DNA of 64,000 nt from NCBI GenBank assembly GCA_022510485.1, contig JAFLTI010000003.1:32405-96404 (forward strand). Direction: 5' to 3'. Below the pieces are notes generated by a model, which searched no databases, was not told the DNA's origin, and was given only the letters and a program-made list of their open reading frames with translations. Source of the DNA: Lentimicrobiaceae bacterium (GTDB taxonomy: Bacteria; Bacteroidota; Bacteroidia; Bacteroidales; P3). Below, in pieces: positions 1-64,000 of the stretch; position 1 is the stretch's first letter, and the number at the start of each line of letters is the position of its first letter. Both the position numbers and the translations under genes were made by a program.

Positions 1-797
1 CATACTTTTTTGCGTTCCTCCACATCGGGAGCGGGGAGTTCGCCTCCGCTTTGCATAAAGTGTTTTACCTGTGCAAAAATCCAAGGATTTCCGATAGCCG
101 CCCTGCCGATAAGAATACCGTCTACTCCGTACTCTTGTTTGGCTTGCACGGCTTTTTGCGCCGAATCTATATCGCCGTTGCCGAATACGGGAATATGCAT
201 ACGCGGATTGTTCTTTACCTGCCCTATAAGGCTCCAGTCGGCAATGCCGCCGTAGAGCTGGGCGCGGGTGCGTCCGTGTATGCTGATGGCGGCTATACCT
301 GCATCTTGCAGGCGTTCCGCCACTTCTACTATGGGTTTGCTGCTTGCATCCCAGCCCAAGCGGGTCTTTACCGTTACAGGCAGGTTTATTTCCTGCATGG
401 CTCTTACTACGGCAGAGGTTACCGCCACCATTTTGGGTATATCCTGCAAGATGCCGCTACCCGCACCCTTGCTTACGATTTTGCGCACGGGGCAGCCCCA
501 GTTGAGGTCTATGAAGTCGGGCTGTTTGGAGGCGGCTATTTCGGCGGCACGGCGCATACTCTGCTCGTCGTGCCCAAAAATCTGAATACCGGTGGGGCGT
601 TCTTCGGGGCGGAACTCCATTTTGGAGAGCGTTTTTTGAGCCAAGCGCACTACGGCGTCTGAAGATACAAATTCACTTACCAACACATCTGCCCCATATT
701 GTTTGCACAGACTGCGGAAAGGAGCGTCGGTAACCGCTTCCATAGGCGAAAGCCAAAGCGGAAAATCGCCCAAGTCGATATTGCCTATTCGAGCCAT
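1..797 (-). CDS. tRNA-dihydrouridine synthase (Dus family), C-terminus cut by window edge
   Basis: Not in the ORF track. Reverse-strand translation contains ASKQPDFIDLNWGCPVRK (Dus signature DxNxGCP) and starts MARIGNIDLGDFPLWLSPMEAVTDAPF at about 797. Confidence 0.9.
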   Translation of the reverse strand, partial: MARIGNIDLGDFPLWLSPMEAVTDAPFRSLCKQYGADVLVSEFVSSDAVVRLAQKTLSKMEFRPEERPTGIQIFGHDEQSMRRAAEIAASKQPDFIDLNWGCPVRKIVSKGAGSGILQDIPKMVAVTSAVVRAMQEINLPVTVKTRLGWDASSKPIVEVAERLQDAGIAAISIHGRTRAQLYGGIADWSLIGQVKNNPRMHIPVFGNGDIDSAQKAVQAKQEYGVDGILIGRAAIGNPWIFAQVKHFMQSGGELPAPDVEERKKV

Positions 798-1825
798 CGG
801 GTGTTCCGTTCTTCGATTTTACGGATTCGGGGCAGGAGTTCCCGCCACTGCGCGGCAGTGAGTTTTGGTCCTGTAACCTGCACTACTTGGGTGGCAACGG
901 TGGAGGCGATTTCGCCACATTCCTGTACGCCGAGCCCGCGGCTCATGCCGTACAGGAATCCGGCGGCATAACTGTCGCCGGCACCGTTGCTGTCGGTCTT
1001 TACCACTTTGTCGGCATCTATCGTATGGAGTTTGCCCCGGTGCATCACAATCGAGCCTCGGGAGCCGAGTTTGATTACCGCCACCGCCACTTGCTCAGCC
1101 AAAAGGTTCAAGGCTTGCAGGCTGTCTTTGCCTGTAAAGGCAAGCGCTTCTTCTTCGTTGGCAAAAACCACGTCTACCATAGGCAGTATATGGCGTATAA
1201 ACTCAAGATGACTCTTTACGATATTGTAGCTTGCCAAATCCAAGGAAATCACCATACCGCATTGGTTTGCCGTTTGCAGCGCCTTTTCAAGCAGGGCGTA
1301 ATTCTGCACCATATAACCCTCAATATGGAAATAGCCGTACTGCGAAAATATTTCGGGGCGGATATTTTCTTCGGTCATAGAACAGGCAGCTCCCAAATAA
1401 GTGGCGAAAGTGCGCTCCGTATCGGGGCTCATCAAGGTGATTGCCGTTCCGGTAGGCGTTTCGATACGCTTAAAGTAGGGCGTGATGCCGTGGTTGGTAA
1501 GGTGTTCTATATAAAAATCACCGTAAATGTCGTTTTTGCCGATTTGCCCTATAAAGCCGCAATGCCCTCCCAAAGCGGCAATGGAAGTAATGGTATTGGA
1601 AGCCGAGCCACCTGTGGCTAAAACAGGTTGGGTCTGTCCGAAATAATTGAGGATTACCCCTGCCTGTTGCTGGTCTATAAGGGTCATGCTGCCCTTGGGC
1701 AATGCCCACTTTTCCAGCAACTCGTCGGAGGGAAGCTGAAAGATAAGGTCAACCAAGGCGTTTCCCATACCGAGAATCTTACCTTGTTTGGAAAGTTTTT
1801 TGTTTGCTTGCATAGCTTTGCTCAT
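785..1825 (-). CDS. PfkB-family carbohydrate/adenosine kinase
   Basis: ATGGSASNTITSIAALGG and DSNGAGDSYAAGFLYG (PfkB signature). The start MSKAMQ at 1825 is preferred over the longer ORF because it overlaps the priA stop. Confidence 0.9.
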   Translation of the reverse strand: MSKAMQANKKLSKQGKILGMGNALVDLIFQLPSDELLEKWALPKGSMTLIDQQQAGVILNYFGQTQPVLATGGSASNTITSIAALGGHCGFIGQIGKNDIYGDFYIEHLTNHGITPYFKRIETPTGTAITLMSPDTERTFATYLGAACSMTEENIRPEIFSQYGYFHIEGYMVQNYALLEKALQTANQCGMVISLDLASYNIVKSHLEFIRHILPMVDVVFANEEEALAFTGKDSLQALNLLAEQVAVAVIKLGSRGSIVMHRGKLHTIDADKVVKTDSNGAGDSYAAGFLYGMSRGLGVQECGEIASTVATQVVQVTGPKLTAAQWRELLPRIRKIEERNTRWLE

Positions 1826-4275
1826 TGAGGGTCTACATCTACCACAACACGCAGTTTGGCAAAACGGTTGTCGGATAAAAAGCGGTCTATACATTGCTGC
1901 AGGCGGGCTTTCATCCGTTCTATTTGCGGCGTGCGTTCTATCTTTAACAAAATTTCCTGTATATAATATGTATTGATGCGGCTCACTATGGGGTATTGAG
2001 GCCCCAGCACACGTTCCCCGAAAATGTTTTTCAAATCGCCTGCCAGCGCGCGCCCCGCCTCAAACACAAGGGCGTCGTCTTTATGGCGCAGGCTCAACCG
2101 TATCAAGCGGTAAAAAGGCGGATAGCGAAAAAGCATACGTTCCTGAATCTGATGGGTGTACATAGAGGCATAATCGCTGTTCATCACATCCTGTATTACC
2201 TGAAGTTCGGGCTTATGGGTCTGTATCACCACTTCGCCGCCTCCCTCCTTTCTGCCTGCCCGTCCGCTCACTTGGGTCATCAAATGAAAACTGCGTTCGT
2301 AAGACCTGAAGTCGGGAAAAGAGATCAGGCTGTCCGCATCTAAAATACCCACCACTGCCACGTTGTCAAAGTCAAGCCCTTTGGTAACCATCTGCGTGCC
2401 TACCAAAATATCGGTCTTACGGTTCTGAAAGTTCTCTATTATCTTATGGTAAGAGCCTTTGGCGCGGGTGCTGTCTAAATCCATGCGCTCTATCTTGGCT
2501 TGGGGAAAGAGCAGCTGCAAATCTTCTTCTATGCGCTCCGTTCCAAAGCCTTTCATACGCAAGGAAGGATTACCGCATTGGGGGCATAGCTTGGGCTGGT
2601 TTATGGTATAACCGCAGTAGTGGCAGAGCAATACCGAGCGGTGCTTGTGATAGGTGAGGGTAACATCGCATTTGCTACAAGCCGGCACATGACCGCACAC
2701 CTCACATTCCAAGCGGGTGGAAAAGCCTCTCCGGTTCTTAAACAGAATTACCTGCTTCTTGTTTTCTAAGGCAAGCCTTATCTTTTCGGCAAGCAGAGAA
2801 GAAAAATTGCCCTGCATACTCTTTTGCCGCTTTTCTTCTTTCAAGTCAGAAACCAAAATATCGGGCAGCTTAACCCCTCCGTAGCGGGTAAAAAGCGTTG
2901 CCAAGGCGTATTTTCCGTGCAGGGCGTTGTAATACGATTCTATGGAGGGAGTGGCGGAACCCAAGAGGGTTTTGGCTCCGTGCAGATGCGCTAAGAAAAC
3001 GGCGGCATCGCGGGCGTGGTAACGGGGGGCGGGATCTTGCTGCTTGTAAGAGGTTTCGTGTTCTTCGTCTACGATAATAAGCCCCAGATTGCTGAAAGGC
3101 AGAAACAATGCCGAGCGCGCGCCCAAAATAACGCGGTAGCGCGTGCCGGTGTTTTTCCAAATCTCTACTTTTTCGGCTTCGTTGTAGCGCGAATGATAAA
3201 CCCCTACCGTATCGCCAAAATACTTGCGCAGGCGCAGAATCATCTGTGCCGATAGGGCTATTTCGGGCAGGAGAAACAACACCTGCTTGCCCTGCTCCAA
3301 AACTTGGCGTATAAGCTGAATGTAGATTTCGGTCTTGCCGCTGGAAGTTACCCCGTGCAGCAGGCACACATCCTTTTGTTGCAAGCCCGATTGTATTTGT
3401 TCCAATGCCGTTTGCTGGGCTTGCGAAAGTTGCACGTTTTCGGGGGCGGTCTTGGCGTTGTCGGCATTTCCCAAACGGCTTTTGGCGCGTTCTGAAATTT
3501 CAAAAACGCCTTTTTTTACCAAAGCGTTCAGGGCGGTGGCGTTCTGCCCCGACTTGGATAACAGCAAGGCTTTGCTTACCAGTCCCTCTTCGGCTTTGAA
3601 ACTGAGGCTCACATAAGCCAAGAGTATCTGTAGTTGAGAAAAGGCGCGTTTTTCCAAGCGGCTGAACAGTTCTTGCTGTAGGTCGGCATTGTCCATATAC
3701 GTATGGCTCCAGCGCACAAAAACTTCGCGCAAAGGGCGGTATCTTTCCGAAATTTCTTCTTTTACGAGTATTACTCCCTGCTCGCGCAAGCCTCGCACCA
3801 AAGGAAAAACCTTGGCCTGCGCCGAGGCTTGCGCGGCCTGTTCAATTGTAATTTCGCCCATGCGCTCTATGGCGGAGATAATATCGAGCTGCCGCTGGTT
3901 GAGCATGGAAATATCCCCGTCAAAATCGGGGTTGAGCACCAGTTTGGTTTCGTTGTCTAACTTAAAGCCGGAGGGCAGTGCGGCTGCCATTATTTCGCCT
4001 TCGGTGCACAGATAGTAGTTTGCCATCCATTTCCAAAAGTCGAATTGCTTTTGGTTTACTACCGGCTCTTCGTCTAATACGGCGATAATGGGCTTTGCCT
4101 GTGCTTGGGCTTCTGTGTGGATGCGCTTTACCAATCCTGCATAAACCTTGCTTTTGCCTAAGGGTACGCAAACGCGCATACCCGCCTGCAGGCGTTCCGC
4201 CATTTCATCGGGAACGGCATAGGTTAGTTCCAGCCGCAAGGGCAGGGGAAGAAGCACATCCGCAAACACGCCCAT
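1822..4275 (-). CDS. priA: Primosomal protein N' (PriA helicase)
   Basis: LLHGVTSSGKTEIY Walker A, DEEH box, and Zn cysteines CEVCGHVPACSKC...CHYCG...CPQCG. Confidence 0.97.
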   Translation of the reverse strand: MGVFADVLLPLPLRLELTYAVPDEMAERLQAGMRVCVPLGKSKVYAGLVKRIHTEAQAQAKPIIAVLDEEPVVNQKQFDFWKWMANYYLCTEGEIMAAALPSGFKLDNETKLVLNPDFDGDISMLNQRQLDIISAIERMGEITIEQAAQASAQAKVFPLVRGLREQGVILVKEEISERYRPLREVFVRWSHTYMDNADLQQELFSRLEKRAFSQLQILLAYVSLSFKAEEGLVSKALLLSKSGQNATALNALVKKGVFEISERAKSRLGNADNAKTAPENVQLSQAQQTALEQIQSGLQQKDVCLLHGVTSSGKTEIYIQLIRQVLEQGKQVLFLLPEIALSAQMILRLRKYFGDTVGVYHSRYNEAEKVEIWKNTGTRYRVILGARSALFLPFSNLGLIIVDEEHETSYKQQDPAPRYHARDAAVFLAHLHGAKTLLGSATPSIESYYNALHGKYALATLFTRYGGVKLPDILVSDLKEEKRQKSMQGNFSSLLAEKIRLALENKKQVILFKNRRGFSTRLECEVCGHVPACSKCDVTLTYHKHRSVLLCHYCGYTINQPKLCPQCGNPSLRMKGFGTERIEEDLQLLFPQAKIERMDLDSTRAKGSYHKIIENFQNRKTDILVGTQMVTKGLDFDNVAVVGILDADSLISFPDFRSYERSFHLMTQVSGRAGRKEGGGEVVIQTHKPELQVIQDVMNSDYASMYTHQIQERMLFRYPPFYRLIRLSLRHKDDALVFEAGRALAGDLKNIFGERVLGPQYPIVSRINTYYIQEILLKIERTPQIERMKARLQQCIDRFLSDNRFAKLRVVVDVDPQ

Positions 4276-4278
4276 TGC

Positions 4279-5586
4279 TTAAGAAATTCTTTGGATTTGT
4301 GCGCCTAAACGGTTGAGGCGTTCGTCAATCTGCTCGTAACCTCGGTCTATCTGTTCAATATTGTGTATCGTGCTGGTGCCTTCGGCAGACATGGCAGCAA
4401 TTAAAAGCGATACCCCGGCGCGTATATCGGGCGACACCATATCGATACTTTGCAGGGGAGATTGCCTGTCTAAGCCGATAACGGTGGCGCGGTGCGGGTC
4501 GCAAAGAATGATTTTTGCCCCCATGCTGATAAGGTTATCTACAAAGAACAGGCGGCTTTCAAACATCTTTTGATGAATGAGCACACTGCCTTTGGCTTGC
4601 GTTGCGGTTACCAAGGCTATGCTGATTAAGTCGGGAGTGAAGCCCGGCCAAGGAGCGTCTGAAATGGTAAGGATAGAACCGTCGCGGGAGCTTTCTATCG
4701 TATAGTGGTCTTGAGCGGGTACATAGAGATTGTTGCCCTTAAACTCAGTGTAGATGCCCAACTTGGCAAACACTTGGGGAATCAAGCCTAAACTGAGGCG
4801 GTCTATATTGCAGATGGTGATTTCCGAGCGGGTCATGGCTGCCATACCGATAAAACTGCCCACCTCAATCATATCGGGCAGCAAGGTGTGCTCGGTGCCG
4901 TGCAGTTCTTCTACGCCCTCTATCTGCAACAGGTTTGAGCCTATGCCCCGTATCTGCGCTCCCATTCGTACCAACATACGGCAAAGTTGCAGCACATAAG
5001 GTTCGCAGGCAGCGTTAAAGATAACGGTAGTGCCTTTTGCCAACACAGCTGCCATAATGATGTTTGCCGTACCCGTTACCGAGGCTTCTTCAAGCAGCAT
5101 ATAGCGACCTTTGAGCGGGTTGCCGGATACGTAAAAGGCATGTTCGTTCTGATTGTAAGATACGGTGGCACCTAAATTTTCAAAGCCTGTAAAATGGGTG
5201 TCTAATTTGCGGCGGCCTATCTTGTCGCCTCCCGGCTGGGGCACTATGGTATGTCCGATACGGGCTAAGAGCGGACCTGCGGTCATAACCGAGCCGCGCA
5301 AGGTGCCGGTTTTTTTTCTGAAATCTTCGGTGTGCAGATAGTTAGGGTCGATATATTCTGCCTTAAAGACGAAAGTATGGCTTTCGGGGTGTTCCACCTT
5401 AACGCCCATACTTTGTAAGAGTTCAATCAGTTTAAGTACATCGCGGATAAGGGGTACATTGCGTATCGTAACCGCTTCTTTGGTAAGCAGACACGCGCAG
5501 ATAACCTGCAATGCCTCGTTCTTTGCCCCTTGCGGGCTGAGGCATCCGCTTAAGCGTTTTCCGCCTGTAATGGAGAACGAACTCAA
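4279..5586 (-). CDS. murA: UDP-N-acetylglucosamine 1-carboxyvinyltransferase
   Basis: Starts FSITGGKRLSGCLSPQGAKNEALQ; length and architecture of MurA. Confidence 0.96.
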   Translation of the reverse strand: MSSFSITGGKRLSGCLSPQGAKNEALQVICACLLTKEAVTIRNVPLIRDVLKLIELLQSMGVKVEHPESHTFVFKAEYIDPNYLHTEDFRKKTGTLRGSVMTAGPLLARIGHTIVPQPGGDKIGRRKLDTHFTGFENLGATVSYNQNEHAFYVSGNPLKGRYMLLEEASVTGTANIIMAAVLAKGTTVIFNAACEPYVLQLCRMLVRMGAQIRGIGSNLLQIEGVEELHGTEHTLLPDMIEVGSFIGMAAMTRSEITICNIDRLSLGLIPQVFAKLGIYTEFKGNNLYVPAQDHYTIESSRDGSILTISDAPWPGFTPDLISIALVTATQAKGSVLIHQKMFESRLFFVDNLISMGAKIILCDPHRATVIGLDRQSPLQSIDMVSPDIRAGVSLLIAAMSAEGTSTIHNIEQIDRGYEQIDERLNRLGAQIQRIS

Positions 5587-6347
5587 AACGGCCTCCTCCT
5601 TTTGTAAACGGATGTTCTGGGCGCAAAACCCGGATTGTTTTCGCGGCTGTTGTAGCGGCGCGAGCCGGAATCGTTACCGTTGCCGTTGCTGCGGCTGTAG
5701 TGACCGTTGTTGTGGTAGTTTCCGTAAGAACGCCTGCCGGTGTTTTCGTAGGCACTTACGTTGATGTATTTGTTTTTGCGTTCCAAGCCCGGCTTGTTGT
5801 AGAAAGAAGAATATACTTCTCCTTTCATAGCGTCGGTATAGGTAATCTTGCCGCCGGATATGATATGCAGGTGTTCGGCTACCAAATCATCGCTCAGAAT
5901 ATCGTCGTTCCACAGGTAATAAGATTTTTTCATCTGCACCGTGATAAGGTTCAGCGCAGCGTCTTTTTCCGCTCCGTCAGGCATTTGGGCAGCCTTGAGA
6001 ATCATGGCTTCGAGGGTCTTGCCGTAGTAGCGGAACTTGATAGGGGTCTGACGATATACAAAAGGCGTTGCCGGAGCCGAAACCTTAACCGCTTCGGGGG
6101 CGGGGTAGGGATTATCTATATCGAGCTTGAAATCGCTCATAATAATAAGCTGGTCGTAGAGCTTGTGCATATAGTCGTCTAACTCGCGCACTTGCGGATT
6201 GAGCACTTCCATAAAGCGGAGTATGGTCTGGGCGGCGCGGTTACGGGCGGTCTTGCTGGGTATCTTAACGGCAAAATCCACCATAGTCTGGATTCCTCTG
6301 CCGTATTCGGTATAAACAAGAGGTCTTCTTTGCGTATTGTATTCCAT
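5583..6347 (-). CDS. DUF4290 family protein with Gly/Asn/Arg-rich C-terminal tail
   Basis: MEYNTQRRPLVYTEYGRGIQTMV... N-terminus recognised as DUF4290. Tail GRRSYGNYHNNGHYSRSNGNGNDSGSRRYNSRENN. Start moved from the ORF-track 6422. Confidence 0.85.
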   Translation of the reverse strand: MEYNTQRRPLVYTEYGRGIQTMVDFAVKIPSKTARNRAAQTILRFMEVLNPQVRELDDYMHKLYDQLIIMSDFKLDIDNPYPAPEAVKVSAPATPFVYRQTPIKFRYYGKTLEAMILKAAQMPDGAEKDAALNLITVQMKKSYYLWNDDILSDDLVAEHLHIISGGKITYTDAMKGEVYSSFYNKPGLERKNKYINVSAYENTGRRSYGNYHNNGHYSRSNGNGNDSGSRRYNSRENNPGFAPRTSVYKRRRPF

Positions 6348-6393
6348 AATTAGAACAAAACTTTTCTGCTTTCTTTGATAAGTTCCAAAAATA

Positions 6394-7098
6394 CTAATTT
6401 TTTGGGTAATTGAGGAATTCATCCACTTGTTGGGCGTCTTCCACCTTAAAGTTGCCTATTTTGGTGCGGCGCAGGGCGGAAAGGTAGGCTCCGCAACCCA
6501 AGAGTTCTCCAAAATCCCTTGCTACGGAACGTATGTAGGTGCCCTTGCTGCAAACAATGCGAAAGGCCACCTGAGGCAAAGCCATGCGCGTAATCTCAAA
6601 TTCGTATAGGGTAACCGCTTTGGCATCCAATTTGAGTTCCTTGTCGGCACGCGCCAGATTGTAGGCTCGCTTGCCGTCTACCTTAACGGCAGAAAATATC
6701 GGAGGAACCTGCATAATCTGCCCCGTAAGCCGGCTTACGGCAGCCCGTATCTCGTTTTCTCCGATGTGGCTGTAATCCCCGTATGGAATTACCTCGCTTT
6801 CCAAATCGAAACTCTTGGTAACCGAACCTATAACGAAAGTGCCCGTGTACTCTTTTTTTTGAGCCTGAAATTCTTCTATTTTCTTGGTGAACTTTCCAGT
6901 GCAGATAATCAGAAGCCCGCTCGCCAGAGGGTCTAAGGTGCCGGCGTGCCCTGTCTTTACGCGACGTCCCACCTGTTTATGCGCCCAGTTGCGAACCCGG
7001 CTCACCACATTGAACGAGGTCCAATTCAGAGGTTTGTCAACCAAAATAACCTGTCCGGTCTCGAGCGGATGCCGTTCGTTTTCCGGAATTTCCGCCAT
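6394..7098 (-). CDS. truB: tRNA pseudouridine(55) synthase
   Basis: DKPLNWTSFNVV and GHAGTLDPLASGLL. Confidence 0.97.
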   Translation of the reverse strand: MAEIPENERHPLETGQVILVDKPLNWTSFNVVSRVRNWAHKQVGRRVKTGHAGTLDPLASGLLIICTGKFTKKIEEFQAQKKEYTGTFVIGSVTKSFDLESEVIPYGDYSHIGENEIRAAVSRLTGQIMQVPPIFSAVKVDGKRAYNLARADKELKLDAKAVTLYEFEITRMALPQVAFRIVCSKGTYIRSVARDFGELLGCGAYLSALRRTKIGNFKVEDAQQVDEFLNYPKN

Positions 7099-7102
7099 GA
7101 CT

Positions 7103-8140
7103 TTATTTTTTTAAGTCCGCCAATTCCTTTTCTACTTGGGCAAGGCGTTCTACAATACTGTCTAAGTTCTTAAAGTGAACGCAGGAACGGCGAAAAACAG
7201 CGGGATCCAAAGGAGGTGCGCCGATAAGCACGGCATTTTCTTTGCGAACCGAACCGGGAACGCCTGTCTGTGCGGCCAACATCACGCCATTGGCTATGGA
7301 AATATGACCGGCAACGCCCACCTGTCCGCCCAGCATACAGTTCTCTCCTATCTTGGTAGAGCCTGCAACGCCCGCCTGAGAAGCCATTACCGTATTTTTG
7401 CCCACCACCACATTGTGACCGATTTGAATCAGGTTGTCGAGCTTTACCCCTTCTTTAATAATGGTGGAACCCATAGTGGCCTTGTCTACGCAGGTGTTGG
7501 CGCCTATTTCCACATTGTCTTCCAAAACTACATTACCTATTTGGGGTATCTTTTCGTAACTGCCGTTGTTGGGAGCAAAACCGAAGCCGTCGGCACCGAT
7601 TACCGCCCCTGCCTGCAAGATGCAAGCCTTACCGATACGGCTGTGGGCATAAATCTTCACGCCCGGATAAATAATACAATTTTCTTTTATATGTACTTGG
7701 CTTCCTACGTAGCATTGAGGATAAATCTTGCAGCCGTCGCCGATTTCAGCTCCGGAGGATATCACACAGAACTCTCCGATATACACATCTTTACCTATCT
7801 TGGCATCGGGAGCTACAAACGCGAGGCTTGAAATACCCGGTTTGGGCGAGGTGTATTCATTATAGAAAGCCAGCAGGCGGGCAAAGGCTTCGTACGAATT
7901 TTCCACACGGATCAAAGCCGCCTGAATAGGGTGTTCCGCTACAAAATCCTTGCTTACGATTACTGCCGAGGCTTTGGTTTCATAAATGTAGGGAGTGTAT
8001 TTGGGATTGGCTAAAAACGTAAGACCACCCGAAAAACCTTCTTCTATCTTGCAGAGCGTGGTAATCACGGCGTCCGCATTGCCGTTTTCGACGGTTCCTC
8101 CGATAATTCCGGCAATTTTTGCAAGCGTAAAGTTGATCAT
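7103..8140 (-). CDS. lpxD: UDP-3-O-(3-hydroxymyristoyl)glucosamine N-acyltransferase
   Basis: Left-handed beta-helix hexapeptide repeats; [36 protein letters not shown]. Confidence 0.97.
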
Positions 8141-8249
8141 ATCTTCGATTATTTACGATACCGGCGCACCAAAACCAGCCGGCAATCTCCGCAAAGATAC
8201 GAAATAAGCAAACGTGTAACAAGCAATTGGATATTCCGTATCTAAGCCG

Positions 8250-8257
8250 TAACTTTG
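8250..8257 (+). promoter_or_regulatory. Bacteroidota -7 element upstream of the DUF62 gene
   Basis: TAACTTTG matches TAnnTTTG, a few nt before ATG 8266. Confidence 0.5.
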
Positions 8258-8265
8258 TGAGGAAT

Positions 8266-9120
8266 ATGGCGACACAAACGGTAACATTGTTAACAGACTG
8301 GGGAAATGCAGATCACTATGCGGCGGTGGTCAAGGCTCGCTTGTTTGCCAAGATGCCCGATGTGCGCGTGGTGGATATTTCTCATTCGGTGCCAAGGAGC
8401 GATATATATGCTGCGGCTTATATGGCAATCGACAGTTATCCGTATTTTCCGGAAGGAACCATCCATATTGTGGGGGTGGAGGATATTGCCACTAAAGATA
8501 ATGTCCATTTGGTGGTTAAATTCGGTCAGCAGTTCATTATCGGTACTGACAACGGCTTTTTTACCATACTGCAAATCCTTTCGGGTAAGACAATGGATTT
8601 GGTTTACGAAATAGAAGTCAGTAAAGAAACGAAAAGTTTCACTTTCCCGGCACGCGATTTGTTTCCGAGGGTGGCTTCTATGCTTTCTGTCGGTATGCCG
8701 CTCGATAAAATAGGAAAGCTTAGCAGATTGCATTCCAGAGTATTCGATGGTCCGGGACTCAAAGTGCAGCGTACTTCCGAAAACATTAACGGAAATATGA
8801 CAGGAATGCATCTTACCGGCAGGGTATTGTTTATAGATGATTTTGGAAACATTATCACCAATATCACAAAAAAAGAATACGATGCTTGTCTGGAGGCTTG
8901 TCCGGGAGGTTATGAGTTTAAGGATATGTATGTGGATCTGCGTAGGATTAACGGCAAGATAGTCGATACCTATGATAATGTGCCTATAGCTGCGCCCGCC
9001 TTTATTTTCTTGGAAAACGGATTCTTGGAGATTGCAGAGAATAAAGAAAATTTTTACAAGAAGATGGGTATTGCAAGAGGTGCCAAGGTGATTATGCGTT
9101 TCGGACCTAAGATCAAGTAA
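8266..9120 (+). CDS. SAM hydroxide adenosyltransferase / S-adenosylmethionine hydrolase family (DUF62)
   Basis: MATQTVTLLTDWGNADHYAAVVKARLF; C-terminal FGNIITNI. Start at 8266 follows a TAACTTTG box. Confidence 0.88.
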   Translation: MATQTVTLLTDWGNADHYAAVVKARLFAKMPDVRVVDISHSVPRSDIYAAAYMAIDSYPYFPEGTIHIVGVEDIATKDNVHLVVKFGQQFIIGTDNGFFTILQILSGKTMDLVYEIEVSKETKSFTFPARDLFPRVASMLSVGMPLDKIGKLSRLHSRVFDGPGLKVQRTSENINGNMTGMHLTGRVLFIDDFGNIITNITKKEYDACLEACPGGYEFKDMYVDLRRINGKIVDTYDNVPIAAPAFIFLENGFLEIAENKENFYKKMGIARGAKVIMRFGPKIK

Positions 9121-9128
9121 TAAGAATT

Positions 9129-11531
9129 ATGCGCTCGTTGCTCAACAAAGAAATACGGTTGTTTTTTTCCGGACCGCTGGCATACTTGGTGCTGGCTGTT
9201 TTTTTTGCCGCCAATGCCTTGATGCTGTTCGTGCTGCCCACCTCCTTCAATATTTTTGATGCGGGATATGCTTCTTTGGATGCCTTTTTTTCGTGGGCGC
9301 CCTTAGTATTTCTCTTTTTGGTTCCGGCATTATGTATGCGCAGTTTTGCCGAAGAAAAAAAGAGCGGTACAATGGAAATGCTGCTTACCCGTCCGCTTAC
9401 GCGCCTGCAATTGGTTTCGGCTAAATTCTGCGCCGGATTTCTGCTCTTGGCGGTGAGTCTGTTGTCGGTGTTCCTCTATATGTACACGGTTTCAAACCTC
9501 GCTTCTCCGCAAGGTAATTTTGATTTGGCTGCGTTTTGGGGCGCATTTATGGGATTGTTGCTGCTGGGGGCTTCTTTTGTGGCTGTGTGCGTATGTATGT
9601 CTTCGCTTACGCAGAACCAAGTGGTGGCGTTTGTGCTTTCGGTGGCTGCCTGCACCTTGTTATATGTGGGCTTTGACCTGTTCGCCGCCCTGATTCCCGA
9701 AGGGGGACTGAGCCTTTGGGTGGCACGCTTGGGTATAAGTCAGCATTATTCGTCTTTGAGCCGGGGCGTGGTGGATTTTCGGGATATTGCCTACTATTTG
9801 AGCGTGGTGGTGCTCTTTGTCGGTTTTACCGTATTGGGCTTGGACAAGCGTAGAAAAACCTTTTGGAAGCAATACCTTTTTGTGGCGGTTTTATTGGCAT
9901 TGACCGATGTTTTGGCGGCATTGCTGCCTTTGAGGCTCGACCTCACCGCCGACAAACGCTATACCTTGATGCCGGTTACCAAGAATATATTGAGGCAGAA
10001 CGACCAGCCTGTTTATGTAAAGGTGTATCTTACAGGCAGTTTGCCGGCGGGCTTTAAGCGTTTGGAACGTTCGGTTCGGGAAACTTTAGACGAATTCAGG
10101 ATTTACCGCCCGGCTATCCGCTATACCTTTACCGATATTTATTCGCTCGAAAGCGAGGAACAGCGGCAGGCTCTTATGCAGGAACTCGCGCAGAAAGGCA
10201 TAAGCCCCACGCAGTTGGAGGTAAAGACCAAAGAAGGTCTTACGCGGCGTTTGATTTTTCCGGCGGCGGAACTGCGCAGTGACGGGCGTAGTATTGCCGT
10301 TGGATTGCTGAGCGAGCAGCTGGGACGCGGGGCGGAAGAAACGCTTAACAATTCCATTGAGAATGTGGAACTGCAACTTGCCAATGCCATTCGCGCATTA
10401 GGCGAAAAAGAGGCGGAAAGCGTGGTTTTTCTGGAGGGTAACGATGAACTGACGTTTATGCAGACGGTTTCTTTCGGAAACGCGCTCAGTTCCTTTTATC
10501 GCGTGAGCCGCAACGCCCTGACCGAATCGCCGGCATCGCTTATGCGGCAAGACAGCAGCGGAAATTGGCAGCCCCGATACGTGGCGGCTGTGGTGGCACA
10601 CCCGCGCTCTGCCTTTACCGAGGCGCAAAAGGCGGTTATAGACCAATATGTGATGCGCGGTGGCAAAATGCTCTGGCTTATGGAAGCCGGCAACGGTTCT
10701 CTCGATTCGCTTAAAGGGCAGTCGATGTTCGATGCCATGCCCTATCATCTCAATCTCGACGATTTATTTTTCCGTTACGGTTTCAGGCTCCGCCCCGAAA
10801 TGCTCTTGGACCGCAATGCCGCACTATCGCCCGTGCTTACAGGTTATATGGGCAAGCAACCCATAATAGAGTTTATGCCCAACTATTATTGTCCGGTGGT
10901 GGAAGCGCAGGGCAACGGCACCGTCCGCCTGCAGGTTGCCGCCGGTATAGACACTATCGAAAACGCTTTGAGGAAAACACCTCTTTTGCAGACTTCGCCT
11001 TATTCGTTTAAGGTTAAACTGCCGCACGCTATGTCGGCAGACCTTATGCGCAATCCGCCCGATCTGCGCCGTTTTGACCAAGGTGCGCAAACGGTGGCAT
11101 TGTTGGTGGAAGGCAGGTTTCAAACGGCATATCCTCTGGTAAAGCCCGAACTGAAAGATGCCGACGGCTTTACCTACCTTAAAGAAAGCGCGTCTTCTGC
11201 TATGATAGTGGTGGGCGACGGCGATATGGCGCAGAACGATATTTTGCCCGACGGACAGGTTCTGCCCTTAGGCTTTGACCGTTATACGCGCCAGATGTAC
11301 GGCAACGGAAGTTTCTTGATAGACGCCCTGCATTACCTTTGCGGTCATAAGGAATGGATAGAGCTTAAGCCGCGACAGGTGCGTATGCGGCTTTTGGATA
11401 AGGCGGTTTTAGAAAAACAAAGAAAGAATTATACCATTCTCAATTTTGTCTTGCCCATAGGCTTGGTGCTGGTTTTCGGAACCGGCTTTATGGTATTGCG
11501 CAAGAAAAAATACGCCGCACAGGAAAAATGA
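9129..11531 (+). CDS. Fused ABC-2 permease (GldF-like) and GldG-like substrate-binding domain
   Basis: N-terminal MRSLLNKEIRLFFSGPLAYLVLAVFFAANAL permease with EEKKSGTMEMLLTRPLT; C-terminal GldG/ABC_transp_aux architecture. Confidence 0.85.
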   Translation: MRSLLNKEIRLFFSGPLAYLVLAVFFAANALMLFVLPTSFNIFDAGYASLDAFFSWAPLVFLFLVPALCMRSFAEEKKSGTMEMLLTRPLTRLQLVSAKFCAGFLLLAVSLLSVFLYMYTVSNLASPQGNFDLAAFWGAFMGLLLLGASFVAVCVCMSSLTQNQVVAFVLSVAACTLLYVGFDLFAALIPEGGLSLWVARLGISQHYSSLSRGVVDFRDIAYYLSVVVLFVGFTVLGLDKRRKTFWKQYLFVAVLLALTDVLAALLPLRLDLTADKRYTLMPVTKNILRQNDQPVYVKVYLTGSLPAGFKRLERSVRETLDEFRIYRPAIRYTFTDIYSLESEEQRQALMQELAQKGISPTQLEVKTKEGLTRRLIFPAAELRSDGRSIAVGLLSEQLGRGAEETLNNSIENVELQLANAIRALGEKEAESVVFLEGNDELTFMQTVSFGNALSSFYRVSRNALTESPASLMRQDSSGNWQPRYVAAVVAHPRSAFTEAQKAVIDQYVMRGGKMLWLMEAGNGSLDSLKGQSMFDAMPYHLNLDDLFFRYGFRLRPEMLLDRNAALSPVLTGYMGKQPIIEFMPNYYCPVVEAQGNGTVRLQVAAGIDTIENALRKTPLLQTSPYSFKVKLPHAMSADLMRNPPDLRRFDQGAQTVALLVEGRFQTAYPLVKPELKDADGFTYLKESASSAMIVVGDGDMAQNDILPDGQVLPLGFDRYTRQMYGNGSFLIDALHYLCGHKEWIELKPRQVRMRLLDKAVLEKQRKNYTILNFVLPIGLVLVFGTGFMVLRKKKYAAQEK

Positions 11532-12484
11532 AAAACAAGTATCGTAAAATAGGAGTCGCCATAGGGGTATTGTTGCTGCTTTTAGTAGCGGTTTGGGTAA
11601 CTTTTATCATTGCCGGACGTTTTTCGGGCAGTATGGAGGCGGTAGAAATCCCTATGAGCGTAACCGAAAGGGTGGATGAAATCGAAATACGTTTTTCCGA
11701 CACTGCTTTTCTGCGCTTAAAAAAACAGGATGACGGCACTTGGCAGGGGCAGTCTATGCACTTTTCTTTTGAAGCCGATCCGGCGCACATACAGGATTTT
11801 CTAGCATTTTTCAATACTTGGGAAATACTTATGATTCCCAACGACAGCCAGCGTGAGGAATGGAAAAACGAAATGGAAAAAAAGGGAGGAAAAGTGGTTT
11901 TGCGAAAGGGTGGAAGCAAGGTGTTTTCCGCTTCTTTTCTGCATACCGACGGCTATTTTGTTATCGACAAGGGCAGGGGGCGGTTCTATGCTATGGATAT
12001 GCCTTATAACCAATCGGATAATCGTCAATTTTTTAGTGTGCAGGCAGAAAGTTGGCAAAACCGCCTGCTGTTTAACCTCGATTATACCGCGCTTTTGTCG
12101 GTATGGGTAAATTTCTATCGAGATACCCGTAATTCATACTATTTAGAAAATAGGGGTGGCGCTTTTGTGCTGGAACACGGTAGGGAAGCCGATACGGTGA
12201 GTGTTTCGCGCGCCCAAGCCTATCTGTCTTCTTTTGCCCGCGTTTACTTTGATAAGCGGGAAGCCGGTTCGGCATTGGGAGAACCGCTTTACGAAATGGA
12301 AATATGTCCTAAGGAGGGGCGTTGTGTGGCTTTTACGGTATTTGAAAAGCTAAAGGAGGGAACTCCCGATGTGTTTAAGGCACTGGCGGTTGTGATTCCT
12401 TATGAAACTCCGGACACCGTAGAGATTCCCTATGTGGTTTTGGATAAATTGGCAAAACAGCCCGATTGGTTTATAAGCCGTTAA
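11528..12484 (+). CDS. DUF4340-like membrane-anchored protein
   Basis: Single N-terminal TM followed by a soluble domain; 4-nt overlap with the GldFG gene, a known DUF4340 context. Confidence 0.65.
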   Translation: MKNKYRKIGVAIGVLLLLLVAVWVTFIIAGRFSGSMEAVEIPMSVTERVDEIEIRFSDTAFLRLKKQDDGTWQGQSMHFSFEADPAHIQDFLAFFNTWEILMIPNDSQREEWKNEMEKKGGKVVLRKGGSKVFSASFLHTDGYFVIDKGRGRFYAMDMPYNQSDNRQFFSVQAESWQNRLLFNLDYTALLSVWVNFYRDTRNSYYLENRGGAFVLEHGREADTVSVSRAQAYLSSFARVYFDKREAGSALGEPLYEMEICPKEGRCVAFTVFEKLKEGTPDVFKALAVVIPYETPDTVEIPYVVLDKLAKQPDWFISR

Positions 12485-12501
12485 AATTGGGTTTAATTTC
12501 G

Positions 12502-12509
12502 TATATTTG
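12502..12509 (+). promoter_or_regulatory. -7 element of dnaN promoter
   Basis: TATATTTG. Confidence 0.5.
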
Positions 12510-12569
12510 CGCTCGCGTAAAGGCGCACGTTCCCCACTCCGGCGGAACGTTGTTAAAAAACTCAACGAT

Positions 12570-13700
12570 ATGAGATTTATTGTCAACAGTCAGTTGCTTT
12601 TGGAAAACCTCCAGAGCCTGAGCGGACTCTTAGTGGAAAACAAGGCTTTGCCTATTTTGGAAAAATGCCTTTTCCGTATCAGTGGAAACAACCTTACCTT
12701 GGTGGCTTCCGATTCGGAATCGGTTGCGGTGGTGGATATCGCATTGGACGAAGTTTCCGGCGAAGGCGCGGTAGCGGTTCCGGCGCGTTCCTTGCTCGAC
12801 GCTCTCAAAACCATGCCCAACATTCCCTTGATTTTTAATGTGGATGAAGCCACATCGGGAATTGAAATTTCGGGCGGTCAAGGTCAATATAAACTTACCG
12901 GAGAGGCAGCCGACACCTATCCCGAAATTCCGCAGATGGGCGGTGATGCGGCTATCGCCACCATATCGTCGGATATTTTGGTGCGAGCTATTTCAAAAAC
13001 CATTTTTGCCACCGGCAACGACCAGTTGCGCGCCACCATGTGCGGCGTGTTGTTTGAGATGAAGCCCGACGGAATGACTTTTGTGGCTACCGATGCCCAC
13101 AAATTGGTGCGCTACCGTCGCTCCGACATCAAGACCCCTGCCGAGGCATCTTTTGTGGTTCCCAAAAAGGCGCTGAACCTGCTCAAGAATATGCTTACCA
13201 TTAACAAAGAAGCGGTTCCGGTGCAGATGGAGGCAAACGAAAAGAATGTATTTTTCCAATTTGGAAACGTGCATATCAGCTGCCGTTTGGTAGACGGTCG
13301 TTATCCCAACTATCAGGCGGTTATTCCCACCGATAATCCCAATAAACTCACTGTGGCGCGTCAGGCTTTCCTTACCTGCGTAAAACGTAGCTGTATCTTT
13401 GCCAATAAGGCTATTCCCCAAGTACGGCTTACGATGAGCGGCGGCAACGAAGTGCTGGTTTCTACCGAAGATGTGGAAAACTCCTCCGCCTCCAAAGAAA
13501 GGGTGGCTTGCCAATATGAGGGCGATCCTTTGGAAATCGGCTTCAACGCCCGTTATTTTGTGGAAATACTTACCACTTTAGAATCGGAAGATGTTTGTCT
13601 GCATATGTCGATGCCTAACCGTGCGGGGCTTATCGTTCCTATGGGCGAAAGCGACGAAAACGAAGACATCCTGATGCTGATGATGCCCATGATGATGTAA
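12570..13700 (+). CDS. dnaN: DNA polymerase III subunit beta (sliding clamp)
   Basis: MRFIVNSQLLLENLQSLSGLL; C-terminal ILMLMMPMMM. Start moved from 12507. Confidence 0.97.
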   Translation: MRFIVNSQLLLENLQSLSGLLVENKALPILEKCLFRISGNNLTLVASDSESVAVVDIALDEVSGEGAVAVPARSLLDALKTMPNIPLIFNVDEATSGIEISGGQGQYKLTGEAADTYPEIPQMGGDAAIATISSDILVRAISKTIFATGNDQLRATMCGVLFEMKPDGMTFVATDAHKLVRYRRSDIKTPAEASFVVPKKALNLLKNMLTINKEAVPVQMEANEKNVFFQFGNVHISCRLVDGRYPNYQAVIPTDNPNKLTVARQAFLTCVKRSCIFANKAIPQVRLTMSGGNEVLVSTEDVENSSASKERVACQYEGDPLEIGFNARYFVEILTTLESEDVCLHMSMPNRAGLIVPMGESDENEDILMLMMPMMM

Positions 13701-13736
13701 AAGCAATCAATAAAAATCTTAAAAACCTATATACAC

Positions 13737-13964
13737 ATGGCAAAATTCAAAGGTGCTATCGTGGTGGACAAGGAAAAGTGCAAAGGCTGCGGCATTTGCA
13801 TGTCGATTTGCCCCCAAAAGACGATAGGAATGTCGAAAGAGGTGAATGGCAAGGGCTATAACTTTGCCATCATGGTTGACGAGGAAAGTTGTGTCGGCTG
13901 CGCTTCTTGCGGCCGTATCTGCCCCGATGGTGTGATTACCGTTTACAGGGCAAAAGAGGACTAA
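13737..13964 (+). CDS. 4Fe-4S ferredoxin subunit of 2-oxoacid:ferredoxin oxidoreductase (delta)
   Basis: Two CxxCxxCxxxCP clusters (CKGCGICMSICP, CVGCASCGRICP) upstream of alpha/beta/gamma subunits. Confidence 0.93.
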   Translation: MAKFKGAIVVDKEKCKGCGICMSICPQKTIGMSKEVNGKGYNFAIMVDEESCVGCASCGRICPDGVITVYRAKED

Positions 13965-13992
13965 TTGAGAAATTAATTTAAAACAAAGAACA

Positions 13993-15069
13993 ATGGAAGA
14001 TTTGCGGTTAATGAAAGGCAACGAGGCTTTTGCCGAAGCTGCCATTCGCGCCGGATGTGACGGCTACTTCGGTTATCCCATTACGCCCCAGTCGGAAGTA
14101 ATGGAATACCTGATGAAGGAAAGACCTGAAAACAGAACCGGTATGGTGGTTTTGCAGGCCGAAAGTGAAGTTTCTTCTATCAATATGGTGTATGCCGGTG
14201 CCGGTTGCGGCAAGCGGGTTATGACCTCCACCTCCAGCCCCGGTTATAGTTTGATGCAGGAAGGTATGTCGTATATCGCGGCTGCCGAATTGCCCTGCGT
14301 GGTATTGAACGTGGTGCGCGGCGGTCCGGGTCTTGGTACGATCCAGCCTTCGCAGAGCGACTATTTCCAAGCCACCAAGGGCGGCGGACACGGCGATTAC
14401 CGTCTTATCGTGCTGGCTCCTTCGTCGGTACAGGAAATGTCGGATTTTGTTTCCTTAGGCTTTGATTTGGCTTTCAAATACCGCAACCCGGTATTGGTTC
14501 TTGCCGACGGGGTTATCGGTCAGACGATGGAAAAAGTGGTTCTTCAGCCGCAACGTCCCCGCTTTACCGAAGAAGAAATCCGTAAGAACACGCCTTGGGC
14601 AACGGTAGGTAAGAGCATAGACCGCGAACACAATATCGTAACATCTTTGGACTTGCAGGCAGCCAGTCAGGAAAAGCACGTGTTGCACCTGCAGGAAAAA
14701 TACCGCGAAATCGAAGCGGCGGAATCCCGTTGCGAAATGATTAAGTGCGAAGATGCCGACTACGTATTGGTGGCTTACGGTTCATCGGCGCGCATCTGCC
14801 AAAAGGCGGTGGATTTGCTCCGTGCCAAAGGCGTAAAGGTAGGTCTGCTCCGTCCTATCACCCTGTGGCCTTTCCCCACTAAAGAAGTTAAGGAATTGGC
14901 TACACGTGTAAAAGGTTTCATGTCGGTAGAAATGAGCTTGGGTCAGATGGTGGAAGACGTGAAGCTGGCGGTGGAAGGCAAAGTAAAAGTGGAATTTTTC
15001 GGTCGCTGCGGCGGTATCGTTCCGGCTCCCGAAGAAGTGGTTCACGCGGTAGAAACCAAATTATTATAG
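13993..15069 (+). CDS. 2-oxoacid:ferredoxin oxidoreductase subunit alpha (KorA/VorB-like)
   Basis: KGNEAFAEAAIRAGCDGYFGYPITPQSE. Confidence 0.94.
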   Translation: MEDLRLMKGNEAFAEAAIRAGCDGYFGYPITPQSEVMEYLMKERPENRTGMVVLQAESEVSSINMVYAGAGCGKRVMTSTSSPGYSLMQEGMSYIAAAELPCVVLNVVRGGPGLGTIQPSQSDYFQATKGGGHGDYRLIVLAPSSVQEMSDFVSLGFDLAFKYRNPVLVLADGVIGQTMEKVVLQPQRPRFTEEEIRKNTPWATVGKSIDREHNIVTSLDLQAASQEKHVLHLQEKYREIEAAESRCEMIKCEDADYVLVAYGSSARICQKAVDLLRAKGVKVGLLRPITLWPFPTKEVKELATRVKGFMSVEMSLGQMVEDVKLAVEGKVKVEFFGRCGGIVPAPEEVVHAVETKLL

Positions 15070-15081
15070 GAGGAAGTAGGT

Positions 15082-15855
15082 ATGTCTCAAAATATATGCA
15101 CCCCCGAAAACTTAGTTTATAAGAAAACCTCGCTGCTTACCGACAAGATTATGCACTATTGTCCCGGTTGCGGCCATGGTACGATTCACCGCGCCTTGAT
15201 GGAAGTGGTGGACGAAATGGGGCTTCAGGACAAAACGGTGGGTATCGCTCCGGTAGGTTGCTCGGTGCTCGCTTACGATTACATGAACATCGATATGCAG
15301 GAAGCCGCTCACGGTCGTGCGCCTGCGGTGGCTACGGCTATCAAGCGCCTTATGCCCGACAAATTTGTGTTTACCTATCAGGGAGACGGTGATTTGGCGG
15401 CTATCGGTACGGCAGAAACCATTCACTGCTGCAACCGTGGCGAAAACATCCTTATGGTGTTCGTAAACAACGCCATTTACGGTATGACCGGCGGTCAGAT
15501 GGCTCCTACCACCTTGGAAGGCATGAAAACCGCCACCTCGCCCTACGGTCGTGATGTAAACAAGGTGGGCTGGCCCTTGCGAATCACCGAAATGGTGGCT
15601 CAGCTCAACGGTGTATGGAGTGCCTCCCGTCATACGGTTCACACCCCGGCGGCTGTTATGAAGCTCAAGAAAGCCTTTAAGAAAGGTATAGAAGATTCGA
15701 TGGCAGGCAAAGGAACCTGTTTTGTAGAAATCTGCTCTTCCTGCAATTCAGGCTGGAAAATGAGTCCGGTGGAAGCCAACAAGTGGATGGAAGAACACGT
15801 ACTCGAATACTTTGTACCCGGCGACATTAAGGTTGACGGTAAATTGGTGAGATAA
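15082..15855 (+). CDS. 2-oxoacid:ferredoxin oxidoreductase subunit beta (TPP-binding)
   Basis: HYCPGCGHGTIHRALMEV; TYQGDGDLAAIGTAE TPP motif. Confidence 0.95.
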   Translation: MSQNICTPENLVYKKTSLLTDKIMHYCPGCGHGTIHRALMEVVDEMGLQDKTVGIAPVGCSVLAYDYMNIDMQEAAHGRAPAVATAIKRLMPDKFVFTYQGDGDLAAIGTAETIHCCNRGENILMVFVNNAIYGMTGGQMAPTTLEGMKTATSPYGRDVNKVGWPLRITEMVAQLNGVWSASRHTVHTPAAVMKLKKAFKKGIEDSMAGKGTCFVEICSSCNSGWKMSPVEANKWMEEHVLEYFVPGDIKVDGKLVR

Positions 15856-15877
15856 AAACCGCTTAAAACTTAAAACA

Positions 15878-16432
15878 ATGACAGAAGAAATCATTATTGC
15901 CGGTTTTGGTGGGCAAGGGGTTTTGTCGATGGGCAAAATCTTGGCTTATTCCGGTGTTATGGAAAACAAAGAAGTAAGCTGGATGCCTTCCTATGGTCCC
16001 GAAATGCGCGGCGGTACCGCCAACGTAACGGTTATCATAAGCGATGAACGTATTTCCTCGCCCGTTATCACCAAATACGATACGGCAATCATCCTCAATC
16101 AACAGTCGCTCGATAAGTTTGAAAGCGCGGTTCAACCCGGCGGCACGCTTATCTACGACCCCAACGGCATTACCCACAAGCCGACCCGTAAGGATATCAA
16201 TATCTACACGATTGAAGCCAACGATGCGGCCAACAAGATGGGTATGAACAAGGTGTTCAATATGATTGTATTGGGCGGATTCTTAAAGATCAAACCTTTG
16301 GTTCAGCCTGAATTTATCCACAAGGGTCTTGAAAAATCCTTGCCGGCGCGCCACCACAACATGATTCCCGAAAACGAAAAGGCTATCGAGTTGGGTCGCA
16401 CCTTGATTAAACAGGAACAAAAAGCCGAATAG
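15878..16432 (+). CDS. 2-oxoacid:ferredoxin oxidoreductase subunit gamma
   Basis: TEEIIIAGFGGQGVLSMGKIL. Confidence 0.95.
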   Translation: MTEEIIIAGFGGQGVLSMGKILAYSGVMENKEVSWMPSYGPEMRGGTANVTVIISDERISSPVITKYDTAIILNQQSLDKFESAVQPGGTLIYDPNGITHKPTRKDINIYTIEANDAANKMGMNKVFNMIVLGGFLKIKPLVQPEFIHKGLEKSLPARHHNMIPENEKAIELGRTLIKQEQKAE

Positions 16433-16450
16433 GTTTTTCTTACTTGTTAT

Positions 16451-16491
16451 AAAAAGAGAGAACCTGCCAATGGCAAGTTCTCTCTTTTTTT
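16451..16491. terminator. Intrinsic terminator after the ferredoxin oxidoreductase operon
   Basis: AGAGAGAAC-cTGCCaatGGCAa-GTTCTCTCT stem followed by T7. Confidence 0.9.
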
Positions 16492-16527
16492 ATCACTGCC
16501 ACTATTAGGCTTATAATTGTTGTACCT

Positions 16528-17496
16528 ATGGAGAACAATCAAATTATAATATACCAGACGGAAGATGGACAGACCCAGATTGATGTCCGTATGGAGAAGG
16601 AAACAGTTTGGCTGAATACCAACCAGATGGCAGAGTTGTTTGACCGTGAAGAATCAAATATTCGCCGCCATATTATCAATGTTTTTGAAGAAGGGGAACT
16701 GTTAAGGGAGAATAACGTGCATTTTTTACACGTTAATGGAGTTAAAAAGCCTGTACCGTTTTATAATCTTGATGTTATCATCTCTGTGGGCTATCGCGTA
16801 AAAAGTAAACGCGGCGTGCAATTCCGCCAATGGGCAAACAAGGTTTTGAAAGAGTATCTTGTAAAAGGCTATGCCGTGAACGAGCGGCTGCGACACGAAC
16901 AAATAGGGGAGTTGCGCCAATTAGTAAATATGCTTGGGCGAACCATCCAAAATCAGCCTCTGCTCACAACGGAAGAAAACGAGGCATTGTTCGAGGTTGT
17001 GACAGACTACACATACGCCCTTGATACTCTCGACAATTACGACTATGAGCGTCTGACCATCGACAGGACAACGAAAGAAGAGCCATTTCACGCCACATAC
17101 GAGAATGCTATGGAGGAAATACACCGTCTGCGTGACAAGTTCGGGGCTTCCGTCTTGTTCGGTAATGAAAAAGACGATTCTTTCAAAAGCAGTATCGGGC
17201 AGATATACCAGACTTTTGGCGGTGAAGAGCTGTATCCAAGTGTGGAAGAGAAAGCAGCCATGTTGCTCTATCTTGTTACAAAGAATCATTCGTTCAGCGA
17301 CGGAAACAAACGTATTGCCGCCACGTTATTCCTTTGGTTTATGAATAACAACGGTGTTCTCTATAATCCTGACCATTCTAAACGTATTGCCGACAACACG
17401 CTTGTTGCCTTGACCCTGATGATTGCCGAGAGCCGCCCGGAAGAAAAAGATGTTATGGTAAAAGTGGTTGTTAATCTTATAAATAAAAACAATTAG
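16528..17496 (+). CDS. RhuM-family N-terminal domain fused to a Doc/Fic-like domain
   Basis: WLNTNQMAELFDREESNIRRHIINVFEEGEL (RhuM); HSFSDGNKRIAATLFLWFM (Fic/Doc HxFx[D]GNKR). Confidence 0.88.
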   Translation: MENNQIIIYQTEDGQTQIDVRMEKETVWLNTNQMAELFDREESNIRRHIINVFEEGELLRENNVHFLHVNGVKKPVPFYNLDVIISVGYRVKSKRGVQFRQWANKVLKEYLVKGYAVNERLRHEQIGELRQLVNMLGRTIQNQPLLTTEENEALFEVVTDYTYALDTLDNYDYERLTIDRTTKEEPFHATYENAMEEIHRLRDKFGASVLFGNEKDDSFKSSIGQIYQTFGGEELYPSVEEKAAMLLYLVTKNHSFSDGNKRIAATLFLWFMNNNGVLYNPDHSKRIADNTLVALTLMIAESRPEEKDVMVKVVVNLINKNN

Positions 17497-17513
17497 AATA
17501 TTGAGGACCGATT

Positions 17514-17550
17514 GGAGGGAGCCTGCCGTTCCGGCAGGCTCCCTCCGTTT
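17514..17550. terminator. Terminator downstream of RhuM-Doc
   Basis: GGAGGGAGCCTGCCgttccGGCAGGCTCCCTCC, 14-bp perfect stem. Confidence 0.88.
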
Positions 17551-17621
17551 ATAGGAATCACCAATATATATACAACTTAATGTATGTTGTAAAACTTATA
17601 CTGAGTATATTAATAAAAATA

Positions 17622-17648
17622 TATCTTTGCACGATTAAAATATCGTGC
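17622..17648 (+). promoter_or_regulatory. -7 element overlapping an inverted repeat at the start of the MBOAT gene
   Basis: TATCTTTG (17622-17629) then GCACGAT-taaaat-ATCGTGC (17629-17648). Confidence 0.6.
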
Positions 17649-17650
17649 AG

Positions 17651-19069
17651 ATGTTATTCAATTCGGTATCGTTTATCTTTTTGTTTTTACCCATTGTCCT
17701 ATTGCTTTATCATAGCGTAGATCGCTTTCGATTTCGGGGCAAAGATTTGGTATTGAATCTGATATTGCTTGTCTTTTCGTTGGTGTTTTTCTGCTGGGGA
17801 GGATTCAAGGTGGCGATAAAGACTTTGCCGGCTTTGGTTTCCATTGTTCTGTGGAATTACCTTATGGCGTTGTTTTCCAAAAAATGGAAGCCATTTTTGA
17901 TTATTGGGGTGGTCGGAAACATAGCGTTTTTCTTTTACTATAAGATATGGAATGAACTTGCCAAGCTGATAGAAGGGCTGTTTACCTCCAATCTTACAAT
18001 AGATAAGCTTGTTATTCCGATAGGCTTGTCTTTTATCCTTTTTCATGGCATATCCTATCTGCTAGATATATGGCATAGTAAGGCAAAGCCCAACAAGAAT
18101 TTTGCAGAGTTTGCTCTCTATATGTTGTTTTTTCCAAAGTTGGCGCAAGGACCTATCGTTAAATATTACGAATTTGAACCCTATTTTCGTGGCAGAAGTG
18201 TCGGTTTTGAAGATTTTGTGTCCGGTCTGGAACGTTTTATCGTGGGGCTTGCCAAGAAAGCCTTGATTGCCGATGTGCTGGCGACTACGGTAAATCAGAT
18301 TTTCTTCTCGGTGGATGTACCGTCTATTTGGATAGGACTTGTTTTATTTACACTGCAATTATATCTCGACTTTTCCGGTTATTCGGATATGGCTATCGGT
18401 ATTGGAAAGATGTTCGGATTCAAGCTGCCGGAAAATTTTAACTTTCCCTATGCGTCTCCTTCTGTTTCCGAATTTTGGCGGCGGTGGCATATTTCATTGG
18501 GTTCTTGGTTTAAAGAATACCTCTATATACCTTTGGGCGGAAGCCGAAAAGGCAATGTGTACTTTAATCTGATTATTGTTTTTCTTGCTGTCGGGATTTG
18601 GCACGGAACATCTTTTCTATTTTTATTGTGGGGATTGACACATGGTCTTTGTGTGGCGATGGAAAGATTCCTTAACAAGAAAGGCTGGTTTGAAAAGATA
18701 CCGAAGTTGATTCGTTGGGTATATACAATATTTATCGTCAATATTATACGTTTAGTCTATAAAGTACAGGATATAGACGGTTTTTGGCTTTATCTGAAAC
18801 GTATGTTTGGCTTGGAAAAAGTTCAAGAGGAACTCAATTTTACGTGGGAGTATTTCCTTTCCAATAGAGTTATTGGACTGTCGTTAATCAGCATTATAGG
18901 AATGATTGTATTTGGCAACCTGCGTATTCAAAACCGCTTGCGGCAATGGAATAAAGAATCCATTGAATTCTCAATCGTGAAATATGTGATTTTGGCAAGC
19001 TTGTTTTTTCTTTCGGTATGTGCAGTAATGACCAGCAAGTACCAGCCTTTCCTGTATTTTCAATTTTAA
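17651..19069 (+). CDS. MBOAT family O-acyltransferase (AlgI/DltB-like)
   Basis: FFPKLAQGPIVKY, LYLDFSGYSDMAIGIGKMFGFKLPENFNFPY, EFWRRWHISLGSWFKEYLYIPLGGSR. Confidence 0.95.
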   Translation: MLFNSVSFIFLFLPIVLLLYHSVDRFRFRGKDLVLNLILLVFSLVFFCWGGFKVAIKTLPALVSIVLWNYLMALFSKKWKPFLIIGVVGNIAFFFYYKIWNELAKLIEGLFTSNLTIDKLVIPIGLSFILFHGISYLLDIWHSKAKPNKNFAEFALYMLFFPKLAQGPIVKYYEFEPYFRGRSVGFEDFVSGLERFIVGLAKKALIADVLATTVNQIFFSVDVPSIWIGLVLFTLQLYLDFSGYSDMAIGIGKMFGFKLPENFNFPYASPSVSEFWRRWHISLGSWFKEYLYIPLGGSRKGNVYFNLIIVFLAVGIWHGTSFLFLLWGLTHGLCVAMERFLNKKGWFEKIPKLIRWVYTIFIVNIIRLVYKVQDIDGFWLYLKRMFGLEKVQEELNFTWEYFLSNRVIGLSLISIIGMIVFGNLRIQNRLRQWNKESIEFSIVKYVILASLFFLSVCAVMTSKYQPFLYFQF

Positions 19070-20392
19070 GTGACGATGAAAACGGTTAAGATAATATTCT
19101 TTGTGTGTATTGCCGGATTTGTATTGGCGGCAGTGTTCAGCACGAATATAAAACCTGATGCGGTTTCGGTAATAGATAACCGCAATTTGGTTAAATGGAA
19201 AGGGGATATAGATCCGTACTTTCGGGATCGGATTGGATTTCGGGATAAGATGATTAATTGGTACACGGTTTATAACGATCGCGTATTCAATGAAATGGTA
19301 CATCCTGTTTATGAATATGGGAGGAATGGATATGTTTTTTTAAAATTCCAACAAGAAAATTACGATAAAGAGTTTATAGACTTGTTTTGTCGGTATATTC
19401 GGCTGGCGCAGGACTATTGTACACAAAGGAGTGTTGTTTTTTTGTACGTATATAATCCCTCTAAGATTTCTGTGTACGATCAATACTTGCCAAGAGGCTA
19501 CCAGTATAAAAATGACTGCTATGCCTTGATGAGGGAAAATCTATCATATTATGGGGTTCATTATGTCGACAATCTGAGTTATTTGAAAGAAATCAGCAAA
19601 TCATTGGGGGTGTTTAATCGCAAGTATGATGCGGGGCATTGGAATGATTGGGGAGCTTTTTATGCAACCAACCATATGTTGGAGGAAATAGCCAAAGATT
19701 ACCCGGAAGTTAGACAATATGAACTGGATGATTTCGAAATAGATACGGTGGTTGCCAAAAGCTTGCCGGTATCTGTTTTTATAGTGAATGAAAAGGTTCC
19801 CGATATGAAATTGTGCAATAACGATTTTACCTACGTTGGCGACCGATATAGAGGAATATACCTACATCCAAAGCATCAAGCCTTTGGGGCTTGGCAAACG
19901 GAAAACAAACAAAGGCCTGACGTGATGTTTTTTCATGGGAGTTATTACAATTCCCGTATAAAATTCTATCAAGACAGATTCCATAAGGTAGTAGGCATTC
20001 ACAATTATGAAAACTTTCTGAATTTTGATTATTACTTTAATCTTGTTAAACCGGATTATGTGATTCTTGAAACGGCGGAGTATACCTTAAATGACAAGTT
20101 TTTTGACAAACAGGTCCTAAAAACAAAGGTATTGAATCCTCCTTATGATTCGGTAGCCCAAGATTTGCATGAAAAACTTGTGGCTGCCGATTTGAAAGAT
20201 TATGAGGAAGAAGATCAAGGCAAATTGATTAAGATTTCGTTTTCTGTTCCTGAAAACATGACTTTTGGCTACCTGTTCGTGGGAAAAACAGAGTACGATT
20301 TGCAATTAAACGGCAAGACGGCAAAAGTTACCTTGCTGAAGACGGAGTACGACAAAGATTCTGTTTCAGTAGCCCTCTTTGCGGCTCGATAG
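19070..20392 (+). CDS. SGNH/DHHW-family (AlgJ/AlgX-like) protein, putative partner of the MBOAT
   Basis: N-terminal TM; DPYFRDRIGFRDKMINWY and YDAGHWNDWGAFYATNHM (AlgX/DHHW-type); adjacent to MBOAT. Confidence 0.8.
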   Translation: MTMKTVKIIFFVCIAGFVLAAVFSTNIKPDAVSVIDNRNLVKWKGDIDPYFRDRIGFRDKMINWYTVYNDRVFNEMVHPVYEYGRNGYVFLKFQQENYDKEFIDLFCRYIRLAQDYCTQRSVVFLYVYNPSKISVYDQYLPRGYQYKNDCYALMRENLSYYGVHYVDNLSYLKEISKSLGVFNRKYDAGHWNDWGAFYATNHMLEEIAKDYPEVRQYELDDFEIDTVVAKSLPVSVFIVNEKVPDMKLCNNDFTYVGDRYRGIYLHPKHQAFGAWQTENKQRPDVMFFHGSYYNSRIKFYQDRFHKVVGIHNYENFLNFDYYFNLVKPDYVILETAEYTLNDKFFDKQVLKTKVLNPPYDSVAQDLHEKLVAADLKDYEEEDQGKLIKISFSVPENMTFGYLFVGKTEYDLQLNGKTAKVTLLKTEYDKDSVSVALFAAR

Positions 20393-20490
20393 GGCGTTGA
20401 AGACAGGATAAAAGTAAACTAAGCTTCGTAGAGAGGTCAAAAAGATATACCTTTACACCTAAATATTATGCATTTTTAATCAATAGCAAT

Positions 20491-21738
20491 ATGCAGGTAG
20501 TAACTAATATCAAGGGTTTGGTGCAGGTGTTGCCCTCTTCGGTACGTAAGGTTTGCGGTAAGAATATGCAGAACCTTAAGGTAATCAAGAACGCTTTTCT
20601 GCTTTTTGACAAAGGCAAGATTGTAGATTACGGCAGTATGAAGAAGTGGGCGGAAATGGCGGCGGATTACGGGCGCATCAAAGAAATAGACGCTGCGGGT
20701 CGCTTTGTGTTCCCCGCTTTTTGCGATTCGCATACCCATATTGTGTATGCCGGCAGCCGCGAAATAGAATATAACGACAAGATTCGCGGGCTAAGCTACG
20801 AAGAAATAGCCAAGAGGGGAGGCGGCATCCTCAATTCTTCGGACCGTTTGCGCAAGGCATCCGAAAACGAACTGTTTGATTCGGCATGGGAACGCCTGCA
20901 GGAAATGTGCGCCTACGGCACGGGCGCGGCAGAAATAAAGAGCGGCTACGGCTTGGATTTGAAGAGCGAGCTGAAGATGTTGCGCGTTATTGCCCGCCTT
21001 AAGGAAAAATCGCCCCTTACCATTAAAGCCAACTTTTTGGGAGCCCACGCCGTTCCCCGCGAATACATAGGCAGACAGACGGCATACGTAGACCTAATCG
21101 TAAACGAAATGATACCGGCTATCGGCAAAGAAAAGCTGGCGGATTTTGTGGATGTTTTCTGCGATAAGGGCTTTTTTACCGTAAAAGATACCGAGCGGAT
21201 TTTAGAAGCCGGAGCCCGCTACGGCATGCGCCCCAAGATCCATGCCAACGAATTGGCTCTTTCGGGCGGCATACAGGTGGGCGTAAAATACAAGGCACTG
21301 TCGGTAGACCACTTGGAATACGTGGGCAAGCAAGAAATAAAGGCATTATCGGGCAGTGATACCATGCCCACCGTTCTGCCCGGTGCGGCTTTCTTTTTGG
21401 GGATGCCGTTGAGCCCGGTGCGCGAAATGATGGCGGCGGGTCTTCCGGTGGCTATGGCTTCTGATTTCAATCCCGGTTCTTCGCCCTCGGGCAATATGCA
21501 GTTCGTTATGTCCTTGGCTTGCGTGCGTTATAAGATGTATCCGGAAGAAGCCGTTCATGCCACTACTATCAATACCGCCTGTGCTATGGGAGTGAGCGAT
21601 ATGTTGGGCAGTATATCCAAGGGCAAGAAAGCCAATTTCTTTATCACCAAGGAAATTCCTACCTACGAGTATATGCCGTATTCGTTTGGCAACAACAAGG
21701 TGGATAAGGTATTTCTTAACGGCAAACAAGTACGCTAA
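20491..21738 (+). CDS. hutI: Imidazolonepropionase
   Basis: FCDSHTHIVYAGSREIEY, KIHANELALSGG, SDFNPGSSP. Confidence 0.95.
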   Translation: MQVVTNIKGLVQVLPSSVRKVCGKNMQNLKVIKNAFLLFDKGKIVDYGSMKKWAEMAADYGRIKEIDAAGRFVFPAFCDSHTHIVYAGSREIEYNDKIRGLSYEEIAKRGGGILNSSDRLRKASENELFDSAWERLQEMCAYGTGAAEIKSGYGLDLKSELKMLRVIARLKEKSPLTIKANFLGAHAVPREYIGRQTAYVDLIVNEMIPAIGKEKLADFVDVFCDKGFFTVKDTERILEAGARYGMRPKIHANELALSGGIQVGVKYKALSVDHLEYVGKQEIKALSGSDTMPTVLPGAAFFLGMPLSPVREMMAAGLPVAMASDFNPGSSPSGNMQFVMSLACVRYKMYPEEAVHATTINTACAMGVSDMLGSISKGKKANFFITKEIPTYEYMPYSFGNNKVDKVFLNGKQVR

Positions 21739-21740
21739 AC

Positions 21741-22664
21741 TTGAATAGAATAATCGGTTTTATCAAGAATTGGGCATTGCTGTTTGCCCTGCTTGTAGGC
21801 TGTCTCGGCTATGAGTTCTTTAGCGCGTATGCCGACAAGACCGTGTATCTGATTTTTGTGATGCTGCTCTTTACCTTTTGCCGCATCGACCCTTCGCAGA
21901 TACGTTTCCGCAAGGTGCATTTGGTGTTCCTTTCCATTCAGCTTTTCGGAGCGATGGGCTTATATTACCTTTTTGCCGCCTTGGGGTGGAACAACCTCGC
22001 CGAAAGCTGTATGATGTGCATACTTACGCCCACGGCGGCGGCTTCGGCGGTGGTTACGATGAAACTTGGCGGCGACGGGGCATCCAACACCACGTATGTA
22101 TTGCTGTCGAGTTTGCTTATATCCTTTGTGGCTCCGCTTTGGTTTCCCTTTCTGCACGAATCGGCGGGCGAGATTCCTTTTTGGATTGCCTGTTGGAGTA
22201 TCTTGAAACGGGTCTTGCCGCTTTTGGCAGGCCCTTTCCTCTTGGCGATTCTCTTAAAATATGCGGCTCCCGGCGTACACGACCGCCTTGCCCGCTGGCA
22301 CGAAGTGTCTTTTTATTTATGGGCGGCGTGCTTGGTGTTTGCCGCCGCGCAGATGATGGACGCCATTCTCCGAAGTACGGCGGGCGTGCGGATGTCGGCA
22401 TTATTGGCTGCCAGTTCGGCAATCCTGTGCGCTTCGCTCTTCTTTTTTGGCAAACGTTTGGGGCGGCACTATGGCGACAGTATCAGCGGCGGGCAGAGTT
22501 TGGGGCAGAAAAATATGGTGTTGGGAATCTGGGTGGCAAGTATGTTCCTCACGCCCGCCGACGGCACCACGCCTATGGCGATTGTAGGTATGGGAACCTA
22601 TATCATCTGGCAGAACATCATCAACAGCTGGCAGCTTTGGCGAAAGCGTAGAAGCGAGGCTTAG
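21741..22664 (+). CDS. Polytopic membrane protein, putative BASS/AbrB-type transporter
   Basis: About 9 hydrophobic segments; TPTAAASAVVTMKLGGDG resembles the BASS family. TTG start directly after hutI. Confidence 0.6.
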   Translation: MNRIIGFIKNWALLFALLVGCLGYEFFSAYADKTVYLIFVMLLFTFCRIDPSQIRFRKVHLVFLSIQLFGAMGLYYLFAALGWNNLAESCMMCILTPTAAASAVVTMKLGGDGASNTTYVLLSSLLISFVAPLWFPFLHESAGEIPFWIACWSILKRVLPLLAGPFLLAILLKYAAPGVHDRLARWHEVSFYLWAACLVFAAAQMMDAILRSTAGVRMSALLAASSAILCASLFFFGKRLGRHYGDSISGGQSLGQKNMVLGIWVASMFLTPADGTTPMAIVGMGTYIIWQNIINSWQLWRKRRSEA

Positions 22665-23692
22665 CAGGCGTGCAGCAGACGAAAGCAGAGTTCGTCTATA
22701 AAGGCATCGTGGGCGAGATTTCCGCCGTAACCTTTAGATTTAAGGTCGTAAGTCTTTACTATTTGCAGTATGGCTGCCGTTTCGCGATAAGAATAACGTG
22801 TGGCGGCGGTTTCGTATTGCCCCAAGAAATAAGGGTTCACCCCTAAAATGGCAGCCCATTCGTTGCGCGGAGTGCCCCGGCCTTTGAGCGAGTGCAACTG
22901 TATGATGCGCGCATAGAGGCGGTAAATAATAGCCATCAACGGAGGCAGGGGAAATTCTTTTGGGTTCTGCCGTATATGGTTGCAGATTTTGCGGCAGCTT
23001 ACAACATCGCGCATAGCAAGCGCCTTTTCCAATGCAAACGGATTATATTCCTTGTTGATGCCCACGTATTGTTCCACATGGTCTTCGTTAATCACGGTGC
23101 CTTGAGGCAGGTTCACGAAGAGTTTTGCCAATTCATTGGCAATCATATTGAGGTTCCCTCCCAACGAATCGCTTAATAAAGCCAAAGCCTGAGGCTGAAC
23201 CCCGTAGCCGTTTTCTTTCAGATAGCTTTCTGTCCAAGGCATATAGTCCTTGTCTTTGAGCGGGGCGGATTCAAAGCATACGCCCGCCTTTTCAAACAGC
23301 TTGAAGATAGATTTGCGCTTGTCTATTTTTTTATGTTTATGGCTGAACACCAGAACCGTGCTGTCAACAGGCTTTTGCAGATATTCTTCTACTGCATCCC
23401 AGCGGTCTATGGCTTGGGCTTCCTTTACGATAATCAGTTGAAAAGGAGCCATAACAGGATATTGCCTACAGTGGGATATAACCGCCTCCAAGCCTTCCCT
23501 TCCCTTGAGGTCCTGCCCGAAACAAACGCTGTAGTCAAACTCTTTCTGCATATCGTCTAACAGCTCGTTCTCAAAGATTTTTTCGATTTGGTCGATATAA
23601 AAATCTTCTTCTCCCCACAACAGATAAACAGGTCTGGGCTTTTCTTTTGAACGGAGTTGTTTTACGAGTTCGGCGTATTTGAGCGTAGGCAT
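22661..23692 (-). CDS. holA: DNA polymerase III subunit delta
   Basis: PVYLLWGEEDFYIDQIEKIFENELL; HolA architecture. Confidence 0.92.
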   Translation of the reverse strand: MPTLKYAELVKQLRSKEKPRPVYLLWGEEDFYIDQIEKIFENELLDDMQKEFDYSVCFGQDLKGREGLEAVISHCRQYPVMAPFQLIIVKEAQAIDRWDAVEEYLQKPVDSTVLVFSHKHKKIDKRKSIFKLFEKAGVCFESAPLKDKDYMPWTESYLKENGYGVQPQALALLSDSLGGNLNMIANELAKLFVNLPQGTVINEDHVEQYVGINKEYNPFALEKALAMRDVVSCRKICNHIRQNPKEFPLPPLMAIIYRLYARIIQLHSLKGRGTPRNEWAAILGVNPYFLGQYETAATRYSYRETAAILQIVKTYDLKSKGYGGNLAHDAFIDELCFRLLHAC

Positions 23693-23706
23693 AGGCTAAA
23701 CCGTTT

Positions 23707-24327
23707 TCAGTCTAAGGGCGGAACCTGTCCGATTCCTTGTCTGATGATTTCTATATTGTTGCCGGTGCAATCCAAAACCGTGGAATATTGAACCTGCCCG
23801 ATACCGCCGTCAATAACCAAGTCTACCTGCTTGCCGAATTTTTCGTGAATGGATTCGGGTTCGGTAAGGTATTCGGTACGGTCGTTTTCTATATCGAGCG
23901 AAGTGTTGAGCAAGGGCTCGCCCAAGGCTTCTACGATTTGGTTCACGATTTTATTGTCGGGAATACGTATTCCAATGGTTTTCTTTTTGCCTTGAAAAAG
24001 TTTGGGCACTTCGTTGTTGGCGTTCAGCACAAAGGTATAAGGACCCGGAGTAAGGCTTTTGATAAGGCGGAAAACGGAATTGGAAATGGGCAGGCAGTAG
24101 CGTGAGAGATGGCTCAGGTCGTAGCAGAGCAGGGTATAGTTAAGGTCTTCTTTGCGGCGGTATTTGATTTGAGCCAGCCGGTTTATGCTGCGGATATTGG
24201 AAAGCCCCACGCCCATGCCGTAAATGGTATCGGTAGGATAGACGATAATGCCGCCATGCCTTAGACATTGCACGATATGGTCTATCTGTTTGCTGTGTAA
24301 TTCCCGGTTATAGGCTTTGAGTATCAT
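23707..24327 (-). CDS. L-threonylcarbamoyladenylate synthase family (Sua5/YciO/YrdC)
   Basis: GGIIVYPTDTIYGMGVGL; SLTPGPYTFVL. Start MILKAYNRE at 24327. Confidence 0.93.
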   Translation of the reverse strand: MILKAYNRELHSKQIDHIVQCLRHGGIIVYPTDTIYGMGVGLSNIRSINRLAQIKYRRKEDLNYTLLCYDLSHLSRYCLPISNSVFRLIKSLTPGPYTFVLNANNEVPKLFQGKKKTIGIRIPDNKIVNQIVEALGEPLLNTSLDIENDRTEYLTEPESIHEKFGKQVDLVIDGGIGQVQYSTVLDCTGNNIEIIRQGIGQVPPLD

Positions 24328-24340
24328 TATGGTAAAAAAA

Positions 24341-24440
24341 AGGGTAAGCTCCTTACATCGCACCGCTACAACCTTCGTACCCTTGCTGCCTTCCGGCCCT
24401 GGGGGAGTGGAAAGGAGCTGGTCGTGTAAGACTTACCCGG
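24341..24440 (-). ncRNA. ffs: Bacterial signal recognition particle RNA, small type
   Basis: Reverse strand GGGTAAG...CCAGGGCCGGAAGGCAGCAAGGG...CTTACCC-TTTTTTTT; conserved SRP apical loop and terminal helix. Confidence 0.93.
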
Positions 24441-24442
24441 CA

Positions 24443-24450
24443 CAAAGGTA
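24443..24450 (-). promoter_or_regulatory. -7 element of the SRP RNA promoter
   Basis: Reverse strand TACCTTTG, a few nt upstream of the RNA. Confidence 0.55.
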
Positions 24451-24466
24451 CATTATTTTTGCCAAA

Positions 24467-26638
24467 CTACACATACCCGTGCATTCCGCCCAAGAGGAAG
24501 TTTACGCCGAAGTAGGTGATGAGCACACATAGAAAGGCGGCGATGGCAAAGGCGTGGAATAAGGCGGGGCGGTTCAGGCAAGGCAAGGATTTTTCGTGGA
24601 GGGCAAAAGAATACACCAAAAGCGTAATTAATGCCCATACTTCTTTGGGATCCCAGCCCCAATAGCGACCCCATGAAACATTAGCCCAAACGGCACCCAC
24701 AAAAATGCCAGCCGCCAAAGTGCATACGGCAGGGTAGAGCATAAGCCGGCTTACGACCGAAAGCCGCAGGGCAGCATCCTTATGCCGCAGGTTGAGCCAC
24801 AGCCCGGCAAAGCCGTTGAGCATCATAAAGGCAAAAAGAGTGTAGGAAACCATTACCAACATTACGTGGATAGACAGCAAGGGAGAAGAAAGCACCGGCA
24901 TAAGCGGAGTTATCTGCGGATTGGAAGACCCCATCATCGATACCATCATCGCCAAGCCCGATACCAGAAAGCCTAATGGCAGCAGAAAGTCGGTTCTGCG
25001 GTAGAACAGGAGCGTGGCAAGCAGGGCGAACCAAGCAATCATCTGCATAGTTTCGTAACCGTTGGAAAAAGGCAGGTGTCCGCAGACCCAAGCCCTCACC
25101 GCCAACATACAGGAAAGATATACCAAGCCTGCGCATAGCAGTGCCGAAAGCAATTGTTCCAAGCGGTGGTTCGGCTCACGATGCGCCGCCATACGCCTGC
25201 AATAGGCTATAAATGCCGCGAAACCTATTAATATAAAAATAATCGCGACCGGCAGCGGTCGGTTCGTGTTGTTGTAAAATTTTTCGGCAGCAAAGCGCGC
25301 TTTAGACGGCAAGACCTGCGTGGCCTGCCGTTCTTGCCAAACTCCTATCTTGCGGATAAGGGCAATGGCGTTTTCGTAGTCGCGCTGTTGCAAAAGTTCG
25401 TTGAGGTAATTGAGTGAAAGGCGTATGAACATAGCCGTGTCCTGCCCTATATAAGCAGGCAGCCTGTCGAGGGGAGATGCCCAACGGATAGTTTGAAGCG
25501 TGGAATCGAAATAAGGAAAGATTCGGAACAATCCTTGATTGGCAACCATATCGAGCAGGGCAAAACTTTCTTCCGAGCGCGGGCTGAGCGGGGCGGCACC
25601 CAAATCGCTGAGTCTTGCCCGCTTGCCCTCTATGCCCAAAATCTTTCGGTCTTGCTTGCTTTTGATATAGATAAGAGGCTCCTCTTTCCAAGTATCGTAA
25701 AAGAAGGTCCATCCGCATAAAAATTGCTCGGCGTCTATATTTCGGTAATGGTGTTTTTTTGTGATTTTAAGACAGAAATCCTGAGCCAGAGTGGATAGGG
25801 GACAGATACGGCCGTTGTAATAAACGTGCAGGTTCCCAAATTCGTGCGCCACTTGGGCGGGCGGTGCGGTGGGCGTGGCGGCAAAGCCATAAGACAAGGC
25901 AGGCAATAATGCCGCTATGCAGACCGTTTTGCGCAGAGCCGGGTGTCTGAGCAGTTTTCTAAAAGCGCTGTCATGGTCAAAGAAAAACGCAATCATCGAA
26001 AGGAGCAGCAACAGATAGCCGGCGTAAGTGAGCCTTATGCCCCAAGGGTCATGGCTTACCGATAAGGTGGAACCGCCCAGATCGGCATCATAAGAAGCTT
26101 GATAAAAACGATAGCCCCTGAACTTGAGGATATGGTTCATCGAAATAGTGGCGCAAAGGCTGTCGCGGGGAGATAGCACCGATACCTCGCTTACATAATC
26201 TATAGGCGTTTGGGTGCCGGGATAATGCTCCACTTGAAAAGCGTTCAACCGTACCGAAAAAGGAAAGAACTCGACGTGTCCCTCGCTGTTTTCAAAGTAG
26301 TTGACAGGCGTATCGAGGCGTAGGTGCAGATACCCTTGTTTTCCCGAAATCCATGTAACGAAAGCACCCAGTAGAATCAAGAGAAAGGATGCGTGCAGCG
26401 CCAGTGCAAAAGGCTTTCGGTAAAGTTTTTGACGGAACATAAAGATGCTTGCGCTCAGTGCGGTTGCCGCCCATAAGGCAACGAACCACCACGAATGGTA
26501 AACATATTGGCTTACTATCCGGCTGCCGTAAATTTTTTCGGCTACGGTGGCAGTAACCATAATGGCGATTAGGAGTGCCAACAGTCCGAAAGAAGTGTAT
26601 TTGAGAACTTTCATGGGGTTAAAGGTAGCAAAAAGCAT
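24467..26638 (-). CDS. Fused cytochrome c biogenesis protein (ResB/CcsB + CcsA)
   Basis: C-terminal CcsA tryptophan-rich motif VWANVSWGRYWGWDPKEVWALI; N-terminal ResB-like membrane domain. Confidence 0.93.
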   Translation of the reverse strand: MLFATFNPMKVLKYTSFGLLALLIAIMVTATVAEKIYGSRIVSQYVYHSWWFVALWAATALSASIFMFRQKLYRKPFALALHASFLLILLGAFVTWISGKQGYLHLRLDTPVNYFENSEGHVEFFPFSVRLNAFQVEHYPGTQTPIDYVSEVSVLSPRDSLCATISMNHILKFRGYRFYQASYDADLGGSTLSVSHDPWGIRLTYAGYLLLLLSMIAFFFDHDSAFRKLLRHPALRKTVCIAALLPALSYGFAATPTAPPAQVAHEFGNLHVYYNGRICPLSTLAQDFCLKITKKHHYRNIDAEQFLCGWTFFYDTWKEEPLIYIKSKQDRKILGIEGKRARLSDLGAAPLSPRSEESFALLDMVANQGLFRIFPYFDSTLQTIRWASPLDRLPAYIGQDTAMFIRLSLNYLNELLQQRDYENAIALIRKIGVWQERQATQVLPSKARFAAEKFYNNTNRPLPVAIIFILIGFAAFIAYCRRMAAHREPNHRLEQLLSALLCAGLVYLSCMLAVRAWVCGHLPFSNGYETMQMIAWFALLATLLFYRRTDFLLPLGFLVSGLAMMVSMMGSSNPQITPLMPVLSSPLLSIHVMLVMVSYTLFAFMMLNGFAGLWLNLRHKDAALRLSVVSRLMLYPAVCTLAAGIFVGAVWANVSWGRYWGWDPKEVWALITLLVYSFALHEKSLPCLNRPALFHAFAIAAFLCVLITYFGVNFLLGGMHGYV

Positions 26639-26659
26639 TGTACCGAAGCTAAAGATACG

Positions 26660-28267
26660 CTAAATGGCATCGACAAATTTTACAATCGCATCGCGGTCGT
26701 TCTTGCTCAGGCTGCGAAATTTCTCAATGCTCTTGCGGGCATCGCTCTGTGCCGAACCATGCCACATTATTGCCTCTATAACGTTGCGGGCGCGGCAATC
26801 GTGCAAACGATCGGCTTCGAAGGAGCCGGTGCATCTTTGATGCAGGCCGCGCCCCCATAAGGGAGTGGTGCGGCACCAGCCGGTGCGTATGTCGTTTTCC
26901 ATAAACAGCCGGTGTTGCACCATATCGGTATAGGGCCATATCTTTTGGTGCGGATAACGCGGCAGTTCGTTGCCTTGGGTAAAGAAACCGCTTGGGTCGG
27001 TGTAGTGGTCGTTGCCGGTTGTCCATGTGGGGCGGTGGCAGTAGGCGCAGCCTATTTGATTAAACAGTTCCTTGCCCCGCTGCACCTCCGGATCGTCTAA
27101 GTTTCGGGCGGCGGGAACGGCAAGCCCCCGGTGCCATACCATAAGGTCGGTAAAATAGCTGTCGCTTACTTCAATAGGCAGTTCGTTGGAGGTCAGGTAA
27201 TTAAAAATATCGGCTTCTACCCCTTGCTCTGTTCTGTATTGAGGAAAATGTTCGTAAAAGCCTGCCTGAACTTCGGCATCTTTCGATGCTTTTTCGGCAT
27301 AGGCGGTGGTCATATAGTGATAGCGGCGGTTGGAGCGGGTAACATTGGTAATGTTCCAAAAGGCGTTGCTGCCTGCCGCGTCTTGCAGAGGACCGCGACT
27401 GAGGGCGTAGGTAAAGCGAAAAGGATGCTGCTCGCCCGTGCCGCCGTCTTGAGGACGGTTATTGGCATATTGCCTGACCCATTCTCCGTTTTGAAAGAAT
27501 GCCGGATTCATCTGGCAGAAGCCGTCTTTTTCCTGTTTTGCCCATTCGGCTTTGAGGTCATCGTCGTCTATGGCATCCAAAAGCCCCGTGCCGTAAATGC
27601 CTATGGTGGATTCCAAACGGATGTTCACTTCATCGGCGGAAAGCGTTCTGCCGTCGGTGGTTTTCAAATCCACATAATATGCCGATTGCGGAATGTGCAC
27701 TTCGGGATAAATCAACTCGTAGGTTTCGCCGTCTTCAAATCGGTTGCCCCATTCATCGGTATGGTTCTTCCACGAAATCTGAATCTGAGACGGATCCACC
27801 GGAGCTTTGAAAGGGGCTACGGCAAAGTGCTGTGGCATACCGGTAAGCGAAGAAATATAGTTGTCTTTGTCGTCGTAAACCACCAAGAGATAGCCGTTGC
27901 CTATGGCGTTGGCGTTAAACGTGCCCTCCTGCCTTTTGCCGTGTCCGTAGCCGGGATGGCAGGAAATACAGGAGTTGCGCACGTAAAGAGGTCCCAATCC
28001 GCCTCGGGCCGTACCCTCGGAATTTTGAGTGAATATCTTTTCAAACAAGGCCTCTCCGTTGAGAAAAGACATCGAAAGTCCGGCATTGGAAACTGCGGCG
28101 GAGGGCTGTTCAAAGGCAGCGGAAGTGGCGTTGAAAGCCGTTCCCAAAATGCCTCCGGAATACCATTCTTCGCCCAAAGGCTCGGTTTGCGGGCGTTGGG
28201 GATTGTTTTCGTTTTGGCAAGCAATCAATAATAAGGCGATAGCCGAAAGTATGGATAATTTTTTCAT
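26660..28267 (-). CDS. Di-haem oxidoreductase family lipoprotein (DUF1111 / putative thiol oxidoreductase)
   Basis: Two c-type haem motifs (CISCH, CAYCH), GGLGPLYVRNSCISCHPGYG, lipobox LLIAC. Confidence 0.92.
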   Translation of the reverse strand: MKKLSILSAIALLLIACQNENNPQRPQTEPLGEEWYSGGILGTAFNATSAAFEQPSAAVSNAGLSMSFLNGEALFEKIFTQNSEGTARGGLGPLYVRNSCISCHPGYGHGKRQEGTFNANAIGNGYLLVVYDDKDNYISSLTGMPQHFAVAPFKAPVDPSQIQISWKNHTDEWGNRFEDGETYELIYPEVHIPQSAYYVDLKTTDGRTLSADEVNIRLESTIGIYGTGLLDAIDDDDLKAEWAKQEKDGFCQMNPAFFQNGEWVRQYANNRPQDGGTGEQHPFRFTYALSRGPLQDAAGSNAFWNITNVTRSNRRYHYMTTAYAEKASKDAEVQAGFYEHFPQYRTEQGVEADIFNYLTSNELPIEVSDSYFTDLMVWHRGLAVPAARNLDDPEVQRGKELFNQIGCAYCHRPTWTTGNDHYTDPSGFFTQGNELPRYPHQKIWPYTDMVQHRLFMENDIRTGWCRTTPLWGRGLHQRCTGSFEADRLHDCRARNVIEAIMWHGSAQSDARKSIEKFRSLSKNDRDAIVKFVDAI

Positions 28268-28275
28268 AGCAGTTT

Positions 28276-29497
28276 TTATTCAAGAACCGTTTGCACTTCT
28301 TCCAAAGCGGCGGCAAGCCTGTTACATTCTTGGGTGGCTTTAGCCCAAAGCGGATTGTTGCTTCCGGCATAGTTTACAAAAGGGGCGGGCGCGGCTTCGA
28401 TAGCGGCGAGGGTGGCGGCAATGGCGTGGCGAACCGCCTTGTCGGCATCATTCATCGCCCGGTCGTTTTTTTCCTTAAGATAATCGCCGATCGATTTTCC
28501 TTGATGCTTCCCATCAAAATAACCTTCGTAGGCATTCTTTATGCTCACGATATTGTCGTAAAAATCCTGTTTGGAGTTTTTGGCATAGGGCGATTCGATA
28601 TAACTGAGGTCTTCACCGCTCGTACCGGTATTGGGGCGGCCTATCTTTTGATTCGCCACTTCGTCGGCTATGGCGGCGGCACCGGTAAGTATTTCCTGTG
28701 CCACTTGCAGATAGTTGGTGTATTTTGAACCGCCTTTTCCGGCATTGCGCATACTGGCGCCATAATTAAACACGCTCATTTCGGCATCTTCCAAAAGCGT
28801 GCGCATTGGGGCGGAAATACCGTCTATGCCTGCCCATGCGGCATAAAGCCGAACACATTGGTTACGCAAGTCTTCTGCTACGGCGGTAAGATACACCGTT
28901 TCTTCAATCCGCTTGTAGGAGGCGGACCGCGGGCTGCCTTGCGGAGTGGTTCTGTCGGCGTTCAAATCAAAAATCATATATTCCACCGCGTGGAATCCCA
29001 AAAGTCCGTAGCCGAGAAAATCGGCGGCATAAGAAGCATCCATCTTGCCCATACGCACAGGGTCGTTGAGCAGCTGTTCCAATTCGGCGGCATCTAGAGG
29101 CCATGAATCTATATGGGGGTCTATGCTGTAATCGTCGGCGGCACCGAACAGCCACGCTTCGCTCAGTTCCCAATATTTACGGGCGGCATACCATTTTTGG
29201 CAGGCTTTAGCCATCAGTTGCTGCGTTTCGGGGCAGAGCGTGCCGTTTACCGCTACGTCAGAACTTTCGTTCTTGCGCACGGAAGCCTCAATCTCAAGGC
29301 ATAGTTCCGCCAGTTCCATCGCCTCCTCTGCCAATGCGCCGTAAGTGGGAACTACGGTCTTGTCTACATAAACTTCCGCCACGCTTTTAAGTTCGCTTTC
29401 ACGCTCTTCTTCCCAGCTTAAATCGCTGTCGCGCTCGCAAGAAACGTTCATTCCTGCTATGGCAAAAAAACTCGCCATACAAAAAATTGCTTTTTTC
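28276..29497 (-). CDS. Imelysin-family iron-regulated lipoprotein
   Basis: GxHxxE motif GFHAVEYMIFD; lipobox MNVSC. Start taken at the MKKAIF methionine, about 29497. Confidence 0.9.
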
Positions 29498-29521
29498 ATA
29501 TCCACTTTATTAATATTATCG

Positions 29522-30868
29522 TTATTTTTCAAACAAGCCGGAATAGGTTATACCGATAGAGATAGAAGGCTCATTGTTGTAACGGCAGGTCTGCAAGCCG
29601 CCCGATTCGGTAGAAACCGTGTAAGGGTTCAGGATGCCGATAGCGTATTCGGCTTTGAGGGCGATATTCTTGATAGGCATATAGTTGATGCCTGCCGCAA
29701 ACCTTTGTCTTCCGCACCATTTCTTACGTGCCACGCCCTCGGCAGTTTTGAGCATGGAATCGTAATAATCGTAACGCCCAAAGAGAAAGAACCTTTGTCC
29801 GCGCTCGCTCAACTTTGGGGAGAGCGAAAAGAAATCAAAACCTATTTCGCCCCCTGCCGCAATGGCATCGGATGCCACCGGCTGCCGGGAAGAAACCGAA
29901 GAACCCGACATATTGGCATTGAACGCCGTTATCATTTTAGAATCGGAAAGATGCCCGTAAGTTATATTGCCCCGTATAACGAACCGGCGGTGGCTGTAGG
30001 CAAAGTCGAAGGCTCCTATGCTTACGGTGCCGCGCACTTTTTCCCAGCGGGAATGGCTGTGGTTGTAAAGGGTATTGTTAAAGCTGTTGCCCACATATCC
30101 GCTCAAAGACAGCCTCAATCCGGGCACGGAGGAGTTGTCTATCCTGAACGCGCCGGCATAGGAGGTTCCTATCTTGAATTCGTAGGGGCTTCCGGCTCCG
30201 TCGTGAATCCAGCCCTTGCTGTTGAAACGGTCGGCATCCAAACCGGCAAGAAACATGATTTCGTACCGCCAGCCTTTTACCTCGCCCCAAAAACTGATGC
30301 CGGTTTCGTGCCAAGTGCAGGGAATAATGGTATTTTCTCCCTCCGGTCTATATACGCCGAAGTATTCGGTAGGCATATGGTGGGCGTTGGTGGCTCCCAC
30401 TGGTACGATGATGTGCCCGAGGCGGATATTCAGAGCCGGAGTAAAACTTTTCTGAACCCAAAATTGCTCCAAGGCTACTTCACCGCCCCGCTCAATTTCC
30501 GATTCGTATTCGCCCCCTTCTTCTTCCTCTATTTCGACAGCGCTTTCCGTACCACCGTGCTCAAATTCAATCTCGCTTGCCACCGACCAGCCACGCCCAA
30601 AGTCATAGCTGATCCAAAAAACCACGTGCGGCAAATCAAAGCGACCGTGCTGTTCGTTTTTGTACAAATCGGGGTTTTTGTAGCGCAGGTAGTTGTCGCT
30701 AAAAAAATTGCGGCTCATTACGGCTTCTCCGTACCCGCCTATTTGCAGATGCGTGCCTGTGGGGGCGGAAGCCGGTATGGAAGCCCCGCTTACGGCATCT
30801 GTCTGGGCTATCGAAAAAATAGGCAATATCAAGACAATCAATAATAAGAAGCTTTTCTTGGAGTGCAT
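29522..30868 (-). CDS. Outer-membrane porin-like beta-barrel
   Basis: Signal peptide MHSKKSFLLLIVLILPIFSIAQ, many alternating beta strands, C-terminal aromatic barrel end ISIGITYSGLFEK. Confidence 0.75.
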   Translation of the reverse strand: MHSKKSFLLLIVLILPIFSIAQTDAVSGASIPASAPTGTHLQIGGYGEAVMSRNFFSDNYLRYKNPDLYKNEQHGRFDLPHVVFWISYDFGRGWSVASEIEFEHGGTESAVEIEEEEGGEYESEIERGGEVALEQFWVQKSFTPALNIRLGHIIVPVGATNAHHMPTEYFGVYRPEGENTIIPCTWHETGISFWGEVKGWRYEIMFLAGLDADRFNSKGWIHDGAGSPYEFKIGTSYAGAFRIDNSSVPGLRLSLSGYVGNSFNNTLYNHSHSRWEKVRGTVSIGAFDFAYSHRRFVIRGNITYGHLSDSKMITAFNANMSGSSVSSRQPVASDAIAAGGEIGFDFFSLSPKLSERGQRFFLFGRYDYYDSMLKTAEGVARKKWCGRQRFAAGINYMPIKNIALKAEYAIGILNPYTVSTESGGLQTCRYNNEPSISIGITYSGLFEK

Positions 30869-31004
30869 TTCCGTGTGTTTGTTTTTCGTTTGCAAGATTA
30901 GTCTGCCCAAGAACGGCTGGCAATACCTACCTATTGCTATTTTGCCGGGACTGACTTAACCATAAGTAGGTATCAAAAGGGTATCTGCCTTTATGGATTT
31001 GTTG

Positions 31005-31012
31005 TAAATTTG
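31005..31012 (+). promoter_or_regulatory. Putative -7 element for the GT2 gene
   Basis: TAAATTTG. Confidence 0.4.
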
Positions 31013-31036
31013 CTGTTCCCAAAAAAAATCGGAATT

Positions 31037-32005
31037 ATGGATATATCGGTGGTGATACCTCTGTTCAACGAAGACGAATCCTTGCCTGAGTTGGCGGCAT
31101 GGATAGAGCGGGTAATGAAAGAAAACGGCTTCAGCTACGAGGTGATTTTAGTAGATGACGGCAGTAAGGATAAATCTTGGAGCGTAATCAGGCAATTGAA
31201 CGCCAAGAATCCTTGTTTCCGCGGCATCCGTTTTCGCCGCAACTACGGCAAGTCGGCGGCATTGCAGACCGGTTTTGAGGCGGTAAGCGGCAGGGTGGTG
31301 ATTACGATGGATGCCGATATGCAAGACAGCCCCGATGAAATTCCGGCTCTCTACAAGATGATAAGCGAAGAGGGTTATGATGTGGTGTCCGGCTGGAAAA
31401 AGAAGCGCTACGACCCTATTTCCAAGACCCTGCCTACCAAGTTGTTCAACTGGGCGGTGCGCCGTATGTCCAAAATCTATCTCCACGACTTTAACTGTGG
31501 CTTAAAGGCATACCGTTTGGAAGTGGTCAAGAGCATAGAAGTATATGGCGAGATGCACCGCTTTATTCCGGTTATCGCCAAATGGGCAGGCTTCGGCACG
31601 ATTGGCGAAAAAGAGGTTCAGCACCGTGCGCGTAAATACGGTACCACCAAATTCGGTATGAACCGCTTTATCAATGGTTTTTTGGATCTGCTTTCGCTCA
31701 GCTTTGTGGGGCGTTTTTCTAAAAAGCCAATGCACTTTTTCGGCAGTTTCGGATTACTGTTGTTTATTCTCGGTTTTATCGCCGCCATTTGGTTAGGGGC
31801 GCAAAAAATATACTGTCTGCGCCATAATATCGTGGCTCCTTTGGTAACCGATTCGCCTTACTTTTATATATTCCTTACCTTTATGCTTATGGGGCTGCAA
31901 CTGTTTTTGACGGGCTATTTAGCGGAATTGGTGGGGCGCAACTCTCCTACGCGCAATACCTATCTGATTGCCGAAAAAATAGGACAAACCGAAAAAAGCG
32001 AGTAA
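31037..32005 (+). CDS. Family 2 glycosyltransferase, polyprenyl-phosphate type, with C-terminal TM helices
   Basis: MDISVVIPLFNEDESLPEL, DDGSKD, DADMQDSPDEIP, two C-terminal TM segments. Confidence 0.93.
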   Translation: MDISVVIPLFNEDESLPELAAWIERVMKENGFSYEVILVDDGSKDKSWSVIRQLNAKNPCFRGIRFRRNYGKSAALQTGFEAVSGRVVITMDADMQDSPDEIPALYKMISEEGYDVVSGWKKKRYDPISKTLPTKLFNWAVRRMSKIYLHDFNCGLKAYRLEVVKSIEVYGEMHRFIPVIAKWAGFGTIGEKEVQHRARKYGTTKFGMNRFINGFLDLLSLSFVGRFSKKPMHFFGSFGLLLFILGFIAAIWLGAQKIYCLRHNIVAPLVTDSPYFYIFLTFMLMGLQLFLTGYLAELVGRNSPTRNTYLIAEKIGQTEKSE

Positions 32006-32008
32006 TCC

Positions 32009-33148
32009 ATGCGTTCTCTCAAAATTTACAGGCTGCCGTCATTGTTCCTTGTGCTTTTGCTTGCCGGGGGCGGCATCTCTTATGGGTCGATGGCTTCAGA
32101 CACCAACCGCACAGATGCCAAAGGGCGTAAACAGGGTATTTGGGTACGCAAAGCCGAACAGCATAAGCTTGGCTATGTGGGGCAGTTCAAAGATGATATG
32201 CCTACGGGGCGGTTTATCTATACATCCTTGGGCGATACCTTGGTAACCGAAGCCTTTTATTTTCGCGGAGGCTACGCTTCCTACAACCGTTATTTCTATC
32301 CCGACGGGAGTTTGATGGCGGAGGGTTATTACCTCGACAAGCAAAAAGACAGCGTTTGGAAATTGTATGCTCATTCGGGTAATCTGATTAGGGAAGAACG
32401 CTATGAAAAAGGGCTTCTGCACGGGCGCCGCCTATTGTACGACGATAAGGGCAATCTGCTCGAAGACCAGCATTGGTTCAGGGGTTTGCGCAACGGTCCT
32501 TGGTTCATACACGATGAAAACGGTTATCAGCTGTCTACCTACAAACTCAATATAACGCACGGTGCGTACACGGCACTCTATCCCGACAGTACCCGCTTTA
32601 TTCAGGGTTATTACGATGAAGGGCTCAAGGAGGGTATATGGTCTTTTTACCTGCCCTCGGGAACGCTTTACAAAGAAGATACCTATAAGCAGAACCGCTT
32701 GCAAAACCGCACGCTATACTTAAAAATAGGCGGAGAACTGCGTGCCGTTGATCCCGATACGATTCCTTTGATAATGCGTAATCCGCAAGGAGGCAGGGCG
32801 GAACTGCTCACTTCTTCGCAAGCTCGTCTTGTCTGCGATGAAAAGTTTGAAACGGTAAGCGGCATCTTTGACCTCGATTTTTATTTCTTTGCCAACAAGA
32901 ACACCCTTGTTTCCTTTTTGGCAGTAGATGAGGCTCGCATAGCCGAAGTATTGGCGCAAACTGCGGATGATCGCGGGGAAAAGCTTGACGGTCAGCTGGA
33001 ACCCTCCCAGCAGTTAGGCAGAAACGCTTCGGTAAGCCCGGTGGAACTTCCCTTGAATATCCGAACGCCTTTTCCGATTTATATGGATGCCGACGGCATG
33101 GATATTTTACGCAACAACCTTAAAGATGCCGAGGTAGAGGAGGAGTGA
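32009..33148 (+). CDS. MORN-variant/YwqK-like repeat secreted protein
   Basis: Repeated [Y]xxG.L..E.YY..G...G.W..Y...G units, N-terminal signal sequence. Confidence 0.8.
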   Translation: MRSLKIYRLPSLFLVLLLAGGGISYGSMASDTNRTDAKGRKQGIWVRKAEQHKLGYVGQFKDDMPTGRFIYTSLGDTLVTEAFYFRGGYASYNRYFYPDGSLMAEGYYLDKQKDSVWKLYAHSGNLIREERYEKGLLHGRRLLYDDKGNLLEDQHWFRGLRNGPWFIHDENGYQLSTYKLNITHGAYTALYPDSTRFIQGYYDEGLKEGIWSFYLPSGTLYKEDTYKQNRLQNRTLYLKIGGELRAVDPDTIPLIMRNPQGGRAELLTSSQARLVCDEKFETVSGIFDLDFYFFANKNTLVSFLAVDEARIAEVLAQTADDRGEKLDGQLEPSQQLGRNASVSPVELPLNIRTPFPIYMDADGMDILRNNLKDAEVEEE

Positions 33149-33220
33149 TTTTAGCGGACAGAGGAACTGTCTGTGAAGGTACATAATAGGGTGAGGTATA
33201 GTGGAAATTGCAGAAAAATG

Positions 33221-33228
33221 TACCTTTG
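33221..33228 (+). promoter_or_regulatory. -7 element of typA promoter
   Basis: TACCTTTG. Confidence 0.55.
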
Positions 33229-33248
33229 CCCCCGCAAAATAAAGAGCA

Positions 33249-35069
33249 ATGACAGAAATCAGAAACGTGGCGATTATTGCCCACGTAGACCACGGCAAGA
33301 CCACTTTGGTAGATAGAATCCTCTACCAATCCAACCTGTTCCGCGACAATCAGGAAAAGAAAGAGCTTATTCTCGACAACAACGATTTGGAACGGGAGCG
33401 CGGTATCACCATTCTTTCCAAAAACGTGGCGGTTCGCTACAAGAATACCAAAATCAATATCATCGACACTCCGGGTCACGCCGATTTTGGCGGCGAGGTA
33501 GAGCGGGTGCTCAATATGGCAGACGGCGTGCTCTTGGTGGTGGATGCCTTTGAGGGTCCTATGCCCCAGACCCGCTTTGTATTGCAGAAAGCCCTGCAAT
33601 TGAACCTCAAGCCTATCGTGGTCATCAATAAGGTAGACAAACCCAATTGCGAACCCGAACTGACGCAGGAAAAGGTGTTCGACCTGATGTTTAACCTCGG
33701 GGCAACCGAAGACCAGCTGGATTTTCCCACCGCTTTCGGTTCTTCTAAAAACGGCTGGATGAGCGAGGATTGGCGTAAACCGACCACCGACATAACCTAT
33801 TTGCTCGACCTTATCATCAAGCATATCCCCGCACCGAGGGTAGAGGAGGGTACTACCCAAATGATGATTACTTCTTTGGATTATTCTTCCTATATAGGCC
33901 GTATCGCCGTAGGCCGTCTTACGCGAGGCAGCTTGCAGGCAGGGCAGAACATCAGTTTGGTAAAGCGCGACGGCAAGATAGAAAAGCAGAAAATCAAGGA
34001 ACTTTATGTGTTTGAGGGCTTGGGCAAAGAAAAGATAAAAACGCCGGTGCAGGCAGGTGAAATCTGTGCCGTGATGGGGCTTGAAAACTTTGAAATCGGA
34101 GATACGGTGGCGGATTTTGAAAATCCGGAAGCCTTGGAGCCCATTTCGGTTGACGAACCCACGATGAGTATGCTTTTTACCATCAATAATTCACCTTTCT
34201 TCGGCAAAGACGGCAAGTATGTTACCTCCCGCCATGTGCGTGAACGCTTGGAAAAAGAGTTAGAAAAGAACCTTGCCCTGCGTTTGGAAGAAACCGGTTC
34301 TCCCGATTCGCTTTTGGTGTATGGACGGGGTATACTGCACTTGTCGGTGCTTATAGAAACCATGCGGCGCGAGGGCTATGAGCTGCAAGTGGGTCAACCG
34401 CAGGTTATCATTAAGGAAATAGACGGGCAGAAGTGCGAGCCTATGGAAGAACTTACGATTGTGGTTCCCGAAGAATTTTCGGGCAAGGCTATTGAGATAG
34501 CCACACAGCGCAAGGGAGAAATCAAGTCGATAGAGACCCGCTCCGACCGTACGCATATTATATTCAGTATTCCCGCACGCGGTATGATTGGGCTGCGCAA
34601 CAACGTGCTTACCGCTACCGAGGGCGAAGCCGTGATGGCAAGCCGCTTTGATGGTTTTGCACCTTGGAAAGGCGAAATCGGAACACGGCGCAACGGTGCT
34701 TTGGTGGTAATGGAAACCGGTACTGCCTATGCTTATGCTATCGACAAGCTGCAAGACAGAGGAACTTTCTTTATAGATCCCAACGAAGAAGTGTATGCCG
34801 GTCAGGTAATCGGCGAGCATATCCGCTTAGACGACTTGGTAATCAATGTCTGCAAGAGCAAGAAGCTTACCAATATGCGGGCTTCCGGCGCCGACGAGGC
34901 TACCCATATAGCCCCGGCACGCAAGATGTCGTTGGAAGAATTTATGGAATATATCGCTCCCGACGAATATCTCGAAATAACACCCCTGCACTTGCGTCTG
35001 CGCAAGATTATCTTAGACGAGAACGAACGCAAGCGGCTTGCCAAACGTGCCGAAAACGCCGAAAAGTAA
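33249..35069 (+). CDS. typA: Translational GTPase TypA/BipA
   Basis: [22 protein letters not shown]; full BipA-type C-terminus. Confidence 0.98.
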   Translation: MTEIRNVAIIAHVDHGKTTLVDRILYQSNLFRDNQEKKELILDNNDLERERGITILSKNVAVRYKNTKINIIDTPGHADFGGEVERVLNMADGVLLVVDAFEGPMPQTRFVLQKALQLNLKPIVVINKVDKPNCEPELTQEKVFDLMFNLGATEDQLDFPTAFGSSKNGWMSEDWRKPTTDITYLLDLIIKHIPAPRVEEGTTQMMITSLDYSSYIGRIAVGRLTRGSLQAGQNISLVKRDGKIEKQKIKELYVFEGLGKEKIKTPVQAGEICAVMGLENFEIGDTVADFENPEALEPISVDEPTMSMLFTINNSPFFGKDGKYVTSRHVRERLEKELEKNLALRLEETGSPDSLLVYGRGILHLSVLIETMRREGYELQVGQPQVIIKEIDGQKCEPMEELTIVVPEEFSGKAIEIATQRKGEIKSIETRSDRTHIIFSIPARGMIGLRNNVLTATEGEAVMASRFDGFAPWKGEIGTRRNGALVVMETGTAYAYAIDKLQDRGTFFIDPNEEVYAGQVIGEHIRLDDLVINVCKSKKLTNMRASGADEATHIAPARKMSLEEFMEYIAPDEYLEITPLHLRLRKIILDENERKRLAKRAENAEK

Positions 35070-35078
35070 GAGGGGACA

Positions 35079-35924
35079 ATGGAGAACACTCGCAGAAAAC
35101 CCGACTGGCTCAAGATTAAACTGCCTATGGGCGATTTGTCGCGCCATGTGCAGGACACAATCCGCGACAACGCGCTGCATACCATTTGCACCAGCGGACG
35201 TTGCCCCAATCAGGGTGAATGTTGGGGCTGCGGCACGGCAACCTTTATGATAGGCGGAGATATATGCACCCGCGCCTGCCGTTACTGCAATGTTACCACC
35301 GGTAAACCGCTGCCTTTGGATGCCGGAGAGCCGGAGCGGGTGGCGGAATCGGTAAAGGTGCTCAAGATAAAACATGCGGTGCTTACCTCGGTAGACCGCG
35401 ACGATTTACCCGATTTGGGCGCGGCGCATTGGGCTGCCGTTATCCGTGCGGTTAAAAAGGTCAATCCTGCGGTAACGATGGAAGTGCTTATTCCCGATTT
35501 TCAGGCTCGCACGGAACTGATAGATTTGGTAATTGCCGAAAAGCCGGAAGTGATTTCGCACAATATGGAAACCGTGCGCCGTTTAACGCCTAGCATACGT
35601 AGCCGGGCTACTTACGATGGTTCCCTTAAAGTGCTCAAGCACGTAGCGGACAGCGGCATCACCTCCAAAAGCGGCATTATGCTGGGTTTGGGCGAAACCC
35701 GCGATGAAATACTTGCCGTAATGGATGATCTCTTAGAAGTGGGCTGCCGTGTAATGACCATAGGGCAATATCTGCGCCCCTCGCTTAAGAATGTGGAGGT
35801 TCAAGAATACGTTACGCCCGAAACCTTTGCCGAATATGCGCGGATAGGTAAGGAAAAAGGCTTCCGTTTTGTAGAAAGCGGTCCCTTGGTACGTTCCAGT
35901 TATCACGCAGAACGTCACGTATAA
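35079..35924 (+). CDS. lipA: Lipoyl synthase
   Basis: CPNQGECWGCGTATFMIGGDICTRACRYCNV radical-SAM CxxxCxxC; C-terminal RSSYHAE. Confidence 0.97.
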   Translation: MENTRRKPDWLKIKLPMGDLSRHVQDTIRDNALHTICTSGRCPNQGECWGCGTATFMIGGDICTRACRYCNVTTGKPLPLDAGEPERVAESVKVLKIKHAVLTSVDRDDLPDLGAAHWAAVIRAVKKVNPAVTMEVLIPDFQARTELIDLVIAEKPEVISHNMETVRRLTPSIRSRATYDGSLKVLKHVADSGITSKSGIMLGLGETRDEILAVMDDLLEVGCRVMTIGQYLRPSLKNVEVQEYVTPETFAEYARIGKEKGFRFVESGPLVRSSYHAERHV

Positions 35925-36604
35925 TGGTTCCCTGTGCTTTTGAAAATTTAGGCAGACGCCCCTATCGCGAGGTCTGGGCATTGCAGGAAAGCCTGCTGGA
36001 TGAGGTAAAGCAGGCAAAAGCTGCCGGCAAGACAGGCTGCAACCGCTTGTTGTTTGTGGAGCACGACCCGGTGTTTACGGTAGGTAAAAGCGGCAAAGAC
36101 GCCAATATGCTGGCATCGGCATCGGTTCTGCAATCCCAAAATGCCGAGTTTATCCATGTGGATAGGGGAGGCGATGTTACCTTTCACGGTCCGGGGCAGC
36201 TGGTGGGCTATCCCATATTCGACTTAGAAGAATTTTCGATAGGCGTAAAATCCTATGTAGACAGGATAGAGGAAGCGATTATCCGCAGCATGGAGCAATA
36301 TGGCATCCGCTGTGAACGCCTACAGGGAGCCACCGGGGTATGGATAGAGCCGCACACGCCCCGCGCCCGAAAGATCTGCGCCATCGGAGTCAAGTGTTCC
36401 CGCTTTGTTACCATGCACGGCTTTGCGCTCAATGTAAATACCGATTTGTCTTATTTCGGTATGATAAATCCTTGCGGCTTTACCGACAAAGGCGTAACCT
36501 CCATGCAAAAAGAATTGGGGCGGCCCTTGGATTTTGCCCAAGTGTGCGATACCCTCCGCCAAACCTTTGCCCAAGTATTCGGTTTAGCGTATATGGAAAA
36601 TTAA
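35924..36604 (+). CDS. lipB: Lipoyl(octanoyl) transferase
   Basis: DRGGDVTFHGPGQLVGYPIFDL; GVWIE; KICAIGVKCSRFVTMHGFALNVN. Confidence 0.97.
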   Translation: MVPCAFENLGRRPYREVWALQESLLDEVKQAKAAGKTGCNRLLFVEHDPVFTVGKSGKDANMLASASVLQSQNAEFIHVDRGGDVTFHGPGQLVGYPIFDLEEFSIGVKSYVDRIEEAIIRSMEQYGIRCERLQGATGVWIEPHTPRARKICAIGVKCSRFVTMHGFALNVNTDLSYFGMINPCGFTDKGVTSMQKELGRPLDFAQVCDTLRQTFAQVFGLAYMEN

Positions 36605-36625
36605 AGTAGATTTGTAAAAGAATCT

Positions 36626-37633
36626 ATGGAGGCCATCAAGATGGAAATTGATTTTATCGTTACATGGGTCGATATGAACGATCCGGACTGGCAGGCGGAA
36701 TTTGCGCGATATTCTCAAAAGAAAGATAACGAGAAAAACGGTGTTTCGGTGGCACGTTTCCGGGATTACGGTTTTTTGAAATATTGGTTTCGGGGAGTGG
36801 AAAAATTTGCGCCTTGGGTTCGCAAGATACATTTTGTTACCTGCGGTCAGAAACCCGAATGGCTCGATACATCGAATCCTAAAATCCATTTGGTCGATCA
36901 TCGGGATTTTATACCCTCTCAATTCCTGCCCACCTATAATTCGGTGGTGATAGAACGCTATATGTACCGTATTCCCGATTTGGCGGAACATTTCGTGTAT
37001 TTCAACGACGACTTCTACATTATCGACCACTTGAGCCAAGACCGCTTCTTTAAGAACGGATTGCCTTGCGATATAGCGGTATTTCAATATAACCTTGCAT
37101 GGTCGCAGTGGTATAAGACCCTCGAAAACAATATGCGTATCATCAATCGGCATTTCGACAAAAAAGAGGTGTTTTCGCAGTACCACGACAAATGGTTCGA
37201 TAAAAGCTACGGTTCAAGGGCAAGGTGGAACCATATCCTTAAAAGTTACGGCAAATTCATTACCCTTCGCACCCCACACAATGCCCAGCCTTATCTCAAA
37301 AGCACCTTTGAAGAAGTTTGGGCTGCGGCAGAAAAAGAACTTACCGAAACCTCTTCTAACCGTTTTCGCGCCGTAACCGACTACTCTCCGGAACTTTTCC
37401 GCACATGGCAGATCTGCCGGGGCAATTTCGAGCCTTACAATACCTATGCCGATACCAAGATGTTTCCGCTTATGATCAAGTCTAAAAAGGCGATTAAAGC
37501 GATATGGAATCAATCTTATAAATTGATATGCCTAAACGACAATGAGCATATACGCCATTACGAACAGGTAATGGAAAACCTGCAGGCGGCATTTAATCAT
37601 ATCCTGCCTCAGAAATCGAGCTTTGAACGATGA
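36626..37633 (+). CDS. Stealth-family protein (capsular polysaccharide phosphotransferase-like), copy 1
   Basis: CR1 IDFIVTWVDMNDPDWQ; CR2 LKYWFRGVEKFAPWVRKIHFVT; HFVYFNDDFYI; C-terminal LPQKSSFER. Confidence 0.9.
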   Translation: MEAIKMEIDFIVTWVDMNDPDWQAEFARYSQKKDNEKNGVSVARFRDYGFLKYWFRGVEKFAPWVRKIHFVTCGQKPEWLDTSNPKIHLVDHRDFIPSQFLPTYNSVVIERYMYRIPDLAEHFVYFNDDFYIIDHLSQDRFFKNGLPCDIAVFQYNLAWSQWYKTLENNMRIINRHFDKKEVFSQYHDKWFDKSYGSRARWNHILKSYGKFITLRTPHNAQPYLKSTFEEVWAAAEKELTETSSNRFRAVTDYSPELFRTWQICRGNFEPYNTYADTKMFPLMIKSKKAIKAIWNQSYKLICLNDNEHIRHYEQVMENLQAAFNHILPQKSSFER

Positions 37634-38508
37634 ATAAGGTGGCTGCCGAGATAATAGCGGGAGTGATTCCGTCTAAGATGGCGCGTAACCGATGGCGTGG
37701 CATCTTGCGTTACGGGCTGTTCAATGCCTTGAAACTGATATGTAGAATTAAGAAAACGCCCGCCGTTCCCCACTACTATTTGGCGGTTTGCGCTATCGCC
37801 AAGAACGAAGGACCTTATTTCAAAGAATGGATAGAATGGCATCGTAGCAAGGGGGTGGAAAAATTTTATATCTACGATAACGAAAGCACCGACTGCACAC
37901 GCGAGGTATTGGAGCCCTATATCGTTTCGGGTTTGGTGGAATACCGTTACTTTCCCGGTTTTCATTGTCAGTTGGCGGCATACGATGATTGTTTGGAGAA
38001 ATATCGCTTTGATGCCCGCTGGATAGCCATTATAGACCTTGACGAGTTTATAGTACCTGTAAAAGACAAGACGATTCCCGACTTTTTGAAGCGATTTGAG
38101 CAATTTCCCGTAGTGGAAATAAACTGGCTGGTTTACGGTAGCGGCGGTGCCGTAAAAAAAGAAGAGGGAGATTTGATGAAGCGTTTCAAATGCCATTCCC
38201 TGCCCGAACATCAACTTAACCGCCATGTCAAGAGTATCGTCAATCCCCGGCGCGTATTCTCGGTAATCGGATGCCATGAGGTGGCGCGCATATCGGGTCA
38301 TGCCGCCGATTCGCACGGAAATCCGATAAAACGCAATTTTCGGGACAGGGAACCGCAACAAGACGTTATCCGCATCAATCACTATGCGGTCAAGTCGTAC
38401 GAAGAATTTAAGGCAAAGCAAGCTCGCGGCAGGGCAAGAGGCAAGCAACATACCCGTTCTGACGAGTATTTTACTTTATACGACCTCAATGATATACAAG
38501 AGCAGTAA
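37630..38508 (+). CDS. Glycosyltransferase family 92-like protein
   Basis: AICAIAKNEGPYFKEWIEWHRSKGVEKFYIYDNESTD; AIIDLDEFIVP. The first block reads AVCAIAKNEGPYFKEW. Confidence 0.9.
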   Translation: MNKVAAEIIAGVIPSKMARNRWRGILRYGLFNALKLICRIKKTPAVPHYYLAVCAIAKNEGPYFKEWIEWHRSKGVEKFYIYDNESTDCTREVLEPYIVSGLVEYRYFPGFHCQLAAYDDCLEKYRFDARWIAIIDLDEFIVPVKDKTIPDFLKRFEQFPVVEINWLVYGSGGAVKKEEGDLMKRFKCHSLPEHQLNRHVKSIVNPRRVFSVIGCHEVARISGHAADSHGNPIKRNFRDREPQQDVIRINHYAVKSYEEFKAKQARGRARGKQHTRSDEYFTLYDLNDIQEQ

Positions 38509-39474
38509 TTACTTCTCGAATTGAGATTTTTCAGGAAACCGTTTTTCAAGATATTCCGTAACTCTCTTTCGGTCGGCATCAGTGGCGTATTGCGAATCGT
38601 TCATACAGAAGAAAAGGGGATTCAATCGCTCTAAATCCTGATAACGCTTTTCTTTGTGTATGCGTAGCATGAAAGATGTTTTACGGTTTACAAACTGCCG
38701 GTGGGAATGTTTTTCAACTACAGGTACATAAGAATACAAGATGCGTTGTATATCGCTGTCTTGGCGGATATGGTTGGTGAGTGTCGATTCAATTTCACGC
38801 TTGAAAATATCTTCGCGGATATGCAGGCAGTCGCTTTTGCAATAGGCATCGATATTATGATGAGGTTTGCTGCTGAAATAAATACCGAACCTCTTTTTTA
38901 CCAATTGTGCCGCATTCTTGAGGCTTCGGTTGTAATTACTTAAAGGTTTGCTTAACACCTTGTCTTTAAAGAACAGGATGAGTTTCCGGAAAGGAGAGCG
39001 ATTGAACCGTACGATAGGAAATCCGTCGGAAGCAAAAAAATCGGAGGGTGAGACAGGGCGGTTGATGAACATATCGTCATTGGCATATAAGAAGTGTTCT
39101 GCCAAATTCGGAATATAGGGAATACAATGTTCAATTACGTTGGAATTAAAACAAGGTAAACTCTGCTCCGGCATGAATTCCGTGAGATCCACAACTCGAA
39201 TCTTCGGGTGGTCTATATTCAACCAATCAGGCTTCTGGTTGTCGGTAACGATAAAGATTTTCCGGATCCATGGCGCGTACATCTCCACGGCACGCAGACT
39301 GTATTTCAGTTCTTCATTATCGGTATAGCGACCCTTACAGATAACAGATGCCTCTCTTGGGGTATTTCCGATAACGGCACTACGTTTGGCTTGCCATTGC
39401 GGGTCATTGCCGTCAACCCAGAGATATACCAAGTCTATTTCTATCGGTTGTGGTGCACTCATTTTATTTTTCAA
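38509..39474 (-). CDS. Stealth-family protein, copy 2
   Basis: IDLVYLWVDGNDPQWQAK; LKYSLRAVEMYAPWIRKIFIVTDNQKPDWL; LFFCMNDSQ; RFPEKSQFEK. Confidence 0.92.
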   Translation of the reverse strand: MKNKMSAPQPIEIDLVYLWVDGNDPQWQAKRSAVIGNTPREASVICKGRYTDNEELKYSLRAVEMYAPWIRKIFIVTDNQKPDWLNIDHPKIRVVDLTEFMPEQSLPCFNSNVIEHCIPYIPNLAEHFLYANDDMFINRPVSPSDFFASDGFPIVRFNRSPFRKLILFFKDKVLSKPLSNYNRSLKNAAQLVKKRFGIYFSSKPHHNIDAYCKSDCLHIREDIFKREIESTLTNHIRQDSDIQRILYSYVPVVEKHSHRQFVNRKTSFMLRIHKEKRYQDLERLNPLFFCMNDSQYATDADRKRVTEYLEKRFPEKSQFEK

Positions 39475-40396
39475 ATTGGGATTTTTCGGGAAAACGTTTC
39501 TGTAGATATCCGGTAACTCTCATGCGGTTGCTGTCGTTGGCAAACTGCGAGTCGTTCATACAGAAAAAGAGAGGATTATATTCCTCCAATTTTGGGTAAA
39601 GTTCGGTGTTGTGAATAAGAAAACGGAACGAAGTTTTTTGAGTTACATATTGTAGGTGCGCGCGCTTTTCAGCCAATGCCACGTAGGAATAGAGATGGCG
39701 TTGCACATCTTTGTCGGTGCGTACGTGATTGGTCAGGGTAGGTGCTATATCAGCCTCGAACAGTTGATATATGTGCTCGTACTCACTCTTTGTATAGGCA
39801 TCTATGTTGTGGTGCGCCTTACTGCTGAAATAAACGCCATATCTCTTTTCTACAAGGGTGGCGGTATTCTTGATAACTTGAACATAGTTTTCCAGTTTCT
39901 TCTTTAAAATCCGTTCCCTGTAGAACAAAGCCAATTTTCTAAAACGCCTGCGGTAAAAGCGTATGATAGGCAAACCGTCGGAAGCAAAAAAAGTATCGGG
40001 AGTAACGGGGCGGTTTATAAACATATCATCATTGGCATAAAGAAAATGCTCCGACAGACCGGGAATACGATACAGAAAATGTTCTATCAGATAAGGATTG
40101 AAACACGGTAAACTTTGAGGTGGCAGGATTTCCGTGTGATCCACAATCTGTACCTTGGGGTGGGCGGTATTCAGCCATACGGGAGTCTGGTCGTCGGTAA
40201 CGATAAAAATCCTGCGAATCCATGGCGCATACATCTCTACAGCGCGTAGATTGTATTTCAGTTCATCATTGTCGGCATAACGACCCTCGCAGTTCACGGC
40301 AGAACCCTCTTCGGTCTTTCCAATAGTCTTGTCGTGTTTGGCACGCCATTTCGGGTCGTTTCCGTTAACCCAAAGATACACCAAGTCTATATCCAT
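39464..40396 (-). CDS. Stealth-family protein, copy 3
   Basis: IDLVYLWVNGNDPKWRAK; LKYNLRAVEMYAPWIRRIFIVTDDQTPVWL; LFFCMNDSQ; RFPEKSQFEK. Confidence 0.92.
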   Translation of the reverse strand: MDIDLVYLWVNGNDPKWRAKHDKTIGKTEEGSAVNCEGRYADNDELKYNLRAVEMYAPWIRRIFIVTDDQTPVWLNTAHPKVQIVDHTEILPPQSLPCFNPYLIEHFLYRIPGLSEHFLYANDDMFINRPVTPDTFFASDGLPIIRFYRRRFRKLALFYRERILKKKLENYVQVIKNTATLVEKRYGVYFSSKAHHNIDAYTKSEYEHIYQLFEADIAPTLTNHVRTDKDVQRHLYSYVALAEKRAHLQYVTQKTSFRFLIHNTELYPKLEEYNPLFFCMNDSQFANDSNRMRVTGYLQKRFPEKSQFEK

Positions 40397-40432
40397 TTTC
40401 TTGAAATAGAGTTCGTTTTGCGAATATACAAC

Positions 40433-42121
40433 TTATTTCAATTCTTCCAATACTTGGCGTGAGCGTTCCAAGGCGAGATTGATGTTGGAGCAAACGTTTT
40501 CCTGTCCCACAAGGTTAAAGAATCCCGATTTTTCTAAGGTTTCGTGAACCTTTTCGTTTACCCCCGAAAGGATGATGCGGATGCCGCTCTTTCTCGACAT
40601 CTGGCAGAGCGATTCTAAGTTATGCAGACCCGAAGAGTCGATAAAAGGCACGCGCCGCATACGGATTATCCTAATCTTGGGTCGTTCCCCGAGCTGGCTC
40701 ATAGTTTCTTCAAAGCGGGTGGCGATGCCGAAAAAGTAAGGACCGTTGATTTCGTACACTTCCACACCTTCAGGAATACTTAAATGCTCCTCGTGCGTTA
40801 CCAAATCCGATTCGTTATTGGGGTCAAGTTCGTTCTTGATAACCGAAATCTGCGTGGTTTCCATAACACGTTTAATAAACAGCACGCAGGCAATAAGCAA
40901 GCCCACCTCAATGGCTACGGTAAGGTCAAAGATAACCGTAAGAAAGAACGTAAGCAGCAGCACTGCCACATCGCTCTTGGGGTTTTTAAGCAGGTTCTTG
41001 AAAGTGCGCCAGCCGCTCATATTATAAGACACCACCACCAATACACCCGCAAGGCAAGCCATAGGAATGTATTTGGCAAGCGGCATAAGGAAAAGCAGAA
41101 TCAACAGCAGCACTACCGCGTGAATGATGCCCGCAATAGGTGTCCTTCCGCCGTTGTTGATATTGGTCATCGTACGGGCAATGGCTCCGGTGGCGGGAAT
41201 GCCGCCGAAGAGAGGCGTTACCATATTGGCAATACCTTGGGCTATGAGTTCGGTATTGGAGTTGTGGCGGTCGCCTATCACACCGTCTGCCACCGTGGCG
41301 GAAAGCAAGCTTTCAATCGCACCCAGCACGGCAATCGTAATCGCTACGGGAAAAAGATTCTTGATAGCCTCCCAATCCAAAGCCGGAATCGTGGCGGCAG
41401 GCAGTTCGGCAGCAATGGTAAAGCGGTCGCCAATCGTATCTATGCAGTTTATGCCTGCATAAACTTTTAGAAAATAAACGCCAGCCGTTACAAGAATAAT
41501 GGCAATGAGCGAACCGGGTATTTTTTTGATAATCTTGGGCGTAAAGGCAATGATAAGTACGCTTACCGCGCTAACCGCCACATTCCACCAGTTTACGCTG
41601 TCAAAGTGCTTAAAGTAGAGAATCCATTTGCCCATAAAGTCGCCGGGCACCTTTTCGCCCTGAAAGTCAAGCCCGAAAATATCGGCAATCTGCGTGGTGA
41701 AGATAGTTACGGCAATACCGGCGGTAAACCCAACGATAATAGGGTAGGGAATAAACTTAATGACCGTGCCGAGCTTGAATGTACCCAACAGTATCAGCAG
41801 CACCCCCGCCATAATGGTGGCAACCGTAAGCCCCTCTATGCCATATTGCTGTATGATTCCATAAATGATAACGATAAACGCGCCCGTAGGACCGCCTATC
41901 TGCACCTTGCTGCCGCCGAAAAAGGAGATGATGAAGCCTGCCACGATAGCGGTGATGATACCTTTTTCGGGACTGACCCCCGAAGCGATACCGAAAGCGA
42001 TGGCAAGCGGCAGAGCCACGATGCCCACGATGATACCCGCCATAAGGTCGGCAGTGAACTGCGATTTGGTGTAAGTTTTGAACTGAGAAAAAAGTTTTGG
42101 CTTAAAATCTATGGTTTTCAT
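40433..42121 (-). CDS. SulP-family inorganic anion transporter with STAS domain
   Basis: FTADLMAGIIVGIVALPLAIAFGIASGV; C-terminal STAS VPFIDSSGLHNLESL. Confidence 0.95.
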   Translation of the reverse strand: MKTIDFKPKLFSQFKTYTKSQFTADLMAGIIVGIVALPLAIAFGIASGVSPEKGIITAIVAGFIISFFGGSKVQIGGPTGAFIVIIYGIIQQYGIEGLTVATIMAGVLLILLGTFKLGTVIKFIPYPIIVGFTAGIAVTIFTTQIADIFGLDFQGEKVPGDFMGKWILYFKHFDSVNWWNVAVSAVSVLIIAFTPKIIKKIPGSLIAIILVTAGVYFLKVYAGINCIDTIGDRFTIAAELPAATIPALDWEAIKNLFPVAITIAVLGAIESLLSATVADGVIGDRHNSNTELIAQGIANMVTPLFGGIPATGAIARTMTNINNGGRTPIAGIIHAVVLLLILLFLMPLAKYIPMACLAGVLVVVSYNMSGWRTFKNLLKNPKSDVAVLLLTFFLTVIFDLTVAIEVGLLIACVLFIKRVMETTQISVIKNELDPNNESDLVTHEEHLSIPEGVEVYEINGPYFFGIATRFEETMSQLGERPKIRIIRMRRVPFIDSSGLHNLESLCQMSRKSGIRIILSGVNEKVHETLEKSGFFNLVGQENVCSNINLALERSRQVLEELK

Positions 42122-42190
42122 TGTCTTATCTTTCGGCTTAGCCTAAAAAAACGGCTGCAAAAGTAGGCATAAGGAACAGATAAAACAAAG

Positions 42191-44353
42191 TTATCTCTTT
42201 ATCAGACCGTCTAAATCAACCGAAAGCGACACATAGAAAGTAATGCCCGGAGAGGTGCTGGAAACCAAATCGTAACGGGCAGGCTTGTAGTTAAACAGAT
42301 TGTCTAAGCCGAGATTGAGCGAAATGGCGTTCATAAACCGCTGGCTCAGGTTGAGCTTCCACATAGTGTAGGCGGGATAATGCACCTTTTCGTAAACCGT
42401 GATTCCTTGGTCGTCTAAATAGTCGGTGGCAACCACCGAGCTAAGATCCGACAGCACGCGCCCGCTCAGCGATACGCCTAAGGCATACCACTTTTTCTCC
42501 CAGCGGTAGTCAAAACGCACCACCCCTGTATGCGGTCGGGCGTAACTCACGTTTATGCCACCCTCTTTCTGACGGTCAAACACATAGGAGTAGCTTAACT
42601 TGATGCCGAAACCATAAGGTAGCCTAATCATAAAGTTCATATCCGCCCCTGCCGTATGGGAACGGTTTACATTGCGGTAAAAAGCCGTGTCTTGATTCGA
42701 GTTGTAAACGGTGGTAATCTTGTCTTGGGTATAGCAGTAGTAACCGCTCGCCGTAAGGCTCAAGTTCTTGTGCGCGTATTCAAGGCTCAGCAAAACGTTC
42801 TGGCTCTTTTCGGGCTTCAGATTGGGATTCCCGAAGATGACAAACCAACCCAGACCGCCCATATCGTAATCTGAATACATCTCCTTGAGCGAAGGCGCAC
42901 GGAAACCGCCCGCATACGAAAGCCGCAGAGAAACAGGATTTATCTTGTACATCAGCGATACCTTGGGCGAAAGATGGGGCAGCTTGAAACTGCTGTTGTA
43001 ATCCATACGCAGTCCGTAAACCAAAAACCATTGCTTTTTGAATTCTACATCATGCTGCACGTATGCCGCCGCCGTATGTGCCGTATACTCGCGGAACTCT
43101 CCGCCGGATAAGGTATCAAACTGGTTCGACATCAAACTCTCGTTAAAGTATTCCACTCCGGCGGACAGTACGTTTTGGGGCGTAAAACGGTAGTCGGTAT
43201 AGATACTCGCCTTGTGCTGCATATTGCCGTACTCCTTGTCGGAACGCCCTGCCTTGGGCAGGTAGCGGTATTTATCGTAGCAGTCAAAGGCATAGTCGGC
43301 ACTCAGATGCGCCTTGTCGTTTATATCATAAGAAAGCACCGCGCCCGCCGTACCGTCTATATAACGGTTGATGCGCGTTTGCGAATAATCGCGCTCCCGA
43401 TGATAGAACCCTCCCCGCAGCTTGAGCGAGAGATTGGGCAGGAAATTATAGCGGAAACTCTGATTGGCATTGATGGTTCGCCCGCCATAGATATAAGAAG
43501 GCGCCGAAGTAGCGTCTTTGCCATAAAGAACATAAGTATCCATGCTCCTGTAAGAAGCGTTGGTCATACTGTTGAACCGCTTTCTGTCAAAGCCAAGGGT
43601 GGCACCGTATTTCTGCTCGTTTTGGGAACCATACCGCCCGTTGAGGTTGAGCATCCAAGGTCTGTCTGCTTCTTTGGTAATGATATTTACCACACCGCCA
43701 ATCGCATTGGAACCATAAAGGGCGGAACCGGCGCCACGCACAATCTCCACCCTTTCTATATTATCCGTATTGAGACGCTCATAGTCGATATTGTTCATGC
43801 TCTCGCCCGCCATACGTTCTCCGTCGATAAGAAAAAGCACATCGTTGCCGCCCATCCCCTGCATATTCATCACCACCTGTCCGTCCATAGTACGGCTAAA
43901 CTCCACGCCCGGAATTTCGGTCTGCAACACATCGGCAATCGTGAGAGCCCCTGTCTTTTCTATTTCCTTTGCGGGAATCACGGTAGTAATTACCGGCACG
44001 TCTTTAAGCGTTTTAGGTGTGCGGGTGCTGGTAACCACCACCGCCTCCAATTGCGACTGTAGCGGAGACAGCCTAAAGTCTACCGATGTGTCGCCCTCCA
44101 CCTGCAACGCCACGCTCAAAGCTTCGTACCCGGTATAACGCACCGAAATATGGTATAGCCCGGCGGCAGGCAACTTATAGCGGTAACTGCCGTCTTGCGC
44201 CGATACCGTGCCTTTTCTCAACCCCTGCACCTGCAAGGTCGCCATAGGCAAGGCTTGCCCCTCCGTATCGAGAATACGGCCATTTAGACTTTGCGCCCAT
44301 CCCGAAGAAAGGGTAGAGGCAAAAAACAACACAAGCAAGCGGAACCTACGCAT
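42191..44353 (-). CDS. TonB-dependent outer-membrane receptor, HmuR-like
   Basis: CarboxypepD_reg-like N-terminus, plug VPVITTVIPAKEIEKTGALTIADVLQ, GGFRAPSLKEMY...NPNLKPE; follows a hmuY-like gene. Confidence 0.93.
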   Translation of the reverse strand: MRRFRLLVLFFASTLSSGWAQSLNGRILDTEGQALPMATLQVQGLRKGTVSAQDGSYRYKLPAAGLYHISVRYTGYEALSVALQVEGDTSVDFRLSPLQSQLEAVVVTSTRTPKTLKDVPVITTVIPAKEIEKTGALTIADVLQTEIPGVEFSRTMDGQVVMNMQGMGGNDVLFLIDGERMAGESMNNIDYERLNTDNIERVEIVRGAGSALYGSNAIGGVVNIITKEADRPWMLNLNGRYGSQNEQKYGATLGFDRKRFNSMTNASYRSMDTYVLYGKDATSAPSYIYGGRTINANQSFRYNFLPNLSLKLRGGFYHRERDYSQTRINRYIDGTAGAVLSYDINDKAHLSADYAFDCYDKYRYLPKAGRSDKEYGNMQHKASIYTDYRFTPQNVLSAGVEYFNESLMSNQFDTLSGGEFREYTAHTAAAYVQHDVEFKKQWFLVYGLRMDYNSSFKLPHLSPKVSLMYKINPVSLRLSYAGGFRAPSLKEMYSDYDMGGLGWFVIFGNPNLKPEKSQNVLLSLEYAHKNLSLTASGYYCYTQDKITTVYNSNQDTAFYRNVNRSHTAGADMNFMIRLPYGFGIKLSYSYVFDRQKEGGINVSYARPHTGVVRFDYRWEKKWYALGVSLSGRVLSDLSSVVATDYLDDQGITVYEKVHYPAYTMWKLNLSQRFMNAISLNLGLDNLFNYKPARYDLVSSTSPGITFYVSLSVDLDGLIKR

Positions 44354-44367
44354 AGGTACAAAACAAC

Positions 44368-44937
44368 CTATTCAAAAGCAGGATAAACATAGCTGAACGT
44401 GGCAAACCCGGACTTGTCGTCAGAACTGGTAAAAGAAGAAAACTTAAGCTTGGCGTATTTCCCCTCTTGGGTTCTTACCACATATACGTTCTTGCTTACC
44501 GTATAGACAGGCGGCATACCGGAACGGCTCACCCAAGAGCTGAGCACGGGGTTAATTTCCGACTCCTTATAGATAACGATACCCTGCATCATCCCGCTCA
44601 TATCTACCGCTATGGAATCGGTTATATCGGGCGTGAACTCATCGGCGGGCAATTCGCTAAGCGCGGATAAAGAAGTGGCGTTCGATTTTAAGGCGGCTCC
44701 TTTATTGGTCTTTACATCGCCACGGTGCAAGGCTATATCCCATTGCGCGGGTTCGGCTTCCTCCACATTTAAGGTAAGAGGGACACCCGATTCAAAAGAA
44801 AGATACACCCACTGGTCGTAGGCGCTCACATCCACATCGGTAAGGAGATTCCCTTGTGTGTCGTTGGATTTGTTGCAGGCGGCAAGGCAAAGCAAGCACA
44901 AGGCAACAAACACAGCCGGAAAAATTTTCGTTTTCAT
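44368..44937 (-). CDS. HmuY-family haem-binding lipoprotein
   Basis: MKTKIFPAVFVALCLLCLAAC lipobox; WDIALHRGDVKTNKGAALKS; PPVYTVSKNVYVVRTQEGKYAKLKFSSF. Confidence 0.88.
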   Translation of the reverse strand: MKTKIFPAVFVALCLLCLAACNKSNDTQGNLLTDVDVSAYDQWVYLSFESGVPLTLNVEEAEPAQWDIALHRGDVKTNKGAALKSNATSLSALSELPADEFTPDITDSIAVDMSGMMQGIVIYKESEINPVLSSWVSRSGMPPVYTVSKNVYVVRTQEGKYAKLKFSSFTSSDDKSGFATFSYVYPAFE

Positions 44938-45017
44938 TTTGTCAATGTTTTTTGTCGCATAAGCAATTTTCGGCTGCAAAAATGGGTATTTTATTGCAGG
45001 TAACCAATACATATAAT

Positions 45018-45057
45018 TAGGTATTTTTCAAAAAACGGCTACCACAGGATAGGTATT
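45018..45057. promoter_or_regulatory. Direct repeats TAGGTATT (45018-45025, 45050-45057) in the hmuY/lipoprotein divergent promoter region
   Basis: Two identical octamers with 32-bp phasing, plus a related TGGGTATT at 44983-44990. Confidence 0.4.
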
Positions 45058-45146
45058 CAAAAATATTCGTATCTTTATAACCTCAAGGTTTTGATAATAA
45101 ATCCGATGTGATTATAGATATTGGCTAACCAATAAAAAACAAGGAT

Positions 45147-46238
45147 ATGAAGAAATCTGTTTTACTGTTGGCTGCTTTAATGCCGTTCGTGATGTTTTCC
45201 TGCGAAAAGGAAAAGGCGGAAAAAGGGAGTGACGACATTGTCGGTTCGGATGGAAAATATTTGGTTAAGAAAATGACCTTTCAGGGAACATTGGGAGGCA
45301 CTTATGCGTACACTGATAACAGGGGCAAGCTGACCCAGAAAGTGGATGCCACGTTAAATTTTTCCTATATAAAAGGAAAAATGAGCCGATTAGACGCATC
45401 CGGAACATATTCCTATGTTGATGATTTGGAAGAGTTTTATGAAGGGAACACAACCAAATATTATGACGAAGAAAACTATAAAGGAAATGGAAATATCAAG
45501 TTTGCTTATAAAGACGACAGAGTGGAGGCGAAAATAACGGCACAAGGCAGAGTATGGGGAACATATATTGACGAAGGAGATAACGAAAACAACAGAACGT
45601 GGGAAGAGCAGGGAAGTCTTTCGGGAACCTATACTTTCAGCATGGATGACGGAATCGCCATTTCCGGATGTGGCACCTTTAAGGAAGATGCCAATAGCGA
45701 GTCCTATAATACAGACGAAATTAAGTTTGGATACGATGATAATGAACAATTAACAAGTGTTCATTACGCAGATGATGATGGTAGAATGGAATTCAAATGG
45801 AAAGACGGCAATATTGAAAATATAGGGTGGTTTTACGATGACGATTACTACTACAAAAAGGGTAGTAAAAGCATTATCAGAAGTCTTCTTGCCAAAAAGA
45901 AAACCCCAATGACCAAGTTCGGTAGTGTTGGGTGGGAAAACTGGGTTCGTGTTGAATACTCGCCTAAAGAGAATAAAAGCAATATAGATTTTTCCCGGCT
46001 TATTTTCGCCTATATTAGTGGAGAGTATGTTGAGTCGAATATCGGTGTTTTCGGCTTTACAGGTAAGGAAAGTAAAAATCTTCCGTCTACGGTTTATGTT
46101 GATGATGAACCCGCTCTTTCTTTTGAGTACGAATTTAATGGAAATGGCGCTGTAACCCGAATTAAATTGATTGCTGGACCGTATTTTGACAACGTAGAAT
46201 TAGAAATAGCTACGGCTACAATAAATATTGAATATTAG
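45147..46238 (+). CDS. Uncharacterised lipoprotein
   Basis: Signal peptide/lipobox LMPFVMFSC; long ORF with ATG; beta-rich composition; no recognised family. Confidence 0.8.
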   Translation: MKKSVLLLAALMPFVMFSCEKEKAEKGSDDIVGSDGKYLVKKMTFQGTLGGTYAYTDNRGKLTQKVDATLNFSYIKGKMSRLDASGTYSYVDDLEEFYEGNTTKYYDEENYKGNGNIKFAYKDDRVEAKITAQGRVWGTYIDEGDNENNRTWEEQGSLSGTYTFSMDDGIAISGCGTFKEDANSESYNTDEIKFGYDDNEQLTSVHYADDDGRMEFKWKDGNIENIGWFYDDDYYYKKGSKSIIRSLLAKKKTPMTKFGSVGWENWVRVEYSPKENKSNIDFSRLIFAYISGEYVESNIGVFGFTGKESKNLPSTVYVDDEPALSFEYEFNGNGAVTRIKLIAGPYFDNVELEIATATINIEY

Positions 46239-46246
46239 TAATCGAT

Positions 46247-46307
46247 CCCCGTTTCCGATGCGCTTATCCCTACATATAAGGCGTCTGAAGAAACGGGGGG
46301 GTTATTG
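46247..46307. terminator. Long terminator-like hairpin after the lipoprotein gene
   Basis: CCCCGTTTC...GAAACGGGG with inner GATGC-g-CTTAT...ATAAG-GCGTC, followed by GTTATTGTTT. Confidence 0.75.
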
Positions 46308-46413
46308 TTTCCTGCTATGTACTCAAGCCAGTATCGATTGGGCATCGAGGGCATTGACAGTCGGTAGTGTAAAAAATTTCTTTGAAAAAATTTTGTTTTA
46401 CAAAAAATACTCG

Positions 46414-46421
46414 TATCTTTG
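46414..46421 (+). promoter_or_regulatory. -7 element of tRNA/tuf operon promoter
   Basis: TATCTTTG with TTTG about 18 bp upstream. Confidence 0.6.
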
Positions 46422-46451
46422 CAGTCCTTTTTGCGCTATATACGTGCAAAC

Positions 46452-46524
46452 GCCAATGTAGCTCAGTTGGTAGAGCAGCTGATTTGTAATCAGCCGGTCG
46501 TGGGTTCGAGTCCCTTCATTGGCT
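46452..46524 (+). tRNA. tRNA-Thr (TGT)
   Basis: Cloverleaf GCCAATG...CATTGGC, anticodon loop TTTGTAA. Confidence 0.97.
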
Positions 46525-46562
46525 CAACCGGACAACGAGATTGTGGCGGTGCGCAAAAATCT

Positions 46563-46644
46563 GGGAGGATTCCAGAGCGGTCAAATGGAACAGACTGTAA
46601 ATCTGTCGGCTTAGCCTTCGAAGGTTCGAATCCTTCTCCTCCCA
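46563..46644 (+). tRNA. tRNA-Tyr (GTA)
   Basis: Class II tRNA with long variable arm; anticodon loop CTGTAAA; GGGAGGA/TCCTCCC acceptor. Confidence 0.97.
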
Positions 46645-46652
46645 CCCACTTT

Positions 46653-46725
46653 GCGGAAGTAGCTCATTTGGTAGAGCGGTAGCCTTCCAAGCTACAGGTG
46701 GCGGGTTCGAGCCCCGTCTTCCGCT
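46653..46725 (+). tRNA. tRNA-Gly (TCC)
   Basis: GCGGAAG...CTTCCGC acceptor, anticodon loop CTTCCAA. Confidence 0.97.
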
Positions 46726-46738
46726 CCAAAACATACAA

Positions 46739-46810
<72 letters not shown>

Positions 46811-46877
46811 CCAAAAGGCGGGGGCAAAAGTTTGCTTCACGCAAATTGGTTTATATACACTAAAAACATTTTCAGCT

Positions 46878-48065
46878 ATGGCAAAAGAAACTTTTGTGCG
46901 TACCAAACCCCACGTTAACATTGGTACCATCGGTCACGTTGACCACGGTAAAACGACCTTGACCGCCGCCATCACCACCGTTTTGGCTAAAAAAGGTCTG
47001 TCCGAAGTTAAGTCCTTCGATTCTATCGATAACGCTCCCGAAGAAAAAGAACGTGGTATTACCATCAATACCGCCCACGTTGAATATCAGACGGAAGCCC
47101 GTCACTACGCTCACGTAGACTGCCCGGGTCACGCCGACTACGTTAAGAACATGGTTACCGGTGCTGCCCAGATGGACGGTGCTATCTTGGTAGTTGCCGC
47201 TACCGACGGTCCTATGCCCCAGACCCGCGAACACATCTTGTTGGCCCGTCAGGTAGGTGTACCCCGTATCGTTGTTTTCATGAACAAAGTAGACTTGGTT
47301 GACGACCCCGAATTGCTCGACCTCGTTGAAATGGAAATCCGTGAACTGCTTTCGTTCTACGAATATGACGGTGACAACACGCCCGTTATCCGCGGTTCGG
47401 CTTTGGGTGGTTTGAACAACGAACCCAAATGGGAAGAAAAGATCATGGAATTGATGGCTGCCGTTGACGAATGGATTCCCCTGCCGCAACGCGACGTTGA
47501 CAAAGATTTCTTGATGCCTATCGAAGACGTATTCTCCATTACCGGTCGTGGTACTGTAGCTACCGGTCGTGTTGAATCGGGCGTTATCAACTCCGGTGAT
47601 CCCGTTGAAATCATCGGTATGGGTGACGAAAAACTCAAATCCACCGTTACCGGTGTTGAAATGTTCCGCAAGATTTTGGATCGCGGTGAAGCCGGTGACA
47701 ACGTAGGTTTGTTGCTCCGTGGTATTGAAAAAGACCAGATCCGTCGTGGTATGGTTATTGCCAAGCCCGGTTCCGTAACCCCGCACAAGCACTTCAAGGC
47801 TCAGGTTTATATCTTGAAGAAGGAAGAAGGTGGTCGTCATACCCCGTTCCACAACAACTATCGTCCTCAGTTCTACTTCAGAACTACCGACGTTACCGGC
47901 GAAATCGTTCTGCCGCAGGGTGTGGAAATGGTTATGCCCGGCGATAACTTGACGATTGAAGTTAAGTTGCTGGCTCCTATCGCTATGAGCCAGAACCTCC
48001 GCTTCGCTATCCGTGAAGGTGGTAGAACGGTAGGTGCCGGTCAGGTAACTGAAATCCTCGACTAA
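46878..48065 (+). CDS. tuf: Elongation factor Tu
   Basis: [23 protein letters not shown]. Confidence 0.99.
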
Positions 48066-48085
48066 TTAGCCGCAAGCTTATAAAT

Positions 48086-48164
48086 AGAGGGTAAAACCCT
48101 CTGCTATGGCGGGTTTGTTCCTGAGGGGGGTGCCGAAAGATGTTCCCGTTAGGGATGAACCCGC
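48086..48164 (+). other. Structured intergenic RNA segment between tuf and tRNA-Trp
   Basis: AGAGGGT-aaa-ACCCTCT hairpin (48086-48102) and a 13-bp helix GCGGGTTTGTTCC/GGGATGAACCCGC (48109-48121 / 48152-48164). Confidence 0.65.
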
Positions 48165-48173
48165 GAATAGTAT

Positions 48174-48244
48174 AGGAGCATAGTTTAATGGTAGAATAGC
48201 GGTCTCCAAAACCGTTGATGGGAGTTCGATTCTCTCTGCTCCTG
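48174..48244 (+). tRNA. tRNA-Trp (CCA)
   Basis: AGGAGCA...TGCTCCT acceptor, anticodon loop CTCCAAA. Confidence 0.97.
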
Positions 48245-48267
48245 CTAAATTTAAACACGCTGAAAAA

Positions 48268-48486
48268 ATGTCAAAGTTTGTAAATTACGTAAAGGCCAGC
48301 AAGGAAGAATTGTTGCATAAAGTGTCGTGGCCTACGTACTCCGAACTGCAAAACAGTGCGGTGGTGGTGTTTGTGGCTGCCCTTATTATGGCTGTCATCG
48401 TGTTCTGTATGGATATGATTGCCGGCGCGCACCCCGATTTGGCGTGGAAAGGTATTTTGGGTTATATATATGACCTGCTAAGATAA
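48268..48486 (+). CDS. secE: Preprotein translocase subunit SecE
   Basis: Short ORF, single TM; KASKEELLHKVSWPTYSELQNSAVVV; upstream of nusG. Confidence 0.95.
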   Translation: MSKFVNYVKASKEELLHKVSWPTYSELQNSAVVVFVAALIMAVIVFCMDMIAGAHPDLAWKGILGYIYDLLR

Positions 48487-48496
48487 AGAATGAATA

Positions 48497-48650
48497 GGTT
48501 CGATTGACTTCCGGGTCTTTTGGGTACAGCTTCCGGTGCCTGCCGGAAAAGAAGTCGGACCGAATCCATATTACTACGGTTTTTAACCGCTCCATTAAAT
48601 TCAGCTCTGTCGCGCCTTATGGTGATCCGGTGGCTACTGGGAAGGTGCGG
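48497..48650 (+). ncRNA. Candidate structured RNA / leader between secE and nusG
   Basis: Nested helices 48497-48502/48561-48566, 48506-48511/48551-48556, 48531-48536/48543-48548; hairpin 48577-48589; helix 48610-48618/48642-48650 enclosing 48627-48631/48636-48640. Confidence 0.55.
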
Positions 48651-48670
48651 CTGCTAATCCGACGAAGAGA

Positions 48671-49213
48671 ATGACCGAACAAGTGAAGAATTGGTACGTA
48701 ATCCGCGCCGCCAGCGGCGAGGAGAAAAAGGTAAGGGATTATCTGCAAAGCGAAATATCAAGGCTGAACATTCAGGATTATATTTCGCAGGTACTCATTC
48801 CCACCGAAAAGGTATACACTATCCGCAACGGAAAGAAAGTGAGCACAGAACGCTCCTATCTGCCCGGTTATGTGTTGATAGAGGCTTTGTTGGTAGGCGA
48901 GATCCAGCACGTAGTCAAGAACATTCCGGGAGTTTTGGGCTTCTTGGGAAATCACGGCACACCTGTTCCTTTGCGTCCTGCCGAGGTGCAACGCATCCTC
49001 AAAAAGGTAGACGAATTGGCAGATTCGCCCGAAAAACCCATGGAACCCTTTATGGTTGGCGAACCGGTTAAGGTAACCGATGGTCCGTTCAACAATTTCT
49101 CGGCTGTGATTGAAGAAGTGAACGAGGAAAAGAAGAAGCTTAAGGTAATGGTGAAGATCTTTGGGCGAAAGACACCTCTCGAATTGAATTTCTCCCAAGT
49201 AGAGAAAGAGTAA
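48671..49213 (+). CDS. nusG: Transcription termination/antitermination factor NusG
   Basis: [23 protein letters not shown] region [21 protein letters not shown]. Confidence 0.97.
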
Positions 49214-49259
49214 TGTGGTTTCATAAAGGTGTTTTTCACATTTAATTTTTAACAGAACA

Positions 49260-49706
49260 ATGGCAAAACAAGTTAGTGCCTTAATCAAGTTGCAGATCAA
49301 AGGCGGTGCTGCCAATCCTTCGCCTCCCGTAGGACCCGCGTTGGGTGCCAAGGGGGTTAACATCATGGAATTCTGCAAGCAGTTTAACGCGCGTACGCAG
49401 GATAAGGCCGGACAAGTACTTCCGGTTATCATCACCGTGTTCGCCGATAAATCGTTTGAGTTCGTGGTGAAGACTCCTCCGGTTGCCGTTCAGCTCAAGG
49501 AACTTTCTAAAGCAAAGAAAGGTTCTGCCGAACCTAACCGTAACAAGGTAGCCAGCGTTACTTGGGAGCAAGTCAGGACGATTGCCGAAAACAAAATGCC
49601 CGACTTAAACTGCTTTACGATCGGTTCAGCCATGAGCATGGTTGCCGGTACGGCTCGCAGTATGGGTATTGAAGTAAAAGGCGAAAAACCTGCCGAATTG
49701 AATTAA
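49260..49706 (+). CDS. rplK: 50S ribosomal protein L11
   Basis: [38 protein letters not shown]. Confidence 0.99.
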
Positions 49707-49731
49707 GACATCACATTTTCAAACAACAACA

Positions 49732-50421
49732 ATGGCAAAAATCTCTAAAAAAAGAAAAGAAGCTTTGGCCAAAATCGATAAGGACAAGGTTTATTCCCTT
49801 AGCGAAGCTGCCGCTTTGGTAAAGGAAATGACCTACACCAAATTCGATGCTTCTGTTGACTTGGATGTGCGTTTGGGTGTGGATCCCCGCAAGGCGAATC
49901 AGATGGTTCGTGGCGTGGTTACCCTGCCTCACGGAACCGGCAAGCAAGTGCGCGTGTTGGTTCTCTGTACGCCCGACAAGGAAGAAGAAGCCAAAGCAGC
50001 CGGAGCCGATTACTACGGATTGGATGAATACGTAGAAAAAATCAAAGGCGGTTGGACGGACATTGACGTTGTTATTACCATGCCCAGCGTTATGCCCAAA
50101 GTGGGTGCGCTCGGTAAGGTGTTGGGCCCTCGCGGCTTGATGCCTAACCCTAAAACCGGAACCGTTACGATGGAAGTCGGAAAAGCGGTTAAGGAAGTAA
50201 AGGCTGGTAAAATCGACTTCAAGGTTGACAAGTTGGGGATTGTTCACGCCAGCGTGGCAAAGGTATCGTTCGATGCCGACAAGATTGCCGACAACGCCCG
50301 CGAACTTCTTCAAACCATCGTCAAGCTCAAACCGTCGGCGGCAAAAGGTACGTACATCAACAGTATCTGTATGTCAAGCACCATGAGCCCCGGTGTGAAG
50401 ATCGACCCCAAGTCTATCTAA
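49732..50421 (+). CDS. rplA: 50S ribosomal protein L1
   Basis: [24 protein letters not shown]. Confidence 0.99.
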
Positions 50422-50453
50422 TCCGGTATTAAAAACAGGTAATTTAACGAGGT

Positions 50454-50981
50454 ATGAAGAAAGAAGAAAAAGCCAAGATCATAGACGCCATCTATGAACA
50501 AGTGCAGGCAAAACCGCACATGTATGTAACCGACATCGCAGGAATGGATGCGGCTGCTACCAGTGCTTTGCGCCGTTCTTGTTTCAAGAATGGGGTCAAA
50601 TTGATTATGGTGAAGAATACCTTGCTTGAGAAAGCCTTGGAAAAGACAGGAATCGATTTCTCCGAATTGGCACCCGCTTTCAAGGGTACTACGGCTATCA
50701 TGCTTTCGGATGTAAACAAGGCTCCTGCCACGGTAATCAAAGAATTCAGAAAAAGGTCTGAATTGCCCATTTTGAAAGGCGCTTACGTAGAAGAGTCGTT
50801 CTATCTGGGTGATGCCAGCTTGGATGCTTTGGTTCAGATCAAATCCAAGAACGAGCTTATCGGCGAAATCGTTACACTGCTCCAGTCGCCCATCCAAAGC
50901 GTTATGGGCGCATTGGAATCGGCACCCAACAAGGTTGCCGGCGTGGTGAAGGCGTTGTCCGAAAGACCCGAACAAGCTTAA
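50454..50981 (+). CDS. rplJ: 50S ribosomal protein L10
   Basis: Position and L10 sequence pattern. Confidence 0.97.
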   Translation: MKKEEKAKIIDAIYEQVQAKPHMYVTDIAGMDAAATSALRRSCFKNGVKLIMVKNTLLEKALEKTGIDFSELAPAFKGTTAIMLSDVNKAPATVIKEFRKRSELPILKGAYVEESFYLGDASLDALVQIKSKNELIGEIVTLLQSPIQSVMGALESAPNKVAGVVKALSERPEQA

Positions 50982-51006
50982 TCCGGTCAGGGTATCAAAA
51001 ACAACA

Positions 51007-51020
51007 GGAGGTTTTCCTCC
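51007..51020 (+). other. Short hairpin between rplJ and rplL
   Basis: GGAGG-tttt-CCTCC. Confidence 0.5.
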
Positions 51021-51060
51021 AACAAAACAAATTTTTTAGAACCTTAAAAAAGTCAAAACA

Positions 51061-51444
51061 ATGGCAGATATTAAAGCTATCGCAGAACAATTGGTTGGTT
51101 TAACCGTTAAGGAAGTTAAAGAGTTGGCCGACGTATTGAAAACCGAATACGGAATCGAACCCGCAGCCGCAGCTGTGGCTGTTGCAGCTCCCGCTGCCGG
51201 TGGTGCCGCTGCCGGTGGTGCCGCTGAAGAAAAAACTCACTTCGATGTTATCTTGAAGTCGGGCGGTGCCAACAAATTGGCAGTCGTTAAGTTGGTTAAG
51301 GAATTGGCTAGCCTCGGCTTGAAAGAAGCTAAGGAACTCGTTGACGGTGCTCCCAAGCCCGTTAAGGAAGGCATCAGCAAGGCAGAAGCCGAAGCTTTGA
51401 AGAAGAGCTTGGAAGAAGCCGGTGCCGAAGTTGAAATGAAATAA
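51061..51444 (+). CDS. rplL: 50S ribosomal protein L7/L12
   Basis: Ala/Gly hinge and [26 protein letters not shown]. Confidence 0.99.
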
Positions 51445-51465
51445 TTTTAACCTTATCGGTTCCCG

Positions 51466-51508
51466 AACATGAGGGGGAAGGGTCTATCCGCCCCCCTCGT
51501 GTTTTTTG
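51466..51508 (+). terminator. Terminator/attenuator between rplL and rpoB
   Basis: ACATGAGGGGG/CCCCCTCGTGT stem followed by TTTTTT. Confidence 0.82.
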
Positions 51509-51554
51509 CGTATATAACCCCCTGTTCCTAAACGTTTATTAAAAACCTACTACT

Positions 51555-55367
<3,813 letters not shown>

Positions 55368-55400
55368 TATTTTGTTAAATATTCAATTTTGCAGCATAAT

Positions 55401-58400
55401 ATGGCGTCAAAAAAAGAAGGTCCGGTAACGTTGGACTTCAACAAAATCACCATCAGCTTGGCTTCTCCCGAAACCATCTTGGAGCGTTCGCACGGAGAAG
55501 TTACCAAGCCGGAGACCATCAATTACCGCACATATAAACCCGAAAGCGACGGGCTTTTCTGCGAAAGGATTTTCGGTCCTACCAAAGACTGGGAATGTCA
55601 TTGCGGAAAATACAAGAGAATCCGCTATAAAGGCATTGTCTGCGACCGTTGCGGGGTGGAAGTAACCGAAAAGAAAGTGCGTCGTGAGCGTATGGGACAC
55701 ATTCAGTTGGTAGTTCCGGTGGCGCATATCTGGTTTTTCCGTTCCCTTCCCAATAAAATAGGGGCTTTGTTAGGTATTCAGACCAAAAAGTTAGAGTCGA
55801 TTATCTACTACGAAAAGTACGTGGTTATTCAACCCGGTGTAAAGGAAGCCGACGGCGTGGAACGCTTGCAGTTCCTTTCTGAAGAGGAATACTATGCCAT
55901 TATGGATTCTCTGCCCGCCGACAATGCGCTTTTGGACGATGAAGATCCCAACAAGTTCATTGCCAAGATGGGCGGTGAGGCTTTGTACGATTTATTGAGA
56001 AAAATCGACTTAGACGCCCTCTCGTATGAGTTGCGCGACAAGGCGAACAACGAAACCTCCCAGCAACGCAAGCAGGAAGCGCTTAAACGCTTAAACGTGG
56101 TGGAAGCTTTCCGCGACGCCCAGACCCGCGTGGAAAACCGTCCCGAATGGATGATTATGAAAGTGATTCCGGTTATTCCGCCCGATTTGCGCCCCTTGGT
56201 GCCTCTCGACGGAGGCCGTTTTGCCACTTCCGACTTGAACGACCTTTACCGCAGGGTTATCATCCGCAACAACCGTCTTAAAAAACTTATCGAAATCAAG
56301 GCTCCCGATGTAATCATGCGCAACGAAAAGCGTATGTTGCAGGAAGCGGTAGACTCCCTGTTCGATAACTCGCGCAAGGCTCGTTCTTCCAAGAGCGAGG
56401 GAGCGAGAATGCTCAAATCCTTGTCCGATAGCTTGAAAGGCAAGCAAGGCCGTTTCCGTCAGAACCTGCTCGGTAAACGTGTAGACTACTCCGGTCGTTC
56501 GGTTATCGTGGTAGGTCCCGACTTGAAGATGAACGAAATGGGCTTGCCTAAGGATATGGCGGCGGAACTCTACAAACCGTTCATCATTCGCAAGATGCTG
56601 GAACGCGGTATCGTAAAGACCGTGAAATCGGCTAAGAAAATCGTAGAACGCAAGGACCCCGTAGTTTGGGACATCCTTGAAAACATATTGAAAGGTCATC
56701 CCGTTCTGATGAACCGAGCCCCGACCTTGCACCGTTTGGGTATTCAGGCATTCCAGCCCAAACTTATCGAAGGAAAGGCAATGCGTCTGCACCCCTTGTG
56801 CTGTACCGCGTTCAACGCCGACTTTGACGGGGACCAGATGGCTGTTCACGTACCTCTGGGCAATGCCGCCATTTTGGAAGCCCAGCTGTTGATGCTGGCA
56901 TCTCACAATATCTTGAACCCCGCCAACGGCGCGCCTATCACCGTTCCCTCACAGGATATGGTTTTGGGCTTGTACTACCTTACCAAGGGTCGCAAGTCCG
57001 AAGGCGACGATGTGGTAAAAGGCGAAGGCACCATTTTCTATTCTGCCGAAGAAGCCATTATAGCCCACAACGAAAAACGTGCCGACTTGCATGCTTGGGT
57101 AAAGATTCGCCGCGAAGGTGAAGACGGCAAGCCCGAACTGTTGGAAACCACCGTGGGACGTATCCTGTTCAATCAGGTGGTGCCCAAAGAACACGGCTAT
57201 ATCAACGAAGTGCTTACCAAAAAGTCGTTGCGCGATATTATTTCCGCCGTACTCAAGAAATGCGGTATGTCTAAAACCGTAAAATTCTTGGACGACATCA
57301 AGAATATGGGCTACAAGACCGCTTTCAAGGGCAGTCTTTCGTTCAACTTGGGCGACGTGATCATTCCGAAGGTAAAAGAAGAGCTCATTGCCAAAGCCAA
57401 CGACGACGTAGACGAGGTAATGAACAACTACAACCTCGGTTTTATTACCAATAACGAACGTTACAACCAGATTATCGACATCTGGACACATACCAACAAC
57501 AAGCTTACCAACGCGGTGATGAAGCAGCTTTCGTCTGACCGTCAGGGATTCAACCCCGTTTACATGATGTTGGATTCCGGAGCGCGTGGTTCTAAGGAAC
57601 AGATCCGTCAGCTTTGCGGTATGCGTGGTCTTATGGCTAAGCCGCAGAAAGCCGGTGTTGCCGGTGGCGAAATCATCGAAAACCCGATTTTGTCTAACTT
57701 TAAGGAAGGTCTTTCGGTATTGGAATACTTCATCTCCACGCACGGTGCCCGCAAGGGTCTTGCCGATACGGCTTTGAAGACTGCCGATGCCGGTTACCTG
57801 ACCCGTCGTCTGGTAGACGTTTCGCAAGACGTTATCATTTCCGAAGACGACTGCCATACCCAGCGCGGCTTGATTGCCACCGCCCTGAAGAAGAACGACG
57901 ATGTGGTGGAATCCCTCTACGAACGTATTTTGGGTAGAACCACTATCGACGACGTGATTCATCCGCAAACCGGCAAACTTATTGTAAAGGCGGGCGAAGA
58001 AATTACCGAAGAAATTGCACGCGAAATCGAAGAATCGCCTATCGAAGAAGTAGAAATCCGCTCGGTACTTACCTGCGAATCCAAACACGGGGTTTGCGCC
58101 AAGTGCTACGGACGAAACCTTGCCACCAACAAGATGGTTCAGAAAGGCGAAGCGGTGGGCGTTATCGCAGCCCAGTCTATCGGTGAACCCGGTACGCAGC
58201 TTACCTTGCGTACGTTCCACGTCGGTGGGGTTGCCGGAGGCAGCAGCATTATGTCCAGCATTACCGCCGCTTACGACGGGGTGCTCGAAATCGACGAATT
58301 GCGCAGCGTTTCGCATACCACCGAAGAAAAGGGCAAACACGAAATGGTTATCGGACGTTCTGCCGAAATGCGTATCGTTGACCCCAATACCAAGGCGGTG

Positions 58401-59675
58401 CTCACCACGGCGAACATTCCCTACGGTTCCGCCCTGTATGTGGCTTCGGGAACTACGGTAAAGGCTGGTACCTTGATTGCCGATTGGGATCCGTACAACG
58501 CCGTTATCGTTTCGGAATACTCCGGTAAGTTCTCCTTGCAGAACATGATAGAAAACGTAACCTACCGCGAAAGTTCCGACGACCAGACTGGTTACAGGGA
58601 CCGTATCATCATCGAATCGCGTCAAAAGTCAAAAACGCCTTCTATCAATATCGTAGATGCCAGCGGCAATATCCTCAAGATTTACGATATTCCCGTAGGT
58701 GCTCACGTACAGCTTGACGACGACAGCAAGATCAAGGCAGGGGATATTCTTGCCAAGATTCCCCGCTCTTTCGGCAAGTCGGGCGATATTACGGGAGGTC
58801 TTCCCCGCGTTACCGAATTGTTTGAAGCCCGTAACCCGTCGGATCCCGCAGTGGTGGCAGAAATCGACGGTAGTGTCAGCTTCGGCAAGAAATCCAAACG
58901 CGGTCATCGCGAAATCATCATCACCTCCAAGATGGGCGATGAAAAATCCTACCAGATACCTACCTCCAAGCAGATTCTGGCACAGGAAAACGACTACGTG
59001 AAAGCCGGTACGCCGCTTTCGGAAGGAGCTATTACGCCTGCCGACATCTTGGCTATCAAGGGCCCGATGAAGGTTCAGGAATATATCGTGAACGAAATTC
59101 AGGAAGTATATCGTCTGCAAGGTGTAAAGATTAACGACAAGCACTTTGAAGTAATTGTCCGTCAGATGATGCGCAAGGTTGAAATCATTGATCCGGGCGA
59201 TACCAACTTCTTGGAAGGCGAACACGTGAACAAGGTGGATTTTGTAGAAGTGAACGACCGCATCTACAGCGAAAAAGTAGTGGTGGATGCCGGCGAATCC
59301 GAAAACCTGAAAGTAGGTCAGATTGTTTCGGCAAGGGCTTTGCGCGACGAAAACTCGGTATTGCGCCGCAAGGGGCTTAAGCTGGTGGAAGTTCGGGATG
59401 CCCGTCCGGCTACGGCACGTCAGATACTGCAAGGTATTACGCGCGCTTCGTTGCAGGTTCGCAGCTTCCTTTCCGCCGCTTCTTTCCAAGAAACCACCAA
59501 GGTGCTTACCGATGCGGCTGTGAGCGGCAAGGTAGACTATTTGGAAGGCTTGAAGGAAAACGTTTTGGTAGGACACCTCATTCCTGCCGGTACGGGTCTT
59601 GACGCTTACCGAGGCAATGTGGTTTATTCTACCGAAGAATATGCCCAGCTGCAAGAAGCTGCCAATCACGAATAA
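55401..59675 (+). CDS. rpoC: DNA-directed RNA polymerase subunit beta'
   Basis: [15 protein letters not shown] catalytic motif; N-terminal Zn cysteines [22 protein letters not shown]. Start at ATG 55401 rather than TTG 55389. Confidence 0.99.
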
Positions 59676-59678
59676 ACT

Positions 59679-59984
59679 ATGGAAAAGAAAAACAATCAGA
59701 AAATAGAACTGGAGTTGACCCCCGATGTGGCGGACGGCATTTATTCCAATCTGGCGCTCATAACGCATTCCCAGTCGGAATTTGTGGTAGACTTTACTAC
59801 CGTGATGCCGGGTGTGGCTAAGGCACGTGTAAAATCGCGTGTGATTCTCACGCCTCAGCACGCCAAACGCCTGATGAAGGCGTTGAGCGATAATATCCGC
59901 CGCTACGAAAATATGTTCGGAGCCATCGAAGAACGCGAGCCTATTCCGACTTCGTTTCTGAATACGCCCACTACGGAGGCATAA
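59679..59984 (+). CDS. DUF3467 family protein
   Basis: IELELTPDVADGIYSNLALITHSQSEFVVDF; conserved position after rpoC in Bacteroidota. Confidence 0.9.
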   Translation: MEKKNNQKIELELTPDVADGIYSNLALITHSQSEFVVDFTTVMPGVAKARVKSRVILTPQHAKRLMKALSDNIRRYENMFGAIEEREPIPTSFLNTPTTEA

Positions 59985-60004
59985 ACACGTTTTTCTACCA
60001 ATAT

Positions 60005-60042
60005 AAGGAGGGGCTTCGCCAAAGGCGAAGCCCCTCCTTTAT
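60005..60042. terminator. Bidirectional terminator between DUF3467 and recR
   Basis: AAGGAGGGGCTTCGCC-aaa-GGCGAAGCCCCTCCTT, 16-bp perfect stem with T/A tracts. Confidence 0.92.
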
Positions 60043-60052
60043 TTACCCCAAA

Positions 60053-60661
60053 CTATAATTTGAATTCTACGCGGTTAGACAGGGAGCGACCCAAAGTGAG
60101 TTCGTCGGTATATTCCAAATCGTCGCCTATGGCGATGCCTTTTGCCAAGGTGGTTACCTTTACAGCAATGTCCTTTAACTGACGGAAGATATAGAAAGCG
60201 GAAGTATCGCCCTCGGGCGTTGCGGGCAGTGCCAAAATTACTTCCTGCACATTTTCCCTTTGCAGGCGTTCTCCCAAACCGGCAATGTTGAGCTGGGAGG
60301 GGCTGATTCCTGCCAAGGGATTGATAAGCCCGCCCAATACGTGATACAATCCGTTATAGATACCTGTGTTTTCGAGAGCCATTACATCCCTTACGTCGCT
60401 TACCACGCACAGCAGGCTGCGGTCTCGTTTGGGCGAGGCGCAGATAGGACAGGTTTCGGAATCCGAAATATTATGGCAATGCTTGCAGTAGCGTATATTG
60501 TTGCGGAAATCTATAAGCGTGGTGCCGAATTTCTCTACCATCTGACGGTCTTGCGAAAGCAGAAAGAGAGCCAGACGTAGGGCGGTCTTGCGTCCTATGC
60601 CGGGCAGACGGTTGAGTTCGTCAACGGCGTTTTCCAGCAGTTTAAGCGATATGTTGTCCAT
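60053..60661 (-). CDS. recR: Recombination mediator protein RecR
   Basis: LNRLPGIGRKTALRLALFLL; CKHCHNISDSETCPIC; start MDNISLKLLE at 60661. Confidence 0.96.
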   Translation of the reverse strand: MDNISLKLLENAVDELNRLPGIGRKTALRLALFLLSQDRQMVEKFGTTLIDFRNNIRYCKHCHNISDSETCPICASPKRDRSLLCVVSDVRDVMALENTGIYNGLYHVLGGLINPLAGISPSQLNIAGLGERLQRENVQEVILALPATPEGDTSAFYIFRQLKDIAVKVTTLAKGIAIGDDLEYTDELTLGRSLSNRVEFKL

Positions 60662-60750
60662 AAACGGATGATTGCAACGCGAAAATACAACAAAGTTGCC
60701 GTAGCGTAAAAATATTGCTACATTTGTTGCTGTGCCTAACAAAATAAGAT

Positions 60751-62364
60751 ATGCGGAACCTATTTTTTTTGTTTGCATTATCCGTTCTTTTTGTTGCTTG
60801 CGGCAGTTCCGAAAAAAAGGCGGAATCGGGCTTGATTTCTTTTATCGTACGCCACGAAAACACGGTTGTGCCCCTGTCGGAACAAATAGATCGGGCGTTT
60901 TGGGAATATGCGCAAACAGGTTCGGAATCCGTCAGGAAAAAAATAGATTCGCTGGAGGCACTTAAGGCAAGGCATCTCCATAACGAAAAAAGTTTTTCCT
61001 ATCTTCAGCAGCTCAAGAACAAAGGCATTATCCACGACGAATACCTGCAACGCCAGTTAGAGATTCTCCATAGGCAGTATCTGTTTTATCAAGCCGATTT
61101 GGATTTGCAGGAAAGGGTAAGGCTTCTTCAATCCTATCTTAAAAACAAAGTTTGGAAAACAACGAAAGAGGCGCAGGCTTGTGCGCTTGACAGTTCGGAA
61201 ATGGTTGGATTCATTTGCCGAAGGGCAATGAAAGACAGTTTAATGCTCTTGGTTAAATTGCGCAACGAATGGGCGCGTCAAACCGGTTTTTCGGATTATT
61301 ATGCCTTGCAGTTTTTCTTAAATGAACAGGAGCCTGAACAGATAGACAGTCTTTTTGCCGAGTTGGAACGCCAAACCGATTCGGCTTATCGGCTCATAAA
61401 ACAGGATGTTCACTATTCGAGGCATTATCGGGGCGTTTTCTCACAATATGGCCAACGTTACGACAACATAAGACGGAACAATATCTATGCCTATGTGAAT
61501 ATGCCACACCTTGCCGTGCGTTTTTTTTCGGGCATCGGCTTTGAATTAGAAGGCGTGATGTCAAACAGTGACCTTTCGCCGGACGATGCCAAACTGCCGA
61601 TTATGCGCTGTGCTTCCATAGACCGTAAAAACGATGTTCGCCTGATAGGGGAACTGCATGGCACGGAAACCGATATGTTGAGGCTGCTTGCCTGCTGCGG
61701 CGAAGCGGTTTATTGGGAAAATATACCGAATACCTTGCCCTATTTGTTGCGGACTCCTTCTTCGTTTATGTTGCAGGTGGGCGTGGCTTCTTTTTTCTCC
61801 CGTTTGGTGGGCTATCCCGACTGGCTTTTGGATATGGGCGTGTTTTCGGCGGGGCAGGCAGGGGCATTGCGCGGTTCCACCCATCGCGAGTTTGTAAGGG
61901 AACAGCTGTACTTTTGCCGTTGGGCTTTGATGATGTACCATTTTGAACGGGAATTGTATGCCAATCCCGACAGGAATCTTTCTGTAGTGTGGGCCGATTT
62001 ATACCGCCGATACATAGGGCAGGCGCGCGAAGAGGAAATAAAATGTGAAAAAAACAGGGGCTGCACCTATCAGGAATGGATTTCTGAACCTTATTTTGTG
62101 CTGGATGTGTGCAGAATACATCATTATTTAATGGCGGAACTCTGGGCGGCGCAGGTAATGGACTATCTGTGCGAAGCCCATCCCAAAATAGGTAATCCCT
62201 GCAACCCGGCATTGGTGGGCAACAAAGAGGTGGGCGCGTATTTCAAAAAATATGTTTTTGAACCGGGAGCCGTAATCCGTTGGGATACACTTACCCGCCG
62301 TGCCACCGGCAGCGAGCTGTCGGTAGAAAGTTTTGTTGAACAGTTTTGTAAAATAGAGGAATGA
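60751..62364 (+). CDS. Lipoprotein M2/M3-like metallopeptidase homologue lacking the HExxH zinc site (putative pseudo-peptidase)
   Basis: Lipobox LFVACGSS; LLACCGEAVYWENIPNTLPYLLRTPSSF aligns to the family HExGHAVY...LPFLLRTPAH region; C-terminal LYFCRWALMMYHFERELYANPDRNL. Confidence 0.8.
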   Translation: MRNLFFLFALSVLFVACGSSEKKAESGLISFIVRHENTVVPLSEQIDRAFWEYAQTGSESVRKKIDSLEALKARHLHNEKSFSYLQQLKNKGIIHDEYLQRQLEILHRQYLFYQADLDLQERVRLLQSYLKNKVWKTTKEAQACALDSSEMVGFICRRAMKDSLMLLVKLRNEWARQTGFSDYYALQFFLNEQEPEQIDSLFAELERQTDSAYRLIKQDVHYSRHYRGVFSQYGQRYDNIRRNNIYAYVNMPHLAVRFFSGIGFELEGVMSNSDLSPDDAKLPIMRCASIDRKNDVRLIGELHGTETDMLRLLACCGEAVYWENIPNTLPYLLRTPSSFMLQVGVASFFSRLVGYPDWLLDMGVFSAGQAGALRGSTHREFVREQLYFCRWALMMYHFERELYANPDRNLSVVWADLYRRYIGQAREEEIKCEKNRGCTYQEWISEPYFVLDVCRIHHYLMAELWAAQVMDYLCEAHPKIGNPCNPALVGNKEVGAYFKKYVFEPGAVIRWDTLTRRATGSELSVESFVEQFCKIEE

Positions 62365-63797
62365 CCCCTGCGCTTATAGGAATCGTTTTTGTAGCCTATA
62401 CGGCTCTTTTATTCTTGATAGCCTTTTTTACAGGCAAGAAAGCCGGAGACGAAGCATATTACAGAGGCAATCGCCGTTCCCCTTGGTTCGTGGTGGCTTA
62501 CGGTATGGTGGGAGCTTCGCTTTCGGGCGTTACCTTTATGTCGGTGCCGGGCAATGTGCTTAGGGAAAATTTTTACTATATCCCTATGGTATTAGGCTTT
62601 GTTGCCGGTTATGCGGTTATTGCCAAAGTGCTGCTGCCCATTTACTATCGTCTTAACCTTACCTCTATCTACGGATATCTGGATATGCGTTTCGGCTTGC
62701 GGTCGTATAAGAGCGGGGCGGCTTTTTTTCTGCTTTCGCGGAGTTTAGGGGCTACCTTGCGTATGTTTTTAGTGATAAGCGTGCTGTACGAATTTGTGTT
62801 CAAGGCGATGGGAATACCCTTCGGAGTGGCGGCGCTTGTCTTTATCCTGCTCATTTTGGGCTATACCTTTAGGGGCGGAATCAAAACCATTGTGTGGACC
62901 GATACCCTACAGACCACCTTTATGCTTGCCGCCGTAATCATTTCTATTATCTGCATTGCCCAAAGCATGGGCTGGAATTTGGGTCAAATGTTGGTGGCTG
63001 TAAAGGAAAGCCCCTTTTCACGTATGTTCGATACCGACCCTATGGCTCCGCGTTTCTTTGTAAAGCAGTTTGTGAGCGGGCTGTTCATAACCGTTACTAT
63101 GACCGGGCTGGATCAAGATATGATGCAGAAGAACCTCAGTTGCCGCAACATCAAAGACGCGCAAAAAAATATGTACACTTGCAGCGCGAGCATCTTGGTG
63201 ATGAACTTTTTCTTTTTGACCTTGGGCGCGATTTTGGGTTTGTTCGCGCAAAAATATGGCATTGTCTGCACCGATACCGACCAGCTTTTTCCCACCATCG
63301 CCATTCGTTACCTGCCCTCTATAGCCGGAATTACCTTTGTAATCGGGGTACTGTCTGCCGCCTATTCAAGTGCAGACGGAGCATTGACTGCCGTTACCAC
63401 GAGCTTTACGATAGATATTTTAGGCGTGGAACGCCGGGGGCTTTCTGAACAGAAGCGAAAAAAAGTGCGTTATATCGTACACTTCAGTATGGCTTTGCTG
63501 TTCTTGCTGCTCATCATCTTGTTCGATAAACTCAAGAACGATTCGGTAATCAATATGGTTTACGATATAGCCTCCTATACATACGGACCGCTCTTGGGGC
63601 TTTTTGTTGTAGGTATCTGCACGCGCTGGAAAGTAAACGACCGCCTTACCCCTATGGTGGTGATACTGGCGCCGATTCTTTCGTATGCCGTTAATGCTTT
63701 GTGCCGGATATGCTGGGGGTATCACTTCGGCTTTGAATTGCTGCTTCTCAACGGCTTATTAACGGTGGTCGGTTTATACGCAATCAGGAAAAAATAA
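62361..63797 (+). CDS. Sodium:solute symporter (SSS) family protein
   Basis: RGNRRSPWFVVAYGMVGASLSGVTFMSVPG; ATGA overlap with the upstream gene. Confidence 0.93.
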   Translation: MTPALIGIVFVAYTALLFLIAFFTGKKAGDEAYYRGNRRSPWFVVAYGMVGASLSGVTFMSVPGNVLRENFYYIPMVLGFVAGYAVIAKVLLPIYYRLNLTSIYGYLDMRFGLRSYKSGAAFFLLSRSLGATLRMFLVISVLYEFVFKAMGIPFGVAALVFILLILGYTFRGGIKTIVWTDTLQTTFMLAAVIISIICIAQSMGWNLGQMLVAVKESPFSRMFDTDPMAPRFFVKQFVSGLFITVTMTGLDQDMMQKNLSCRNIKDAQKNMYTCSASILVMNFFFLTLGAILGLFAQKYGIVCTDTDQLFPTIAIRYLPSIAGITFVIGVLSAAYSSADGALTAVTTSFTIDILGVERRGLSEQKRKKVRYIVHFSMALLFLLLIILFDKLKNDSVINMVYDIASYTYGPLLGLFVVGICTRWKVNDRLTPMVVILAPILSYAVNALCRICWGYHFGFELLLLNGLLTVVGLYAIRKK

Positions 63798-63858
63798 ATT
63801 TTTTCTTTTTGACATACAGTTTGTTGTACGAGTTGAAAGAAAAAAAACGAGGGGAAAG

Positions 63859-63889
63859 TTTGTCAGTTTGAAAAACTGTCGTACCTTTG
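63859..63889 (+). promoter_or_regulatory. Putative strong promoter (-33 TTTG / -7 TACCTTTG) preceding an rRNA-type leader
   Basis: TTTG 63859-63862, 19-bp spacer, TACCTTTG 63882-63889. Confidence 0.65.
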
Positions 63890-63928
63890 CACTCCCATTT
63901 GCGAAGGAGACTTCAAAAATGGAGCGTA

Positions 63929-64000
63929 CCGGCGGGCCTGCCGAGTGGCAGGAGGGAAGCCGGATCGAGTTCATTGACGTAATGGAGAGGAAAGAGCGAA
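63929..64000 (+). other. Putative rRNA operon leader (hairpin plus GTTCATTGACGTAATGGAG), cut by window edge
   Basis: CCGGCgggCCTGCC-gagt-GGCAGG...GCCGG stem, then a sequence resembling Bacteroidota pre-16S leaders. Confidence 0.55.

Follow-up and report, generated by a model that had tools for sequence, protein, structure and literature searches.

Within the stretch of DNA analysed here, a 64,000-nucleotide window from a Lentimicrobiaceae bacterium, one gene encodes a peptidase-like lipoprotein in which the zinc site appears to have been erased, and the question raised by this locus is whether such a gene is decaying, encodes an enzyme with another chemistry, or is maintained for a non-catalytic role, and in the latter case with which partner. 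The gene and its 5' elements are the following:

60751..62364, + strand: M2 (ACE-family) pseudopeptidase lipoprotein gene, intact ORF of 537 aa with an ATG start
60751..60801, + strand: signal peptide and lipobox (LFVACGSS), with the putatively lipidated Cys17 at its end
60719..60726, + strand: TACATTTG, candidate -7 element (match to the consensus TAnnTTTG)

As the first-pass annotation held, the frame is a single unbroken one, the opposite strand being broken by stops over the same interval, and the lipobox is borne out as well, LFVAC occupying residues 13-17 with a Cys that is nearly invariant across the alignment of relatives. A location at the surface had also been proposed, and this finds no support in the sequence following the Cys (CGSSEKKAES), where there is no acidic export signal; surface export of lipoproteins follows an acidic signal placed after the lipidated Cys. 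Upstream, the TAnnTTTG match, which we take to be the Bacteroidota -7 promoter element, is preceded by GTTG at 60695-60698, a weak candidate for the -33 element separated from TACATTTG by a 20-nt spacer. In 10 of 12 loci, a TAnnTTTG motif stands no farther than 80 nt before the chosen start, for about 0.03 expected per locus. The predicted structure of the protein, folded with only two sequences, has a mean pLDDT of 36, too low for the model to be of use.

Taken alone, the window protein has no significant match in Pfam, NCBIfam or the PDB and lies below every Pfam cut-off, so that its link to the M2 family rests on relatives and profiles. At the gathering cut-off of PF01401 (Peptidase_M2, ACE family) it gives no M2 match; its orthologue L008 scores 35.5 against 23, and an active relative, L012, reaches E 2.9e-29 over 523 residues. 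This L012, together with L014, belongs to the more distant homologues and reads HEFGH plus a downstream TTE. The profile of the genus aligns with 12 active Bacteroidota M2 proteins over 545 columns (probability 100, E 5e-97, 28% identity), a mixed profile finds ACE structures with E 9e-32, and the profile of the genus alone finds M32, a related family, with E 4e-10 and ACE chains with 2e-8. Among 14 family members, M2 is matched by 10 and M3 (PF01432) by four, with best E values of 2.9e-29 vs. 9.7e-16. The initial designation as M2/M3-type thus stands for its M2 half, through PF01401 and the ACE structures, and falls for M3, membership of which is rejected by the profile scores. Likewise, the homology had been placed in the C-terminal half only and actually runs over the full length: by profile comparison, the window protein is an M2 homologue from end to end. 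The framework kept in common with M2 comprises R171-N172, W358, R390-W391, F398-E399, Y403, W414, A466 and Q468.

The positions at which it departs from active M2 proteins include the following:

61672..61674, + strand: D308, Asp in 11/11 copies of the genus, Trp in 95/95 active homologues
61690..61704, + strand: A314-C315-C316-G317-E318, erased HExGH site, placed on HEFGH by profile alignment
61777..61779, + strand: V343, erased third zinc ligand, a Glu some 25 residues beyond HExxH in active peptidases, present in 95/95 active homologues
62086..62094, + strand: E446-P447-Y448, with Glu and Tyr in place of the pocket Lys and His, both invariant in active homologues (95/95)

The two motifs on which the loss of both zinc His, of the catalytic Glu and of the downstream Glu ligand had been proposed, LLACCGEAVY and LQVGVAS, correspond to residues 312-321 and 341-347, and the profile-profile alignment, in setting ACCGE on HEFGH and V343 on the third ligand, upholds each of these losses. 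At positions 314/315/318/343/446/448/455, every one of the 95 close active homologues reads H, E, H, E, K, H and Y, where the window protein reads A, C, E, V, E, Y and R; it also has Ile at position 284 in place of a His invariant in active homologues. The erasure therefore extends beyond what was first noticed, since I284, E446, Y448 and R455 stand at what we take to be the equivalents of ACE His353, Lys511, His513 and Tyr520. At the level of sequence, the protein is thus shown to lack the residues on which zinc binding in the M2 manner and peptide hydrolysis by the M2 mechanism depend. Nor is any set of His, Cys, Asp or Glu at the old zinc site conserved across the copies of the genus (H457, for instance, is absent from L005), which argues against a zinc site made by other residues; an alternative metal site built from C315/C316 is rejected, this Cys pair being confined to the window protein and L002-L004. 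As a separate observation, cysteines are numerous in these proteins, 13 in the window protein and 6-14 across it together with L002-L010, L015 and L017, against 3-4 in four active or YExGF proteins counted (the YExGF group is described below). Only the window protein and L002-L004 carry the insert IKCEKNRGC, itself with Cys residues, and disulfides are possible in the Cys-rich dead copies.

The old cleft could instead perform another chemistry without the M2 zinc, through D308, E318/K318, E446 and Y448, as suggested by newly invariant polar residues at three positions of the former pocket region (E446 and Y448, like D308, are fixed in 11/11 copies of the genus) and by the strict retention of a Y-E-x-x-F...D set in the YExGF group. 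Such a changed enzyme is quite improbable, as position 318 is Glu in eight copies and Lys in three (L005, L010 and L011) and positions 315, 343 and 455 vary freely within the genus, which is unlike an active site. Besides, the three newly fixed sites, however suggestive, are not clearly above the background of invariant columns, and as such columns are common in the genus (84/532), no new active site is claimed.

How old the loss is can be read from the relatives. Whole-genome searches extended over 13 genomes of the genus, 190 of the family, a sample of 393 from the order and one of 396 from the phylum, the genomes compared being probably mostly metagenome-assembled; a homologue is present in 17 of 61 related genomes. 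The 128 homologues that were read divide into 99 intact ones (HExGH plus Glu) and 29 dead ones, the latter comprising 11 copies of the genus, that of the window included, two of a sister genus (L015/L017), which read WLGGV at the old HExxH position, and 16 YExGF copies. Short lipoproteins in G115 and G134 were discarded, as they gave weak N-terminal matches only, the one in G115 being a different small lipoprotein. HExxH is absent from 11/11 copies of the genus and 2/2 of the sister genus, so that no orthologue with the motif at this site was found in either genus. From the sequences compared, the loss of the zinc site in this lineage is ancient. A tree built with the site columns left out groups the dead copies of the two genera in one clade and those of YExGF type in a second (100/100 each); a quick tree lacking distant outgroups joins both dead groups at 90, which the tree with outgroups does not, and the AU test does not reject monophyly of all dead copies (p = 0.557), a value compatible with one origin or two. 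The third-ligand Glu, still present in L009-L011 and in L015/L017, leans towards a separate, or stepwise, loss in this lineage.

A decaying gene, or an active peptidase hit by a recent mutation, would be another account of such a sequence. The protein does evolve faster than its neighbours, with a dN/dS of 0.13 for the M2-like gene vs. 0.05 for the adjacent symporter gene in the same species pair (0.04-0.10 for the symporter overall). Yet none of 13 copies has an internal stop (one copy ends at a contig edge), and dN/dS, expected near 1 in an unconstrained gene, is 0.09-0.155 among five pairs of dead copies, to be compared with 0.07-0.14 in three YExGF pairs and 0.08-0.14 in two active M2 pairs, all by the Nei-Gojobori method (own script) with high dS making the values of the wider pairs rough. 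As the dead copies are like the active ones in this respect, their state is not one of decay; as no HExxH copy exists in either genus, recent mutation fares no better, and both are rejected on these data as extremely improbable. The original proposal of a selected, non-catalytic protein of peptidase fold, anchored as a lipoprotein, is thereby sustained, and that the gene product is a selected pseudopeptidase is considered highly probable. It could have served to regulate an active M2 protein encoded elsewhere in its own genome, an idea rejected since no active M2 paralogue was found there; dead and active copies were seen together in no sampled genome of the order. A direct PF01401 search of the genome is uninformative in this regard, giving no match there but none in control genomes either.

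What the pseudopeptidase is selected for may be approached through its two neighbours:

60053..60661, - strand: recR, divergent from the M2-like gene, with 60661 as the likely start (ATG), although the ORF as listed extends to 60778
62361..63797, + strand: sodium:solute symporter (SSS/SSF) gene, whose start overlaps the pseudopeptidase stop (ATGA)

The downstream product matches PF00474 with E 1.7e-24, its nearest solved structure being 5nv9 (E 8e-28), and no equivalog model reaches its cut-off for it. In 13/13 loci of both genera the symporter gene immediately follows the M2-like gene, with the ATGA overlap in four of them; in some species the gap widens to roughly 170-240 bp, and the coupling is therefore not strict. 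On the other side, recR is the neighbour in 9 of the 12 loci with enough flank, and in L024-L026, where it is no longer adjacent, the M2-symporter pair persists. In six genomes of the family and order (L218, L219, L221, L230, L233 and L234), recR and the symporter gene point away from each other with nothing M2-like in between, as read directly in L221, which indicates that the M2-like gene was inserted into an older arrangement and, the recR-symporter adjacency being ancestral, that part of the linkage is inherited. Both the M2-like and the symporter genes are missing from G011 and G012, probably through missing sequence, these genomes being 84% and 76% complete. A second M2-symporter pair occurs in G008, made of L047 (G008:C113:6-218) and of a symporter gene (G008:C113:310-1728) whose product is 70% identical to that of the window, as in the sister genus, and represents either a second copy or a contaminant contig. 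Elsewhere in the window, a DUF3467 gene (59679-59984; PF11950, E 7.8e-31) directly follows rpoC.

Synteny, tree and dN/dS support the view that the M2-like gene entered the interval between recR and the symporter gene in an ancestor common to the two genera and was then kept there by purifying selection. The pseudopeptidase and the symporter may be made from the same transcript, and the former would most likely be a non-catalytic periplasmic accessory of the latter, which would present a ligand by way of the remodelled catalytic cleft or else help the transporter to assemble. That the two proteins work together, as suggested by gene linkage, is a tentative view, nearly as good as an even bet; the explanation as a whole, i.e. 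a non-catalytic lipoprotein that is a selected pseudopeptidase and an accessory of the neighbouring symporter, is given a probability of about 0.45. An outer-membrane lipoprotein might fail to reach an inner-membrane transporter, which counts against the partnership, and so does the second dead M2 group, for which no shared neighbour and no adjacent symporter were found. This group amounts to 16 copies in 14 genomes from nine other Bacteroidales families:

Members of the YExGF group: L013, L016, L146, L150, L155, L161, L165, L166, L168-L172, L176, L178 and L181

They share LYExGF plus an Asp (Tyr 16/16, Glu 16/16, Phe 15/16, Asp 16/16) and keep the catalytic Glu as well as the pocket Lys and His (16/16). 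Two genomes of one family, G266 (L165, L170) and G369 (L172, L181), lack an active copy and hold two dead ones each. Near three YExGF genes (L155, L171 and L176) lies a gene that looks serpin-like by its sequence, directly divergent from two of them and with two genes in between for the third.

These copies, with their retained residues in unrelated neighbourhoods, show that a dead M2 fold can be useful without an adjacent symporter and favour a role of the window protein independent of it as well, with a peptide, another envelope ligand or a protein partner, the operon being merely positional. Such an independent role is possible rather than probable: the ACE-type peptide contacts are lost in this genus, and the gene stays paired with that of the symporter even where its other flank has been rearranged. 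With those contacts gone, the peptide binder envisaged in the first-pass annotation is a weakened proposal for the window protein and fits the YExGF group better, the pocket Lys and His being kept there and lost here, so that this group is possibly the more interesting binder. Returning to the accessory of the symporter, the constancy of its link with a single symporter gene points to a specific function that can be put to the test, and that would show in what way an enzyme fold finds new use after its chemistry is lost. More broadly, bacterial M2 pseudopeptidases are widespread in one order, old and under selection, so that their automatic naming as peptidases would be wrong. No account of bacterial ones was found in the open-access papers searched, such an absence being weak evidence.

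Compared with the active Bacteroidota M2 lipoproteins (PF01401), the window protein has in common the full-length match, the lipoprotein anchor and the framework residues, whereas zinc ligands, catalytic Glu, pocket Lys and His, and Tyr are replaced; its downstream partner gene belongs to the sodium:solute symporter family (PF00474; 5nv9). Non-peptidase homologues of M2 are known in animals, namely ACN-1 of C. elegans, ANCE-2 to -5 of Drosophila and mammalian ACE3, which are predicted to be inactive as essential active-site residues are missing (PMC1325048, PMC1925091), and the title of a work cited in one of these sources attributes an essential role to ACN-1 (PMC1325048). The likeness is that of ACE-family proteins predicted inactive through missing active-site residues; the bacterial ones differ in being lipoproteins with patterns of their own, AxxGE/K on the one hand and YExGF plus Asp on the other, and, unlike the animal proteins, the AxxGE/K group is locked to a Na+ symporter gene. 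Another ACE-family protein, ACE2, is physically complexed with the sodium-driven transporter B0AT1 (SLC6A19) (PMC7164635, PMC8194517). This pairing of an ACE-family protein with a sodium-driven transporter is at most an analogy, as the physical partnership is shown there, with a transporter of SLC6 type. The contact between ACE2 and B0AT1 is made mainly through the collectrin-like part of ACE2, which is absent from the window protein. A bolder and unlikely reading would be that Bacteroidales converted an ACE-family peptidase at least once into a non-catalytic subunit dedicated to a Na+ symporter, in parallel to ACE2-B0AT1, with the YExGF/Asp proteins as a second ancient pseudo-ACE group in another, unrecognised role.
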